Assembly (NCBI RefSeq): GCF_008365275.1 | Contig: NZ_CP043504.1 | Location: 1,612,001 to 1,676,000 of the forward strand | DNA from: Protaetiibacter larvae | GTDB taxonomy: Bacteria; Actinomycetota; Actinomycetes; Actinomycetales; Microbacteriaceae | Direction: 5' to 3' | DNA: 64,000 nucleotides | Part shown: positions 1 to 64,000 of the stretch, piece by piece | Layout: each line of letters begins with the position of its first letter | Numbering within the stretch: the first letter of the stretch is position 1 | Made by a program: the position numbers and the translations under genes | The notes under the pieces: generated by a model | The model's database searches: none | What the model was told of the DNA's origin: nothing | Seen by the model: only the letters and a program-made list of their open reading frames with translations

Positions 1-1
1 G

Positions 2-1063
2 GATGCGCACCTGTCGAACTTCGGGTTCTACCAGTCGCCGCAGCGGACCCTCGTGTTCGACATGAACGACTTCGACGAGGTCGCCGTGGCGCCGTGGGAG
101 TGGGATGTGAAGCGATTCGTCACGAGCGTGGTGGTGGCTGCGCGGGCGAGGAATGCGGCCCCCGCGATCGTGGAGGAGGATGCGCTGATCGCGACGCGCT
201 TCTATCGTAGGGCGATGCGCGCCTTCGACGCTCTCCCGCCGATCGAGCGCTTCTACCGCCGGATCGACTTGGACGCGGGCGGGCGGGTCCCACCGAGCCT
301 CGTGGGTGTGGTGGACGAGGCGCGCCGGGCCGCGAAGCGCCGCACCTCGCAGCATGTGGTGGCGCGCACGACCGTGCTCGATGCGGACGGGCGGCGGGTG
401 TTCGTCGACAACCCGCCCGTGCTGACGCATGTCGGCGACGACGTCCGTGCGGTGGTCGAGCGGCTGTTCGGGGAGTACCTGCTCACGACGCGTGCCGACA
501 TCGCCCTGCTGCTGTCGCACTACCGCATCGACGACATCGCCCGACGGGTCGTGGGCGTGGGCAGCGTGGGCACGCGGTGCTACATCCTGGCGTTCTCGGG
601 GCCGGACGGCGAGCCGCTCGTCATGCAGGTGAAGGAGGCGGGCGACTCGGTCGCCTACAGTCACGGCGGCATGCCGGGCGCCGAGCTGCCGGGGGTGCGC
701 GAGGGGCGCGCGATCGCCGAGGCGGGCTACCGCGTGGTGAGCGGGCAGCGCATCCTGCAGGCGGTGTCGGATCCGTTCCTCGGCTACCTCGAGAACGACG
801 GCCGGGCGTTCTACGTGCGGCAGTTCCGCGACGGCAACTCCTCGGTCGAGATCGAGGCGCTCGACGAGGATGCGTTCCGCTGGTACGCGAAGGCCTGCGC
901 GTGGGTGCTCGCCCGCGGGCACGCCCAGAGCCCGGCGCTGCCGTTCATCGCCGGCTACCTCGGCACGGGGGATGCCTTCGACCGCGCCATGGCGCAGTGG
1001 GCGCTCGCCTACGCCGACCGGGCCGAGGCCGACCATGCGGCCTTCGTGGCGGCGACGGGGTGA
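2..1063 (+). CDS. DUF2252 family protein (5' end outside window)
   Basis: The frame is open from the first bases and contains D-A-H-L-S-N-F-G-F-Y followed by F-D-M-N-D-F-D-E, the conserved kinase-like signature of DUF2252 proteins; about 353 C-terminal residues are present. DUF2252 proteins are 400-450 aa cytoplasmic proteins with a fold related to aminoglycoside phosphotransferases; their substrate is not established. The N-terminus lies upstream of the window, so no start is assigned. The stop codon TGA abuts a dispersed palindromic repeat. The family assignment is firm; the biochemical role is unknown. Confidence 0.85.
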   Translation, partial: DAHLSNFGFYQSPQRTLVFDMNDFDEVAVAPWEWDVKRFVTSVVVAARARNAAPAIVEEDALIATRFYRRAMRAFDALPPIERFYRRIDLDAGGRVPPSLVGVVDEARRAAKRRTSQHVVARTTVLDADGRRVFVDNPPVLTHVGDDVRAVVERLFGEYLLTTRADIALLLSHYRIDDIARRVVGVGSVGTRCYILAFSGPDGEPLVMQVKEAGDSVAYSHGGMPGAELPGVREGRAIAEAGYRVVSGQRILQAVSDPFLGYLENDGRAFYVRQFRDGNSSVEIEALDEDAFRWYAKACAWVLARGHAQSPALPFIAGYLGTGDAFDRAMAQWALAYADRAEADHAAFVAATG

Positions 1064-1064
1064 T

Positions 1065-1132
1065 CTCGATACGCCGCTGCGCGGCTACTCGATCAGCGGG
1101 TGGGGCCGGTGCGCGGCGACTCGATCAGCGGG
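1065..1132. repeat. Dispersed CTCGATACG palindromic repeat, one full and one partial copy
   Basis: A full palindromic unit (CTCGATACGCCGCTGCGCGG then CTACTCGATCAGCGGG) is followed about 10 nt later by a second right half (GCGCGGCGACTCGATCAGCGGG). The same family recurs near 4404, 13988-14075, 23179-23345 and 31407-31514. It fills the gap between the DUF2252 gene and the arg leader. It could fold into a hairpin and act as a transcription barrier, but there is no T-tract. Confidence 0.85.
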
Positions 1133-1137
1133 TCTGC

Positions 1138-1143
1138 TAGCCT
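1138..1143 (+). promoter_or_regulatory. -10 element (TAGCCT) of the arg leader transcript
   Basis: TAGCCT matches the actinobacterial TANNNT -10 consensus and ends 7 nt before an ATG at 1151, the spacing expected for a leaderless transcript. No good -35 is visible. Confidence 0.5.
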
Positions 1144-1150
1144 CATGCGC

Positions 1151-1237
1151 ATGGGTCAGCGGATCGTGGTCGAGAGCGTGCAGCTCCGTCGCGTCCGCCG
1201 CGCGCGCCGAATCTCGGCGACGTCGCGCCTGAGCTGA
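1151..1237 (+). CDS. Candidate arginine-rich leader peptide upstream of argC
   Basis: A 28-codon frame reads MGQRIVVESVQL-RRVRRARR-ISATSRLS, with 8 arginines of which six fall in an eight-residue run at residues 13-20. An in-frame ATG at 1145 would add two residues. The ATG at 1151 is preferred because it lies 7 nt after a TAGCCT -10 box. A 14-bp hairpin (1215-1228 with 1252-1265) begins five nucleotides after the Arg run, so a ribosome stalled there would cover its left arm. Directly before a biosynthetic arg operon this is the architecture of amino-acid attenuation. No U-tract follows the hairpin, so control would have to be Rho-dependent or translational. Expression is inferred, not shown; an Arg-rich frame can arise by chance in DNA this GC-rich. 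Confidence 0.5.
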   Translation: MGQRIVVESVQLRRVRRARRISATSRLS

Positions 1238-1265
1238 TCCCCCGCTCGTTCGCGTGACGTCGCCG
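1215..1265 (+). promoter_or_regulatory. Hairpin in the argC leader
   Basis: Positions 1215-1228 (CGGCGACGTCGCGC) pair with 1252-1265 over 14 bp including one G-U, with a 23-nt loop containing the leader stop codon. It lies between the Arg codons of the leader and argC. It has no T-run and so is not a standard intrinsic terminator; a role in attenuation is inferred. Confidence 0.5.
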
Positions 1266-1289
1266 CCGCTGCCACGTCCCGTCGAACCC

Positions 1290-1295
1290 TAAGGT
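1290..1295 (+). promoter_or_regulatory. -10 element (TAAGGT) for leaderless argC
   Basis: TAAGGT is followed by exactly 6 nt and the argC ATG. This fits leaderless initiation and gives argC a second, internal promoter downstream of the leader peptide. Confidence 0.5.
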
Positions 1296-1301
1296 TGATC
1301 C

Positions 1302-2351
1302 ATGCCCATCTCCGTCGCCGTCGCGGGCGCCAGCGGATACGCGGGTGGCGAGCTGCTCCGGCTGCTCGCGGCCCACCCCGAGTTCGAGGTGAACGTCGTC
1401 ACGGCGCACCAGAACGCCGGGCAGCCGCTCTCGGCCGTCCACCCCCACCTGCGCAGCCTGCGCGACCTCGTGCTGCAACCCACCGACCCGGCAATCCTCG
1501 CCGAGGCGGATGTCGTCTTCCTCGCCCTGCCGCACGGCGCGTCAGGTGCGGTCACCGCCCGGCTTCCGGAGGACGTGCTCGTCATCGACTGCGGCGCCGA
1601 CCACCGGCTCACCGACCCCGCCGCCTGGGACGCCTTCTACGGCGGTGACTACCACGGCGCCTGGAACTACGGCCTGCCCGAGCTGCTGCTCGACGGCGGT
1701 GCCACCAAGCAGCGCGAGAACCTCGTCGGCGCCACCCGGATCGCGGTGCCCGGCTGCAACGTCACCGCCATCACGCTGGGACTCGCCCCTGGCATCGCGG
1801 CGGGCGTCATCGAGCCCAACGACCTCGTCGCGGTGCTCGCCGTCGGCACCTCCGGCGCCGGCAAGTCGCTGCGGGCCGACCTCCTGTTCAGCGAGCAGTC
1901 CGGCTCAGCCGGCGCCTACGCGGTGGGCGGTGTGCACCGGCACACCCCCGAGATCGTGCAGAACCTGCAGGCGGCGGGCGGCGCAGGGGTCACCATCTCG
2001 TTCACGCCCGTGCTCATACCCATGTCGCGCGGCATCCTCGCCACCTCGACGGCACGGCTCGCCCCGGGCGTCTCCGCCACGGATGTGCGGGAGGCCTGGG
2101 AGGCGGCGTACGCGGGGGAGACCTTCGTGCAGCTGCTGCCGGAGGGCTCCTTCCCTCGCTCGGGCGACACGACAGGCGCCAACACCGCCCTCATCGGACT
2201 GACCGTGGACGAGAACGCCGGGCGGGTGGTCGTCGTCTCGGCGATCGACAACCTCGTCAAGGGCACCGCGGGTGCCGCCATCCAGTCCGCCAACCTCGCG
2301 CTCGGCCTGCCCGAGGCGACCGGCCTTCCCCAGAACGGAGTCGCCCCGTGA
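1302..2351 (+). CDS. argC: N-acetyl-gamma-glutamyl-phosphate reductase
   Basis: ArgC reduces N-acetylglutamyl phosphate to the semialdehyde with NADPH, the third step of arginine synthesis. The 349-aa protein has the usual length. An N-terminal Rossmann motif [12 protein letters not shown] is at residues 9-20, and the catalytic cysteine is in V-P-G-C-N-V-T-A at Cys152. The ATG start sits 6 nt after a -10 box, so the mRNA is probably leaderless. It is the first gene of an argC-J-B-D-F operon and overlaps argJ by four bases (GTGA). Confidence 0.97.
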
Positions 2352-3499
2352 GCGTCACCGCCGCATCCGGATTCACCGCCGCCGGCGTCACCGCCGGCCT
2401 CAAGACCTTCGGCGGGCTCGACCTCGCGCTCGTCGTCAACGAGGGCCCCCTCCGCAGCGCCGCCGCGGTGTTCACGAGCAACCGCGCGAAGGCGAACCCG
2501 ATCATCTGGTCGCAGCAGGTGATCGCCGACGGCACCGTGAGCGCCATCGTGCTCAACTCGGGCGGGGCGAACTGCTTCACCGGTGCCGAGGGCTTCCAGA
2601 CCACCCACGCCACCGCCGAGGCGGTCGGCGAGGATCTCGGCGTCTCGGCGGGCGACATCCTGGTGTGCTCCACGGGGCTCATCGGCGAGCAGCTCGACCG
2701 CGCGAAGCTGCTGGCCGGGGCGCACCTCGCGGCCGTCGAGCGCACCGCGAACGGCGGCGCGGACGCCGCGCGTGCCATCATGACGACCGACTCGAAGCCC
2801 AAGACCGCCGTCGTGCGGCGCGGCGGCTGGACGATCGGCGGCATGGCGAAGGGTGCCGGGATGCTCGCGCCGGGCCTCGCCACGATGCTCGTCGTCATCA
2901 CCACCGATGCCGTGCTGCTTCCCGCCCAGCTCGACGCCGCGCTGCGCCAGGCCACCCGGGTGAGCTTCGACCGGCTCGACTCGGACGGCTGCATGTCCAC
3001 CAACGACCAGGTGACCCTGCTCGCGAGCGGTGCGTCCGGCGAGGAGCCGGAGCCCACCGAGTTCACCGCGGCGCTCGTCGAGCTCTGCCAGGATCTCGCC
3101 CGCCAGCTGCAGGCGGACGCCGAGGGCGCCAGCCACGACATCGCCATCGAGGTCGTGGGCGCCGCGGACGAGGACGACGCCGTCGAGGTGGGTCGCGCCG
3201 TGTCGCGCAGCAACCTGTTCAAGGCGGCCGTGTTCGGCAACGACCCCAACTGGGGCCGGGTGCTCGCCGCGATCGGCACCACGGCGGCCGCCTTCGACCC
3301 GTACGAGGTGGACGTGTCGATGAACGGCGTGCGGGTGTGCGCCGCGGGCGGGCCCGACCGGCCGCGCACCGAGGTCGACCTGCGCCCGCGTGAGGTCCAC
3401 GTGCTCATCGACCTGCACGCCGGATCTGCGCACGCCACCATCCTCACCAACGACCTCACCCACGACTACGTGCACGAGAACAGCGCCTACGCCTCATGA
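2348..3499 (+). CDS. argJ: Glutamate N-acetyltransferase / amino-acid N-acetyltransferase
   Basis: ArgJ transfers the acetyl group from N-acetylornithine to glutamate (cyclic arginine pathway); bifunctional forms also use acetyl-CoA. The 383-aa precursor has the family's self-cleavage motif [11 protein letters not shown], with the break expected between Ala178 and Thr179, making Thr179 the N-terminal nucleophile of the beta chain. The GTG start overlaps the argC stop (GTGA), so it is translationally coupled. Having argJ implies acetyl recycling, so no argE is needed. Confidence 0.96.
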
Positions 3500-4388
3500 G
3501 CATGGAAGAAGCGTCCGTGAAGGCCGCGACCCTCATCGAATCCCTGCCGTGGCTGCTGCGGTTCGCCGGGCGGATCGTGGTGGTCAAGTTCGGCGGCAAC
3601 GCCATGGTGGACGCCGAGCTGCAGCGCGCCTTCGCGCAGGACATGGTCTACCTGCGCTCGGTGGGGCTCAAGCCCGTCGTCGTGCACGGCGGCGGCCCGC
3701 AGATCTCGGCGATGCTCGACCGGCTCGGCATCCCGAGCGAGTTCCGCGGCGGCTACCGGGTGACCACCCCCGAGGCCATGGAGGTCGTGCGGATGGTGCT
3801 CACCGGCCAGGTGAGCCGCGAGCTCGTCTCGCTCATCAACGAGCACGGCCCGCTCGCCTCGGCGATCTCCGGGGAGGACGCGGGGCTGTTCCAGGCGCGC
3901 AAGCGCGGGGCGCTCGTCGACGGCCCCGACGGTGAGAAGACGCTCGTCGACATCGGCCTCGTCGGCGATGTCGTCGAGGTCGACCCGGCCGCCGTGCTCG
4001 CCATGATCGAGGCCGGGCGCATCCCGGTGATCTCGTCGATCGCCCCCGACATCGACGTGCCGGGTCAGTCGCTCAACGTCAACGCCGACTCGGCGGCGGC
4101 GGCGCTCGCGGTCGCGCTCGGCGCCGAGAAGCTCGTGGTGCTGACGGATGTCGCCGGCCTCTACCGCGACTGGCCCAACCGCGACTCGCTCGTCTCGCAC
4201 CTCACGCGCGACGAGCTCGCCGAGCTGCTGCCGGGTCTCGAGTCGGGCATGATCCCCAAGATGGCGGCATGCCTCGAGGCGGTCGACGGCGGGGTGCCGA
4301 AGGCGGCCATCATCGACGGGCGGCGTCCGCACTCGGTGCTGCTCGAGATCTTCACGGATGCCGGGATCGGCACGGAGGTGGTGCCGGC

Positions 4389-4392
<4 letters not shown>
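3496..4392 (+). CDS. argB: Acetylglutamate kinase
   Basis: ArgB phosphorylates N-acetylglutamate and is commonly the arginine-inhibited step in organisms that use argJ. The 298-aa amino-acid-kinase fold shows V-V-K-F-G-G-N at residues 29-35 (ATP-binding Lys31) and V-V-H-G-G-G-P at 62-68. Its ATG overlaps the argJ stop (ATGA); an alternative ATG lies two codons downstream. Fourth-base overlaps on both sides place it firmly in the operon. Confidence 0.97.
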
Positions 4393-6553
<2,161 letters not shown>

Positions 6554-6557
6554 CGCG

Positions 6558-7235
6558 TCAGGCGTTGGTGAGCGAGCCGATGAAGTTCGGGTCGCTCAGC
6601 AGCACACCGTAGAGCGTGCCCCAGAAGATGATCGCCGCGATCACGCCCGCGACGAGCGGGATCCAGAACACCACGATCCTGCGCTTGATGAGCAGCGGGA
6701 TCGAAAGGCCGACCGCGAGGAGGTACAGCACCACATGGCTGATCGCGATGATGGCCGCACCCGACCCGACGGTGCCGTTCCAGTCGTAGCCCTGCGCGGC
6801 GAGCGACTCGCGCAGCAGGTCGACATCGGTGAGCGCGACCGCGTAGAGCAGCCCGAGCCCGAGGCCGCCGAGTCCGAGCACGAGCAGCACGATCGTGAGC
6901 ACGAGATCCCAGGTGCGGCGGCGGCGAGGCGCGGCGACCGCACCGTAGCCGGGCTGACCGTAGACGGGCTGCGCGTTCTGGGCGTAGCCGGGTGCCGGGG
7001 CGTAGCCGGGAGCCTGGGGGTAGCCGGGAGCCTGGGGGTAGCCCGGAGCCGCGGGGGCCGGGGTCGCGGGGGCCGGGGTCGCGACGGGCGCCGCGGGCTC
7101 GACCGGTGCGACAGGAACCTCGGGTGCGGCGGCGGGCGCCGGCTCGACGGGGGCGAACTCGCCGAACTGCGGCGCGGGTTGGGCCTGCGGGGCGGGCGGA
7201 ACGGGCGGGACGTCAGGAGTGTTCGGCTCGGACAT
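6558..7235 (-). CDS. Pro/Ala-rich membrane protein of unknown function
   Basis: The 225-aa protein has a disordered N-terminal half rich in Pro and Ala, with tandem P-G-Y-P-Q-A and P-G-Y-A-type repeats around residues 67-95, followed by three predicted membrane helices (near 108-130, 155-180 and 190-212) and a short tail. No enzyme motif is visible. Many actinobacterial small membrane proteins have this arrangement of cytoplasmic Pro-rich region plus helices. A TAGGGT box 6 nt before its ATG gives a leaderless promoter. It separates argF from argH and converges on argF. Function unknown. Confidence 0.8.
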   Translation of the reverse strand: MSEPNTPDVPPVPPAPQAQPAPQFGEFAPVEPAPAAAPEVPVAPVEPAAPVATPAPATPAPAAPGYPQAPGYPQAPGYAPAPGYAQNAQPVYGQPGYGAVAAPRRRRTWDLVLTIVLLVLGLGGLGLGLLYAVALTDVDLLRESLAAQGYDWNGTVGSGAAIIAISHVVLYLLAVGLSIPLLIKRRIVVFWIPLVAGVIAAIIFWGTLYGVLLSDPNFIGSLTNA

Positions 7236-7241
7236 GGGGCC

Positions 7242-7247
7242 ACCCTA
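7242..7247 (-). promoter_or_regulatory. -10 element (TAGGGT) for the 6558-7235 gene
   Basis: On the minus strand TAGGGT is followed by 6 nt and the ATG at 7235, the leaderless arrangement seen repeatedly in this window. Confidence 0.5.
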
Positions 7248-7265
7248 GTGGCCCGGCGCGACTTC

Positions 7266-8916
<1,651 letters not shown>

Positions 8917-8920
<4 letters not shown>

Positions 8921-9519
8921 GTCTCCTCGCGGAGCTGCTGTCGCATCCGGCCGACGAGGTCGCGCCGCTGCTGCTCGGCGCCCGTCTCACCGGTCGCGGT
9001 GTCGCCGTTCGGCTGACGGAGGTCGAGGCGTACCTCGGCGCGACGGATCCGGGATCCCACGCGTTCCGTGGCATCACGCCGCGAACCCGCACCATGTTCG
9101 GCGAGCCGGGACACCTCTACGTCTACTTCAGCTACGGGATGCACGTCTGCGCCAACATCGTCTGCTCGCCGCCGGGCACCGCGAGTGCGGTGCTGCTGCG
9201 CGCGGGAGAGGTGGTCGACGGGATCGAGCGGGCGCGCGAGCGCCGTCTCGCGTCGCGGCAGGATGTCGACCTCGCCCGCGGTCCGGCACGCCTCACCCGC
9301 GCCCTCGGCATCGTGCTGGGCGACGACGCTGCGGCGTTGGGCGGCGACCCTTTCGCGCTTGAGCTGCCGGGACGTCCCGCGCCCGTCGCGGTCGGCCCGC
9401 GCGTGGGCGTCTCCGGCGCGGGGGGCACGGATGCGTTCCCGCTGCGCTTCTGGATCCCGGGCGACCCGACCGTGTCGGCGTATCGCGCCGCGACCCGCCG
9501 GTCGGTCAGGCCGCGGTGA
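8917..9519 (+). CDS. mpg: DNA-3-methyladenine glycosylase (AAG/MPG family)
   Basis: The enzyme excises alkylated purines (3-methyladenine, hypoxanthine) in base excision repair. The AAG fold is clear: V-R-L-T-E-V-E-A-Y-L with the catalytic Glu, then D-P-G-S-H-A-F-R-G, T-P-R-T, and G-H-L-Y-V-Y-F-S-Y-G-M-H-V-C. No ATG, GTG or TTG lies in frame near the N-terminal boundary. A CTG at 8917 overlaps the preceding stop as CTGA and yields L-S-L-L-A-E-L-L-S-H-P-A-D-E-V, the expected domain start, 200 aa in all. A non-canonical CTG start is therefore inferred. mpg is also next to tyrS in mycobacteria. The 3' end overlaps a converging gene by 14 bp. Confidence 0.88.
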
Positions 9520-10075
9520 CGACCGCGAGCACGGCGCAGGCGCCCGCCCAGATCATGCTCGCGAGGGTGCCGATGATGAACCGCTCGCGGGCGGTCGCCG
9601 AGTCGAGCTCCGAGAAGCGGCCGAGGCCTTTCACGGCGATGAGCGCCACGACCACCTCGGGATGCCCGACGGCGACCGATCCGATGATCGCGAGCCGCTC
9701 GAGGTAGCCGATCGTGGTGCCGCCGCGGAGCACCTCGCGTGGTTCCTCCGAGCCGTCGTGCGCGATGAGGATCCCCCCGTGCGCGCCGCCCGCGACCGTC
9801 CCGCGGGTGGCGGCGTCGAGCACCTGCGCCGTGAGCGGATTGCCGCCGATCACGCCGATCGCCGCGATTCCGATGGCGAGAGTCACCCCGAAGCCGTGCG
9901 GCTCGGGCAGGGGATCGATCCCGAACGCCGCGAGCAGCAGCCCGCCGGCGACCGGCACGATGCTCAGCAGCGCGAGCGGGCGCCGTCGCAAGCGGATGGC
10001 GAGCGCGGCGGCCACGACCCCGCCGACGATCACGAGCAGGGCGAACGCCCAGAACAGGTAGCTGAGCACGGTCAT
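9506..10075 (-). CDS. Multi-pass membrane protein linked to SatD-like gene
   Basis: The 189-aa protein has four or five predicted membrane helices: an N-terminal helix starting T-V-L-S-Y-L-F-W-A-F-A-L-L, a pair around residues 35-75, a soluble stretch with H-D-G-S-E-E-P-R-E, and a C-terminal helix. Its ATG overlaps the stop of the upstream SatD-like gene (ATGA), so the two are co-translated. SatD neighbours in streptococci also include a membrane protein, which suggests the partnership is functional, but the activity is unknown. Confidence 0.78.
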   Translation of the reverse strand: MTVLSYLFWAFALLVIVGGVVAAALAIRLRRRPLALLSIVPVAGGLLLAAFGIDPLPEPHGFGVTLAIGIAAIGVIGGNPLTAQVLDAATRGTVAGGAHGGILIAHDGSEEPREVLRGGTTIGYLERLAIIGSVAVGHPEVVVALIAVKGLGRFSELDSATARERFIIGTLASMIWAGACAVLAVVTAA

Positions 10076-10695
10076 CGGGTCTCCTTCCGGCCGGCGGACG
10101 CATCCGCGAGCTCGAGCAGTTCGGTGAGCGCGGTGCGCGCGGCGGCATCCAACCGCAGGCCTGCGGCGATCGCCCGTTTGCTGGCGGCCTGCGGCGTGAT
10201 GCCGAGCCGCTGGGCGGCCTCCACCTGGGTGAGTCCGGCCTCGACGAGATCGTGCAGCTCCCAGCCCTCCGGGGAGCGCCTGTCGCGCAGCTGCAGCAGC
10301 AGCTCGAGCGAGGTCTGCACGGTCGCCGCGCTCGGACGGATGCCGTCCGCGCCGCCCGCGACGGCCGCCCGCAGGGGGCGTTTCTTGGCCGACTCCACGG
10401 CCGCGCGCGCCGCCACGAGCGCGGCGCCGTTCGCGGTGCGGGTGGGGCCGACGAGCGGCGCATCCATCTCGCCGATGCCGATGCCGACGCTCCATCGTCC
10501 GGTGCGCGCGAGCGCGAGCGCGAGCGCGAGCGCCGTCGCGGCATCCGCGGTGAGCGCCTGCACCTCGTCGCCCGCGGTGCGGTCGGGGGGCAGGCTGAGT
10601 CGCTCGCCCCCGACCCGGGTCACGAGCGCCAGCCCCTCGTCGCCGAGCGCGGGGCCGTGCCGGCTGTCGACCTGATCCGCGGTGATCGCGAACAT
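10072..10695 (-). CDS. SatD-like protein with C-terminal helix-turn-helix
   Basis: The 207-aa product begins M-F-A-I-T-A-D-Q-V-D-S-R, matching the N-terminal beta-strand/loop of the SatD family, and ends with a helix-turn-helix-like segment (L-T-Q-V-E-A-A-Q-R-L-G-I-T-P-Q-A). SatD was named for an acid-tolerance locus in Streptococcus; its biochemistry is not known. The start at 10695 is chosen over an upstream ATG because GGAGGTG lies 3 nt before it and the promoter's expected start point falls between the two. It is followed by a membrane protein gene with ATGA overlap. Confidence 0.7.
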   Translation of the reverse strand: MFAITADQVDSRHGPALGDEGLALVTRVGGERLSLPPDRTAGDEVQALTADAATALALALALARTGRWSVGIGIGEMDAPLVGPTRTANGAALVAARAAVESAKKRPLRAAVAGGADGIRPSAATVQTSLELLLQLRDRRSPEGWELHDLVEAGLTQVEAAQRLGITPQAASKRAIAAGLRLDAAARTALTELLELADASAGRKETR

Positions 10696-10711
10696 GACAC
10701 CTCCGTCGTCA

Positions 10712-10741
10712 ACCGTACAAGGATGATTCTCCATTGATCAA
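10712..10741 (-). promoter_or_regulatory. Sigma-70-type promoter of the SatD-like/membrane operon
   Basis: On the minus strand TTGATC (10741-10736), an 18-nt spacer and TACGGT (10717-10712) form a recognisable promoter. The start point would lie about 10 nt before the ATG at 10695, leaving room for GGAGGTG. Confidence 0.5.
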
Positions 10742-10781
10742 GCCGTGATGCTAGATCGCGGAGAGATCATGCCTGCAGGGA

Positions 10782-12665
10782 TCACCAGCCGCCTCCTCCG
10801 CCACCGCCGCCTCCTCCGCCGGAGAAACCGCCCCCGCTCGATCCGCCCGAGAAGCTGCTGCCCCCCGAACTCGACCACGACGACGACGTGCTCGGTGGGG
10901 GAGTCGTCGCGAAGCTCGCCGCCGCGTAGCCCGCCGCAAAGGAGCCGAGGTTGAGGGCGCCGACCGTCGAGGCGATCTCGCTCGGCGTCGTCGCATAGAG
11001 GGTTCCGAGCTCGCGCTGCCACTGATCCTCGATGCCGAAGATGATCGCGTAGGGGAGCAGGCGCTCGTTGAGCCGCACGACCGCCTCGCGGTCGCCGGTG
11101 TCGATCGGGGTGCGCTCCGCGCCCTCCGGGCTCTGCAGCACCCGGATGCGGTCCGCCTCCGCCAGCTGCAGATACTCGCGGATGCCGTGCAGGTGCTCGA
11201 GAGCGAGCGCGCCCTGCCGGGTCAACCGCTCGGGGGCGCCCGCGAAACCGAACACCACCATCCCCCCGATGATCACGACGGCGAGCTGCAGGAACAGCCA
11301 CCCCGGATCGGCGTCGTTGGCCGTCGCCCAGAAGCCCACCACGACGGCGGCGAGACCGTTCGCGAACAGCACGAGGCGCGTGACCGTCGTCACGGGCGTC
11401 GCGCGGGTCGCGCGGTAGTCGCGCGACACCGCGGTGCGCACCTTCGCGACGAGGGCGGCCAGGCGATCGCCGAGCTTCTGGTCGCTGCGGTCGAGATCGA
11501 CCTTCGCCCCCTGCTTCGTGCTGCCGAAGATCGAGGCGACCGCGATCGCGTCGTCCTTGTCCAGACCGGAAGGATCCAGCAGCTCGAGCCGGTAGCGCTC
11601 GTCGCGGCCGGCATCCTCCCCGCGGTCGATGAGCCGGGCCGCGCGGGCGACCACGAGCTGCACGAACTGCGCCGGCAGCCCCTTCGACTCGCGACCCAGC
11701 AGCTGTGCCGCCTCCATGACGCCGAGCTCGGGGTAGGGCTCGTACTGGGCGATCACGACGCCGCGCCCGCGAGCATCGCGGAACACGAAGATCCGCAGCC
11801 AGAGCACCACGAGGAGCGCCGCCGCGAGCACGCCGAGCAGCACCCACGGCACGACCCGCACGAACCAGGAGTCGGAGGGGAGCGGCCCAGGACGGAAGGT
11901 GCCCGGCGCGAACGCGATCGACCAGGTGACCGTCTGGTAGGGCTGCAGCTCGGCCACCTCCACCGCGAAACCGTCGGGGGTCGTGGTCAGCTCGCACGGC
12001 GTCGTGCCGCCGTAGATGCCGGCGTAGCAGGCCGCCGCCCCCGTCGTCGCCTCCTGCAGCTCCGGGGTGAGGTGCAGGCGTGCCGTCACCTCCGCGATCG
12101 GCTGCGCCCAGCCGTCGCCGTTCAGATCCCAGTAGAACTCGTCCACGCCGGTGTCCTCGAAGGTGCCCACCACGTGACGCATGGTGTACTCGATCACGTA
12201 GCTCTGCAGGCCGTGCACGTAGCTGTCGGACGAGCCGATCCGCAGCACGCGGAACGGCTCGCCGTACAGGCCCTCCGAGTCGTACGTGGTGAACTGTCGG
12301 GCCGCGCCCGTCTCGTCCCGCACCGAGAGGACCCGCAGCTCGAGGTCCACCTGGCCGTAGCTCATCGGCAGGGCGCGTTCGATGCCGTGGTTCTGCCCGA
12401 TCTGCTGGAAGTCGGCCACGATCGTCTCCACGACGTGCAGCGCCGAGAAGCCGGTGGCGTCACGACTGAGGCGATACTCGATGTCGAACGAGGGGATCGT
12501 GAAGTCGTTCACGTCGGCACGCATCGTCGGCGCCGCGGGCGGCGGAGGTGCGCTCGCCGACGCGGATGCCGGGACGGCCGACACGGCCACGGCGGCGATC
12601 GCGAGCACGGCGGATGCCAGCATCCGGAGGCCCCGGAGGTGGTGACGATGGCGGTGGTGGCGCAC
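10782..12665 (-). CDS. DUF2207 domain membrane protein
   Basis: This 627-aa protein has an N-terminal signal peptide (hydrophobic core L-A-S-A-V-L-A-I-A-A-V-A-V-S-A-V after a His/Arg-rich start), a long extracytoplasmic domain, a membrane helix near residue 250, two more helices around 430-475, and a C-terminus of Ser/Gly runs ending in poly-Gly and Trp. This layout, including the low-complexity tail, is typical of DUF2207 (YciQ-like) proteins, whose function is unknown. The GTG start lies 6 nt after TAGGCT, divergent from the tyrS promoter. Confidence 0.85.
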   Translation of the reverse strand: MRHHRHRHHLRGLRMLASAVLAIAAVAVSAVPASASASAPPPPAAPTMRADVNDFTIPSFDIEYRLSRDATGFSALHVVETIVADFQQIGQNHGIERALPMSYGQVDLELRVLSVRDETGAARQFTTYDSEGLYGEPFRVLRIGSSDSYVHGLQSYVIEYTMRHVVGTFEDTGVDEFYWDLNGDGWAQPIAEVTARLHLTPELQEATTGAAACYAGIYGGTTPCELTTTPDGFAVEVAELQPYQTVTWSIAFAPGTFRPGPLPSDSWFVRVVPWVLLGVLAAALLVVLWLRIFVFRDARGRGVVIAQYEPYPELGVMEAAQLLGRESKGLPAQFVQLVVARAARLIDRGEDAGRDERYRLELLDPSGLDKDDAIAVASIFGSTKQGAKVDLDRSDQKLGDRLAALVAKVRTAVSRDYRATRATPVTTVTRLVLFANGLAAVVVGFWATANDADPGWLFLQLAVVIIGGMVVFGFAGAPERLTRQGALALEHLHGIREYLQLAEADRIRVLQSPEGAERTPIDTGDREAVVRLNERLLPYAIIFGIEDQWQRELGTLYATTPSEIASTVGALNLGSFAAGYAAASFATTPPPSTSSSWSSSGGSSFSGGSSGGGFSGGGGGGGGGGGW

Positions 12666-12671
12666 GGGGCG

Positions 12672-12677
12672 AGCCTA
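12672..12677 (-). promoter_or_regulatory. -10 element (TAGGCT) for the DUF2207 gene
   Basis: TAGGCT on the minus strand, then 6 nt, then the GTG at 12665. It lies only 10 bp from the divergent tyrS -10 box, so the two transcripts probably compete. Confidence 0.5.
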
Positions 12678-12686
12678 GCGAGGCGG

Positions 12687-12692
12687 TAGCCT
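12687..12692 (+). promoter_or_regulatory. -10 element (TAGCCT) for leaderless tyrS
   Basis: TAGCCT plus 6 nt leads directly to the GTG start codon of tyrS at 12699. No T-box leader of the Firmicutes type is present. Confidence 0.5.
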
Positions 12693-12698
12693 GGCCCG

Positions 12699-14009
12699 GT
12701 GCCCGCAACCGAGCTTCTGAGCGCGCAGCGCAACGATCCGTCCTTCCCGAACGTGTGGGAGGAGCTCGTCTGGCGCGGGCTCGTGCATGTCTCGACCGAT
12801 GCGGACGCGCTGCGGGAACTGCTCGCCGGACCGCCCATCGTCTTCTACTGCGGCTTCGACCCCACCGCCCCGAGCCTGCACCTCGGCAACCTCGTGCAAC
12901 TGCTCACGATGCGTCGCATCCAGCTCGCCGGGCACCGGCCGCTCGGGCTCGTGGGCGGATCGACCGGACTCATCGGCGACCCGCGGCCCAGTGCGGAGCG
13001 CACCCTCAACACGAAGGAGACGGTCGCCGAGTGGGTGGGCTACCTGCGCGGGCAGATCGAGCGCTTCCTCGCCTTCGACGGCGACAATGCCGCCCGGATC
13101 GTCAACAACCTGGACTGGACCGCCCCGCTCTCGGCGATCGACTTCCTCCGTGACATCGGCAAGCACTTCCGGGTGGGCACGATGCTCAAGAAGGATGCCG
13201 TCGCGGCGCGCCTGAACTCGGACGCCGGCATCAGCTACACCGAGTTCAGCTACCAGATCCTGCAGGGGATGGACTTCCTCGAGCTGTACCGCAGCTACGG
13301 CTGCGTGCTGCAGACCGGCGGCTCCGACCAGTGGGGCAATCTCACGAGCGGCACCGACCTCATCCACCGTGCCGAGGGGGTGAGCGTGCACGCGATCGGC
13401 ACGCCGCTCATCACCAACTCGGACGGCACCAAGTTCGGCAAGAGCGAGGGCAACGCCGTATGGCTCGATCCCGAGCTCACGAGCCCGTACGCCTTCTACC
13501 AGTTCTGGCTCAACACCGACGATGCCGACGTGATCGACCGGCTCAAGGTGTTCAGCTTCCTGACGCGCGCCGAGCTCGAGGCGCTCGAGACGGCGGTGCG
13601 CGAGGAGCCCTTCCGGCGGGAGGCGCAGCGCACCCTCGCGCGGGAGGTGACCACGCTCGTGCACGGCGCCGCGGCGACGGATGCCGTGATCGCGGCGTCC
13701 GAGGCCCTGTTCGGGCAGGGGGATCTCGCGGCGCTCGATGCGCAGACGCTCGCCTCGGCCATCGCCGAGCTGCCGAATGCCGAGCTCACCGCGGACGCGC
13801 TCGTCGCGCAGGCACTCGTCGACACCGGGCTCAGTACGAGTCTCTCCGACGCGCGCCGCGCGATCGCCCAGGGCGGCGTGTACCTCAACAACGCGAAGGT
13901 CGACGACGAGGCCGCGACCCTCGGGGGCGCCGCCCTCGCCGGCGGTCGTGCGGTGCTGCGACGGGGCAAGAAGACCCTCGCCGGACTGACGATCACCGCC
14001 TCTCGCTGA
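12699..14009 (+). CDS. tyrS: Tyrosine--tRNA ligase
   Basis: Class I aminoacyl-tRNA synthetase of 436 aa. The HIGH-equivalent motif is H-L-G-N at residues 61-64 and the KMSKS-equivalent is K-F-G-K-S at 245-249. A C-terminal S4-like domain (from about residue 365, with I-A-Q-G-G-V-Y-L-N-N) binds tRNA. The GTG start fits a leaderless transcript. The last codons run into a dispersed repeat: the TGA stop is part of its CGCTGATCGAGT sequence. tyrS beside mpg and before the tlyA-nadK-recN block matches mycobacterial gene order. Confidence 0.97.
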   Translation: MPATELLSAQRNDPSFPNVWEELVWRGLVHVSTDADALRELLAGPPIVFYCGFDPTAPSLHLGNLVQLLTMRRIQLAGHRPLGLVGGSTGLIGDPRPSAERTLNTKETVAEWVGYLRGQIERFLAFDGDNAARIVNNLDWTAPLSAIDFLRDIGKHFRVGTMLKKDAVAARLNSDAGISYTEFSYQILQGMDFLELYRSYGCVLQTGGSDQWGNLTSGTDLIHRAEGVSVHAIGTPLITNSDGTKFGKSEGNAVWLDPELTSPYAFYQFWLNTDDADVIDRLKVFSFLTRAELEALETAVREEPFRREAQRTLAREVTTLVHGAAATDAVIAASEALFGQGDLAALDAQTLASAIAELPNAELTADALVAQALVDTGLSTSLSDARRAIAQGGVYLNNAKVDDEAATLGGAALAGGRAVLRRGKKTLAGLTITASR

Positions 14010-14075
14010 TCGAGTGGCCGCGCAGCGGCCCACCTCTCGCCGATCGAGTAGCCGCGCAGCGGCGTATCGAGATCC
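13998..14075. repeat. Two tandem copies of the dispersed palindromic repeat after tyrS
   Basis: CTCGCTGATCGAGTGGCCGC and CTCGCCGATCGAGTAGCCGC open two successive units in reverse orientation; the second is complete, ending in GTATCGAGATCC. The first copy contains the tyrS stop codon. Confidence 0.85.
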
Positions 14076-14077
14076 CC

Positions 14078-14107
14078 GTTCCCGACGCCCAGACGGGCGT
14101 CGGGAAC
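14078..14107. terminator. Perfect 13-bp stem-loop after tyrS
   Basis: GTTCCCGACGCCC (14078-14090), a 4-nt loop and the exact complement (14095-14107) form a strong hairpin. No T-tract follows, so termination is inferred from stem strength and from its place between tyrS and the rRNA promoters. Confidence 0.55.
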
Positions 14108-14114
14108 GGCGTCG

Positions 14115-14140
14115 CGGCGAAGGCCAGAAATGGCCTCCGC
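14115..14140. repeat. GAAGGCCAGAAATGGCC palindrome (second repeat family)
   Basis: GCGAAGGCCAGAAATGGCCT folds around AGAAAT. The same unit, in the opposite orientation, occurs twice after der at 36193-36218 and 36314-36339. Confidence 0.7.
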
Positions 14141-14182
14141 TCCCAGCTCCAGCGCGCGACACGCCCGGGATGCGGGCGCGAT

Positions 14183-14211
14183 TTGGCACCGCGCCGGATC
14201 CCACGTAATGT
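14183..14211 (+). promoter_or_regulatory. Distal rRNA promoter (TTGGCA-N17-TAATGT)
   Basis: TTGGCA (14183-14188), a 17-nt spacer and TAATGT (14206-14211) form a good promoter about 480 nt upstream of 16S. Tandem rrn promoters are common in actinobacteria. Confidence 0.5.
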
Positions 14212-14394
14212 CTTCCTTGTTCGCCCCAAAGGGAAGAGCGGAGAGGCCGGAAGGCCCCGCCCCCTCAAGCGGGAACAAGCCCCTTCTGAAGAAGCAGAAC
14301 TAGTGTCTGCCGGCCTTCGGGTCTAGGATGGGGAGCCACCCTTGTGGACCGCGGTCGTCGACTTGCGTGAGGAGCTTCGCTCCAGCGCGTCGAC

Positions 14395-14422
14395 TTGACA
14401 GACGGAACGAGGGGGTTAGGAT
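14395..14422 (+). promoter_or_regulatory. Proximal rRNA promoter (TTGACA-N16-TAGGAT)
   Basis: A consensus -35 TTGACA (14395-14400) and TAGGAT (14417-14422) are 16 nt apart, about 270 nt before 16S. It is the closest match to a consensus promoter in the window and is probably the main rrn promoter. A short hairpin, GGAGCTTCGCTCC, precedes the -35. Confidence 0.7.
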
Positions 14423-14690
14423 AGACAAGTTGCCCTGGCAGCGATCCGGAGACGGAGAGCACCAGGCGCGTCCGATCCTTGAGAACTCAACAGCGTGCAC
14501 TATGTCAAATGCCAAAAACCTCGACGTCTGATCGCGAGATCAGACAGAGATTCCTTTGGATTGACGGATTGTCAGTAGACGATCCTTTCAGTCAGATCAA
14601 CTCGTGCGATCGACCGTTTTCCCGGTCGTGAGCGCAACGGTTCTGCCGGCTCCGCTGTGTCTTCGGACACGGGAGTCGTGCTACCAAACC

Positions 14691-19780
<5,090 letters not shown>

Positions 19781-19895
19781 CACACATAGTTTTCAGAATA
19801 GATATTCTGTTGCTCGCGTCCACTTTGTGGTTCCCGATTGACGGTCGGGAACGCTTCGATATGCATCGAGGCACTTTGACTGAGAAATCAATAGT

Positions 19896-20014
19896 GTTTC
19901 GGCGGCCATAGCGTAGGGGAAACGCCCGGTTACATTCCGAACCCGGAAGCTAAGACCTACAGCGCCGATGGTACTGCGAGGGCGACCTCGTGGGAGAGTA
20001 GGACACCGCCGGAC
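19896..20014 (+). rRNA. rrf: 5S ribosomal RNA
   Basis: A ~119-nt 5S gene runs from GTTTCGGCGGCCATAGCG to ACACCGCCGGAC, whose ends pair (CGGCGG with CCGCCG). The conserved loop CCGAACCCGGAAG is present. It completes a standard 16S-23S-5S operon. Confidence 0.96.
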
Positions 20015-20025
20015 TTCTTTCGAGG

Positions 20026-20061
20026 AGGCCCACCCGTATGCCGGGTGGGCCTTCTTCGTTT
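20026..20061 (+). terminator. rRNA operon terminator
   Basis: AGGCCCACCCG (20026-20036) pairs with CGGGTGGGCCT (20042-20052) around a 5-nt loop and is followed by the pyrimidine run TCTTCGTTT. It is the best intrinsic terminator in the window. Confidence 0.85.
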
Positions 20062-20082
20062 AAGCCGCAGAACCCCGCTCGC

Positions 20083-20088
20083 TAGCAT
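20083..20088 (+). promoter_or_regulatory. -10 element (TAGCAT) for the 20109 operon
   Basis: TAGCAT lies about 20 nt before the ATG at 20109 and is followed by the ribosome binding sequence AGGAG (20101). It restarts transcription after the rRNA terminator. Confidence 0.4.
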
Positions 20089-20108
20089 GGAGCGGACCCA
20101 GGAGAGTC

Positions 20109-21176
20109 ATGTCAGACGAGAGCACCCCCGAGCCGGATCGCGAGCGCAAGCCGCGACGCACCGGACCCGCCGCGGGACCGCGGGGTCAGCGTGGCTCGGG
20201 CGCCCCGCGGGGGGATCGCAAGCCGTACGAGGGCAAGAAGCCGTACGAGCGTAAGCCGGCGGATGGCAAGAAGCCGTTCGACCGCAAGCCGGCGGATGGC
20301 AAGAAGCCGTACGAGCGCAAGCCGGCGGATGGCAAGAAGCCGTTCGACCGCAAGCCCACCGACGGCAAGCGCCCGTACACCCGAGGTCCGGTCGACGGAA
20401 AGCGTCCGTACGCCGGCGCCTCGGAGGGAGCGCGCCCGCCCCGCCCGCGCGAGGATGACCGACCGCGGCACGACGACCCGCCGATTCCCGATGATGTCGC
20501 CGCGAATCAGCTCGACCGCGGTGCACGTCAGGAGCTCAAGCCGCTCACCAAGGAGAACGCCGACTGGGTGGCGAGGCATCTCGTCATGGCGGCGCGGCTC
20601 CTGGAGGAGGATCCGGCACTCGCCCACAAGCACGCCCTTGCCGCCGCGCGTCGGGCGGGCCGCATCGGTGTGGTACGTGAGACCACGGCGATCACCGCAT
20701 ACGAGACCGGCGACTTCGCCCTCGCCTTGCGCGAGCTGCGCACCTACCGCCGCATCACGGGCCGCGACGACCAGCTGCCGCTCATGGTCGACTCGGAGCG
20801 CGGGGTCGGACGCCCGCAGGCGGCTCTCGAGCTGGGCCGCTCCGTTCCGCGTGCCTCGCTCGACGTGCCCGTGCAGGTGGCGCTCGCGATCGCGATGTCG
20901 GGAGCCCGCCTGGATCTGGGGCAGCCCGAGCTCGCGCTCACCGAACTGCAGATCCCGCAACTCGACCCCGAGCGGGCCTTCTCGTACAGTCCGGCGCTGT
21001 TCGACGCCTACGCGACCGTTCTCGAGGAGCTCGGGCGCACGGATGAGGCCGAGCAGTGGTGGCAGCGTTCGGATCGTGCGACGATCGCGCTCGAGCAGGC
21101 CGCGATCCCCGAGGGGCAGGACACGGTCGAGATCATCGAGGAGTTCCTCGACGACGAGCCGGGCACCGAGGCGTGA
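20109..21176 (+). CDS. Helical-repeat (TPR-like) protein with Lys-rich repeat N-terminus
   Basis: The 355-aa protein has two parts. Residues 1-130 are disordered, basic and proline-rich, with four near-identical 11-residue tandem units (consensus G-K-K-P-Y/F-E/D-R-K-P-A-D, about residues 42-85). Residues 140-345 are alpha-helical with A-A-R-R-A-G-R-I-G and R-E-L-R-T-Y-R-R-like segments resembling TPR units. It occupies the position of Rv1691 in the mycobacterial block before the HAD phosphatase. The basic tail suggests nucleic-acid or ribosome binding, which is inference. Its stop overlaps the next start (GTGA). Confidence 0.82.
   Translation: MSDESTPEPDRERKPRRTGPAAGPRGQRGSGAPRGDRKPYEGKKPYERKPADGKKPFDRKPADGKKPYERKPADGKKPFDRKPTDGKRPYTRGPVDGKRPYAGASEGARPPRPREDDRPRHDDPPIPDDVAANQLDRGARQELKPLTKENADWVARHLVMAARLLEEDPALAHKHALAAARRAGRIGVVRETTAITAYETGDFALALRELRTYRRITGRDDQLPLMVDSERGVGRPQAALELGRSVPRASLDVPVQVALAIAMSGARLDLGQPELALTELQIPQLDPERAFSYSPALFDAYATVLEELGRTDEAEQWWQRSDRATIALEQAAIPEGQDTVEIIEEFLDDEPGTEA
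20233..20370 (+). repeat. 33-bp in-frame tandem repeat
   Basis: Four successive 33-bp units (core AAGCCGGCGGATGGCAAGAA) encode the 11-residue Lys/Pro repeats of the preceding entry. Alternating units are nearly identical at the DNA level, suggesting recent slippage or duplication. Confidence 0.85.
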
Positions 21177-22186
21177 CGGGCGGCGTGGCGCCCGCCCCGC
21201 TCGACGGGGTGGATGTGGTGCTCGCGGACCTCGACGGCGTCGTGTACGCGGGAGAGAACGCGATCCCGCATGCCGTCGAGTCGCTCGTCGCGGCTGGCGA
21301 GACCCGGCGGGTCGGCTACATCACCAACAACGCCTCGCGCACGCCGCAGTCGGTCGCCGCCCAGCTGCAGTCGTTCGGGCTGCCGACGGTGCCCGACGAC
21401 ATCGTCTCGTCGCCGCAGGCCGCCGTGCGACTGCTCGTCGACCTCGTGCCGGCGGGTTCCACGATTCTGGTGGTCGGCGGCGAGGGCCTCGTCGTCGAGG
21501 TCGAGGGCGCCGGGTTCCGGGTGACGCGTTCTGCACGGGATGCGCCCGCCGCCGTGGTGCAGGGGTTCGCCCCCCAGGTGGCGTGGACCGACCTCGCGGA
21601 GGCCGCGTTCGCGCTGCAGGGCGGCGAGAGCGGCATCCCGTGGGTCGCCACGAACACCGACTGGACGCTCCCGCAGGCCCGCGGCACCGCCCCCGGCAAC
21701 GGCACGCTCGTCTCGGCCGTGCACACGGCCGTCGGGCGTCTGCCGATCGTGGCCGGCAAGCCCGAGAGGGCGATCTTCGATGCGGCGGTGTCCCGCTTCG
21801 GCGCTCGGAATCCGCTCTTCATCGGCGACCGGCTCGACACCGACATCGTCGGGGCGGTGCGCGCGGGAATCGCCTCGGTGCTCGTGCTGACCGGCATCGA
21901 CGGCCCCAAGCAGCTGCTGGCCGCAGCGGCGGACTCCCGGCCCAGCTTCATCCTCGACGACCTCCGCGGGCTCGCGACGCCGTACCCGCGCGTCGTCGAC
22001 GAGACGGATGCCGCCGGCGACCGCCGCATCCGGGTCGGCGATGTGGTCGTGCTGCACCGTGGCTCCGCGCTGCGGCTCGAGCGTGCGGGCAGCGACATCG
22101 ATCGCATCCGGGCGGCGGCGGCAGCCGTCTGGGGTGCGGGCGTGCCGATCTACGCGCTCGACGTGGCGCCCGAACTATATTCGTGA
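21173..22186 (+). CDS. HAD-IIA family phosphatase
   Basis: A 337-aa haloacid dehalogenase superfamily hydrolase of subclass IIA (NagD/phosphoglycolate phosphatase-like). Motif I is L-A-D-L-D-G-V-V-Y with Asp19 and Asp21; Y-I-T-N-N-A-S-R is motif II; G-D-R-L-D-T-D-I near residue 220 is motif IV. A C-terminal extension of about 90 residues follows the core. The GTG start overlaps the previous stop (GTGA). Rv1692, the positional equivalent in mycobacteria, is reported to act on glycerol phosphate; the substrate here is not determined by sequence. Confidence 0.88.
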   Translation: MTGGVAPAPLDGVDVVLADLDGVVYAGENAIPHAVESLVAAGETRRVGYITNNASRTPQSVAAQLQSFGLPTVPDDIVSSPQAAVRLLVDLVPAGSTILVVGGEGLVVEVEGAGFRVTRSARDAPAAVVQGFAPQVAWTDLAEAAFALQGGESGIPWVATNTDWTLPQARGTAPGNGTLVSAVHTAVGRLPIVAGKPERAIFDAAVSRFGARNPLFIGDRLDTDIVGAVRAGIASVLVLTGIDGPKQLLAAAADSRPSFILDDLRGLATPYPRVVDETDAAGDRRIRVGDVVVLHRGSALRLERAGSDIDRIRAAAAAVWGAGVPIYALDVAPELYS

Positions 22187-22187
22187 C

Positions 22188-22358
22188 GTGAACGACCAGG
22201 CCCGATCCGGCGAGGACCATGAGCCGAGTGCGCTGCTGTCGCGCCTTCGGGTGATCGAGGACCAGCCGCTCGCCGACCGCGCGGCGGCCCTCGCGCAGCT
22301 GCACGAGGAGTTGCGCGCGCGGCTCGAGGCGGGCGACGCCCCGCGCGCCCATGCCTGA
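22188..22358 (+). CDS. Small conserved protein between HAD phosphatase and tlyA (56 aa)
   Basis: GTG starts one base after the HAD stop, and the frame overlaps the tlyA start by 8 bp. The 56-aa product is acidic and helical (L-L-S-R-L-R-V-I-E-D-Q-P-L and A-L-A-Q-L-H-E-E-L-R-A-R-L-E). A 57-aa protein occupies the same slot in mycobacteria (Rv1693), so conservation of position supports a real gene. Function unknown; a short coiled-coil or helical hairpin is likely. Confidence 0.75.
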   Translation: MNDQARSGEDHEPSALLSRLRVIEDQPLADRAAALAQLHEELRARLEAGDAPRAHA

Positions 22359-23166
22359 TGCGGACCTTGCGCGGCTCGACGCCGAGCTCGTGCGCCGCGG
22401 CCTCGCCCGCTCCCGGGCGGTCGCGGCGGAGGCGATCACCCAGGGCCTGGTGACGGTCGACGGACGCCCGGCGCTGAAAGCCGCGCTGCGGGTGCCCGTG
22501 GACGCCGTCATCGAGCTCGCGGGGGCGGACCACTACGTGAGTCGCGGCGCGCACAAGCTCATCGCGGCGCTCGACGCGTTCGGCGTCGATCCATCCGGCC
22601 GTGTCGCGCTCGATGCCGGCGCCTCGACCGGCGGCTTCACCCAGGTGCTGCTCGAGCGCGGCGCCTCCCGGGTGTTCGCGGTCGACGTCGGCCACGGTCA
22701 GCTCGTGCCAGAAATGCAGGAGAACCCGCGGGTCGCCAACCTGGAGGGGCAGAACCTGCGGTACCTCACTCGCGAGTCTCCTGCATTTCTGGGGTGGGCG
22801 GGGGAGTTGGCGGCGAGCGGATGGCCGAGCCTCGTGGTGGGGGACCTCAGCTTCATCTCGCTCACCCAGGTGCTCGAACCGCTCGCCGCGCTCGCGGAGC
22901 CGGACGCCGACCTCGTGCTGCTCGTGAAACCGCAGTTCGAGGTGGGGCGAGGCGGCGTACGCGAAGGCATCGTGCGGGATCGCGCGGCGCGGCACGACGC
23001 CGCGACCAGCGTGCTGTGGGTGGCGTGGGATCTGGGGCTCGGCGCCCTCGGGATCATCGACAGCCCCATCCCGGGCGGAAGCGGCAACCGCGAATACCTC
23101 GTGCACCTGCGACGGGGCGCGCCCGATCCGGGGGAGCTGCGGGCGGCGGTCGCAGGGCTCGGCTGA
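22351..23166 (+). CDS. tlyA: TlyA family rRNA 2'-O-methyltransferase
   Basis: TlyA methylates ribose 2'-hydroxyls in 16S and, in some actinobacteria, 23S rRNA, and its loss gives capreomycin resistance. The 271-aa protein has an N-terminal S4 RNA-binding domain (residues 5-60), S-R-G-A-H-K-L with the catalytic Lys69, and the SAM motif L-D-A-G-A-S-T-G-G-F-T at 87-97. Codons near 120-147 contain both arms of a 16-bp perfect inverted repeat, so the transcript can fold within the coding region. Confidence 0.93.
   Translation: MPDADLARLDAELVRRGLARSRAVAAEAITQGLVTVDGRPALKAALRVPVDAVIELAGADHYVSRGAHKLIAALDAFGVDPSGRVALDAGASTGGFTQVLLERGASRVFAVDVGHGQLVPEMQENPRVANLEGQNLRYLTRESPAFLGWAGELAASGWPSLVVGDLSFISLTQVLEPLAALAEPDADLVLLVKPQFEVGRGGVREGIVRDRAARHDAATSVLWVAWDLGLGALGIIDSPIPGGSGNREYLVHLRRGAPDPGELRAAVAGLG
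22708..22792. repeat. 16-bp perfect inverted repeat inside tlyA
   Basis: CCAGAAATGCAGGAGA (22708-22723) is exactly complementary to 22777-22792, with a 53-nt loop that contains the palindrome ACCCGCGGGT. Both arms code for TlyA residues. Confidence 0.85.
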
Positions 23167-23358
23167 GGCCGGGGCGGCTGATCTCGATACACCGCGCTGC
23201 GCGCGGCACTCGATCAGCGGGGTTGGCGCTGCGCGCGGCACTCGATCAGCGGGGTTGGCGCTGCGCGCGGCACTCGATCAGCGGGGTTGGCGTTGCGCGC
23301 GGCACTCGATCAGCGGGGTTGGCGTTGCGCGCGGCACTCGACTGGGGGCGCGAGCGCA

Positions 23359-23461
23359 GCGGGGTGGGCGGACGGCTCGCGGGACGCTGGCACCGGGTCG
23401 GGCGGGAGCGGCCGTCCAGGCCGCGAGGGCATGCGTTCCGCGAGCCGTCCGCCCACCCCGC
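23359..23461. repeat. 24-bp-arm inverted repeat upstream of nadK
   Basis: GCGGGGTGGGCGGACGGCTC (start of the left arm, 23359-23382) pairs with 23438-23461 without mismatches across 24 bp, leaving a 55-nt loop. Confidence 0.8.
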
Positions 23462-23552
23462 GGAGCGACCCGTGGCTGCGGGGTTCTGGACGGCGGGAGG
23501 CACCCGGCGCGGTGCACGGTGTGGAGGAGCGGCGCGCGACGGGGGCATCCGA

Positions 23553-23558
23553 CAGAAT
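23553..23558 (+). promoter_or_regulatory. Possible -10 element (CAGAAT) for leaderless nadK
   Basis: CAGAAT is a one-base variant of TANNNT-type -10 boxes and is separated by exactly 6 nt from the nadK ATG. Confidence 0.35.
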
Positions 23559-23564
23559 GGGGGC

Positions 23565-24509
23565 ATGACCGACGACGCGCGCCACATCCTCGTGGTGGCC
23601 CACACCGGGCGCGCCGATTCGCTCGAGGCGGGCATCGAGGTGTGCCGCAAGCTCATCGCCGCTGGCCTCACCCCGGTGGTGTCGGATGATGAGCTCGCCG
23701 ATCTGCGCGAGGCGGCCCCCGATCTCGGTCCGCTGGCACTCCTCGGGCGCGAGGTGACGGCGACCGAGCTCGAGCTCGTGATCGTGCTGGGCGGCGACGG
23801 CACCATCCTGCGTGCGGCCGAGCTCGCCCGGGGCTGTGAGGCACCCGTGCTGGGCGTGAACCTGGGGCACGTGGGTTTCCTCGCGGAGGCGGAGCGCGAG
23901 GATCTCGACGAGACCGTGCAGCGCGCTCTCGCCCGCGACTACATCGTCGAGGAGCGGATGGCGCTGTCGGTGCGGGTGAAGCGCGGCAGCGAGGTGGTCT
24001 ACGAGACGTGGGCGCTCAATGAGGCGACCGTCGAGAAGGCGAGCCGGGAGCGCTCGCTCGAGGTGGTGATCGAGATCGACGCCCGGCCGTTGTCGACCTT
24101 CGGCTGCGACGGCGTCGTGGTGTCGACGCCGACGGGATCCACCGCCTACGCGTTCTCGGCGGGCGGGCCGGTCGTCTGGCCGAGCGTCGAGGCGATCCTC
24201 CTGGTGCCGTTGTCGGCGCACGCGCTGTTCGCGCGCCCCCTCGTGGTCGGCCCGGAGTCGCCCGTGGCGATCGAGCTGCTCGACCGCTCGCAGGGCAGCG
24301 GGGTGCTGTGGTGCGACGGGCGTCGCACCTTCGATCTTCCGCCGGGCGCGCGCGTCGTGGTCCGCCGTTCGCCGCAGCCGGTGCGGCTCGCGCGGCTCGC
24401 GCCGCGTCCCTTCGTGGACCGGCTGGTGGGCAAGTTCGCGCTGCCCGTGGACGGCTGGCGCGGGCCGGCGTCCGAGGGTGCGTCCGCGGAGGAGCGGGGC
24501 CGGGAGTGA
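23565..24509 (+). CDS. nadK: NAD kinase
   Basis: NadK phosphorylates NAD to NADP, using ATP or polyphosphate in actinobacteria. The 314-aa protein has the conserved L-G-G-D-G-T at residues 75-80, L-G-V-N-L-G-H-V-G-F-L-A-E, N-E-A-T-V-E-K and the glycine-rich T-P-T-G-S-T-A-Y motif near 187-194. The ATG at 23565 fits a leaderless transcript; the longer open frame upstream runs through repeats. The stop overlaps recN (GTGA). Confidence 0.95.
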   Translation: MTDDARHILVVAHTGRADSLEAGIEVCRKLIAAGLTPVVSDDELADLREAAPDLGPLALLGREVTATELELVIVLGGDGTILRAAELARGCEAPVLGVNLGHVGFLAEAEREDLDETVQRALARDYIVEERMALSVRVKRGSEVVYETWALNEATVEKASRERSLEVVIEIDARPLSTFGCDGVVVSTPTGSTAYAFSAGGPVVWPSVEAILLVPLSAHALFARPLVVGPESPVAIELLDRSQGSGVLWCDGRRTFDLPPGARVVVRRSPQPVRLARLAPRPFVDRLVGKFALPVDGWRGPASEGASAEERGRE

Positions 24510-26206
24510 TCGAGGAGCTGTCGATCCGCGACCTCGGGGTGATCGGCGAGGCACGGCTTCCGCTCGGGCCGGGGTTCACGGCCGTGACGGGTGAGACGGG
24601 CGCGGGCAAGACGATGGTCGTGACCGCTCTCGGGCTGCTGCTCGGCGAGCGTGCCGACCCGGGGGCGATCCGAGCCGGCAGTCCGCAGGCGGGCGTGGAG
24701 GGCCGCTGGGTCGTGCCGGATGCAGGCGAGGTCGCGGAGCGCGTGCGCGAGGCGGGGGGTGAGCTGGATCCGATCGATGCGGGTCGCGCGGAGCTCATCC
24801 TGGCGCGCACCGTGTCGTCGGAGGGACGCAGCCGCGGTGTCGTGGGCGGGCGTTCCTCGCCGGTCGGCGTGCTCGCGGAGCTCGGCGAGCGGCTCGTGGT
24901 GGTGCACGGCCAGTCGGATCAGCTGCGCCTGCGGTCCGCCGCGGCGCAGCGCGATGCGCTCGACGGCGCGGCCGGGCCGCAGCATCGGGCGCTGCTGGCC
25001 GAGTACGGCGAGGCGTTCCGGGCGTGGCGTGCGCATGCGGCGGAGCTGGAGGCGCTCATCGCCGCCCGCGATGCGCGTGCGCGCGAGGCCGAGCAGTTGC
25101 GCGAGGATCTCGCCGAGTACGCCGAGCTCGCCCCCCAGCCCGGCGAGGACGAGGAGCTGGCGGCGCGTGCCGAGCGGCTCGGCAATCTCGAGGATCTGCG
25201 CCGGGCGGCGACTCTCGCCCAGGAGGCCGTGTCGGCCCAGTCGGGAGACGATCGTGCGGATGCCGTGGGGCTCGTGGAGGAGGCGCGCCGCGCGATCTCC
25301 CGCGTCGCCGACCACGACCCCGCGCTGGCGCCCGCGCGCGAGGCTCTCGACACGATCGCCTACCAGCTGGCCGAGGTCTCCACCGAGCTCTCGCACTACC
25401 TCGGCGGGCTGGATGTGGACGGCGCCCGCGAGCTCGAGGCGGTGCAGGATCGGCGTGCGGCGCTCGCCGCCTTCGCCCGCAAGCACGGCGCCCCGCTCGA
25501 CGAGGTGATCGCGGGGCTCGAGAACGCGGGGCTGCGGCTGCTCGAACTGGACGGCGACGACGACCGCATCGAGCAGCTGAGCGCGCAGACCGCGACGGCA
25601 TCCGCCCGGGTCGAGGAGCTCGCTGCCCGGGTGACCGCGGGGCGCGCGGCCGCAGCGGAGGAGCTCGCGGCACGCGTGAGCGCCGAGCTCGCCGCGCTCG
25701 CCATGCCGGACGCGCGGCTCGTGGTGGAGCTCGAGGAGCAGGAGCTCTCGGCATCCGGCCGCGACCGCGTCGCGTTCCTCCTGCAGCCGCATGCGGGATC
25801 CGAACCGCGTCCGCTCGCCAAGGGGGCGTCGGGCGGCGAGCTGTCGCGCGTGATGCTCGCGCTCGAGGTGGTGCTGGCCGCGTCGGGGGAGGTGCCCACC
25901 TTCGTCTTCGACGAGGTGGATGCCGGCGTCGGCGGCGCGGCAGCCATCGAGATCGGCCGCCGCCTCGCGCGCCTCGCCGAGACCGCCCAGGTGATCGTCG
26001 TCACGCATCTCGCCCAGGTGGCGGCGTTCGCCACCAACCACCTCGTGGTCGTGAAGGATCGCGACGGTCAGGTGACGGCATCCAGCGTCCGCCGGGTGGA
26101 CGACGCGGACCGCGTGGCGGAGATGGCGCGCCTGCTGTCGGGGCTTCCCGATTCGGCCACGGGGCTCGAACACGCCCGCGAGTTGCTGGAGCTTTCGCGC
26201 GGTTGA
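24506..26206 (+). CDS. recN: DNA repair protein RecN
   Basis: RecN is an SMC-like ATPase of double-strand-break repair. The 566-aa protein has Walker A G-E-T-G-A-G-K-T at 29-36, a central coiled-coil region with many Ala/Arg/Glu residues (about 150-370), the signature G-A-S-G-G-E-L-S-R near 443-451, and Walker B T-F-V-F-D-E-V-D-A-G-V-G-G. The GTG start overlaps the nadK stop. The nadK-recN order is conserved in actinobacteria and many Firmicutes. Confidence 0.95.
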   Translation: MIEELSIRDLGVIGEARLPLGPGFTAVTGETGAGKTMVVTALGLLLGERADPGAIRAGSPQAGVEGRWVVPDAGEVAERVREAGGELDPIDAGRAELILARTVSSEGRSRGVVGGRSSPVGVLAELGERLVVVHGQSDQLRLRSAAAQRDALDGAAGPQHRALLAEYGEAFRAWRAHAAELEALIAARDARAREAEQLREDLAEYAELAPQPGEDEELAARAERLGNLEDLRRAATLAQEAVSAQSGDDRADAVGLVEEARRAISRVADHDPALAPAREALDTIAYQLAEVSTELSHYLGGLDVDGARELEAVQDRRAALAAFARKHGAPLDEVIAGLENAGLRLLELDGDDDRIEQLSAQTATASARVEELAARVTAGRAAAAEELAARVSAELAALAMPDARLVVELEEQELSASGRDRVAFLLQPHAGSEPRPLAKGASGGELSRVMLALEVVLAASGEVPTFVFDEVDAGVGGAAAIEIGRRLARLAETAQVIVVTHLAQVAAFATNHLVVVKDRDGQVTASSVRRVDDADRVAEMARLLSGLPDSATGLEHARELLELSRG

Positions 26207-26238
26207 GGGTGTCGCAGCGTTCACCCGGGTTCGTGTCA

Positions 26239-26244
26239 TATGCT
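26239..26244 (+). promoter_or_regulatory. -10 element (TATGCT) for pyrG
   Basis: TATGCT lies 8 nt before the GTG at 26253, compatible with a leaderless or near-leaderless pyrG transcript. Confidence 0.45.
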
Positions 26245-26246
26245 GA

Positions 26247-27982
<1,736 letters not shown>

Positions 27983-27983
<1 letters not shown>

Positions 27984-28579
27984 TGTCGGATCCGACGGCC
28001 GATTCGCTCGCGGCGCTGCTGTCCGGTCCGCTCGCCGATCTGCCCGAGACCGCTGAGGTGGTCGGGCGGCAGCGGGTCTACGCCGGGCGGGTGTGGGATG
28101 TCGTGCGTGAGCGGTTCCGCTTCGCCGGTCATGAGCTCGAGCGCGATTTCGTGGCCCACACGGGTGCTGTGGCGGTGCTCGCGGTGAGCGAGGACGGCAA
28201 GGTGCTGCTCATCAACCAGTACCGGCATCCGATCCGCAGCCGCGACTGGGAGCTGCCCGCCGGACTGCTCGACGTGCCGGGGGAGGAGCCTCTCGAGGCG
28301 GCGAAGCGGGAGCTCGCCGAGGAGGTGGATCTGGTCGCCTCCGAGTGGCGCGAACTGCTGACGTTCGCGACCTCGCCGGGCGGGAGCGACGAGCATGTCG
28401 TGGTCTTCGAGGCGCGCGGCCTCACGGCGGCGCCGGAGGCGTATGCGCGCACCGAGGAGGAGGCGCAGCTCGTGCGGCGTTGGGCGTCGCTCGACGAGGT
28501 CGTCGAGGCGGCGCTCGCGGGGCGCATCCGCAACTCGATCCTGCTGCTCGCGGTGCTCGCCGCCCATGCCCGCGGCTGA
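27983..28579 (+). CDS. NUDIX hydrolase, ADP-ribose pyrophosphatase type
   Basis: The 198-aa protein has a complete Nudix box, [10 protein letters not shown] followed by [14 protein letters not shown], within the ADP-ribose diphosphatase-like context W-E-L-P-A-G. It probably hydrolyses ADP-ribose or related nucleoside diphosphate sugars. The gene sits between pyrG and xerD, the same order as Rv1699-Rv1701, and is coupled to pyrG by TGATG. Its end overlaps the xerD start by 14 bp. Confidence 0.92.
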
Positions 28580-29489
28580 GCTCGACCGGCAGTCGGTCCG
28601 CTACCTGCGGCACCTGGCGATCGAGCGCGGCCTGTCGGCCAACACGGTGGCGGCGTACCGCCGCGACCTCGCGGCTTTCACGGGGACGCTCGCCGATCGC
28701 GGCATCCACGAGTCGACGCAGCTCGACGGGGACATCCTGCGCGGCTACGTGGCGGGGCTGCGCGACCGGGAGCGGCCGCTCTCGGCGGCGTCGGTGGCGC
28801 GCACGATCTCCGCGATCCGCGGCTTCACGCGTTTCCTCGTGGAGGAGGGCGCGATCGCCCGGGATCCCGCCGAGTCGCTGGCTGCGCCGAAGCTCCCGCA
28901 GCGGCTGCCGAAGGCGCTCAGCCACGCGCAGGTGGAGGCGCTGCTCGCCGCGACCGACGGCGACGATCCGGTGCGCATGCGCGACAAGGCGCTTCTCGAG
29001 CTGCTCTATGCGACGGGTGCGCGGGTCTCGGAGGCGGTGTCGCTCGCCGTGGACGACGTCATCGGCGTGGACGGCACGCCCGAGCTCATCCGGGTGATCG
29101 GCAAGGGCGACAAGCAGCGCATCGTGCCCGTGGGCAGTTACGCGCGGGCCGCTCTGGAGGCGTACCTGGTGCGGGCGCGGCCGCTGCTCGCGACGGGGGG
29201 CCGTGCGACGGGCGCGCTCTTCCTGGGGGCGCGGGGGGCGCCGCTCAGCCGGCAGAACGCCTGGCTCATCATCCGTGCGGCCGCCGAGCGGGCGGGGATC
29301 GGCGTCGAGGTCTCGCCGCACAGCCTGCGGCACTCCTTCGCGACGCATCTGCTCGCGGGAGGGGCGGATGTGCGGGTCGTGCAGGAGCTCTTGGGGCATG
29401 CGTCGGTGGCGACGACGCAGCTGTACACGCACGTGACGATCGAGGGACTCCGCGACGTCTACCAGCAGGCGCACCCGCGCGCCCGCTGA
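28566..29489 (+). CDS. xerD: Tyrosine site-specific recombinase XerD
   Basis: XerD resolves chromosome dimers at dif with XerC. The 307-aa protein has the N-terminal SAM-like core-binding domain (residues 8-90) and all catalytic residues of the tyrosine recombinase domain: Arg153 (G-A-R-V-S-E), Lys180, His252/Arg255 (H-S-L-R-H), His278 (L-G-H) and Tyr287. The ATG overlaps the NUDIX gene. The position is that of Rv1701 in mycobacteria, so this is housekeeping rather than phage-derived. Confidence 0.95.
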
Positions 29490-29493
29490 TGCG

Positions 29494-29550
29494 CGAGGGG
29501 TCGCACAGTGCGGGAGACACGGCGTGTCGAGCGCCGTTCGCGACCCCTCG
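29494..29550. repeat. 11-bp-arm inverted repeat after xerD
   Basis: CGAGGGGTCGC (29494-29504) pairs with GCGACCCCTCG (29540-29550). The 35-nt loop contains a second palindrome, GACACGGCGTGTC. It begins 4 nt after the xerD stop and may stop transcription, though no T-run follows. Confidence 0.7.
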
Positions 29551-29638
29551 GCGGGGGGTGGTTTCAAGCTCAAGTTGAGGGTGAGGTGAACCGTTCGCGG
29601 GCGGGCCTGTCCTCCGCGGGGCGTCCGAAACCCGGACG

Positions 29639-29644
29639 TAGACT
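29639..29644 (+). promoter_or_regulatory. -10 element (TAGACT) for leaderless parA
   Basis: TAGACT is followed by 6 nt and the ATG at 29651. Confidence 0.5.
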
Positions 29645-29650
29645 CCCGAC

Positions 29651-30544
29651 ATGACTGCACAGCGAGCCGACGCGCCGGAGCTCTCGGGGCTCGAGGAACT
29701 GGACGTCGTGCTCGGACCGACCGGCCGTCCCGTCACCGTCTTCCCCGAGCCGAAGCACCTCAGAAGCCACGGTCCGGCCCGCATCATCGCGCTCTGCAAC
29801 CAGAAGGGCGGCGTCGGCAAGACGACCACCACCATCAGCCTGGGAGCGGCGCTCGCCGGCTACGGCCGGAAGGTGCTCGCCGTCGACTTCGACCCGCAGG
29901 GTGCGCTCTCCGCGGGGCTCGGCGTGCCCACGCACGACGTCACGACGATCTACGATCTGCTGCTCGGATCCTCCAAGGACGTCGCCGCGGCGATCCAGCC
30001 CACCGGCACCCCGGGGCTCGACGTCATCCCGGCCAACATCGACCTGAGCGCCGCCGAGGTGCACCTCGTGAACGAGGTGGCGCGTGAGCAGATCCTCGCG
30101 CGCGTGCTGCGGCAGGTGGCGGACCGCTACGACGTCATCCTCATCGACTGCCAGCCCTCGCTCGGCCTGCTGACCGTCAACGCCCTCACCGCGGCGCACG
30201 GCGTGCTCATCCCGCTCGAGTGCGAGTTCTTCGCCCTGCGCGGCGTCGCCCTGCTCGTCGAGACGATCGACAAGGTGCGCGACCGGCTGAACCCGGCGAT
30301 CACGCTCGACGGCATCCTGGCGACCATGTACGACCCGCGCACCCTGCACTCGCGGGAGGTGCTCGAGCGGGTGGTCGAGGCCTTCGGCGATCGCGTGCTC
30401 GAGTCGGTCATCAACCGCACCGTGAAGTTCCCGGACGCCTCCGTGGCGGGCACCCCCATCACCGAGTTCGCGCCCGATCACCACGCGGCCGAGCAGTACC
30501 GGCAGCTGGCCCGCGAGCTCGTGTACCGTCGCGCCGTCGCCTGA
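29651..30544 (+). CDS. ParA-family ATPase
   Basis: A 297-aa ParA/Soj ATPase with the deviant Walker A motif K-G-G-V-G-K-T-T at residues 52-59, D-F-D-P-Q-G-A-L-S and L-I-D-C-Q-P-S-L-G. About 45 residues precede the ATPase core. No parB is adjacent; instead scpA and scpB follow, as with Rv1708-Rv1710. This suggests a role with SMC-ScpAB in chromosome organisation rather than classical ori-proximal ParAB partitioning. Leaderless promoter. Confidence 0.92.
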   Translation: MTAQRADAPELSGLEELDVVLGPTGRPVTVFPEPKHLRSHGPARIIALCNQKGGVGKTTTTISLGAALAGYGRKVLAVDFDPQGALSAGLGVPTHDVTTIYDLLLGSSKDVAAAIQPTGTPGLDVIPANIDLSAAEVHLVNEVAREQILARVLRQVADRYDVILIDCQPSLGLLTVNALTAAHGVLIPLECEFFALRGVALLVETIDKVRDRLNPAITLDGILATMYDPRTLHSREVLERVVEAFGDRVLESVINRTVKFPDASVAGTPITEFAPDHHAAEQYRQLARELVYRRAVA

Positions 30545-30563
30545 GCGCGGAGGCCGCGGCAAC

Positions 30564-30569
30564 TAGACT
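30564..30569 (+). promoter_or_regulatory. -10 element (TAGACT) for scpA
   Basis: TAGACT, then 7 nt, then the scpA ATG at 30577. The scpA-der operon therefore likely has a promoter separate from parA. Confidence 0.45.
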
Positions 30570-30576
30570 CGCCCCC

Positions 30577-31389
30577 ATGCAGGAGGCGCCGACGGTGGTC
30601 GAGGAACCGGCCGGTTTCCGGCTCACCCTCGGCAACTTCGACGGTCCGTTCGACCTGCTGCTGTCGCTCATCGCCAAGCATGAGCTCGACATCACCGAGG
30701 TCTCCCTCTCGCGGGTGACCGACGAGTTCATCGCCTACCTGAAGGGGCTCGACGGCGCCGAGGAGCTCGAGCAGGCGAGCGAGTTCCTCGTGGTGGCCGC
30801 GACCCTGCTCGACCTCAAGGTGGTGGGCCTGCTGCCGCAGGGCGAGCTGGTCGACGCCGAGGATGTGGCGTTGCTCGAGGCACGCGACCTGCTGTTCGCG
30901 CGGCTGCTGCAGTACCGGGCCTTCAAGGAGGCCGCCCGCTGGTTCGAGGGGCACCTCGAGGCGGAAGGATCCCGGCACGCCCGCTCGGTGCGCCTCGAGG
31001 AGAAGTACCGGCGGCAGACACCGGAGCTGGTCTGGACGCTCGGACTGCACGACTTCGCGGCGCTCGCGGCGCTCGCCATGGCACCGCGGGAGCTCCCCGT
31101 TGTCGGACTCGACCACCTGCACGCGCCGCTCGTCAGCATCCGGGAACAGGCCGCTGTGGTCGTGGCGCTGCTGCGCTCGGGCGAGGCGACCACCTTCCGC
31201 CAGCTCATCTCGGGAGCCGAGCAGCGCGGCGTCGTGGTGGCGCGGTTCCTGGCGGTGCTCGAGCTCTACCGGCACGCCGCGATCGGGTTCGAGCAGCTCG
31301 AACCGCTCGGCGAACTCACCCTGCGCTGGACTGCGGTGCACTGGAACGACGAACAGCTGGCGAGCCTGGGGGCCGACTATGACCGATGA
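30577..31389 (+). CDS. scpA: Segregation and condensation protein A
   Basis: ScpA is the kleisin subunit that bridges SMC heads with ScpB. The 270-aa protein has the N-terminal kleisin signature F-D-G-P-F-D-L-L-L-S-L-I near residues 22-33 and a C-terminal winged-helix region (T-F-R-Q-L-I-S-G-A and F-L-A-V-L-E-L-Y). The ATG is chosen for its position 7 nt after a -10 box and because the family begins about here. The scpB start lies 11 bp inside its 3' end. Confidence 0.94.
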   Translation: MQEAPTVVEEPAGFRLTLGNFDGPFDLLLSLIAKHELDITEVSLSRVTDEFIAYLKGLDGAEELEQASEFLVVAATLLDLKVVGLLPQGELVDAEDVALLEARDLLFARLLQYRAFKEAARWFEGHLEAEGSRHARSVRLEEKYRRQTPELVWTLGLHDFAALAALAMAPRELPVVGLDHLHAPLVSIREQAAVVVALLRSGEATTFRQLISGAEQRGVVVARFLAVLELYRHAAIGFEQLEPLGELTLRWTAVHWNDEQLASLGADYDR

Positions 31390-32092
31390 CCTCACGACCG
31401 ACGACCTGGATCTCGATACGCCGGCTACGCCGGCACTCGATCAGCGGGGTGGTGGGGCTGCGCCCGCACTCGAGCAGCGGGGTGGTGGGGCTGCGCCGGC
31501 ACTCGATCAGCGGGGTGGCGTCGATGTGACCGCGGCGCTCGAGGCGGTGCTGCTCGTGGCGGATGAGCCGCTGCCGCTCGTGACCCTGGCGACGGCGCTC
31601 GGCGCCCCGGTTCCGGCGGTGCGGCAGTCGATCGAGCGGCTCGTCGCCGACTACGACGGGCTCGACCTCGACGGCCGGCCCGGCGGCCCCCGCCGCGGCT
31701 TCGAGCTGCGCGAGGTCGGCGGCGGCTGGCGGCTCTACGTGCGCGCCGAGCACGACGAGCTGGTGCGCGACTTCGTGCTCACCCAGAGCCCCACCCGCCT
31801 CTCGCAGGCGGCCCTCGAGACCCTCGCGGTGATCGCCTACAAGCAGCCCATCAGCCGCGGCTCGATCGCCGCGATCCGCGCCGTCAACGTCGACTCGGTC
31901 GTGCGCACCCTGCTCGGCCGCGGCCTCATCACCGAGGCGTTCACGGACGCCGAGACCGGTGCCATCCACTACGAGACAACGCCGCTGCTGCTCACCCAGC
32001 TCGGCATCAACTCGCTCGACGAGCTGCCGCCCATCTCGCCGCTGCTGCCCGACGGCGCCGACGGCTTCGAGGATCTCGGCGCCGCCCGATGA
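31379..32092 (+). CDS. scpB: Segregation and condensation protein B
   Basis: ScpB forms the winged-helix dimer of the SMC-ScpAB condensin. The 237-aa protein has the conserved core A-L-E-A-V-L-L-V-A-D-E-P-L (from residue 50) and L-E-T-L-A-V-I-A-Y-K-Q-P-I-S-R. The first 46 residues are unusual: residues 12-46 are Ala/Gly/Gln/Arg-rich (L-D-T-P-A-T-P-A-L-D-Q-R-G-G-G then two A-L-x-Q-R-G-G repeats) and are encoded by dispersed repeat copies that have inserted in frame before the conserved domain. The ATG at 31379 overlaps scpA. Confidence 0.93.
   Translation: MTDDLTTDDLDLDTPATPALDQRGGGAAPALEQRGGGAAPALDQRGGVDVTAALEAVLLVADEPLPLVTLATALGAPVPAVRQSIERLVADYDGLDLDGRPGGPRRGFELREVGGGWRLYVRAEHDELVRDFVLTQSPTRLSQAALETLAVIAYKQPISRGSIAAIRAVNVDSVVRTLLGRGLITEAFTDAETGAIHYETTPLLLTQLGINSLDELPPISPLLPDGADGFEDLGAAR
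31407..31514. repeat. Dispersed palindromic repeat, three copies inside scpB
   Basis: One full unit (CTCGATACGCCGGCTACGCC then GGCACTCGATCAGCGG) is followed by two partial tandem units (CACTCGAGCAGCGGGGTGG and CACTCGATCAGCGGGGTGG). The tandem right halves resemble the 32-bp array after tlyA. All lie in scpB codons 10-46. Confidence 0.85.
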
Positions 32093-32868
32093 GCGCCGCG
32101 GAGCCGGAGGGCGAGCGCCTGCAGAAGGTGCTCGCCGCGGCGGGCGTCGCCTCGCGACGGGTGAGCGAGCAGTACATCGTCGCGGGACGCGTGCGGGTGA
32201 ACGGGCGCGTCGTCACCGAGCTCGGCAGTCGCGTCGACCCGCTCGTCGACCACGTCGAGGTCGACGGGGTGCCCGTGCAGCTCGACACCGCGAAGCGCTA
32301 CGTGATGCTCAACAAGCCGCGCGGCGTGGTGAGCTCGATGGCGGACGAGCGGGGCCGGCCCGACCTCGCCGCCTACGTCGAGCAGGTGGGGGAGCGGGTC
32401 TTCAACGTCGGGCGCCTCGACGCCGAGACGACGGGCCTGCTGCTGCTCACCAACGACGGCGAGCTCGCGCACGTGCTCGCGCATCCCTCCTTCGGCGTCG
32501 AGAAGACCTACCTGGCGACGGTGCGCGGCATCGTGCGCCCGGAGGTGCTGCGGCGGCTGCGGCAGGGCGTCGAGCTCGACGACGGGCCGATCGCCGTCGA
32601 CCGGGCGCGCGTGGTGGGCGAGCCGTCCGGGGGGCGCACGATCGTCGAGGTGACGCTCCACTCGGGCCGCAACCGCATCGTGCGGCGGATGCTCGCCGAG
32701 GTGGGGCACCCCGTGATCGAGCTCGTGCGGCGTCAGTTCGGGCCGCTGCACCTGGGTTCGCTCGGCGCAGGGCGCTTCCGCGACCTCACTAAGGTGGAGG
32801 TCGGCCAGCTGCTCGCCCTCGCGCGCACGCCCGACGCCCCGACCCCGACCCAGGACACGCAGCGATGA
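32089..32868 (+). CDS. RluB-type 23S rRNA pseudouridine synthase
   Basis: The 259-aa RsuA/RluB family enzyme has an N-terminal S4 domain ([14 protein letters not shown], residues 11-24) and the catalytic motif [14 protein letters not shown] with Asp111. It isomerises uridine to pseudouridine in large-subunit rRNA. ATGA overlap with scpB and the scpA-scpB-rluB order are widely conserved. RluB rather than RsuA is inferred from this neighbourhood. Confidence 0.92.
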
Positions 32869-33956
32869 ACGACCGCCGACTCACGGAGCAGGTGCGCATC
32901 GTCGGATCCGGGCTGCTGGGCGCGAGCATCGGGCTCGGACTTTCGGCGCGCGGGGTGGATGTGATCGTCGACGACGCCTCGCCGTCGACCCGCGGCCTCG
33001 CCATCGCCTACGGCGCCGGACGCGCGCCCGCCCCGGACGACGCACCGGGGCTCATCGTCGTCGCCGTGCCGCCGGATGTCACCGCCGACATCGTCGCCGC
33101 CGAGCTCGAGCGCTACCCGGAGGCGCTCGTCACCGACGTCGCGAGCGTCAAACTCGCCCCGCTCGAGCAGCTGCGGGCACGCGGTGCCGACCTGTCGCGC
33201 TACCTCGGCACGCATCCGATGGCCGGGCGCGAACGCGGCGGTGCGGTCTCGGCGCGCGCCGACCTGTTCGTGGGGCGTCCCTGGATCGTCGCCGGCCACG
33301 ACGGCATCAGCTACCGCCGTGCCGCCGCGATCGAGGACCTCATCCTGGATCTCGGCGCGGTGCCGATCGAGATGGATGCGGCCGACCACGATCGCAGCGT
33401 CGCGCTCGTCTCGCACGCACCCCAGCTCGTGGCGAGCCTGCTGGCGGCCCGCCTGCGCGGAGGGTCGGCGGCCGCCCTCGGACTGTCGGGGCAGGGGCTG
33501 CGCGACACGACCCGCATCGCGTCCAGCAACCCGGCGCTGTGGGTGCAGATCCTCGGCGCGAACGCCGCCGAGGTGGCGGAGGTGCTGCGTCCGCTGCGCG
33601 ACGACCTCGACGCCGTCATCGCGGCCCTCGACGACCCGGAGGCGCCGGCATCCCGCCGCATCATCGCCGACACGCTCGCCGCCGGCAACGACGGCGTCAG
33701 CCGCATCCCCGGCAAGCACGGGCAGGACGGCCGGTTCACAGCGCTCGTGGTGAAGATCGACGACAAGCCCGGCGAGCTCGCCCGCCTGCTCACCGAGATC
33801 GGCGAGGAGGGCGTCAACATGGAGGATCTGCGGCTCGAGCACTCGCCCGAGACGAAGGTCGGCTTCGCCGAGATCTCGGTCGTGCCGGAGGCCGCGCACC
33901 CGCTCGCCACCGCGCTCGAGCAGCGCGGCTGGACCCTCATGGAGGCGGAGCGGTGA
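32865..33956 (+). CDS. tyrA: Prephenate dehydrogenase with ACT domain
   Basis: TyrA converts prephenate to 4-hydroxyphenylpyruvate for tyrosine synthesis. The 363-aa protein begins with a Rossmann motif [11 protein letters not shown] (13-23), has the conserved G-T-H-P-M-A-G-R-E substrate-site motif near 120-128, and ends in an ACT domain ([15 protein letters not shown], from about residue 290), which suggests tyrosine feedback. It is embedded between rluB and cmk with ATGA and GTGA overlaps. Confidence 0.93.
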
Positions 33957-34621
33957 GCCCTGTCGTCGTCGCGGTCGACGGGCCGGCCGGCTCCGGCAAG
34001 TCGAGCGTGAGCAAGGCGGCCGCGCGCGAGCTCGGCTACGCCTACCTCGACACGGGCGCCGCCTACCGCGCGCTCACCTGGCTCGCACTCGAGCGCGGGG
34101 CCGACACCGCGGACGCCGCGGCCGTCGTGGCGCTGCTGTCCGACTTCGACTACTGCACCGAGCTGACCGAGACCGGCACCGCGGTGCGGGTCGGCGAGGC
34201 CGTCGTCACCGACGCCATCCGGGAGCCCCGCGTGAGCGCCGTCGTGAGCGACATCGCCCGCGTCCCCGAGGTGCGCCGCGCCCTCAACGAGGCGTTCCGG
34301 AGGCTCATCCGCGCATCCGACGCCCCCGGCATCGTGGTCGAGGGGCGCGACATCACCACCGTCGTCGCCCCGGACGCCGAGGTGCGCATCCTCCTCACCG
34401 CCGACGAAGACGTTAGAATTGCCAGGCGATCGGCCGAGCTCGCCCCCGGTGCCGCCTCCACGGCGCAGCAGCTGAGCGAACGGGACCGTCGAGACGCGCA
34501 GGTGGTCGACTTCCTGACCGCGGCGCCCGGCGTGACGACGATCGACTCCACGCACCTCGACTTCCCCGGCACCGTGCAGGCGGTCGTCGACCTGGTGCAC
34601 GCCACGATCTCCCCCCACTGA
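33953..34621 (+). CDS. cmk: Cytidylate kinase
   Basis: Cmk phosphorylates CMP and dCMP. The 222-aa protein carries the P-loop D-G-P-A-G-S-G-K-S (residues 9-17), [10 protein letters not shown] and the E-G-R-D-I-T-T-V-V motif near 118-126, with R-R-S-A-E-L in the lid. The GTG start overlaps the tyrA stop (GTGA). The cmk-der pair is conserved across bacteria. Confidence 0.96.
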
Positions 34622-34632
34622 CAGGACACGAC

Positions 34633-36177
34633 ATGACCGAGCGCGACACCGACCCCGGCTTCGATCCTGGCTTCGACCCCGACGACGAGTTCGACGAGCT
34701 CGACCCCGCCCTCGCCGAGCGGCTCGCCGAGCTCGACGACGAGGTCGCCGAGCAGCGTGCCGCCTCGCTGCGCGCCGGGCTGTCGGACTACGAGCTCGAC
34801 GAGGAGGACCTCGACCTCCTCGAGGCCGCCGAGGCGGGCCCCGACGGCATCACCTACCTGCCCGCGCTCCCGGTGCTCGCGATCGTGGGCCGGCCGAACG
34901 TGGGCAAGTCGGCGCTCGTCAACCGCATCCTGGGCCGTCGCGAGGCGGTCGTGGAGGACGTGCCGGGCGTCACGCGCGACCGCGTCTCCTACAAGGCCGA
35001 ATGGCTGGGGCGGCGCTTCACCCTCGTCGACACCGGCGGTTGGGAGCCGGATGCCACCGGCATCAACGCCTCCGTCGCCGCGCAGGCCGAGGTCGCCGTC
35101 GACCTCGCCGACGCGGTGCTGTTCGTGGTCGACATCAACGTGGGCGCCACCGCGACCGACGAGCACGTCGTGCGGATGCTGCGGTCGTCGAGGAAGCCCG
35201 TCATCCTCGTCGCCAACAAGTCGGACGACGCCATCAAGGATCCGCAGGCCGCCGAGCTGTGGAGCCTCGGCCTGGGTGAGCCGTGGCCCCTGTCCGCGCT
35301 GCACGGGCGCGGCGTCGCCGACCTGCTCGACCACGTCATGACGGTGCTGCCGGAGGTGTCGGCGGTCGCCAAACAGGAGATCGGCGGACCGCGCCGGGTA
35401 GCCATCCTGGGGCGGCCGAACGTGGGCAAGAGCTCGCTGCTCAACAAGGCGGCCGGCGAGGAGCGCGTGGTCGTCAACGAGCTCGCGGGCACCACGCGTG
35501 ATCCGGTGGACGAGCAGATCGAGCTCGGCGGACGCATCTGGACCTTCGTCGACACCGCCGGCATCCGCAAGCGCGTGCACCTGCAGCAGGGGGCCGACTT
35601 CTACGCCTCGCTGCGCACGAGTGCGGCACTCGAGAAGGCCGAGGTGGCGGTGGTCGTGCTCGATGTGACCGAGCCGATCAGCGTGCAGGATCTGCGCATC
35701 ATCGACCTCGTGCTCGAGTCGGGGCGCGCTCTCGTGCTGGCGTACAACAAGTGGGACCTGCTCGACGACGAGCGCCGCCGCTACCTGGAGCGCGAGATCG
35801 AGCAGGATCTGGCGCACGTCACCTGGGCGCCGCGCGTCAACATCTCCGCGCGCACCGGGCGGCACCTGGAGAAGCTGGTTCCGGCGCTCGAGACGGCGCT
35901 CGAGTCGTGGGACACCCGCATCCCGACCGGGAAGTTCAACGCGCTCATCGCCGAGCTCACCGCGGAGCACCCGCACCCGGTGCGCGGCGGGAAGCAGCCG
36001 CGCATCCTGTTCGGCACGCAGGCATCCACTCGGCCGCCCACCTTCGTGCTCTTCACGACCGGGTTCCTCGACCCGCAGTACCGTCGCTTCATCCAGCGCC
36101 GCCTGCGCGAGGTCTACGGCTTCGAGGGCACCCCCGTCGTCGTCAATATGCGCGTGCGGGAGAAGCGCAAGCGCTGA
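34633..36177 (+). CDS. der: Ribosome-assembly GTPase Der (EngA)
   Basis: Der has two consecutive GTPase domains and assembles the 50S subunit. In this 514-aa protein the first P-loop is G-R-P-N-V-G-K-S at 86-93 and the second, identical motif near 260-267, each followed by D-T-A/G-G and N-K-x-D motifs. A KH-like C-terminal domain ends in V-R-E-K-R-K-R. An acidic N-terminal extension of about 75 residues precedes the first domain, as in other actinobacterial Der proteins. The last codons and stop are duplicated downstream as part of a repeat. Confidence 0.97.
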
Positions 36178-36360
36178 TGCGCTGGCGCTTCCGCGAAGGC
36201 CATTTCTGGCCTTCGCGCTGCACGCGCCGCGGCCGTCTCGGCCGCGGTCCGGCAGAGGGCGGCGCAGCCGCCGCCGGATGCGGGAGAAGCGCAAGCGCTG
36301 ATGCGCTGGCGCTTCCGCGAAGGCCATTTCTGGCCTTCGCGCCGCGCGCGCCGCGGCCGT
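36155..36360. repeat. Duplicated 82-bp segment including the 3' end of der
   Basis: Positions 36155-36236 and 36279-36360 are nearly identical, 124 bp apart. Each has the last codons of der with its TGA, a GCTGATGCGCTGGCGCTTCC stretch, the palindrome GCGAAGGCCATTTCTGGCC, and a GCCGCGGCCGT end. The intervening 42 bp are GC-rich. The rest of 36361-36431 has only a stem-loop. Confidence 0.85.
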
Positions 36361-36367
36361 GATGCAC

Positions 36368-36433
36368 AACGCTGCAGCGTCTGCCTCCGCGCGTGCGTGA
36401 TGACGGCGGCGGGTCGCCCAGCGCTGCAGCGTT
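36368..36433. terminator. Inverted repeat at the end of the DHA2 exporter gene
   Basis: AACGCTGCAGCG (36368-36379) pairs with CGCTGCAGCGTT (36422-36433) around a 42-nt loop. The right arm overlaps the exporter's stop codon. It lies between converging genes and may act as a bidirectional barrier; no T-tract is present. Confidence 0.45.
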
Positions 36434-37856
36434 AGGCGGGTTCTCGGCGGGGGAGCACGAGGGCGGTGAGCAGGGCGAGGACGGACACGCCCGTCGCCAC
36501 CCAGAAGGCGGCGTGGAAGGCGTCGACGGCGCCCGCGGGGGTCGTGGCCGAGTCCAGCAGGGTCGTGAGCACCACGGCGAGGGCGGCGGTGCCGAATGCG
36601 CCGCCGAGCTGCTGCGCGATCCGGGTGATCATGGTCGCCTGCGGGATGTCGTCGTGGCCGAGCCCCGTCATCGACACGGTCATAATCGGGATGAGCACCG
36701 TGCCGAGGCCGAGGCCGCGGATCACGAGCACGGCCGACAGCCAGACGTTGGAGGTGCCGGCGTCGGCGAAGGCGAACGGCACGGTGCCGAGCGCGACGAG
36801 CGCGAATCCGATGATGGCGAGGGCGCGCGCGCCGATCCGATCGAGGAGGAGCCCCGCGATGGGGCGTGCCGCGAGCGAGCCGACACCCTGGGGGATGAGG
36901 AGGAGGGCCGCGGTGAGCACGGTCTCGCCGCGCAGCGACTGCCAGTACAGCGGCAGCAGCAGCATGGCGCCGTAGAGGGCGGCGCCGGCGAGGGCCAGCA
37001 CGATCGACGAGCTGCTGAGAGTGCGCCGCCCCAGCAGCCGCAGCTGCACGAGGGCGCGCTCGCGTCGATGCAGCGACCAGAAGGTGAAGGCCGCGATGAG
37101 CGCGGCGCCCGCGATGAGCGGCAGCAGCACGTCGAGGCGGGCGATGCCGTCGCCCGACTCCACATTCGACAGGCCCAGCAGCAGCAACGCGAGTCCCGGG
37201 GCCAGGAGCAGCATGCCGACGATGTCGAACTTCGCCTTCACCCGGCGCGCGGAGTCGTCGGGCAGTTTCCAGGCCGCGAGCACGATGCCGATGAGCACGA
37301 TGGGCACGTTCACGAGGAACAGCCAGCGCCACGAGAGGCTGTCGAGGATGACCCCGCCGATGACGGGTCCGATGATCGGTCCGAGGGCGATCGGCACGGT
37401 CACGACCGCCATGAGCTTGCCCATGCCCTGCATCCGCCCGCCGACCGCCTGCACGGCGAGGGACTGCATGAGGGGGAACATGATGCCGCCGCCGAGGCCC
37501 TGCACCACGCGGAAGGCGATGAGGCTGGGCGCGTCCCAGGCGGTGGCGCACAGCACCGAGCCGAGCAGGAACAGGGCGAGGGCGAAGATCCACAGGCGCT
37601 TGCCGCCGAAGCGCTGCTGCGCCCAGCCGGTGATCGGGATGGCGACGGCGAGGGCGAGCAGATAGCCGGTGCTGATCCACTGGATGGTGGCGACCGGCAC
37701 CGCGAACTCGCGGCCGAGGGTGTCGATCGCGATCGCGACGATCGTGGAGTCGAGGATGGCGGCGAAGCCGCCGACGATGAGGATCCAGGCGGTGCGCATC
37801 GCGCCGGCGGGCAGACGGTTGGTGGCGGGGGCCGCCGCCGGTGTGGGGGAGGTCAT
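36432..37856 (-). CDS. DHA2-family MFS drug exporter
   Basis: The 474-aa protein has about 14 hydrophobic helices, typical of the EmrB/QacA (DHA2) drug:H+ antiporters. Helix 1 contains the family motif L-D-S-T-I-V; G-L-G-G-G-I-M-F-P-L and L-G-P-I-I-G-P-V-I-G-G match motif C. The ATG (M-T-S-P-T-P) is chosen because it starts just before helix 1; upstream frame extends through the regulator. It is divergent from a TetR gene, which suggests a local repressor responding to the exported compound. The substrate is unknown. Confidence 0.9.
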   Translation of the reverse strand: MTSPTPAAAPATNRLPAGAMRTAWILIVGGFAAILDSTIVAIAIDTLGREFAVPVATIQWISTGYLLALAVAIPITGWAQQRFGGKRLWIFALALFLLGSVLCATAWDAPSLIAFRVVQGLGGGIMFPLMQSLAVQAVGGRMQGMGKLMAVVTVPIALGPIIGPVIGGVILDSLSWRWLFLVNVPIVLIGIVLAAWKLPDDSARRVKAKFDIVGMLLLAPGLALLLLGLSNVESGDGIARLDVLLPLIAGAALIAAFTFWSLHRRERALVQLRLLGRRTLSSSSIVLALAGAALYGAMLLLPLYWQSLRGETVLTAALLLIPQGVGSLAARPIAGLLLDRIGARALAIIGFALVALGTVPFAFADAGTSNVWLSAVLVIRGLGLGTVLIPIMTVSMTGLGHDDIPQATMITRIAQQLGGAFGTAALAVVLTTLLDSATTPAGAVDAFHAAFWVATGVSVLALLTALVLPRREPA

Positions 37857-37887
37857 GGTGAGCTCGATCTCGAAATAAGAAACACTG

Positions 37888-37938
37888 GTGACTCTTGTGA
37901 GCGTACGCCGACGCGATAAGATACGCAAGTGACTCTTG
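37888..37938. promoter_or_regulatory. Divergent regulatory region of exporter and TetR
   Basis: A 10-bp direct repeat GTGACTCTTG occurs at 37888-37897 and 37929-37938, 41 bp apart. Between them are TTGTGA (37895-37900), a 16-nt spacer and TAAGAT (37917-37922), a promoter that places the regulator's GTG start 6 nt after the -10 (leaderless). The repeat flanks this promoter and could be the TetR binding site; this is inference, as TetR operators are more often inverted repeats. Confidence 0.45.
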
Positions 37939-38579
37939 AAGATCCGAGCCCGGCACCGGCCCGCCGACGACGCGGTGCGGAGCTCGAGGGTGCCATCCTC
38001 GAAGCCACCTGGCAGCTGATCGCCGAGCAGGGCTACGGGGCGCTCACCTTCGAGGCCGTCGCGAGCCGTGCGCGCACGAGCCGCGCGGTGCTCTACCGCC
38101 GCTGGCCGAATCGCGAAGCGCTCGTGCGCGCCGCGATCCGGCACACGGGCCTGCGCACGCCCGTCGAGCTGCCCGACACGGGCAGCCTGCGGGAGGACCT
38201 GCTCGAACTGCTGCGCGCCTCGAATCGCAACCGGCTCGGGATGTGGGTCGTGCTGAGCGTGCAGTTGGCCGGCTTCTATGCCGAGACCGGCGTGACGCCC
38301 GCCGAGCTGCGGCACGACCTGGTGGGGGACCGGCCGAACGGTACCGCGCTCATCCTGGCGCGCGCCGCCGAACGCGGCGAGGCCCGCCCCGACCTTCCGC
38401 CGCGCGTCGTGCGGGCGCTGTTCGACCTGTTCCGCTCCGAAGCGATCCTGCGCCTCGGCCCGGTGCCGGAGGAGGAGCTCGTGGCGATCGTCGACGAGGT
38501 GTTCCTCCCCCTCGTGCGCCCCCTATCCCGCGAGATGTCCGAAGTTGCAGGAAACGGGCCCGAGAACGGCAGCAACTGA
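37929..38579 (+). CDS. TetR-family transcriptional regulator
   Basis: The 216-aa protein has the N-terminal TetR helix-turn-helix: I-L-E-A-T-W-Q-L-I-A-E-Q-G-Y, then T-F-E-A-V-A-S-R-A-R-T-S-R-A-V-L-Y-R-R-W. The C-terminal half resembles the TetR_C_16-like group seen beside MFS exporters. The GTG start lies 6 nt after TAAGAT. The last 18 codons are part of a long palindrome that extends past the stop, so the protein tail may be repeat-derived. Confidence 0.9.
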   Translation: MTLEDPSPAPARRRRGAELEGAILEATWQLIAEQGYGALTFEAVASRARTSRAVLYRRWPNREALVRAAIRHTGLRTPVELPDTGSLREDLLELLRASNRNRLGMWVVLSVQLAGFYAETGVTPAELRHDLVGDRPNGTALILARAAERGEARPDLPPRVVRALFDLFRSEAILRLGPVPEEELVAIVDEVFLPLVRPLSREMSEVAGNGPENGSN

Positions 38580-38592
38580 CATCTCGCGGGAT
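38525..38592. repeat. 15-bp-arm palindrome across the TetR 3' end
   Basis: ATCCCGCGAGATGTC (38525-38539) pairs with GACATCTCGCGGGAT (38578-38592); inside the 38-nt loop GTTGC and GCAAC form a second stem. The left arm codes for the TetR C-terminus and the right arm lies just after its stop. Confidence 0.8.
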
Positions 38593-38599
38593 GTTCCGC

Positions 38600-38605
38600 C
38601 ATGAT
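38600..38605 (+). promoter_or_regulatory. Possible -10 element (CATGAT) for leaderless ldh
   Basis: CATGAT is one base from TANNNT and stands 6 nt before the ATG at 38612, the spacing of other leaderless starts here. Confidence 0.35.
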
Positions 38606-38611
38606 CGAGTC

Positions 38612-39557
38612 ATGGCCGTCATCGAGAACGCGAAGCTGACCGTGATCGGAGCCGGGGCGGTGGGCACCTCGCTCGCCTACGCCGCACTCATCCGCGAATC
38701 CGCGCGGGAGGTGGCGCTCTACGACATCGACGCGGCGCGCGTCGAGGCCGAGGTGCTCGACCTCGCGCACGGCACGCCGTTCACGGGAGCCTCCCGGATC
38801 ACGGGCGGAGCCGACCTGGATGTCGTCACCGATTCGAACGTGGTCGTCATCACCGCAGGCGCCAAGCAGAAGCCCGGGCAGACCCGGCTCGAGCTCGCCG
38901 GCGTCAACGTCGGCATCATCCGGGACCTCATGCCCGAACTCGTCGCGCGCGCCCCCAAGGCGGTGTTCGTGATCGTCTCGAACCCGTGCGACGTGCTCGC
39001 GGTCGCCGCCCAGCGGTATTCGGGACTGCCGGCCGCGCGGGTGTTCGCCTCGGGCACGGTGCTCGACTCGGCGCGCCTGCGCTGGCTGCTCGCGGAGCGG
39101 CTCGGTGTCGCGGCCTCGAGCACCCACGCCATGATCATCGGCGAGCACGGCGACTCGGAGTTCCCGTTCTGGTCGCAGGCCCGCATCGGACCGGTGCCGC
39201 TCAGCCACTGGGACGCCGGCGACGGCCCCCTGCCGCGCGCGGAGCTCGACCGCATCGCCGACGACGTCAAGAACGCCGCCTACACCGTGATCGCGGGCAA
39301 GGGCGCCACCAACTACGCGATCGGCCTCTCCGGCGCGCGCATCGTGGAGGCCGTGCTGCGCGACGAGGGCGCCGTGCTGCCCGTGTCGAGCGTGCTCGAC
39401 GACTACCACGGGGTGAGCGGCGTCGCGCTCTCGGTGCCGAGCGTCGTGGACGCCACGGGGGTGCGGAACGTCATCGACGTGCCGTTCGATGCGGAGGAGC
39501 AGGAGCGCTTCGCCGCCTCCGCGGCGACCCTGCGCACCTCGCTCGAGAGCCTCGGGA

Positions 39558-39565
<8 letters not shown>
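38612..39565 (+). CDS. ldh: L-lactate dehydrogenase
   Basis: The enzyme interconverts pyruvate and L-lactate with NADH. The 317-aa protein has G-A-G-A-V-G-T-S (13-20), D-I-D at the NAD-binding acid, A-K-Q-K-P-G-Q-T-R in the substrate loop (Gln at the specificity position, favouring LDH over malate dehydrogenase), and the active-site G-E-H-G-D-S-E with His179. The ATG at 38612 is preferred to an upstream ATG inside the palindrome. Its end overlaps the converging UvrA-like gene by 8 bp. Confidence 0.94.
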
Positions 39566-41927
<2,362 letters not shown>

Positions 41928-41933
41928 ACGCCG

Positions 41934-41939
41934 ACGCTA
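41934..41939 (-). promoter_or_regulatory. -10 element (TAGCGT) for the UvrA-like gene
   Basis: TAGCGT on the minus strand is followed by 6 nt and the ATG at 41927. Confidence 0.5.
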
Positions 41940-42040
41940 CCGGGCCGCACCGACACACCGCCTCCCCGGATCCGGGCGTGCTGAACAACCGTGTAACACC
42001 ACGGAAACACCGCGGCACGGATGGCGAAACGTTGCCTCGC

Positions 42041-42046
42041 TAGCGT
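42041..42046 (+). promoter_or_regulatory. Possible -10 element (TAGCGT) of the ABC importer operon
   Basis: TAGCGT lies 50 nt before the lipoprotein ATG. No matching -35 and no recognised riboswitch (for example TPP) is seen in the short leader. Confidence 0.3.
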
Positions 42047-42095
42047 CAGCGGCATCACATTCCCGCTCCGCCCATCCGAAGGGATCCCCACCCGC

Positions 42096-43205
42096 ATGGC
42101 ATCCACCGCCGGCACCGCGCACCGCCGTCTCCGCCGCTCCGTCGCGGCCATCGCCGCCTCCGCGGCAACCGCCCTCGTCCTCGCCGCCTGCGCCGCCGGC
42201 GACACCCCCGAGCCGGGCGAGGCCGCCTCCTACGGCGAGATCAGCGTGCAGTACTCCTGGATCAAGAACGAGGAGTTCGCGGGCGAGTACTACGCCTACG
42301 ACAAGGGCTTCTACGACGAGGCCGGCTTCGACGACGTCATCGGCATCTCGGGACCCGACACCGGGGTCGCCAAGCTGCTGTCGGGCACCGTCCAGGTCGC
42401 CCTCTCCGACGCGGCGTCGATCGGTGCGGCGATCGCCGAGCAGGACGCCCCGCTCAAGATCATCGGCGCGACCTTCCAGAAGAACCCGTTCACGATCCTC
42501 TCGCTCAAGGACGGCGCGGACATCGCGACCCCCGAGGACCTCATCGGCAAGAAGATCGGCGTGCAGGACTCCAACGCGAGCGTCTTCGCCGCCATCCTCG
42601 CCGCCAACGGCATCTCGCCCGACCAGGTGGAGGTCGTGCCGGTCGACTTCGACCCGACGCCGCTCATGAACGGCGACGTGGACGGATTCATGGCGTACCT
42701 CACCAACGAGGCGCTCACCGTGGAACTCGCCGGGTACGAGATCACCAACCTGCCCTACGCCGACAACGGCGTGCCCTATGTGGCGGAGACCTACTCGGTC
42801 ACCGAGCAGTACCTCGCCGAGCACAAGGACCTGCTGAAGGCCTTCCTGATCGCCGAGATCAAGGGCTGGACCGAGGTGTTCCAGAACGACACCGAGACCA
42901 CGGTGGCGCTCATCGAGAAGTTCTACAACCAGGCCGCCGCGGACAACGCCGAGGGCCTCGAGTCGGTCTTCGGAGCCCTCGACCCGGTGAAGACCGGTAA
43001 GGGACTCGAGGCCGAGAAGCTGCTCATCTCGACCGCCGACACCGAGGCCAACGGCCTGTTCACGATCAGCGACGAGCTCAAGGCGCAGACCGTCGCCTCG
43101 CTCGCCGCCGCCGGATGGGATGTGACCGTCGACGAGCTCTTCGACACGAGCATCATCGACGAGATCTACGCCGAGAACCCCGAGCTGAAGGCGTACCTTC
43201 CCTAG
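42096..43205 (+). CDS. NitT/TauT-type ABC importer, substrate-binding lipoprotein
   Basis: The product of 369 aa begins with R-R-L-R-R-S then a hydrophobic stretch ending in the lipobox L-A-A-C, so the mature protein is lipid-anchored at a Cys about 30 residues in. The rest is an NMT1/THI5-like or SsuA/TauA-like periplasmic-binding fold (W-I-K-N-E-E-F-A-G, then [14 protein letters not shown]). Ligands of this family include pyrimidine precursors of thiamine, sulfonates and nitrate; the substrate cannot be decided. The ATG at 42096 is chosen because it gives a standard signal length. The ATPase starts 2 nt after its stop. Confidence 0.88.
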
Positions 43206-43207
43206 TC

Positions 43208-44035
43208 ATGACGATCGACGCAACACCGGATGCCGGTGCCCCGACTGTCGCGGGCACCGGCATCCGGATCGCAGGCCTCAGCAAGTCGTTCGACGTCGGG
43301 CGGGGCCGCACCGTGCAGGCACTCCAGGACACCGAGCTGCACACCGAGCAGGGCTCGTTCCTCGCGCTGCTCGGGCCGTCCGGATGCGGCAAGTCGACGA
43401 TCCTGCGCATCCTCGCCGACCTCGAGGAGCCCACAACGGGTGAGGTGCGCGTGGACGGCAGGACGCCGCGGGAGCTGCGCCGCGACAGCCAGCTCGGCAT
43501 CGCCTTCCAGGACCACGCGCTGCTGCCGTGGCGCAGCGTGCGCGCCAACATCCGGCTGCCGTTCGAGGTGGCGGGTGCCAGGGTCGACGACGCGTACCTC
43601 GACGAGCTCATCGCGCTCGTCGGGCTCACCGGCTTCGAGAAGGCCAAGCCCGCGCAGCTCTCGGGCGGCATGCGGCAGCGCGTGTCGATCGCGCGTGCGC
43701 TCGCACTCAAGCCATCCGTGCTGCTGCTCGACGAACCGTTCGGCGCGCTCGACGACATGACGCGCCAGAACCTCAACCTCGAGCTGCTGCGCATCTGGAC
43801 CGAGAAGCCCGCAACGACGCTGCTCGTCACCCACGGCATCGCGGAGGCGATCTTCCTCTCCGACCGGGTGGCCGTCATGTCGCCGAGGCCCGGGCGGGTG
43901 AAGGAGATCATCGAGGTCGACCTGCCCCGTCCGCGCACCCCCGACATGATGCGCAGCCCCGAGTTCCATGCGCTCGTCGACCGCGCATCCGAGCTGCTGT
44001 TCGGAGCCGACGGGCACGCCGAGGCGGAGTCCTAG
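43208..44035 (+). CDS. NitT/TauT-type ABC importer, ATP-binding protein
   Basis: The 275-aa ATPase has Walker [10 protein letters not shown] at 56-64, the Q-loop [12 protein letters not shown], the signature L-S-G-G-M-R-Q-R and Walker [16 protein letters not shown] and the short linker are typical of the SsuB/TauB/ThiZ branch. It is second in a four-gene importer operon, directly before two permeases. Confidence 0.93.
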
Positions 44036-44845
44036 GTGACCAGACGCACGGGCCTCCCCGGCTGGGCTGCGGCGCTCATCGGCGCCGTCGTGCTCGTCGC
44101 GGCGTGGTGGGTGCTGTCGGCGACGGTGTTCACCCCGCCGCCCGGCACCGACTTCACCCCGGTGCCGACGCCGCTCGCCGTCGTGCAGCAGCTCGTCGCC
44201 GACGGACCCGCCGCATACTGGTCGGTCTTCCAGGTGACGATCACCGAGGCCCTCATCGGCTTCGCCTGGGGCAACGGCGTCGCGCTGCTGCTCGCCTCGA
44301 CCGTGCTGCTGCTGCCGCGCATCGAACCGGTCGTCACCCAGATCGCCGTCGTCTCGTACTGCCTTCCCGTGGTCGCCGTCGGGGGCATCGCGATCGTCGT
44401 GCTCGGTGGAGCGAAGCAGCCCGGCGACCCGTCCAGCACGGCCGTCTTCCTCGCGGCACTCGCCGTGTTCTTCACGACCGTGGTGGGCGCGCTCGCCGGC
44501 TTCCGGGCGGCGGATCGCGCCAGCATCGACGTGGTCCGGGTGTTCGGCGGCGGTCGCTGGACGCAGCTCACCAAGGTGCGGCTGATCGCGGCAGCCCCCG
44601 CGATCCTCAATGCGCTGCAGATCGCGGTGCCGAGCGCGTTCCTCGGCGCGGTGCTGGGGGAGTACATGGGGGCGACCGACCGCAGCGTCGGCATCACCCT
44701 CATCCGGCTGCAGGGCAACCTCGACTCGACCCGGGTCTGGGCGGTGTTCCTGCTGTGCGCGCTCGTCGCGCTCGTCGGCTACGCCGTCGTGGGCCTGCTC
44801 GCGCGGTTCGTGACGCCGTGGGTGTCGGGGCGGAGCGCCTCGTGA
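44036..44845 (+). CDS. NitT/TauT-type ABC importer, permease 1
   Basis: The 269-aa inner-membrane permease has about six helices and the EAA-type cytoplasmic loop (D-V-V-R-V-F-G-G-G-R-W-T-Q-L-T-K-V). Its GTG follows the ATPase stop with no gap. It pairs with a second permease, so the transmembrane part is a heterodimer. Confidence 0.9.
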   Translation: MTRRTGLPGWAAALIGAVVLVAAWWVLSATVFTPPPGTDFTPVPTPLAVVQQLVADGPAAYWSVFQVTITEALIGFAWGNGVALLLASTVLLLPRIEPVVTQIAVVSYCLPVVAVGGIAIVVLGGAKQPGDPSSTAVFLAALAVFFTTVVGALAGFRAADRASIDVVRVFGGGRWTQLTKVRLIAAAPAILNALQIAVPSAFLGAVLGEYMGATDRSVGITLIRLQGNLDSTRVWAVFLLCALVALVGYAVVGLLARFVTPWVSGRSAS

Positions 44846-45741
44846 CGCTCGCGACCTTCGGTGCCGTCACCTCGCCCGAGCAGGATGCCGCGGTGCGTCG
44901 CCAGGTGCGTCGCGATCGCGGGCGCGCGCTCGGTCGCTCGGTCGGTCGGGCGCTCGTCAACGCGGCGCTCACCTTCGCCATCGTGCTGCTGCTGTGGCAG
45001 GGGATCGTGAGCCTCACCGGCATCTCGCCCTACGTCGCGAAAGGCCCGCTCGACGTCTGGGACTACCTGTTCGTGGATGCGCCGGGCGTCGACCCCGAGA
45101 AGTCGGCGGCCGCGCACCGCGCGGCGCTCCTGCCGCTGCTCGGCACCACCCTGCAGGATGCCGCCCTGGGCTGGGTGGTCGGCATGGCGGTCGCGATCGT
45201 GCTCGCCGTGCTGTTCTCGCTCTCGCGTGCCATCGAGGCGGGGGTCGTGCCGCTCGCCCTCGTGCTGCGCACCGTGCCGCTCGTGTCGATCGCGCCCGTC
45301 ATCATCCTGTTGACGGGGCGCGGCACGACCGCGTCGGTGGCGGTCATCGGCTCGATCGTCGTGCTGTTCCCGGCGCTCGCGTCCGTGCTGTTCGGGCTCT
45401 CGCGCGCCAACCGCGAGAGCCTCGACCTCGTCGCCGTGTACGGAGGCGGACGGTTCACGCAGTTGCGGAAGGTGAGCATCCCGGGCGCGCTGCCGTCGCT
45501 GTTCGTCGCCGCCCGCGTCTCGGTGCCGGGGGCCGTGACGGGGGCGCTGCTCGCCGAGTGGCTGTCGACCGGAACCGGCATCGGCGGCATGATCCAGAAG
45601 TTCTCCGCCTCCGCGCGTTTCGACGAGCTCTGGGCGTCGGTCGCGCTCATCACGGTCGTCACCCTGCTGCTCTACAACGTCGTGCAACTGATCGAGAACG
45701 TCGTGCTGGCGCGCATGGGGATGGCCGCGACGCTTCGCTGA
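44842..45741 (+). CDS. NitT/TauT-type ABC importer, permease 2
   Basis: The 299-aa permease has a ~35-residue basic cytoplasmic N-terminus, about six helices and the EAA loop (D-L-V-A-V-Y-G-G-G-R-F-T-Q-L-R-K-V). The GTG overlaps the previous stop (GTGA). It closes the importer operon and converges on apt. Confidence 0.9.
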   Translation: MTLATFGAVTSPEQDAAVRRQVRRDRGRALGRSVGRALVNAALTFAIVLLLWQGIVSLTGISPYVAKGPLDVWDYLFVDAPGVDPEKSAAAHRAALLPLLGTTLQDAALGWVVGMAVAIVLAVLFSLSRAIEAGVVPLALVLRTVPLVSIAPVIILLTGRGTTASVAVIGSIVVLFPALASVLFGLSRANRESLDLVAVYGGGRFTQLRKVSIPGALPSLFVAARVSVPGAVTGALLAEWLSTGTGIGGMIQKFSASARFDELWASVALITVVTLLLYNVVQLIENVVLARMGMAATLR

Positions 45742-45757
45742 GCGCCGCGCGGTGCGA

Positions 45758-46288
45758 TCACGCCTGCTGGAGCACGTGCACCTCGCCGCCCGCGAGTCGT
45801 GCGCGACCCTGCAGCCCGGTGAGTTCGAGCACGACCGCGGTACCCGCGAGCACCCAGCCGGCGCGCTCGATGAGGCGCTGCGAGGCGGACAGCGTGCCCC
45901 CGGTGGCGAGCACGTCGTCGACGAGGAGCACGCGCGAGCCGGCGGGCAGCTGGTCGGCGTGCACTTCGAGCGTCGCGTCGCCGTATTCGAGGGCGTAGCT
46001 CTCACGCAGAGTCGCGCCAGGCAGCTTGCCCGCCTTGCGCACGAGCAGCAGGCCGTGCCCACTGCGGGCGGCTGCTGCGGCGGCGAGCGCGAAACCGCGT
46101 GCCTCGACGCCCGCGATCACCTCGAAGCCGTCCGCGAACGGCGCGACCAGCGCATCCGCGACGGCCGCCAGCGCCGGCCCGTCGGCGAACACCGGGGTGA
46201 GGTCGCGGAACAGGATGCCGGGCTCCGGGAAATCGGGCACCGTGCGGACAAGGGCGTCGAGGTGCTCTGCGGCGCTGCGTTCGGTCAC
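45758..46288 (-). CDS. apt: Adenine phosphoribosyltransferase
   Basis: Apt salvages adenine to AMP with PRPP. The 176-aa protein has F-P-E-P-G-I-L-F-R-D-L-T-P (20-32), R-K-x-G-K-L-P-G, and the PRPP-binding V-L-L-V-D-D-V-L-A-T-G-G at 120-131. Apt is usually 170-180 aa, so the GTG at 46288 gives the right length, and TACCCT lies 6 nt upstream. It is divergent from the xylanase. Confidence 0.95.
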   Translation of the reverse strand: MTERSAAEHLDALVRTVPDFPEPGILFRDLTPVFADGPALAAVADALVAPFADGFEVIAGVEARGFALAAAAAARSGHGLLLVRKAGKLPGATLRESYALEYGDATLEVHADQLPAGSRVLLVDDVLATGGTLSASQRLIERAGWVLAGTAVVLELTGLQGRARLAGGEVHVLQQA

Positions 46289-46294
46289 CGGCCC

Positions 46295-46300
46295 AGGGTA
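46295..46300 (-). promoter_or_regulatory. -10 element (TACCCT) for leaderless apt
   Basis: TACCCT on the minus strand with 6 nt to the GTG at 46288. It is 15 bp from the divergent xylanase -10. Confidence 0.45.
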
Positions 46301-46315
46301 CGCGTCGCACCCGGG

Positions 46316-46321
46316 TACACT
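46316..46321 (+). promoter_or_regulatory. -10 element (TACACT) for leaderless xylanase gene
   Basis: TACACT is followed by exactly 6 nt and the ATG at 46328. Confidence 0.5.
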
Positions 46322-46327
46322 CGCCCA

Positions 46328-47440
46328 ATGCCCGCAATGTCGCGTTCGCTTTTGCTCGCCGGGGCCACGCTGTGCGCGCTCGTGCTGGGCGGCTGCACGG
46401 CGCCGACCCCCGAGCCCGCGCCCCCGACGAACGGGTCGACATCCCCGGCCGAGGCCCGTTTGCGCGATGCCGCACCCGCCGGCCTCGTGATCGGTGCCGC
46501 TGTCGCCGGCGGCGGGCATCATGTCTCGGCGGGCTACCCCGACCCGTTCCCGAACGACCAGGCCTATCGCGAGCTGCTCGCGGGGGAGTTCTCCTCGCTC
46601 ACCCCCGAGAATCAGCTCAAGTGGGAGTTCGTGCACCCCGCGCGGGACGAGTACCGCTTCGGCCCCGCCGACGACATCGTGTCGTTCGCCGAGGAGCACG
46701 GGCAGGCGGTGCGCGGCCACGCCCTGCTCTGGCACAGCCAGAACCCCGCCTGGCTCGCGGACGGCGAGTTCAGCGACGAGGAGCTGCGCGCGATCCTGCA
46801 CGAGCACATCACGACGGTCGTGGGTCGCTACGCGGGGCGCATCGCGCAGTGGGACGTCGCGAACGAGATCTTCGGCGACGACGGCGCGCCGCGGAGCGAG
46901 AACCTCTGGATCGCGCGCCTCGGCATCGGGATCGTCGGCGATGCATTCCGCTGGGCGCATGAGGCGGATCCCGCGGCGGTGCTGTTCCTCAACGACTACG
47001 GCATCGAATCCCGCGGCCCGAAGGCCGACGCCTACCTCTCCCTCGCGCAGCAGCTGCTCGCGGACGGCGTACCGCTCGGCGGGCTCGGCGTGCAGGGGCA
47101 CCTGAGCATGAGCTACCCGCAGCCGAGCGCCGTCGCGGAGAACCTCGCGCGCTTCGCCGAGCTCGGGCTCGCCATCGCCGTCACCGAAGCCGATGTGCGG
47201 ATGCCGCTCGACGGCGCGCCCACCCCGACGCAGCTCGCCCAGCAGTCGCAGTGGTTCGCGGACCTGGTAGAGGCGTGCCGCGCGACGGGACGCTGCACCT
47301 CGTTCACGGTCTGGGGCGTGGGCGACCACTACTCGTGGGTGCCCTCGGTGTTCCCCGATGAGGGAGCGGCGACGCCGTGGTGGGAGGACTTCAGCCGCAA
47401 GCCCGCCTACGACGGGCTGTTCGAGGCGCTGAACCGCTAG
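46328..47440 (+). CDS. GH10 endo-1,4-beta-xylanase, lipoprotein
   Basis: The 370-aa product starts with a lipoprotein signal (L-L-L-A-G-A-T-L-C-A-L-V-L-G-G-C) and a Pro/Thr linker, then one GH10 domain. L-T-P-E-N-Q-L-K-W-E-F-V, G-H-A-L-L-W-H-S-Q and W-D-V-A-N-E-I-F are present, with acid/base Glu180; the nucleophile is Glu287 in V-T-E-A-D-V-R-M. There is no carbohydrate-binding module, so it should act on short xylan fragments at the cell surface. Leaderless ATG start. Confidence 0.93.
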   Translation: MPAMSRSLLLAGATLCALVLGGCTAPTPEPAPPTNGSTSPAEARLRDAAPAGLVIGAAVAGGGHHVSAGYPDPFPNDQAYRELLAGEFSSLTPENQLKWEFVHPARDEYRFGPADDIVSFAEEHGQAVRGHALLWHSQNPAWLADGEFSDEELRAILHEHITTVVGRYAGRIAQWDVANEIFGDDGAPRSENLWIARLGIGIVGDAFRWAHEADPAAVLFLNDYGIESRGPKADAYLSLAQQLLADGVPLGGLGVQGHLSMSYPQPSAVAENLARFAELGLAIAVTEADVRMPLDGAPTPTQLAQQSQWFADLVEACRATGRCTSFTVWGVGDHYSWVPSVFPDEGAATPWWEDFSRKPAYDGLFEALNR

Positions 47441-47459
47441 TCGGGGCGCCGACATGCGC

Positions 47460-47465
47460 TAGACA
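47460..47465 (+). promoter_or_regulatory. -10 element (TAGACA) for the DUF308-lipase gene
   Basis: TAGACA lies 6 nt before the GTG at 47472; the last base differs from TANNNT. Confidence 0.35.
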
Positions 47466-47471
47466 GGGGGT

Positions 47472-49274
47472 GTGGTGCGTCTCGGCGGATGGTTCTCGCG
47501 GCTCCCGCGATGGGCGCGCGCGATCGTCGGCATCCTCGCGATCGCCCTCGGGGCGGTCATCATCTCCCGCCCGACCACCTCGCTCGACCTGCTCGCCTGG
47601 CTCATCGGGGCCGGTCTCGTGCTCTCGGGCGCACTCGAGCTGATCGCGCGGGCGGAGGCGGCGGACCCGGACGCCGACGACGCGGTGCCGAGTCGGTGGC
47701 AGCTGGTGAAGGCGATCGTCTGGGTCGTCGCGGGCGTCCTGGTGCTCGTGCTGCCGGGCCTCACCGTGCGACTCGTGGCGGTGATCGTGGGCGTCGCGCT
47801 CATCGTGAACGGCGTGCTGTCGATCGCCGCAGGCTTCCGCGGCCGGATCACCCTGGATGCCCGCATCGCGTCCTTCGCCTTCGGCGCCGCGGGGATCGTC
47901 TTCGGCGTGCTCGCGCTCGTCTGGCCCGACATCACTCTGCTGATCGTCGCGGTCGTGTTCGGCGCGCGGCTCGTCATGGCGGGGCTCGTGGAGCTCTGGC
48001 ACGCGATCCGCGGGCGACGCTCGACGCGCCCGCAGACGGACGTCGACGCCCCGCCCCGCGGATGGCGGCGCTGGGCGCGCACGATCGCCGCGGTGCTCGC
48101 GCTCGCGCTCGCGGCGGGCGCCGCCTCGGTGAGCGGCAGTCTGCTGCAGGGGTCGCCCGTCGTCGACGAGTTCTACGCGCCGCCGCGCGTGGTGCCGGAC
48201 GAACCGGGCCAGCTGATCCGCTCCGAGCCGTTCACCCGCGATGTGCCGTCGAACGCGCTCGGCTGGCGCATCCTCTACACGACCACCCGGGGCGACGGCA
48301 GCGCAGCGGTCGCGAGCGGCATCGTCGTGGTGCCGCGCGACGGTGACGGGGCGTGGCCGGTCATCGACTGGACGCACGGCACGACCGGTTTCGCGGAGAA
48401 CTGCGCGCCGTCGCTCGCCGAGCATCCCTTCGAATCGGGCGCCCTCTTCGTGCTCGACCAGGTGATCGACAACGGCTGGGCGCTCGTCGCGAGCGACTAC
48501 ATCGGCCTCGGCACCCGCGGCCCGCACCCGTACCTGATCGGGCCCGACACGGGCCACGCGGCGCTCGACGCCGCACGCGCGGCGCGGCAGCTGTCGGCCG
48601 CGCGCCTCGGCGACGTCCATGTGGTGTGGGGGCACTCGCAGGGCGGCGCGGGAGCACTCTGGACGGGCGCGCTCGCCGAGGAGTACGCCCCCGAACTCGA
48701 CATCGCGGGCGTCGCCTCGCTCGCACCGGCGAGCGACCTGCCCGCGCTCGTGCGGCACCTGCCCGAGATCACCGGTGGCAGCGTGTTCGCCTCCTACGTC
48801 ATCGCCGCGTACACCGCGATCTATCCCGACGTGAACGCGCGCGACTTCGTGCGGCCCGGGGCGCGGGTCACCGTGGAGCAGATGGCGCGGCGCTGCCTCG
48901 CGGAACCGGGCGTGTTCGTGTCGGTGCTCAACGCGCTCGCGCTGTCGCGGGACCCGGAGATCTTCTCTCAGGACCCGACACAGGGGGTGCTCGGCGAACG
49001 GCTCGCACAGAACGTGCCGCCGCCGACGATCTCGGCCCCGCTGCTGCTCGCGCAGGGCGCCGCCGATCCGCTCGTGATCCCCGCCGCCCAGAGGGCTTAC
49101 GCCGACGCCCTCTGCGCCGCGGGTCAACAGCTCGACTACCGCGATTTCGCGGGTCGCGACCATGTGGCGCTCGTGGAGCCCGACTCGCCGCTCATCCCGG
49201 AGCTGTTCCAATGGACGAAGGACCGCCTCGCGGGGGAGCCGGTCGAGACGGGGTGCGTCTTCAGCGAGCGATAG
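47472..49274 (+). CDS. DUF308 membrane domain fused to secretory-lipase-type hydrolase
   Basis: Residues 1-185 form six membrane helices with the HdeD/DUF308 pattern (A-I-V-G-I-L-A-I-A-L-G-A-V and L-V-L-S-G-A-L-E-L-I). Another helix near 200-222 leads to a C-terminal alpha/beta-hydrolase of the secretory lipase (LIP) type: W-T-H-G-T-T-G-F-A oxyanion region, nucleophile Ser389 in G-H-S-Q-G-G, and a late D/H pair (A-D-P-L-V-I and G-R-D-H-V-A-L). The hydrolase should be held outside the membrane. Fusion of these domains is unusual; LIP hydrolases are normally secreted alone. The frame is continuous, with no sign of frameshift. Confidence 0.85.
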   Translation: MVRLGGWFSRLPRWARAIVGILAIALGAVIISRPTTSLDLLAWLIGAGLVLSGALELIARAEAADPDADDAVPSRWQLVKAIVWVVAGVLVLVLPGLTVRLVAVIVGVALIVNGVLSIAAGFRGRITLDARIASFAFGAAGIVFGVLALVWPDITLLIVAVVFGARLVMAGLVELWHAIRGRRSTRPQTDVDAPPRGWRRWARTIAAVLALALAAGAASVSGSLLQGSPVVDEFYAPPRVVPDEPGQLIRSEPFTRDVPSNALGWRILYTTTRGDGSAAVASGIVVVPRDGDGAWPVIDWTHGTTGFAENCAPSLAEHPFESGALFVLDQVIDNGWALVASDYIGLGTRGPHPYLIGPDTGHAALDAARAARQLSAARLGDVHVVWGHSQGGAGALWTGALAEEYAPELDIAGVASLAPASDLPALVRHLPEITGGSVFASYVIAAYTAIYPDVNARDFVRPGARVTVEQMARRCLAEPGVFVSVLNALALSRDPEIFSQDPTQGVLGERLAQNVPPPTISAPLLLAQGAADPLVIPAAQRAYADALCAAGQQLDYRDFAGRDHVALVEPDSPLIPELFQWTKDRLAGEPVETGCVFSER

Positions 49275-49289
49275 CCGCGTGCGCGGCGC

Positions 49290-50018
49290 TCACCGGTCGA
49301 GCCTGCGGTGCAGGCGATCGACCACGCCGGCATCCACGCCCGCGGTCTCGAGGTAGCCCTGCACCGAGCCGTGCTCGGCGTCGATCCAGGCGAAGGTGTC
49401 GAGCAGTGCCGGCGCGGGGGAGCCGGTGAGCAGTTCACGGAGCTCGTCGCCGATCGTGGGGCGGTAGCGTGCCACCCGGCGCAGCATCGCCTCCGACCAT
49501 TCGCCGGCGAGGTTGCCTTCGCTGAGTGCGTAGTCGGCGACGACGCGCTCGGGTTCCACGTCGAGGGCGCGCAGGATGAGCGCCACGACGAGACCCGTGC
49601 GATCCTTGCCCGCGGTGCAGTGCACGACGACCGCGCCGTCCGCGTCGGCGACCGCGCGGATCGTCTCGCCGAGCTGCGCCCGGTGGTTCTCGAGGATCGA
49701 GCGGTACACGGAGCGGATGGTGAGCGTGGAGGGGTCCGTGCCGCGCCCGGCGCCGTGGATGGGGATCGCGCGATACTCGGCGCCCACCCCGCGCAGCCGG
49801 TCGCGGCCGCCGAAGCGGCGGTCGAAGTCGGAGCGCAGGTCGATCACGAGCCGCACGTCGAGCTCGGCGAGGGCGCGGCGGCCGGCGGGCGCCAGACGGT
49901 GCAGCGAGTCGGAGCGGTAGAGGCGGGCCTCGCGGATGAGGCCGGGGGCGACCGGGCGGAAGTTGTAGGTGCCGGGCAGCTCGATCCGCGTGCCGTGCGG
50001 GGTGGGATCGAGGCTCAC
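49290..50018 (-). CDS. Tyrosine-protein phosphatase (DSP/PTP-like, MptpB type)
   Basis: The 242-aa protein has the phosphatase loop H-C-T-A-G-K-D-R-T-G, with nucleophile Cys134 and Arg140; the Lys-Asp in the loop (C-x-x-G-K-D-R) is typical of MptpB-like enzymes that act on phosphotyrosine and phosphoinositides. The N-terminal D-L-R-S motif is conserved. The GTG start follows a -10 box by 6 nt. Cytoplasmic; targets unknown. Confidence 0.9.
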   Translation of the reverse strand: MSLDPTPHGTRIELPGTYNFRPVAPGLIREARLYRSDSLHRLAPAGRRALAELDVRLVIDLRSDFDRRFGGRDRLRGVGAEYRAIPIHGAGRGTDPSTLTIRSVYRSILENHRAQLGETIRAVADADGAVVVHCTAGKDRTGLVVALILRALDVEPERVVADYALSEGNLAGEWSEAMLRRVARYRPTIGDELRELLTGSPAPALLDTFAWIDAEHGSVQGYLETAGVDAGVVDRLHRRLDR

Positions 50019-50024
50019 CCCCCG

Positions 50025-50030
50025 ACTCTA
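50025..50030 (-). promoter_or_regulatory. -10 element (TAGAGT) for the phosphatase gene
   Basis: On the minus strand TAGAGT, 6 nt, then the GTG at 50018. Confidence 0.5.
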
Positions 50031-50144
50031 CGGCTCCCCGTTTTCGCCGCCGAGCGCGAGTGCCCTTACGCGACGAAGGTGAGCCGTGATCACCGGATCC
50101 TCCGGCCGCGTCGGCGACACCTGGATGCTCCACGAGGACGCGGT

Positions 50145-51260
50145 CTAGCGTCCGGCGAGCACCCGCTGCTCGAGGAGATCGGCGGCGACCGCGGCACCGC
50201 GCTGGGCGCGCAGCCGCTCCCCGGTGCGGGCGGCGGCGGCGCGGACCGCGTCGTCGGCGAGCAGTTCGCGCACGGTGTCCCGGATGCGTTCGACGGGCGC
50301 GGTGCGCGGCAGCACCCGCCCCAGCCCGGCCGTCTCGACCACGCCGCCGATGAGCCGCTGGTCGGAGGCCGGGTTCATCGGCAGCACGAGCAGCGGGATG
50401 CCGTGGGCCAGGGTCTTGAGGGTCGTCGAGTGGCCGCCGTGGCCGACCACGAGGTCGACGTGGGGGAGCAGTTCGGCGTGCGGCACCCGGCCGCGCACCT
50501 CGACGTTGGGCAGCGGCGCGAGCTCCCCCTCAAGGTCGACGCCGCCGGTGGTGACGATCGCCCGCACCGGCAACCCGCCGAGCGCCGCCACGATCCGTCG
50601 GTAGACCTCGAGCTGCCCGCTCTGCCACGCCGAGCTGAGGCTCACGAGCACGAGCGGCGGTGCGCCCGGCGTGCGCGATGCGGGCGGGGCGCCGGGTTCC
50701 GTGGTGCCGACCCAGTCGAACGCCGGCACATCGCTGCGCGACCCGGCGGGGTCGAGCTGACGGTCGGTGGGCAGGATCCGTGCCGCCGCCGCGCCCCACA
50801 GCGTCGCCGGGCGCATCCCGAAGGGCCGCATGAGCACATCCACGGGGCCGCGGGTGGCGCCGTCCGCCCAGAACGCGCCGAGCGAGTGGAACAGCACGAC
50901 CGTCGGCACCCCGCTGCGGAGTGCATGTTTGAGTGCGCGCAGCATGATGCCGTCGAGGATGACGGCATCCGGGCGACCCTCGGCGATCAATGCGCGCACC
51001 TCGCGCGTCACGGCAGCGCTCATGCCGAGCCGGGAGAGCGCCCGCAGCTGGCCGACGGTGCCCGTGGCGCGGGTGATGTCGACATCGTCGAACGACTGCA
51101 GCGGCACCTCGACCACCCCAGTGGGTTGCGGGTCGCCGGGCCGAGCGCGCACGCCCGCGAGCGTCACGCGATGCCCCCGACGCGCGAGCTCGTCCGCGAT
51201 GGCGAGGGCGGGCGGCACATTGCCGCCCACATCGCCGCCGATCATCAGGACCTCCGACAT
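50145..51260 (-). CDS. GT1-family (MGT-like) glycosyltransferase
   Basis: The 371-aa protein has the two-domain GT-B layout of macrolide/UDP-glycosyltransferases: V-P-P-A-L-A-I-A-D-E-L-A-R-R-G-H-R-V-T at the N-terminus, and a C-terminal donor site with V-G-H-G-G-H-S-T-T-L-K-T-L and P-L-L-V-L-P-M. It would transfer a sugar from a nucleotide donor to a small-molecule acceptor, which is unknown. The ATG start lies 6 nt after TAGGCT. It is the last core gene before the island. Confidence 0.88.
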   Translation of the reverse strand: MSEVLMIGGDVGGNVPPALAIADELARRGHRVTLAGVRARPGDPQPTGVVEVPLQSFDDVDITRATGTVGQLRALSRLGMSAAVTREVRALIAEGRPDAVILDGIMLRALKHALRSGVPTVVLFHSLGAFWADGATRGPVDVLMRPFGMRPATLWGAAAARILPTDRQLDPAGSRSDVPAFDWVGTTEPGAPPASRTPGAPPLVLVSLSSAWQSGQLEVYRRIVAALGGLPVRAIVTTGGVDLEGELAPLPNVEVRGRVPHAELLPHVDLVVGHGGHSTTLKTLAHGIPLLVLPMNPASDQRLIGGVVETAGLGRVLPRTAPVERIRDTVRELLADDAVRAAAARTGERLRAQRGAAVAADLLEQRVLAGR

Positions 51261-51266
51261 GCCGCG

Positions 51267-51272
51267 AGCCTA
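51267..51272 (-). promoter_or_regulatory. -10 element (TAGGCT) for the glycosyltransferase gene
   Basis: TAGGCT on the minus strand with 6 nt to the ATG at 51260. Confidence 0.5.
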
Positions 51273-51282
51273 GGGGAGCGTC

Positions 51283-51515
51283 GCCGATTCGGCTCGAGAC
51301 AACGAGAGAGGGCCGCCCGAAGGCGACCCTCTCTCGTGACGTCGGGCTGACAGGATTTGTCCCCACCGCCACCCCGAACGCGGCTTCGCCGCGCCCGGGG
51401 CCCCGTGGCGGCGTGGGCCCACCTGCTCGCAGGTGCAAGCCGATTCGGCTCGAGACAACGAGAGAGGGCCGCCCGAAGGCGACCCTCTCTCGTGACGTCG
51501 GGCTGACAGGATTTG
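51283..51515. repeat. 77-bp direct repeat at the island's left edge (att-like)
   Basis: Positions 51283-51359 and 51439-51515 are identical over 77 bp and separated by 79 bp of unrelated GC-rich DNA. Each copy includes a hairpin (GAGAGAGGG...CCCTCTCTC) and the minus-strand tRNA end GTCGGGCTGACAGGATTTG. Only the second continues into further tRNA sequence. Two attachment-site copies suggest successive integrations or a lost element. Confidence 0.85.
51459..51492 (-). terminator. Terminator of the ancestral tRNA-Pro gene
   Basis: Read on the minus strand, a 9-bp stem (GAGAGAGGG with CCCTCTCTC) follows the tRNA end and precedes GTTGTCTC. A second identical copy lies at 51303-51336. Confidence 0.6.
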
Positions 51516-51532
51516 AACCTGCGACCCCTTGG
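51498..51532 (-). other. 3' fragment of a tRNA-Pro gene (attachment-site remnant)
   Basis: On the minus strand the 35 nt read as 3' anticodon stem CCAAG, variable loop, T arm GCAGGTTCAAATCCTGT, acceptor strand CAGCCCG and discriminator A. This matches the 3' half of actinobacterial tRNA-Pro as recalled. No 5' half (acceptor, D arm, anticodon) follows to the right, so it is not a functional tRNA. The break at the anticodon loop is typical for tyrosine integrases. The intact tRNA should be at the far end of the island, outside the window. Confidence 0.75.
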
Positions 51533-51912
51533 AGAAATCCCTGGTCAGAGGGTTGTTTTCCGAAGTCCTGGACGCTCGCGGGTTCCCTGTTTCCGACTGG
51601 GAACCGGGCGGTTCACCTGATCCCGAGTGTAGATGATCCTTCCCAGTTGGCGCGGGACCATCAAGATGAGTAGCTGCGCAGCGAACTCTCCTGCCGAGAT
51701 CGCGGATCGTCTCCCCAGTACCCACGCTGCCGAGATCGAGGGGCGAACGGAACTGCGTTGGATAAGGCACCCCCGAACGGGGGCAACCTCACGCCTCCCC
51801 CACATTGCCGATTTCTCAGGAGTGTCCGCACCCTGCGGTAGCGTCGCAAGCGGGGAAGAAATCTATGCGCATTCCCGAAGAAGGGGCAGCCCGGAAAGGA
51901 GTCGAGAGCAGC
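51533..51912 (+). other. Island edge without recognised gene
   Basis: These 380 nt hold no convincing gene. There is a hairpin GGTTCCC (51581-51587) with GGGAACC (51599-51605), a possible -10 TAGCGT at 51839-51844 and the ribosome binding sequence AAAGGAG near 51895 for the next gene. Composition is less GC-biased than the core chromosome. Confidence 0.5.
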
Positions 51913-54900
51913 ATGGACGCACTCGCGAGTCCGGTGATCAACTCGCCGTATGACGAGCCCCTGCGCCATTTCGCCCTTGACGACTCCGGCCGTCCGACCG
52001 GCGAGATCACCGACACTCGCCGCCGCAGCGAGTTTTTCGTCCCGGTCCCGAAGCCGAAGAAGGGTAAGAAGGCAGCCGACGCCCAGCTCGCTTTCGACCT
52101 GATCGAGGAGAAAGTCGAGCGCAATGACGCCATCGACCAGCTCCGCGAAGAGCTCCGCCGCTGGCGGCAGCTCGGCTACCCTGGCGTCACCCCGATCAGC
52201 CGGAAGCTCCTCGAGCATTGGGCAGACCCGCAGAGGGAGAACCGCATCCTCTTCGCCCAGCGCGAGGCGGCAGAGACAGCGATCTACCTGGCGGAAGTGG
52301 CTGGCAAGGATAAGTACGCGAGCCGCATCGCCGCGCAGTGGCAGGACACCCTCGAGGCGCAGAACGCGACGCACAACTCCGGCCTGCCTCGCCGCGCGCT
52401 AAAAATGGCGACCGGCGCCGGCAAGACCGTGGTGATGTGCATGCTCATCGCCTGGCAGAGCCTGAACAAGTCGCACGCGCCACACGACGCTCGCTTCACG
52501 CAGCGGTTCCTCGTGGTCACGCCGGGCATCACGATCCGCGACCGGCTTCGAGTGCTGCAGCCCGGCGACCCGGGCAACTACTACGACGCGCGAGGCCTCG
52601 TCCCGCCGGACCTCCGCCAGCAGCTCAACGCCGCGGCGATCGCGATCGTGAACTACCACCAGTTCATGCCTCGCGACTCGAAGGAGATCAAAGGCATTGC
52701 ATCCGGCACCCGCAAGCTCCTGCTCGCGGGTAAGACCGAAGACCCCTTCAAGGAATCCCCGCAGGCTGTCATCCAGCGCGTGCTGAAGCAACTGCCGGGC
52801 AAGGGCGACGTCATCGTGCTGAACGACGAGGCGCACCACTGCTACCAGCCGCGCAACCCCGAGGACGATCTCGCCGACCTCGCGGGCGAGGACAAGAAGG
52901 ACGCGCTCGCTGCGAACGATGACGCGAAGGTCTGGTTCAAGGGCCTCGTCGACCTGCGCCGCTACAACGGCGTGAAGGCGATCTACGACCTCTCGGCCAC
53001 GCCGTTCTACCTCGCCGGCTCCGGCTGGTCGGAGGGGCTTATCTTCCCCTGGGTCGTCAGCGACTTCTCGCTGATGGACGCGATCGAGTCCGGCATCGTG
53101 AAGGTGCCGCGCCTGCCGGTCGACGACGACGCGGCCGGCGATCAGGTCAGCTACCTGCATCTCTACGACCAGATCAAGGACGACCCTGCGTGGCCGAAGA
53201 CGGTGAAGGCGGCGAAGGCGATCAGCCCGGCAGAGTGGGTGATGCCCGCCGTGCTCGAGGGCGCGCTCCGCAGCCTCTACAAGTCGTACGAGCGCGCCTA
53301 CCAGGGCTGGGAGCGAAACCTCAAGGACCAGGGCGAGCCGCCACCGGTGATGATCGTGGTCGCTCCTAATACGGTCGCCTCCAAGCTCATCTACGACTGG
53401 ATCGCCGGCTACGAGCTGACCGAAGGTGATCAGTCGAAGCAAGTCGATGGTCAGCTTCCGCTCTTCAGCAATGTCGACCACGGCACGCCGTTGTCACGGC
53501 CCCGCACGATCGTCGTCGACTCGAAGCAGCTCGAGTCCGGCGATGCAATGAACGCCGAGTTCAAGGACGCCGCCGCCGATGAAATCGAGCTCTTCAAGGC
53601 CGAGTACCGCAAGCAGCACGGCTCCGCCGAGGACATCACCGACGCTGATTTGCTCCGCGAAGTGATGAACACCGTCGGCAAGAAGGGCCGCCTCGGCGGC
53701 GATATCCGCTGTGTCGTCTCCGTCTCCATGCTCACCGAAGGCTGGGATGCGAATACGGTGACGCACATCCTCGGCGTCCGGCCCTTCCGAAGCCAGCTGC
53801 TGTGCGAGCAGGTCGTCGGCCGGGGTCTGCGCCGCCGCGACTACTCGGTCGACCCGGAGACCGGACTCTTCGGCGCCGAGTACTCGAACGTGTACGGCAT
53901 CCCGTTCTCCTTCATCCCCGGTGACGCGCCGACGACCGACCCGAAGCCGCTCGACCCGCCCACGCGCGTCCAGGCGCTCGAGTCTCGCGCCCATCTCGTT
54001 ATCGACTTCCCGCTCGTCGGCGGCTATCGGATCGAGATGCCGGACGTGCCGCTGATCTTCGACACGACGGCGGCCGCCTCGCTGACCATCGGCTCGCAGA
54101 CCGTGCCGAGCTGGGTCAAGAACGAGGGCATCGTCGGCGAAGGTGAGCAGATCGACGGCATCGCCGAGATCCGCGAGCAGGAGATCGCCTTCCGGGTCGC
54201 AAGTCGGGTGCTGAAGTCCTTCTTCACCAGCCAGGGCGATGCCCGGCCGTGGCTGTTTCCGCAGCTCGTCGACATCACGAAGCGGTGGCTCGCGGCGAAG
54301 CTGCACATCGAGTCCGGCTACTCGATCGGCTACTTGAGCCTGGCGGAGCCGCAGCAACTCGCCGCCGAGGCGATCTACCACGCAATCAGCCGCCTCGAGG
54401 ACGACACCGCGCGACGTACCCTCGTCCGCCCGATCCTCCGGAACCCGCCGATGGCGAGCACGGACGGCGTCTGGTTCGACACCCGGAAGAAGACCTTTGA
54501 GACGACCGGCTCGCATGTCTCCCACGTCACCCTCGATGGGAAGGACGGCAACGCCTGGGAGCGGCGGATCGCCTCGGTTTGCGAGACGCTCGTGCTGGAC
54601 GGCGAGCTGGCGAGCTACGTGAAGAACGACCACCTCGGATTCACGATCCCGTACGTACACAAAGGTCGTAGCCACGAGTACTGGCCGGACTTCCTGCTGC
54701 GCCTCGCACCAGTCGAGGACGAGGACCTCACTCGCACGCTGATCGTCGAGGTCTCCGGCAGTCAGAAGTCGCCCGGACCGACGAAGGAGAAGGCGCGCAC
54801 CGCCCGCGACTCCTGGTGCGCCGGAGTGAACAACCACGGCGGCTTCGGCCGCTGGGGCTATATCGAGCTTGGTAAGGCTGAAGTGGACGATGCCGAGCAC

Positions 54901-54993
54901 GTCCTTCGAGAGGCGCTCCGCCAGCATCGCGCCGACGCACCGATTGTCGGCGACCCCGACCTGCTCAGCCGCTTCATCCGAGAGGGAGTCTGA
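51913..54993 (+). CDS. Type III-like restriction enzyme Res (DEAD helicase-nuclease)
   Basis: The 1,026-aa protein is a superfamily 2 helicase: motif I T-G-A-G-K-T at 167-172, motif II D-E-A-H at 305-308, motif III S-A-T-P at 361-364, and motif VI G-L-R-R-R-D. The C-terminal nuclease has P-D-F-L-L (Asp926) and I-V-E-V-S-G-S-Q-K (Glu946), a PD-(D/E)xK-type site in which the usual Lys after Glu-x is Ser and a Lys lies farther on. The ATG at 51913 is chosen over upstream frames because of AAAGGAG 11 nt before it. Its stop overlaps the methyltransferase start (TGATG). Together they should cut unmodified foreign DNA. Confidence 0.9.
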   Translation: MDALASPVINSPYDEPLRHFALDDSGRPTGEITDTRRRSEFFVPVPKPKKGKKAADAQLAFDLIEEKVERNDAIDQLREELRRWRQLGYPGVTPISRKLLEHWADPQRENRILFAQREAAETAIYLAEVAGKDKYASRIAAQWQDTLEAQNATHNSGLPRRALKMATGAGKTVVMCMLIAWQSLNKSHAPHDARFTQRFLVVTPGITIRDRLRVLQPGDPGNYYDARGLVPPDLRQQLNAAAIAIVNYHQFMPRDSKEIKGIASGTRKLLLAGKTEDPFKESPQAVIQRVLKQLPGKGDVIVLNDEAHHCYQPRNPEDDLADLAGEDKKDALAANDDAKVWFKGLVDLRRYNGVKAIYDLSATPFYLAGSGWSEGLIFPWVVSDFSLMDAIESGIVKVPRLPVDDDAAGDQVSYLHLYDQIKDDPAWPKTVKAAKAISPAEWVMPAVLEGALRSLYKSYERAYQGWERNLKDQGEPPPVMIVVAPNTVASKLIYDWIAGYELTEGDQSKQVDGQLPLFSNVDHGTPLSRPRTIVVDSKQLESGDAMNAEFKDAAADEIELFKAEYRKQHGSAEDITDADLLREVMNTVGKKGRLGGDIRCVVSVSMLTEGWDANTVTHILGVRPFRSQLLCEQVVGRGLRRRDYSVDPETGLFGAEYSNVYGIPFSFIPGDAPTTDPKPLDPPTRVQALESRAHLVIDFPLVGGYRIEMPDVPLIFDTTAAASLTIGSQTVPSWVKNEGIVGEGEQIDGIAEIREQEIAFRVASRVLKSFFTSQGDARPWLFPQLVDITKRWLAAKLHIESGYSIGYLSLAEPQQLAAEAIYHAISRLEDDTARRTLVRPILRNPPMASTDGVWFDTRKKTFETTGSHVSHVTLDGKDGNAWERRIASVCETLVLDGELASYVKNDHLGFTIPYVHKGRSHEYWPDFLLRLAPVEDEDLTRTLIVEVSGSQKSPGPTKEKARTARDSWCAGVNNHGGFGRWGYIELGKAEVDDAEHVLREALRQHRADAPIVGDPDLLSRFIREGV

Positions 54994-57623
54994 TGGCCCG
55001 CGTTTCTAAGCCGAAGGAGCCGCCCGAGGTCATCGCCTACGACCACGATGAGAAACGGACGAATATCCCGACCGCGGACGCCGCCGTCGACTTCTTCGAC
55101 GAGGACGCCGCAAAGCTGCCGCCCGTGGAGTACGAGCGGGTGATCACTGACCCTGAGCTCGTCTGGCGAGGCAAGACCGATGCTCCGCTCGTCGTCGACG
55201 CTCCGCCCATCTACATCCAGGAGAAGATCGACCCCCGAGCCCTGATCGCGAACCTCCGCGCCCACTCGAAGCCGGCTACGACCGACGAAGCTCCGAGCCT
55301 GTTCGACTTCGAGGAGTTCGACACCCTTGACGAGCTGAGCCAGGTCGAGTTCTACCAGCACGAGGAGTCCTGGAAGAACCGCATGATCCTCGGCGATTCG
55401 CTTCAGGTCATGGGTTCCCTCGCCGAGCGTGAGGCGCTCCGGGGCAAGGTCCAGATGATCTACGTCGACCCGCCCTACGGCATCAAGTTCGGGTCGAACT
55501 GGCAAGCGCGCACGAACAAGCGCGATGTGCGGGACGGCAAGCTCGACGACGCCGCCCGCGAGGCGGAACAGATTAAGGCATTCCGCGATACGTGGGGCGA
55601 CGGAATCAACACGTATCTTTCGTATCTGCGCGATCGACTCGTGACTTCGTTCGACCTGCTCGCCGACAGCGGCAGCGTCTTCGTCCAAATCGGGGACGAG
55701 AACGTACACCTCGTTCGAAGCCTGCTCGATGAGGTATTTGGTCGCGATAACTTGGTCAGCGAGATCGCGGTTACGAAGACGACAAGTGCGACTTCGGAGT
55801 ACCTCGCCAACATCACCGACTACATCCTCTGGTACGCGAAAGACACCACTCGGCTGAAGTTTCGTTCGATGTGGATCCCAGCGGCGGATGACAGAACCGG
55901 ATATCGGTGGCTTCGCCTCGCCGACGGGACCCGGCGCTCAGCCACCGCTGGAGAACTAGCCGACGAGACTCTGATTCCTGCTGGAGCCAGTGTTTACAAA
56001 CCAGATAACCTCACGAGCTCGCGACCGCCGGGGTCCTATCCGGTCGAGTTCGAGGGAAAGACCTATTACCGCCCGACCTCGTTTTGGAAGACGCACGAGC
56101 AGGGCATGCAGCGTCTCATTGTGGCTGGCCGAATTCACTCGGCCGCCAACTCGATCCAGTACATCCGGATGAAGGATGACTTCCCGTATCGCACGGTCAC
56201 CAATGTGTGGACGGATATGGGCACGGGGAACTTCACCGAAGACAAGATCTACGTTGTCCAGACCGCCGCCAAGATGGTTCAGCGCTGCATGCTCATGTGC
56301 ACCGACCCCGGCGACCTCGTGCTCGACCCGACCTGCGGATCCGGGACGACCGCGTTCGTCGCCGAGCAATGGGGGCGGCGTTGGATCACGATCGACACCT
56401 CGCGGGTCGCCCTCGCGCTCGCCCGGAAGCGGATCATGGGCGCCAAGTACCCGTATTACTCGCTCGCCGACAGCGAAGAGGGTCGGAAGGCCGACGGTCT
56501 GCCGCCGGCAACGACGACCGAAGACTTGCGCCACGGCTTCGTTTACAAGAAAGTCCAGCACATCACGCTGAAATCGATCGCGAACAACCCCGACATCAAG
56601 GAGGGGATGTCTCGCGAGGAGATCGACGCGGCGATTAAGAAGCACGCTGACTTCGAACTGCTCTACGATCAGCCGTTCGAGGACAAGTCGAAGGTGCGGG
56701 TCGCTGGCCCCTTCACGGTCGAGTCGCTGTCGCCGCATCGGAACGTGTCCTTCGACGAGGCGGAGTCGCTGCACGGCAGCGAGGACGAGGCCGTGGCCGG
56801 ATTCGAGGAGATGATTCTCGCGAACCTCCGCCGTGCGGGCATCCAGAACGGCCGCCGTGCAGAGCGTATTGAGTTCGAGTCGCTGGAGCAGTACCCCGGC
56901 ACCTACGTCCAGGCGATCGGTGACCGCAAGAACGGCACGGAGCCGACATCCCGCGTCGCGATCGCTCTCGGTCCGCAGTACGGCACGGTGAGTCCTGGCT
57001 TCATCAAGCAGGCTGCCAAGGAGGCGATCCTGGACGACTCGGTCGACCTGCTCTGCGTCCTCGGGTTCGCCTTCGACCCTCAGGCGACCGGTGTCACCGA
57101 GGAGGACGGCGTGACCGTCGTCGAGGAGTTCGCCTCCGTCGAGGGCGAGCGCAAGCTCGGCCGCATCCAGGTACTCCTTGTCCGCATGAACGCTGATCTC
57201 CTCATGGGCGAGGACCTGAAGAAGACCGGCTCCGGCAACCTCTTCACCGTCTTCGGCGAGCCCGACCTCGAGGTCCACCATGTGGACGAAGGCAAGTTCG
57301 TCGCGGAGATCCGGGGCGTCGATATCTACGACCCGACTACCGGCGAGGTTCGTGCCTCCACGACCGACCAGATCGCCCTCTGGATGATCGACACCGACTA
57401 CAACGGCGAGTCCTTCTTCGTCCGTCACGCCTACTTCACCGGCGACAACGACCCCTTCAAGCAGCTCAAGACTGCCCTAAAGGCCGACATCGATCCCGAC
57501 GCGTGGGCCGCCCTCTACCGCACGGTGTCGCTGCCCTTCAACCCGCCCTCCACCGGCAAGATCGCCGTCAAAGTTATCAACGACTACGGCGACGAAGTCA
57601 TGAAAGTCCTCGAGGTCGGCTAA
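54993..57623 (+). CDS. Type III-like DNA methyltransferase Mod (beta class, N6-adenine)
   Basis: The 876-aa protein has motif IV D-P-P-Y at 159-162 before the SAM motif D-P-T-C-G-S-G-T-T near 444-452, the order of beta-class amino-methyltransferases. Between them lies a long target-recognition region (about 250-400). The ~300-residue C-terminal part is not a known catalytic domain. It is translationally coupled to res through TGATG and protects host DNA from it. Its length exceeds that of EcoP-type Mod (about 640 aa), so this is a distinct subgroup. Confidence 0.9.
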   Translation: MARVSKPKEPPEVIAYDHDEKRTNIPTADAAVDFFDEDAAKLPPVEYERVITDPELVWRGKTDAPLVVDAPPIYIQEKIDPRALIANLRAHSKPATTDEAPSLFDFEEFDTLDELSQVEFYQHEESWKNRMILGDSLQVMGSLAEREALRGKVQMIYVDPPYGIKFGSNWQARTNKRDVRDGKLDDAAREAEQIKAFRDTWGDGINTYLSYLRDRLVTSFDLLADSGSVFVQIGDENVHLVRSLLDEVFGRDNLVSEIAVTKTTSATSEYLANITDYILWYAKDTTRLKFRSMWIPAADDRTGYRWLRLADGTRRSATAGELADETLIPAGASVYKPDNLTSSRPPGSYPVEFEGKTYYRPTSFWKTHEQGMQRLIVAGRIHSAANSIQYIRMKDDFPYRTVTNVWTDMGTGNFTEDKIYVVQTAAKMVQRCMLMCTDPGDLVLDPTCGSGTTAFVAEQWGRRWITIDTSRVALALARKRIMGAKYPYYSLADSEEGRKADGLPPATTTEDLRHGFVYKKVQHITLKSIANNPDIKEGMSREEIDAAIKKHADFELLYDQPFEDKSKVRVAGPFTVESLSPHRNVSFDEAESLHGSEDEAVAGFEEMILANLRRAGIQNGRRAERIEFESLEQYPGTYVQAIGDRKNGTEPTSRVAIALGPQYGTVSPGFIKQAAKEAILDDSVDLLCVLGFAFDPQATGVTEEDGVTVVEEFASVEGERKLGRIQVLLVRMNADLLMGEDLKKTGSGNLFTVFGEPDLEVHHVDEGKFVAEIRGVDIYDPTTGEVRASTTDQIALWMIDTDYNGESFFVRHAYFTGDNDPFKQLKTALKADIDPDAWAALYRTVSLPFNPPSTGKIAVKVINDYGDEVMKVLEVG

Positions 57624-57638
57624 TGCGCCGAGGCATCC

Positions 57639-58964
57639 GTGACTGATCTAACCGAGGCGGCTTTCGAGCGATTAGCACTCGACTGCGAGTCAGAGGGCCA
57701 CGCGCTCTGCTCGGGGACTCTCGAATGCCAGCTATTACTGGAGCAGCATCGCGCCCGTCTTGACCGTAAGGCGGCGGCAGCACAGTTCGATGCTGGTCGC
57801 GAACGCGCAAGTATCCGAGGCCAACAACCAGCGCACACCTGGAGCACTTCGGCACTCTTACGCACTGCAACGGAATTGCTACTACGCCCTCCAGTGAATG
57901 ACATGCTTTGGCGTTCAATCGCAATCACCACCGCCCTGGCTCGCCTTGGCGAACGGGGCCTGTCAGCGGACGCCGTTGTCCGTACCTGCATTGGTCCAAT
58001 TCTGATCCGGAGGATTCTGAGAGACACCGGCCTCTTCTGGAGTGCTCATCGCAATAGCGATATCCCGCAGGACCAGATACCTGAGGTTCTCCGGCCATGG
58101 TGCAGGATCTTTGACGCGGAAGACTCACTCACGGGCTTGGTGCAACCACTCGCAACCCATGCCGCTTATGTCGCTGCGATGAGTTCTCCGGGGCGGTTGG
58201 CGAATTCGTGGTTACAGACCGCGTCAGTCGCGCACATTGCAGACTGGCGCATCGAGAACTATCTAGAAGTGCGACGCGTGCCGAGCGATCTCGTGCTGTC
58301 GGGCGGGACAGACGCAACGAGGTGGGTCTATGAGCGGCTCGCCACCACATATCTCAATGAGTGGCATGTCGAGTCGCTCAGCTGGGAGCTGATCTTTAAT
58401 CGCGACGCGGAGGGCGCCGCGCTCGCCGCCGGCGTCAGTGAAAGCATCCTCAGCGAACGCGTCACAACGAATGATCTCGTAATCGACGCTTTGCGACAAA
58501 AATTGACTGCTCCCCGGCCCTTCGAAGAGCTCGAACCAGGTCTAGACGCAAACGCCGCGATTGCCTCTCTCGGCCTCATGCTCGAAAAGGGATTGATCGA
58601 CGGCGCGCGATCCATGGCGAGGCGACTGCATGAAGCACGCCCTGGAGACACCTTTCTGGCATTCGCGTATGCGTTCTGCTCGATTCCTACCGACCCTGCG
58701 GGAGCGCGCAATGTTTTAATAGGACTCGACCTGGGGACTGCGCTCGAAATGGCGGCCCTACGTGCTATTGATCTAGCTACTTGCGCCCTGTTCGAGCAAG
58801 ACTTGCTATCAGCCCGAGACGCATTCGGTGCAGGCGCAAACCCATTGCCCGAGCACACGGCCTGGCTCTGGGATCCAGTTGAAGCGTCGCAAGGTCGAGC
58901 GATCCTCCAATACGGCACACTCGATTCCTGGGCAAAACGGTTCGCCGAGATCGAACCTAGCTAG
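57639..58964 (+). CDS. Unknown 441-aa helical protein linked to the R-M genes
   Basis: The GTG start lies 15 nt after the mod stop in the same direction. The 441-aa protein is mostly alpha-helical and has no recognised catalytic motif. The C-terminal part (L-M-L-E-K-G-L-I-D-G-A-R-S-M-A-R-R-L and later) looks like TPR-type helix pairs. Codon use is less GC-biased than the core genes, as in the rest of the island. Between mod and this gene, ATG overlapping the mod stop (TAATG) opens a seven-codon frame (MRRGIRD) that ends at a TGA overlapping the GTG, possibly a coupling device. A defence accessory role is inferred from position only. Confidence 0.75.
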   Translation: MTDLTEAAFERLALDCESEGHALCSGTLECQLLLEQHRARLDRKAAAAQFDAGRERASIRGQQPAHTWSTSALLRTATELLLRPPVNDMLWRSIAITTALARLGERGLSADAVVRTCIGPILIRRILRDTGLFWSAHRNSDIPQDQIPEVLRPWCRIFDAEDSLTGLVQPLATHAAYVAAMSSPGRLANSWLQTASVAHIADWRIENYLEVRRVPSDLVLSGGTDATRWVYERLATTYLNEWHVESLSWELIFNRDAEGAALAAGVSESILSERVTTNDLVIDALRQKLTAPRPFEELEPGLDANAAIASLGLMLEKGLIDGARSMARRLHEARPGDTFLAFAYAFCSIPTDPAGARNVLIGLDLGTALEMAALRAIDLATCALFEQDLLSARDAFGAGANPLPEHTAWLWDPVEASQGRAILQYGTLDSWAKRFAEIEPS

Positions 58965-59464
58965 CCAACATAGGACCGCAACGCCTTCATCGGAGCAACA
59001 AGGTGGAGTTCATCCACTGGCGACTGGAGGAAGTCGCCGTTGGCTAGATAGAAAGCGCGAGCACTCTCATCGCGACAGTGAATGAGAACAGCCGCAGCCC
59101 CGATGCTTTCGCTGAGGCCGACCGACCGGAGTAGTGCGTCACGAAGCAGTTCCCAACCGAGACCCTGCCCCGCAAATCTCTTGTCGACTGCGAGCCTTGC
59201 GAGAAGGATGCACGGGATCTGCGCAGGGCGGGATCCCTTGAGCATTGCAGGCGGGGCCGCAGCCTTCTCGATCGCTGCCATGGTGATCGAGTAGTAAGCA
59301 ACCACGCGGGTGCCATCGGTAATGACATAGGTGATCGCGTTGTTAGCTGCCTGGTTCTCCCATGCGTATTTCGCGAACCACTCATCGAGCTCAGCGGCTC
59401 CGCTCTCGAATCCGACTCGGACGTCTGTCTTTTCGAGCTTTCGCGGTGGTGTGAGTTGGCTCAT
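58961..59464 (-). CDS. GNAT-family toxin (TacT-like)
   Basis: The 167-aa acetyltransferase has the acetyl-CoA motif R-F-A-G-Q-G-L-G at 96-103 after L-L-A-R-L-A-V-D, and Tyr139 in A-F-Y-L-A-N-G-D, the pattern of TacT/AtaT toxins that acetylate aminoacyl-tRNA and stop translation. The ATG overlaps the antitoxin stop (ATGA). Its 3' end overlaps the 441-aa gene by 4 bp tail to tail. Antitoxin-first order is normal for this type II system. Confidence 0.9.
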   Translation of the reverse strand: MSQLTPPRKLEKTDVRVGFESGAAELDEWFAKYAWENQAANNAITYVITDGTRVVAYYSITMAAIEKAAAPPAMLKGSRPAQIPCILLARLAVDKRFAGQGLGWELLRDALLRSVGLSESIGAAAVLIHCRDESARAFYLANGDFLQSPVDELHLVAPMKALRSYVG

Positions 59465-59760
59465 CCAGCTTCGGCGAAGCGCGAACGACGAGCGAACAGT
59501 CGGTCAAACTTTGCTGTCGAAGGAAGCGGCTCATCCAGCAGACGAAGGAATTCTGCGTACTGCTCCTCGGTCGCACTGAACCAACGACGATCTGCGAGCA
59601 CCCGCTGCGCTTGCTCGACCGCGCTACTCAGAATGAAATCCGTGAGACTGTGGTCGGTAGCTTCTGCAGCACGGCGGAGCACTGCCTCTTGTCGCTCGGT
59701 CGCGCGGAGGTTGATGCGCTGGTTCTTCGTCGAACGCGGCTCAGTCGTGATGTCAGGCAT
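59461..59760 (-). CDS. DUF1778 ribbon-helix-helix antitoxin (TacA-like)
   Basis: The 99-aa protein has an N-terminal DUF1778 ribbon-helix-helix (Q-R-I-N-L-R-A-T-E-R-Q, then L-T-D-F-I-L-S-S-A) and a C-terminal toxin-binding tail (E-E-Q-Y-A-E-F-L-R-L-L-D). The start at 59760 is chosen for AAGGAG 7 nt upstream. It probably represses its own promoter with the toxin. Confidence 0.9.
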   Translation of the reverse strand: MPDITTEPRSTKNQRINLRATERQEAVLRRAAEATDHSLTDFILSSAVEQAQRVLADRRWFSATEEQYAEFLRLLDEPLPSTAKFDRLFARRSRFAEAG

Positions 59761-59774
59761 GACACTCTCCTTTT

Positions 59775-59813
59775 CCGTACTCACACTGTACGTACGGATT
59801 GGTTACCAGTCAA
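59775..59813 (-). promoter_or_regulatory. Toxin-antitoxin promoter with overlapping palindrome
   Basis: On the minus strand TTGACT (59813-59808), a 17-nt spacer and TACAGT (59790-59785) form a near-consensus promoter. CCGTAC (59775-59780) and GTACGG (59792-59797) make an inverted repeat spanning the -10, a likely TacA-type operator. Confidence 0.6.
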
Positions 59814-59840
59814 GCTGACTCGCATGTCGGCGCCCATCGC

Positions 59841-59846
59841 TACCTT
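59841..59846 (+). promoter_or_regulatory. -10 element (TACCTT) for the UvrD-nuclease gene
   Basis: TACCTT lies 7 nt before the ATG at 59854, divergent from and 28 bp beyond the toxin-antitoxin -35. The two promoters share one short regulatory region. Confidence 0.4.
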
Positions 59847-59853
59847 GATAACA

Positions 59854-62640
59854 ATGCCCGCTTACACCGCCCAACAACAGTCTGCGATCGACGAACTCGA
59901 GCGCCCGCTGCAACTCGTCGCATGCGCCGGCTCCGGCAAGACGCAGGTGATCTCGCAGCGGATCTCGCGCATCCTTGGGCAGCCCGGAGTCCGCCCAGCA
60001 AACATCATCGCGTTCACCTTCACGGAGAAGGCAGCTGCAGAGCTCAAGGAGCGCATCCACCGGATCGTGCATGAAGAGCACGGAGACCTGCCAGGGCTGG
60101 CGGAGATGTACGTCGGCACGATGCACGGATACGCGCTGAACCTGCTACAGACTTACGTGCCTGAAGCGTTCAAGTACGGCGTACTCACCGACATCACACA
60201 ACGCCTCCTCATCGACCGCGAGTCGACCAAGTCGGGCCTGACAACCTGCCCCGCGACGGCCCCGAGCCGACCGACGCTGTGGCGCTACGCAGATTCGAAG
60301 CTCTATATGCAGGTGCTCGGCATCTTGCAGGAGGACGAGGTCGACTTCGACCTGGTACCCGACGGTGTCACAGAGAGTCTCGGCTCCTACCTCACCTTGC
60401 TCGCACAGAAGAAGTACTTCGACTACACAGCGATGATCGCGAACGCGGTCGCCTTCCTCGAAGGCGACCCAGATGACGAGGAGCTGTCGTCACCGGAGCG
60501 AGAGCTGCTGCGGCACATCCGCGAGGACGTTCGCTACGTCGTCGTCGATGAGTACCAGGACGTCAATCCGCTCCAGGAGAAGCTCATCGCCGGGCTTGTG
60601 CGCTGGGGTGCGAACCTCTGTGTCGTCGGCGACGACGACCAGACCATCTACCAGTGGCGCGGCTCCGAGGTCTCGAACATCCTCACCTTCGCTGACCGTC
60701 ACGAGGCGGTCCGAACGATCGAGCTCGCTGACAACTTCCGGTCCTCGAAGGGCATCGTTCGGCTGGGCCGCATGATCGCCGAGTGGCTCCCGCCCGAGGA
60801 GCGGCTGTCGAAAGCTATGGAGTATGCCTCGCACCAGGACTGGGAGAAGGGCGACCTCCTTGCGCTGGAGCATGCCGACCCGGACGCCGAAGCCGCGTGG
60901 ATCGCTGACCGCATCGAGGCGCTCCGAGGCATGCCATTCGTTGACACGCCTGATGTTGCGCCCCGCGGACTGTCCTGGTCCGACTGCACGGTGCTGTACC
61001 GGACGGTGAAGGACGCGGAACCATTGGTCGATGAGCTACGCCGCCGAGGCATCCCGTACATCATCAAGGGACTGGCACGGCTCTTCGATGCGCCTGAGGT
61101 GCAGGCGCTCGTCGGGATGTTCCGCTTCATGCTCAGAGAGATCGATGAATCGACGCTCCGGATGCTCTTCGACGATGCCGACCTGCTAGGCAATCCGGGC
61201 CTGCTGAGCCGCGGCATCCGTCAGCTGGAGGAAGGTGCCGACTTCTCCGCAGGCGAGCGCTGGGGCAGCTACAACATCCAGCGCCTCTACCTCGACGTAC
61301 TCGAGGCGCTCGACATCCGCGAGACGACGATCCCAGGCACCCCAGCTCGAGCCGAACTGGTGATGTATCAGCTCGGGAAGTTCTCCCAGGTGATCTCGGA
61401 CTTCGAAGCCATCAACTTCTCCTCTGAGCCAGCCCGAAAGTACGAGGGCTTCGTCAAGTTCCTCACCGACGACCGGCAGGCACCGTCCTATTACGAAGAG
61501 GCTGACGAGGACGCGGGCTACGCGACGCCCGATGCTGTGACGATCACGACCGTTCACCGCTCAAAGGGGATGCAGTGGCCAGCGGTCTTCGTGCCGGCCC
61601 TGCGGAAGAACCGATTCCCGCTGCGTCGGATGGGTGGGCTGAATGTATTCCACGTGATCCCGCAGGAAGCCGTGCCACACGGCGATCGCTACCGGGGTGG
61701 GCTGTCCGAGGAAACTCGGCTCTTCTACGTCGCGGTCACCCGAGCGCAGAAGTACCTCTATCTGTCGTGGGCGCCGATCGCTTCGAATCAGCAGGCTCGG
61801 AGCCGCTCCGACTTCTTCCGTGACGCGGCGAAGTCCGACTGGGTGCTGACAGCCGACCCGGGACTGCCTCCGGCGGCGCGGCTCGTGCCGACATCGCGTA
61901 TCGAAACCCCGGCGATCACCATCTCATTCTCCGAGCTCAAGTACCTGCTCGAGTGCCCGTACCAGTTCAAACTGCGCTTCATGTACGGCTTCAATCCGCC
62001 CATCCATGAGGCGCTCGGCTACGGGAAGGGGCTCCACGACGCTCTCGCTGAGATGCACAAGCGAGCGATCGCCGGAGACTTGCCGACGAAAGCCGAGGTC
62101 GCGGATCTCATTGATCGGCATCTGCACACGCCCTACGCCTACCCGACCCTGCGGGAGCAGTTGCGGAAGTCAGCTGAGAAGGCGTTGTCCCGCTACTTCG
62201 ACGAGCATGGCGGCGACCTCACCCGGACGATTCACTCCGAGAAGCAGATCGAAGTCATCGTCGCGCCGGGCGTCACCGTGAACGGGCGGATCGATCTCAT
62301 CAAGCGCCTCGAGACAGACGAGGTCTCGATCGTCGACTTCAAGTCGACCGAGGATGCACAGGCAACGGTGACAACCCGTGATCAGCTTTCGGTCTACGCG
62401 CTCGGCTACCAAGAGCTCACGGGTGAATCAGCCGACCGCATCCAGGTGCTCAACCTCGACGAGAAGGGCGATCACTTGAACGAACCAGTGGATGCCGCTC
62501 TGCTCGCCTCAATCAGGTCGAAGATCGAAACCGTGGCGGAGGACATCCGAGTTGACCACTTCCCTTGCGGCCACGACCACTCGAAGGACACGGCGTTCAA
62601 CGACCTGGCTTGGTTGACGACAGGGGCGCTACCTACCTAA
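59854..62640 (+). CDS. UvrD-like helicase fused to PD-(D/E)xK nuclease
   Basis: The 928-aa protein is a superfamily 1A helicase: Q-Q-Q-S-A-I-D, Walker A A-G-S-G-K-T at 25-30, motif II D-E-Y-Q-D-V, D-D-Q-T-I-Y-Q-W-R-G, and motif VI V-A-V-T-R-A-Q. The last ~230 residues are a RecB/Cas4-type nuclease (Y-L-L-E-C-P-Y-Q-F near 697, I-V-D-F-K-S-T near 827). Similar fusions process DNA ends in AdnB-like complexes. Here a lone copy divergent from a toxin-antitoxin pair inside a defence island suggests an anti-phage nuclease. The ATG is favoured by the -10 box; another in-frame ATG is 30 nt upstream. Confidence 0.88.
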   Translation: MPAYTAQQQSAIDELERPLQLVACAGSGKTQVISQRISRILGQPGVRPANIIAFTFTEKAAAELKERIHRIVHEEHGDLPGLAEMYVGTMHGYALNLLQTYVPEAFKYGVLTDITQRLLIDRESTKSGLTTCPATAPSRPTLWRYADSKLYMQVLGILQEDEVDFDLVPDGVTESLGSYLTLLAQKKYFDYTAMIANAVAFLEGDPDDEELSSPERELLRHIREDVRYVVVDEYQDVNPLQEKLIAGLVRWGANLCVVGDDDQTIYQWRGSEVSNILTFADRHEAVRTIELADNFRSSKGIVRLGRMIAEWLPPEERLSKAMEYASHQDWEKGDLLALEHADPDAEAAWIADRIEALRGMPFVDTPDVAPRGLSWSDCTVLYRTVKDAEPLVDELRRRGIPYIIKGLARLFDAPEVQALVGMFRFMLREIDESTLRMLFDDADLLGNPGLLSRGIRQLEEGADFSAGERWGSYNIQRLYLDVLEALDIRETTIPGTPARAELVMYQLGKFSQVISDFEAINFSSEPARKYEGFVKFLTDDRQAPSYYEEADEDAGYATPDAVTITTVHRSKGMQWPAVFVPALRKNRFPLRRMGGLNVFHVIPQEAVPHGDRYRGGLSEETRLFYVAVTRAQKYLYLSWAPIASNQQARSRSDFFRDAAKSDWVLTADPGLPPAARLVPTSRIETPAITISFSELKYLLECPYQFKLRFMYGFNPPIHEALGYGKGLHDALAEMHKRAIAGDLPTKAEVADLIDRHLHTPYAYPTLREQLRKSAEKALSRYFDEHGGDLTRTIHSEKQIEVIVAPGVTVNGRIDLIKRLETDEVSIVDFKSTEDAQATVTTRDQLSVYALGYQELTGESADRIQVLNLDEKGDHLNEPVDAALLASIRSKIETVAEDIRVDHFPCGHDHSKDTAFNDLAWLTTGALPT

Positions 62641-63019
62641 ATGGCGCATCACTTCAAGAGCAAGTTGAAGGTTTGCGGCGTGTCGTGGCGCCGACGAGGC
62701 CTCCTTGAGGCTGAATATGTGCTGTAGAACTCTCTGGATTTCCGGCGTGTCGCAAGCGGCGAGCGTCGGAAGTCGGCTCTACCGTTGTCGCATGGCATAG
62801 CCGACGCGACCTTGTCACCATCAGGAGTCAGACCGCAGCGGCTAAGCCGTAAGGAAAGTTCTGCCCTGACACCGCGCGAACAGTGCCAGGGCAGAGCCGG
62901 CCTGAAGGCGCGGCGGTGACTTGTTAGGGTCCCCAGTAGCGTAACGAAGTCCACTGGGTGAACGGTTCTCCCACTTCGGATTCAGGTCAAGCTCCACCTG
63001 AACACGAAGGAGAGTCCCG
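62641..63019 (+). other. Intergenic region without recognised gene
   Basis: These 379 nt have no convincing frame. A weak hairpin CTTCAA...TTGAAG is at 62652-62670. Near the right end the ribosome binding sequence AAGGAG (63007-63012) serves the next gene, with TAGGGT and TAGCGT boxes around 62926-62942 as possible -10 elements. Confidence 0.5.
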
Positions 63020-63661
63020 ATGGACCTCGAACACCACACCCCATCCCTCATCCACCTCCGCGCGTTCGCTCGTGCGCGGGTCGCGGGTCGCGCGACACAC
63101 GTAGCGGCAGATCGGCAGCAGGTCTCCGCCGGAGCCAACGATCGCATCTTCGCGTTCGTGTACGAGAAGTTCCTCTCCGGCGTCATCGAATACGTCTCGA
63201 ACGGATCGCGCGGCGGAGCGCTCGACCGCGCGGTCGCCGGAGCCTCCGAACGGATGCGCCCGAGCTATGCGGCTGCCGCGGTCGGGATGGCCCGAGCGAT
63301 CGCGGACCTGGCACCAGCCTCCGTCTCGCGCCGTCAACGAAACGTCGTTGTGCTGGTCAACGATGACGACGTTGTCAGCCTTCGGATCCACCTGGTGTTC
63401 GAACTCGCGGGCGGGCAGCGACTCTGCGCGTTCCTGTACTTCTCCGAGCAGCGCCTGACCGACGTCGAGCTGGCGGTCATGGAGACCGCGATCGCGCTTG
63501 CGACTTCGCAGATCGACCCGACTGCGAGGCCGGCGCTCATCAACGTCCGCAGCGGCATGGTCAGGCACATCGACCGCATCGCGGCGACTACTCGAGCTCG
63601 GGTCGCGTTCTTGGTTCAGATGTCGTCCGACTACCGAGCCGAGTGGGCAGTTAGCGCATGA
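63020..63661 (+). CDS. Unknown 213-aa island protein
   Basis: An ATG 7-8 nt after AAGGAG opens a 213-aa frame. The protein has a helical N-terminal half, a central beta-rich stretch (V-V-V-L-V-N-D-D-D-V-V-S-L-R-I-H-L-V-F-E-L), and a helical C-terminus. No family is recognised and there is no signal peptide. The next gene overlaps its stop (ATGA), so they form a coupled pair. Confidence 0.65.
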   Translation: MDLEHHTPSLIHLRAFARARVAGRATHVAADRQQVSAGANDRIFAFVYEKFLSGVIEYVSNGSRGGALDRAVAGASERMRPSYAAAAVGMARAIADLAPASVSRRQRNVVVLVNDDDVVSLRIHLVFELAGGQRLCAFLYFSEQRLTDVELAVMETAIALATSQIDPTARPALINVRSGMVRHIDRIAATTRARVAFLVQMSSDYRAEWAVSA

Positions 63662-63867
63662 TCGGCTGGTCTGAGCTCCGCGAGATGATGTGGGATGCCC
63701 GCTGGGACGGCATCGTCATGTTCGCGAAGGCTGCATGGCAGACGTCGCTCGACAACCCGTGGATGTTCGCTGTCTGGGGACTCGTCCTACTGACTTTGAC
63801 TCGCCGCGGCTGGATGAAGCTCATCAGCTACATCGGTGGAACATTTGTCAGGAGCCACCTTCACTGA
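63658..63867 (+). CDS. Small membrane protein coupled to the 213-aa gene (69 aa)
   Basis: The ATG overlaps the preceding stop (ATGA). The 69-aa product has one hydrophobic segment (P-W-M-F-A-V-W-G-L-V-L-L-T-L) near residues 34-47, flanked by Trp-rich and basic residues. A soluble protein coupled to a small membrane protein is common in anti-phage modules, but there is no direct evidence here. Confidence 0.6.
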   Translation: MIGWSELREMMWDARWDGIVMFAKAAWQTSLDNPWMFAVWGLVLLTLTRRGWMKLISYIGGTFVRSHLH

Positions 63868-63927
63868 CCCATAGCGAGCCGCGACTAATCGCCGACTTCC
63901 GACACCGGCATCTTTGGGGCGGCTACC

Positions 63928-64000
63928 ATGTCGTCGGGGAACCAACCTTGGAGAGATCAGCTTTGCTCCGTAGCTTTCCGAACTTCGCATAGTCATTGGT
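63928..64000 (+). CDS. Possible start of a gene running off the window
   Basis: An ATG opens a frame (M-S-S-G-N-Q-P-W-R-D-Q-L) that stays open for 24 codons to the window end. There is no clear ribosome binding site, and a TACCAT box overlaps the ATG. Too little sequence to judge. Confidence 0.2.
   Translation, partial: MSSGNQPWRDQLCSVAFRTSHSHW

Follow-up and report, generated by a model that had tools for sequence, protein, structure and literature searches.

Organization of the argC locus

The window, that is, the whole 64-kb stretch of DNA analysed here, belongs to a 2.56-Mb single-contig genome and carries the arginine biosynthetic genes argC, argJ, argB, argD, and argF in series. These genes and the elements preceding argC are as follows.

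53-1063: gene for a DUF2252 protein (Pfam PF10009), the upstream neighbour
1138-1143, + strand: -10 box TAGCCT of the putative leaderless promoter of the leader (sequence); transcription start expected at or next to 1151
1151-1237, + strand: leader open reading frame of 28 codons, MGQRIVVESVQLRRVRRARRISATSRLS and stop (sequence and conservation)
1187-1210, + strand: putative arginine sensor run, CGT CGC GTC CGC CGC GCG CGC CGA (sequence and conservation)
1215-1228, + strand: 5' arm of the hairpin (segment 2), overlapping the leader codons for SATSR (fold; GGCG invariant in the alignment)
1235-1237, + strand: TGA, stop codon of the leader, located in the hairpin loop (sequence)
1252-1265, + strand: 3' arm of the hairpin (segment 3, GUCGCCG) (covariation)
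1266-1289, + strand: C-rich, G-poor spacer, possibly a Rho-loading tract (base composition)
1290-1295, + strand: TAAGGT, most likely the Shine-Dalgarno sequence of argC (UAAGG), taken for a second -10 box in the initial annotation (locus comparison)
1302-2351, + strand: argC, first gene of the putatively controlled operon
2348-3499, + strand: argJ (NCBIfam NF003802)
3496-4392, + strand: argB (NCBIfam TIGR00761)
4269-5624, + strand: argD (NCBIfam NF002874)
5621-6553, + strand: argF (NCBIfam TIGR00658)
6558-7235, - strand: DUF6264 gene, between argF and argH

The true start of argD is probably further in, with the family match beginning at residue 57. The interval between argF and argH (the latter at 7299), a frequent location of argR and argG in other Actinobacteria, is occupied here by the DUF6264 gene. 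The argG-family match of this genome was found elsewhere (G000:C1:1755022); the family members represented by loci L226-L245 have either a high-scoring argG match or, as here, only a longer, weakly scoring argG-family protein at another locus. In many relatives argC is preceded by pheT; with the DUF2252 gene in this place, pheT is displaced or separated.

The initial annotation had proposed a leaderless 28-codon frame with an arginine run directly before argCJBDF, and such a frame was located at 1151-1237, its ATG separated from TAGCCT by 7 nt. The run reads Arg-Arg-Val-Arg-Arg-Ala-Arg-Arg, six arginines in eight codons. When both strands of the window were searched for frames of 12-60 codons whose start codon follows a -10-like box at a distance of 5-8 nt and which contain at least four arginines within eight residues, the leader was the sole frame to combine these properties. 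The 14-bp hairpin, described earlier as following the frame within 5 nt, is also present, but its placement had to be corrected: the stem begins 4 nt past the last Arg codon, the 5' arm is formed by the last codons of the frame, and the stop codon is in the loop. The 14 bp (1215-1228 with 1252-1265) include one G-U pair, and the predicted energy of -34.4 kcal/mol was reached by none of 300 simple shuffles. Since stems of this length by themselves recur in the GC-rich window (12 overlapping matches at ~6 places), the significance of the hairpin lies in its conservation. The last two Arg codons of the run contain CGCC (1205-1208, segment 1), which can pair with GGCG (1216-1219) in segment 2. CGCC is present in both segment 1 and segment 3, so that segment 2 is able to pair with either. 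The 1:2 helix is weak, with only 4 bp and a mean probability of 0.20 in full-length folds.

Conservation of the leader in Microbacteriaceae

The argC loci of 80 named records, of the genus, and of at least one genome from most genera of the family were compared. In the alignment of upstream regions that the initial annotation had proposed, the frame, the Arg codons, and the hairpin were all kept family-wide, which confirms that the observation at this locus is real and conserved. In all eight relatives in the genus, the frame is present at an identical start spacing, together with the sequence RRxRRxRRISAT and the same hairpin. The design was found in at least 42 of 80 genera, a count that some leaders may have escaped because the search demanded an arginine run and a -10 box; a further genus, g10, also shows the element in a covariance-model scan. 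The common design consists of a -10 box, 6-7 nt, a start codon, an arginine run, an in-frame CGA by the 5' arm of the hairpin, a covarying hairpin, and the Shine-Dalgarno sequence of argC. A leader with a leaderless-type start was present in 118 loci, corresponding to 101 distinct leaders. In 100 of these, the gap between TANNNT and the start codon, ATG or GTG, is 6 or 7 nt, although the search had allowed 5-8 nt. The leaders are 18-43 codons long and contain 5-11 arginines. In the argC protein tree, the leader is distributed over the two main branches of the family, with seven changes vs 36 in shuffles, which is compatible with an early gain followed by several losses, many of the forks being weak. 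About half of the genera have no leader and no ArgR either, so the leader is dispensable in principle.

The pattern of substitutions is consistent with a frame that is translated. Among members of the genus, the Arg codons switch only between CGC and CGT, whereas neighbouring codons change the amino acid, and the N-terminal half of the leader diverges freely. The CGA motif adjoining the hairpin arm is in the reading frame of the leader in all 118 leaders. CGA makes up 24% of the leader Arg codons vs 4% of those in argC from the same loci, a sixfold enrichment of which part is the RNA motif itself, where CGA is fixed. The conserved RNA core is approximately CGCCGANUCUNGGCGAC. Relative to segment 2, the stop codon is at +1 in 62 distinct leaders, where an in-frame UAG within the core ends the peptide, and at +19, i.e. 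18 nt further on, in 32 leaders, in which the frame continues for six codons up to another fixed stop; the leader in the window ends one codon beyond, at +22. Thus, the same RNA is kept while the peptide ends differ.

In the core, GGCGAC of segment 2 pairs with GUCGCC of segment 3, which lies ~30-50 nt downstream. When 55 non-redundant loci were aligned by sequence alone, a few rows with a 3-nt shift in segment 3 being left out, the 2:3 pairing was possible in 86.8% of the alignment cells, as compared with at most 68% for slid partners. Both sides changed in seven of the 11 modelled pairs, and neither the paired percentage nor the covariation score was reached in any of 500 shuffles. No Rfam covariance model matched the element over its gathering threshold. 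When 100 genomes were scanned with a covariance model built from the element itself, strong matches were confined to argC; those weak matches elsewhere that were checked are embedded in long open frames that have no leaderless start, and were rejected. Nothing credible was found at argG in a scan of whole argG loci with the model, which is a safer negative than our ORF-based check, where the correct argG frame was chosen in some loci only. In an order-wide search, six of seven Microbacteriaceae were positive vs one of 92 other genomes, the latter weakly. This sole match outside the family is from an order relative (G278:C1:3369239-3369312, E 6e-5).

Absence of ArgR

Arginine operons are the textbook case of control by the ArgR repressor. 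It had been pointed out earlier that no argR is present in the gene cluster, and the outcome was the same for the cluster, the genome, and the family sample. The Pfam search for ArgR gave no match in the 2.56-Mb genome and none in 200 Microbacteriaceae genomes from 85 genera, whereas ArgR was detected above the cut-off in 138 of 139 genomes from other families of the order; the lone negative is a reduced genome of 0.8 Mb. Since the same search finds ArgR in these control genomes, its absence from the family is not a failure of the model.

Probable Shine-Dalgarno sequence of argC

The initial annotation had also assigned TAAGGT at 1290-1295 as a second -10 box, which would give argC a promoter that escapes the leader. 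The comparison of loci did not uphold this assignment, because it is the Shine-Dalgarno part that is conserved together with the leader and TANNNT is dispensable. The sequence [AG]AGG was kept in 89 of 90 leader-bearing loci whether TANNNT survived or not, and TANNNT was lost in 21 leader-bearing loci. In loci without the leader, TANNNT was kept in 36 of 54 and AGG in only 10 of 54. When unambiguous cases were counted, the ratio of Shine-Dalgarno-only to -10-only loci was 21:1 with the leader and 9:35 without it (Fisher P ~3e-9, the sequences being not fully independent). TAAGGT is thus most likely the ribosome-binding site of argC. The difference in retention indicates that argC is most likely read from the leader transcript through its Shine-Dalgarno sequence where the leader is present, and is leaderless where it is not. 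An extra, weak start at 1302 is possible in the genome of the window. It has also to be considered that TAAGGT is a leaderless promoter of argC, so that some transcripts would be outside the control of the leader: as a -10 box its sequence is reasonable and its distance to the start codon suits a leaderless transcript, and TANNNT is indeed used at argC in genera that have no leader. With 21 leader loci that have the Shine-Dalgarno sequence but no TANNNT, and a single locus of the opposite kind, we regard this as unlikely. TAAGGT-like boxes before start codons in such genomes should be interpreted with caution, since such a box may serve for ribosome binding and not as a leaderless promoter.

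Ribosome position and hairpin formation

The position of the ribosome on the leader was then related to segment 2. A ribosome placed where the arginine run begins reached segment 2 in none of 96 non-redundant leaders, stopping at a median of 16 nt short of it. With the ribosome held at the arginine run, the 2:3 helix was predicted to form with a mean probability of 0.77, and of 0.996 in the genome of the window. In every leader the stop codon lies at segment 2, within it, or shortly after it, and segment 2 is covered, at least partly, when the ribosome is on this codon. Arginine shortage is therefore expected to favour the hairpin and plenty to oppose it. Because argC is presumably expressed when arginine is short, the hairpin would be the ON signal.

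These data suggest the following mechanism. When charged Arg-tRNA is scarce, the ribosome would stall in the arginine run and leave segment 2 free; the 2:3 hairpin would then form and the operon be expressed. When arginine is plentiful, the ribosome would reach the stop codon and occupy segment 2; with segment 3 and the C-rich tract left accessible, expression would be shut down, in all likelihood through termination by Rho ahead of argC. The sensing half of this scheme, in which a stall at the Arg codons frees the hairpin and completed translation blocks it, is well supported by the comparison of loci, all the evidence being comparative. Control of argCJBDF by arginine through the ribosome was the main proposal of the initial annotation, and it gains support from the conserved frame, Arg codons, and hairpin as well as from the lack of ArgR in 200 genomes of the family. 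It is very probable that an arginine-sensing leader peptide controls argC, and the leader is best read as an arginine attenuator that works through the ribosome and takes the place of the lost ArgR. It comprises a short ORF rich in codons for the pathway amino acid, which is presumably translated, and a helix that depends, by geometry and prediction, on the position of the ribosome. In these sequence-level features it matches leader-peptide attenuators, although it does not fit the definition of a classical one with a terminator.

An Arg-rich peptide preceding an arginine gene could also act through arrest of the nascent chain, which would sense free arginine in the exit tunnel as the fungal arginine attenuator peptide does. 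However, the peptide is not conserved outside the arginine run and varies in length and in arginine content, and what is kept is the RNA (CGANUCUNGGCGAC), in which TAG ends the peptide in the 62 leaders mentioned above while the 32 others read on, often with ISATP; arrest by the peptide is therefore highly improbable. Even less credible is a small functional protein unrelated to the control of argC. Such a protein would account for an ORF with a conserved start and stop, but hardly for an N-terminal half that is free to diverge within the genus, a position that is always before argC, and the exact coupling of the frame to the hairpin.

Output of the leader

The output is the weakest step of the scheme. 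No intrinsic terminator (a hairpin with a T-run) was found before argC in the window, and a classical 3:4 terminator was rejected because segment 3 had no recurring partner when 68-93 non-redundant leaders were folded with segment 2 masked. The spacer between the hairpin and the Shine-Dalgarno sequence contains 46% C and 22% G at leader loci, as compared with 34% C and 33% G at argC loci without the leader (Mann-Whitney P 4e-13; since the sequences of the family are related, such P values overstate independence). A C-rich, G-poor spacer would suit the loading of Rho, although C-richness is a weak sign of it. The argC Shine-Dalgarno sequence had predicted exposures of 0.42, 0.43, and 0.42 in the free, stalled, and terminated states, respectively, and this lack of state dependence speaks against its sequestration as the output. 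Because of the C-rich tract, the lack of a terminator, and the unchanged exposure, we favour Rho-dependent attenuation over translational control. If the core of the scheme is right, the chances that the output is Rho rather than translation or mRNA decay are about even.

Translational attenuation, in which the leader RNA would hide the ribosome-binding site of argC and a stalled ribosome would unmask it with no direct effect on transcription, is a rival for this step only, and the arginine-sensing leader would stand with it. A terminator is absent, the Shine-Dalgarno sequence of argC is conserved, and the same layout with a leaderless ORF occurs in another actinobacterial group (PMC9031893). 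Nevertheless, exposure was equal in the three states, even if such folding is imprecise, and a conserved anti-Shine-Dalgarno strand was not found in the leaders; we consider translational attenuation improbable, while keeping it as the second choice. The hairpin itself might be a terminator without a U-tract, given its strong GC-rich stem (-34 kcal/mol). There is no T-run behind the stem, and a biosynthetic operon would then be turned off by a lack of arginine, the condition in which the 5' arm is free. This makes a terminator at the hairpin very unlikely.

Relation to known systems

A survey of RNA control in Actinobacteria in 2005 found the regions ahead of arginine operons to have no regulatory RNA structure that is conserved (PMC1262725), and our full-text literature search, which most subscription papers were outside the reach of, returned no arginine leader before a bacterial argC. 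The closest mechanism is that of orf34-speF of Salmonella, and the closest layout is that of the leaderless polycysteine ORFs of mycobacteria. In orf34-speF, a ribosome positioned at the stop codon blocks a hairpin downstream of the stop, whereas one held at two Arg codons permits it, and Rho is involved (PMC6386406). The two leaders share a short ORF, consecutive Arg codons, a stop adjoining a hairpin, the lack of an intrinsic terminator, and Rho, which at argC is a proposal from the sequence. In contrast, orf34-speF controls ornithine decarboxylase, has an ORF with a Shine-Dalgarno sequence in a 516-nt leader, and is gammaproteobacterial; a sequence relation between the two was not seen (PMC6386406). 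The polycysteine ORFs are likewise actinobacterial, short, and leaderless, with a run of the sensed residue before biosynthetic genes (Canestrari et al. 2020, in PMC9031893). They differ in sensing cysteine at several loci, whereas the argC leader would sense arginine at one locus and gives no predicted sign of Shine-Dalgarno masking. Masking of the ribosome-binding site is reportedly what Canestrari et al. proposed in 2020 for the mycobacterial ORFs. The classical trp, ilv, and leu attenuators, including actinobacterial ones (PMC1262725, PMC13236596), resemble the argC leader in their sensor codons, a stop placed to block an antiterminator arm, and competing helices, which at the argC leader are putative, but they end in a terminator hairpin with a U-tract, and none was found at the argC leader. 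ArgR with its ARG boxes has arginine control of the argC operon in common with the leader; it is a DNA-binding protein, however, and is absent from the family sample.

A large and common family of soil and water bacteria shows no ArgR, and a leader with the features of a peptide-based sensor sits before the operon for arginine precursors. The leader suggests how Microbacteriaceae control arginine synthesis and would clearly exemplify the replacement of one mode of regulation by a different one. As a leaderless attenuator without a terminator, it also offers a direct test of the proposed Rho output.

Possible origin of the leader tail

In L131, L156, L128, and L113 (genera g5, g32, and g36), argC lies directly behind pheT with no arginine leader. 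The 3' end of pheT in these loci (GERFGATLRD and the stop codon), together with the downstream GTCGCCGCC, resembles the RNA core of the leader, and the covariance model matched genomes of g5 and g32 with E values of 7e-5, 3e-6, and 3e-6. When the last 33 nt of ISATP-type leaders were aligned at the stop codon with the pheT end of the same genome, a mean of 15 and up to 20 of the 33 positions were identical, as compared with 9.5 (sd 2.5) at other in-frame offsets; examples of the loci compared are L099, L100, L101, and L115. This suggests that the tail of the leader may derive from a copied pheT end, the compared rows being related and GC-rich. The complete reading, that the family swapped ArgR for a leaderless ribosome sensor with a Rho output and no terminator hairpin, and that the tail and the hairpin came from a copied pheT 3' end, is offered only tentatively, and it is doubtful that all its parts hold together.

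A dispersed intergenic repeat, TCGATACGCCGCTGCGCGGCTACTCGATC, was also observed, with 20 copies in the genome at up to two mismatches and none in a reversed control. Two copies lie in the window, at 1066-1099 and 14037-14070, and the former is just upstream of the leader promoter.
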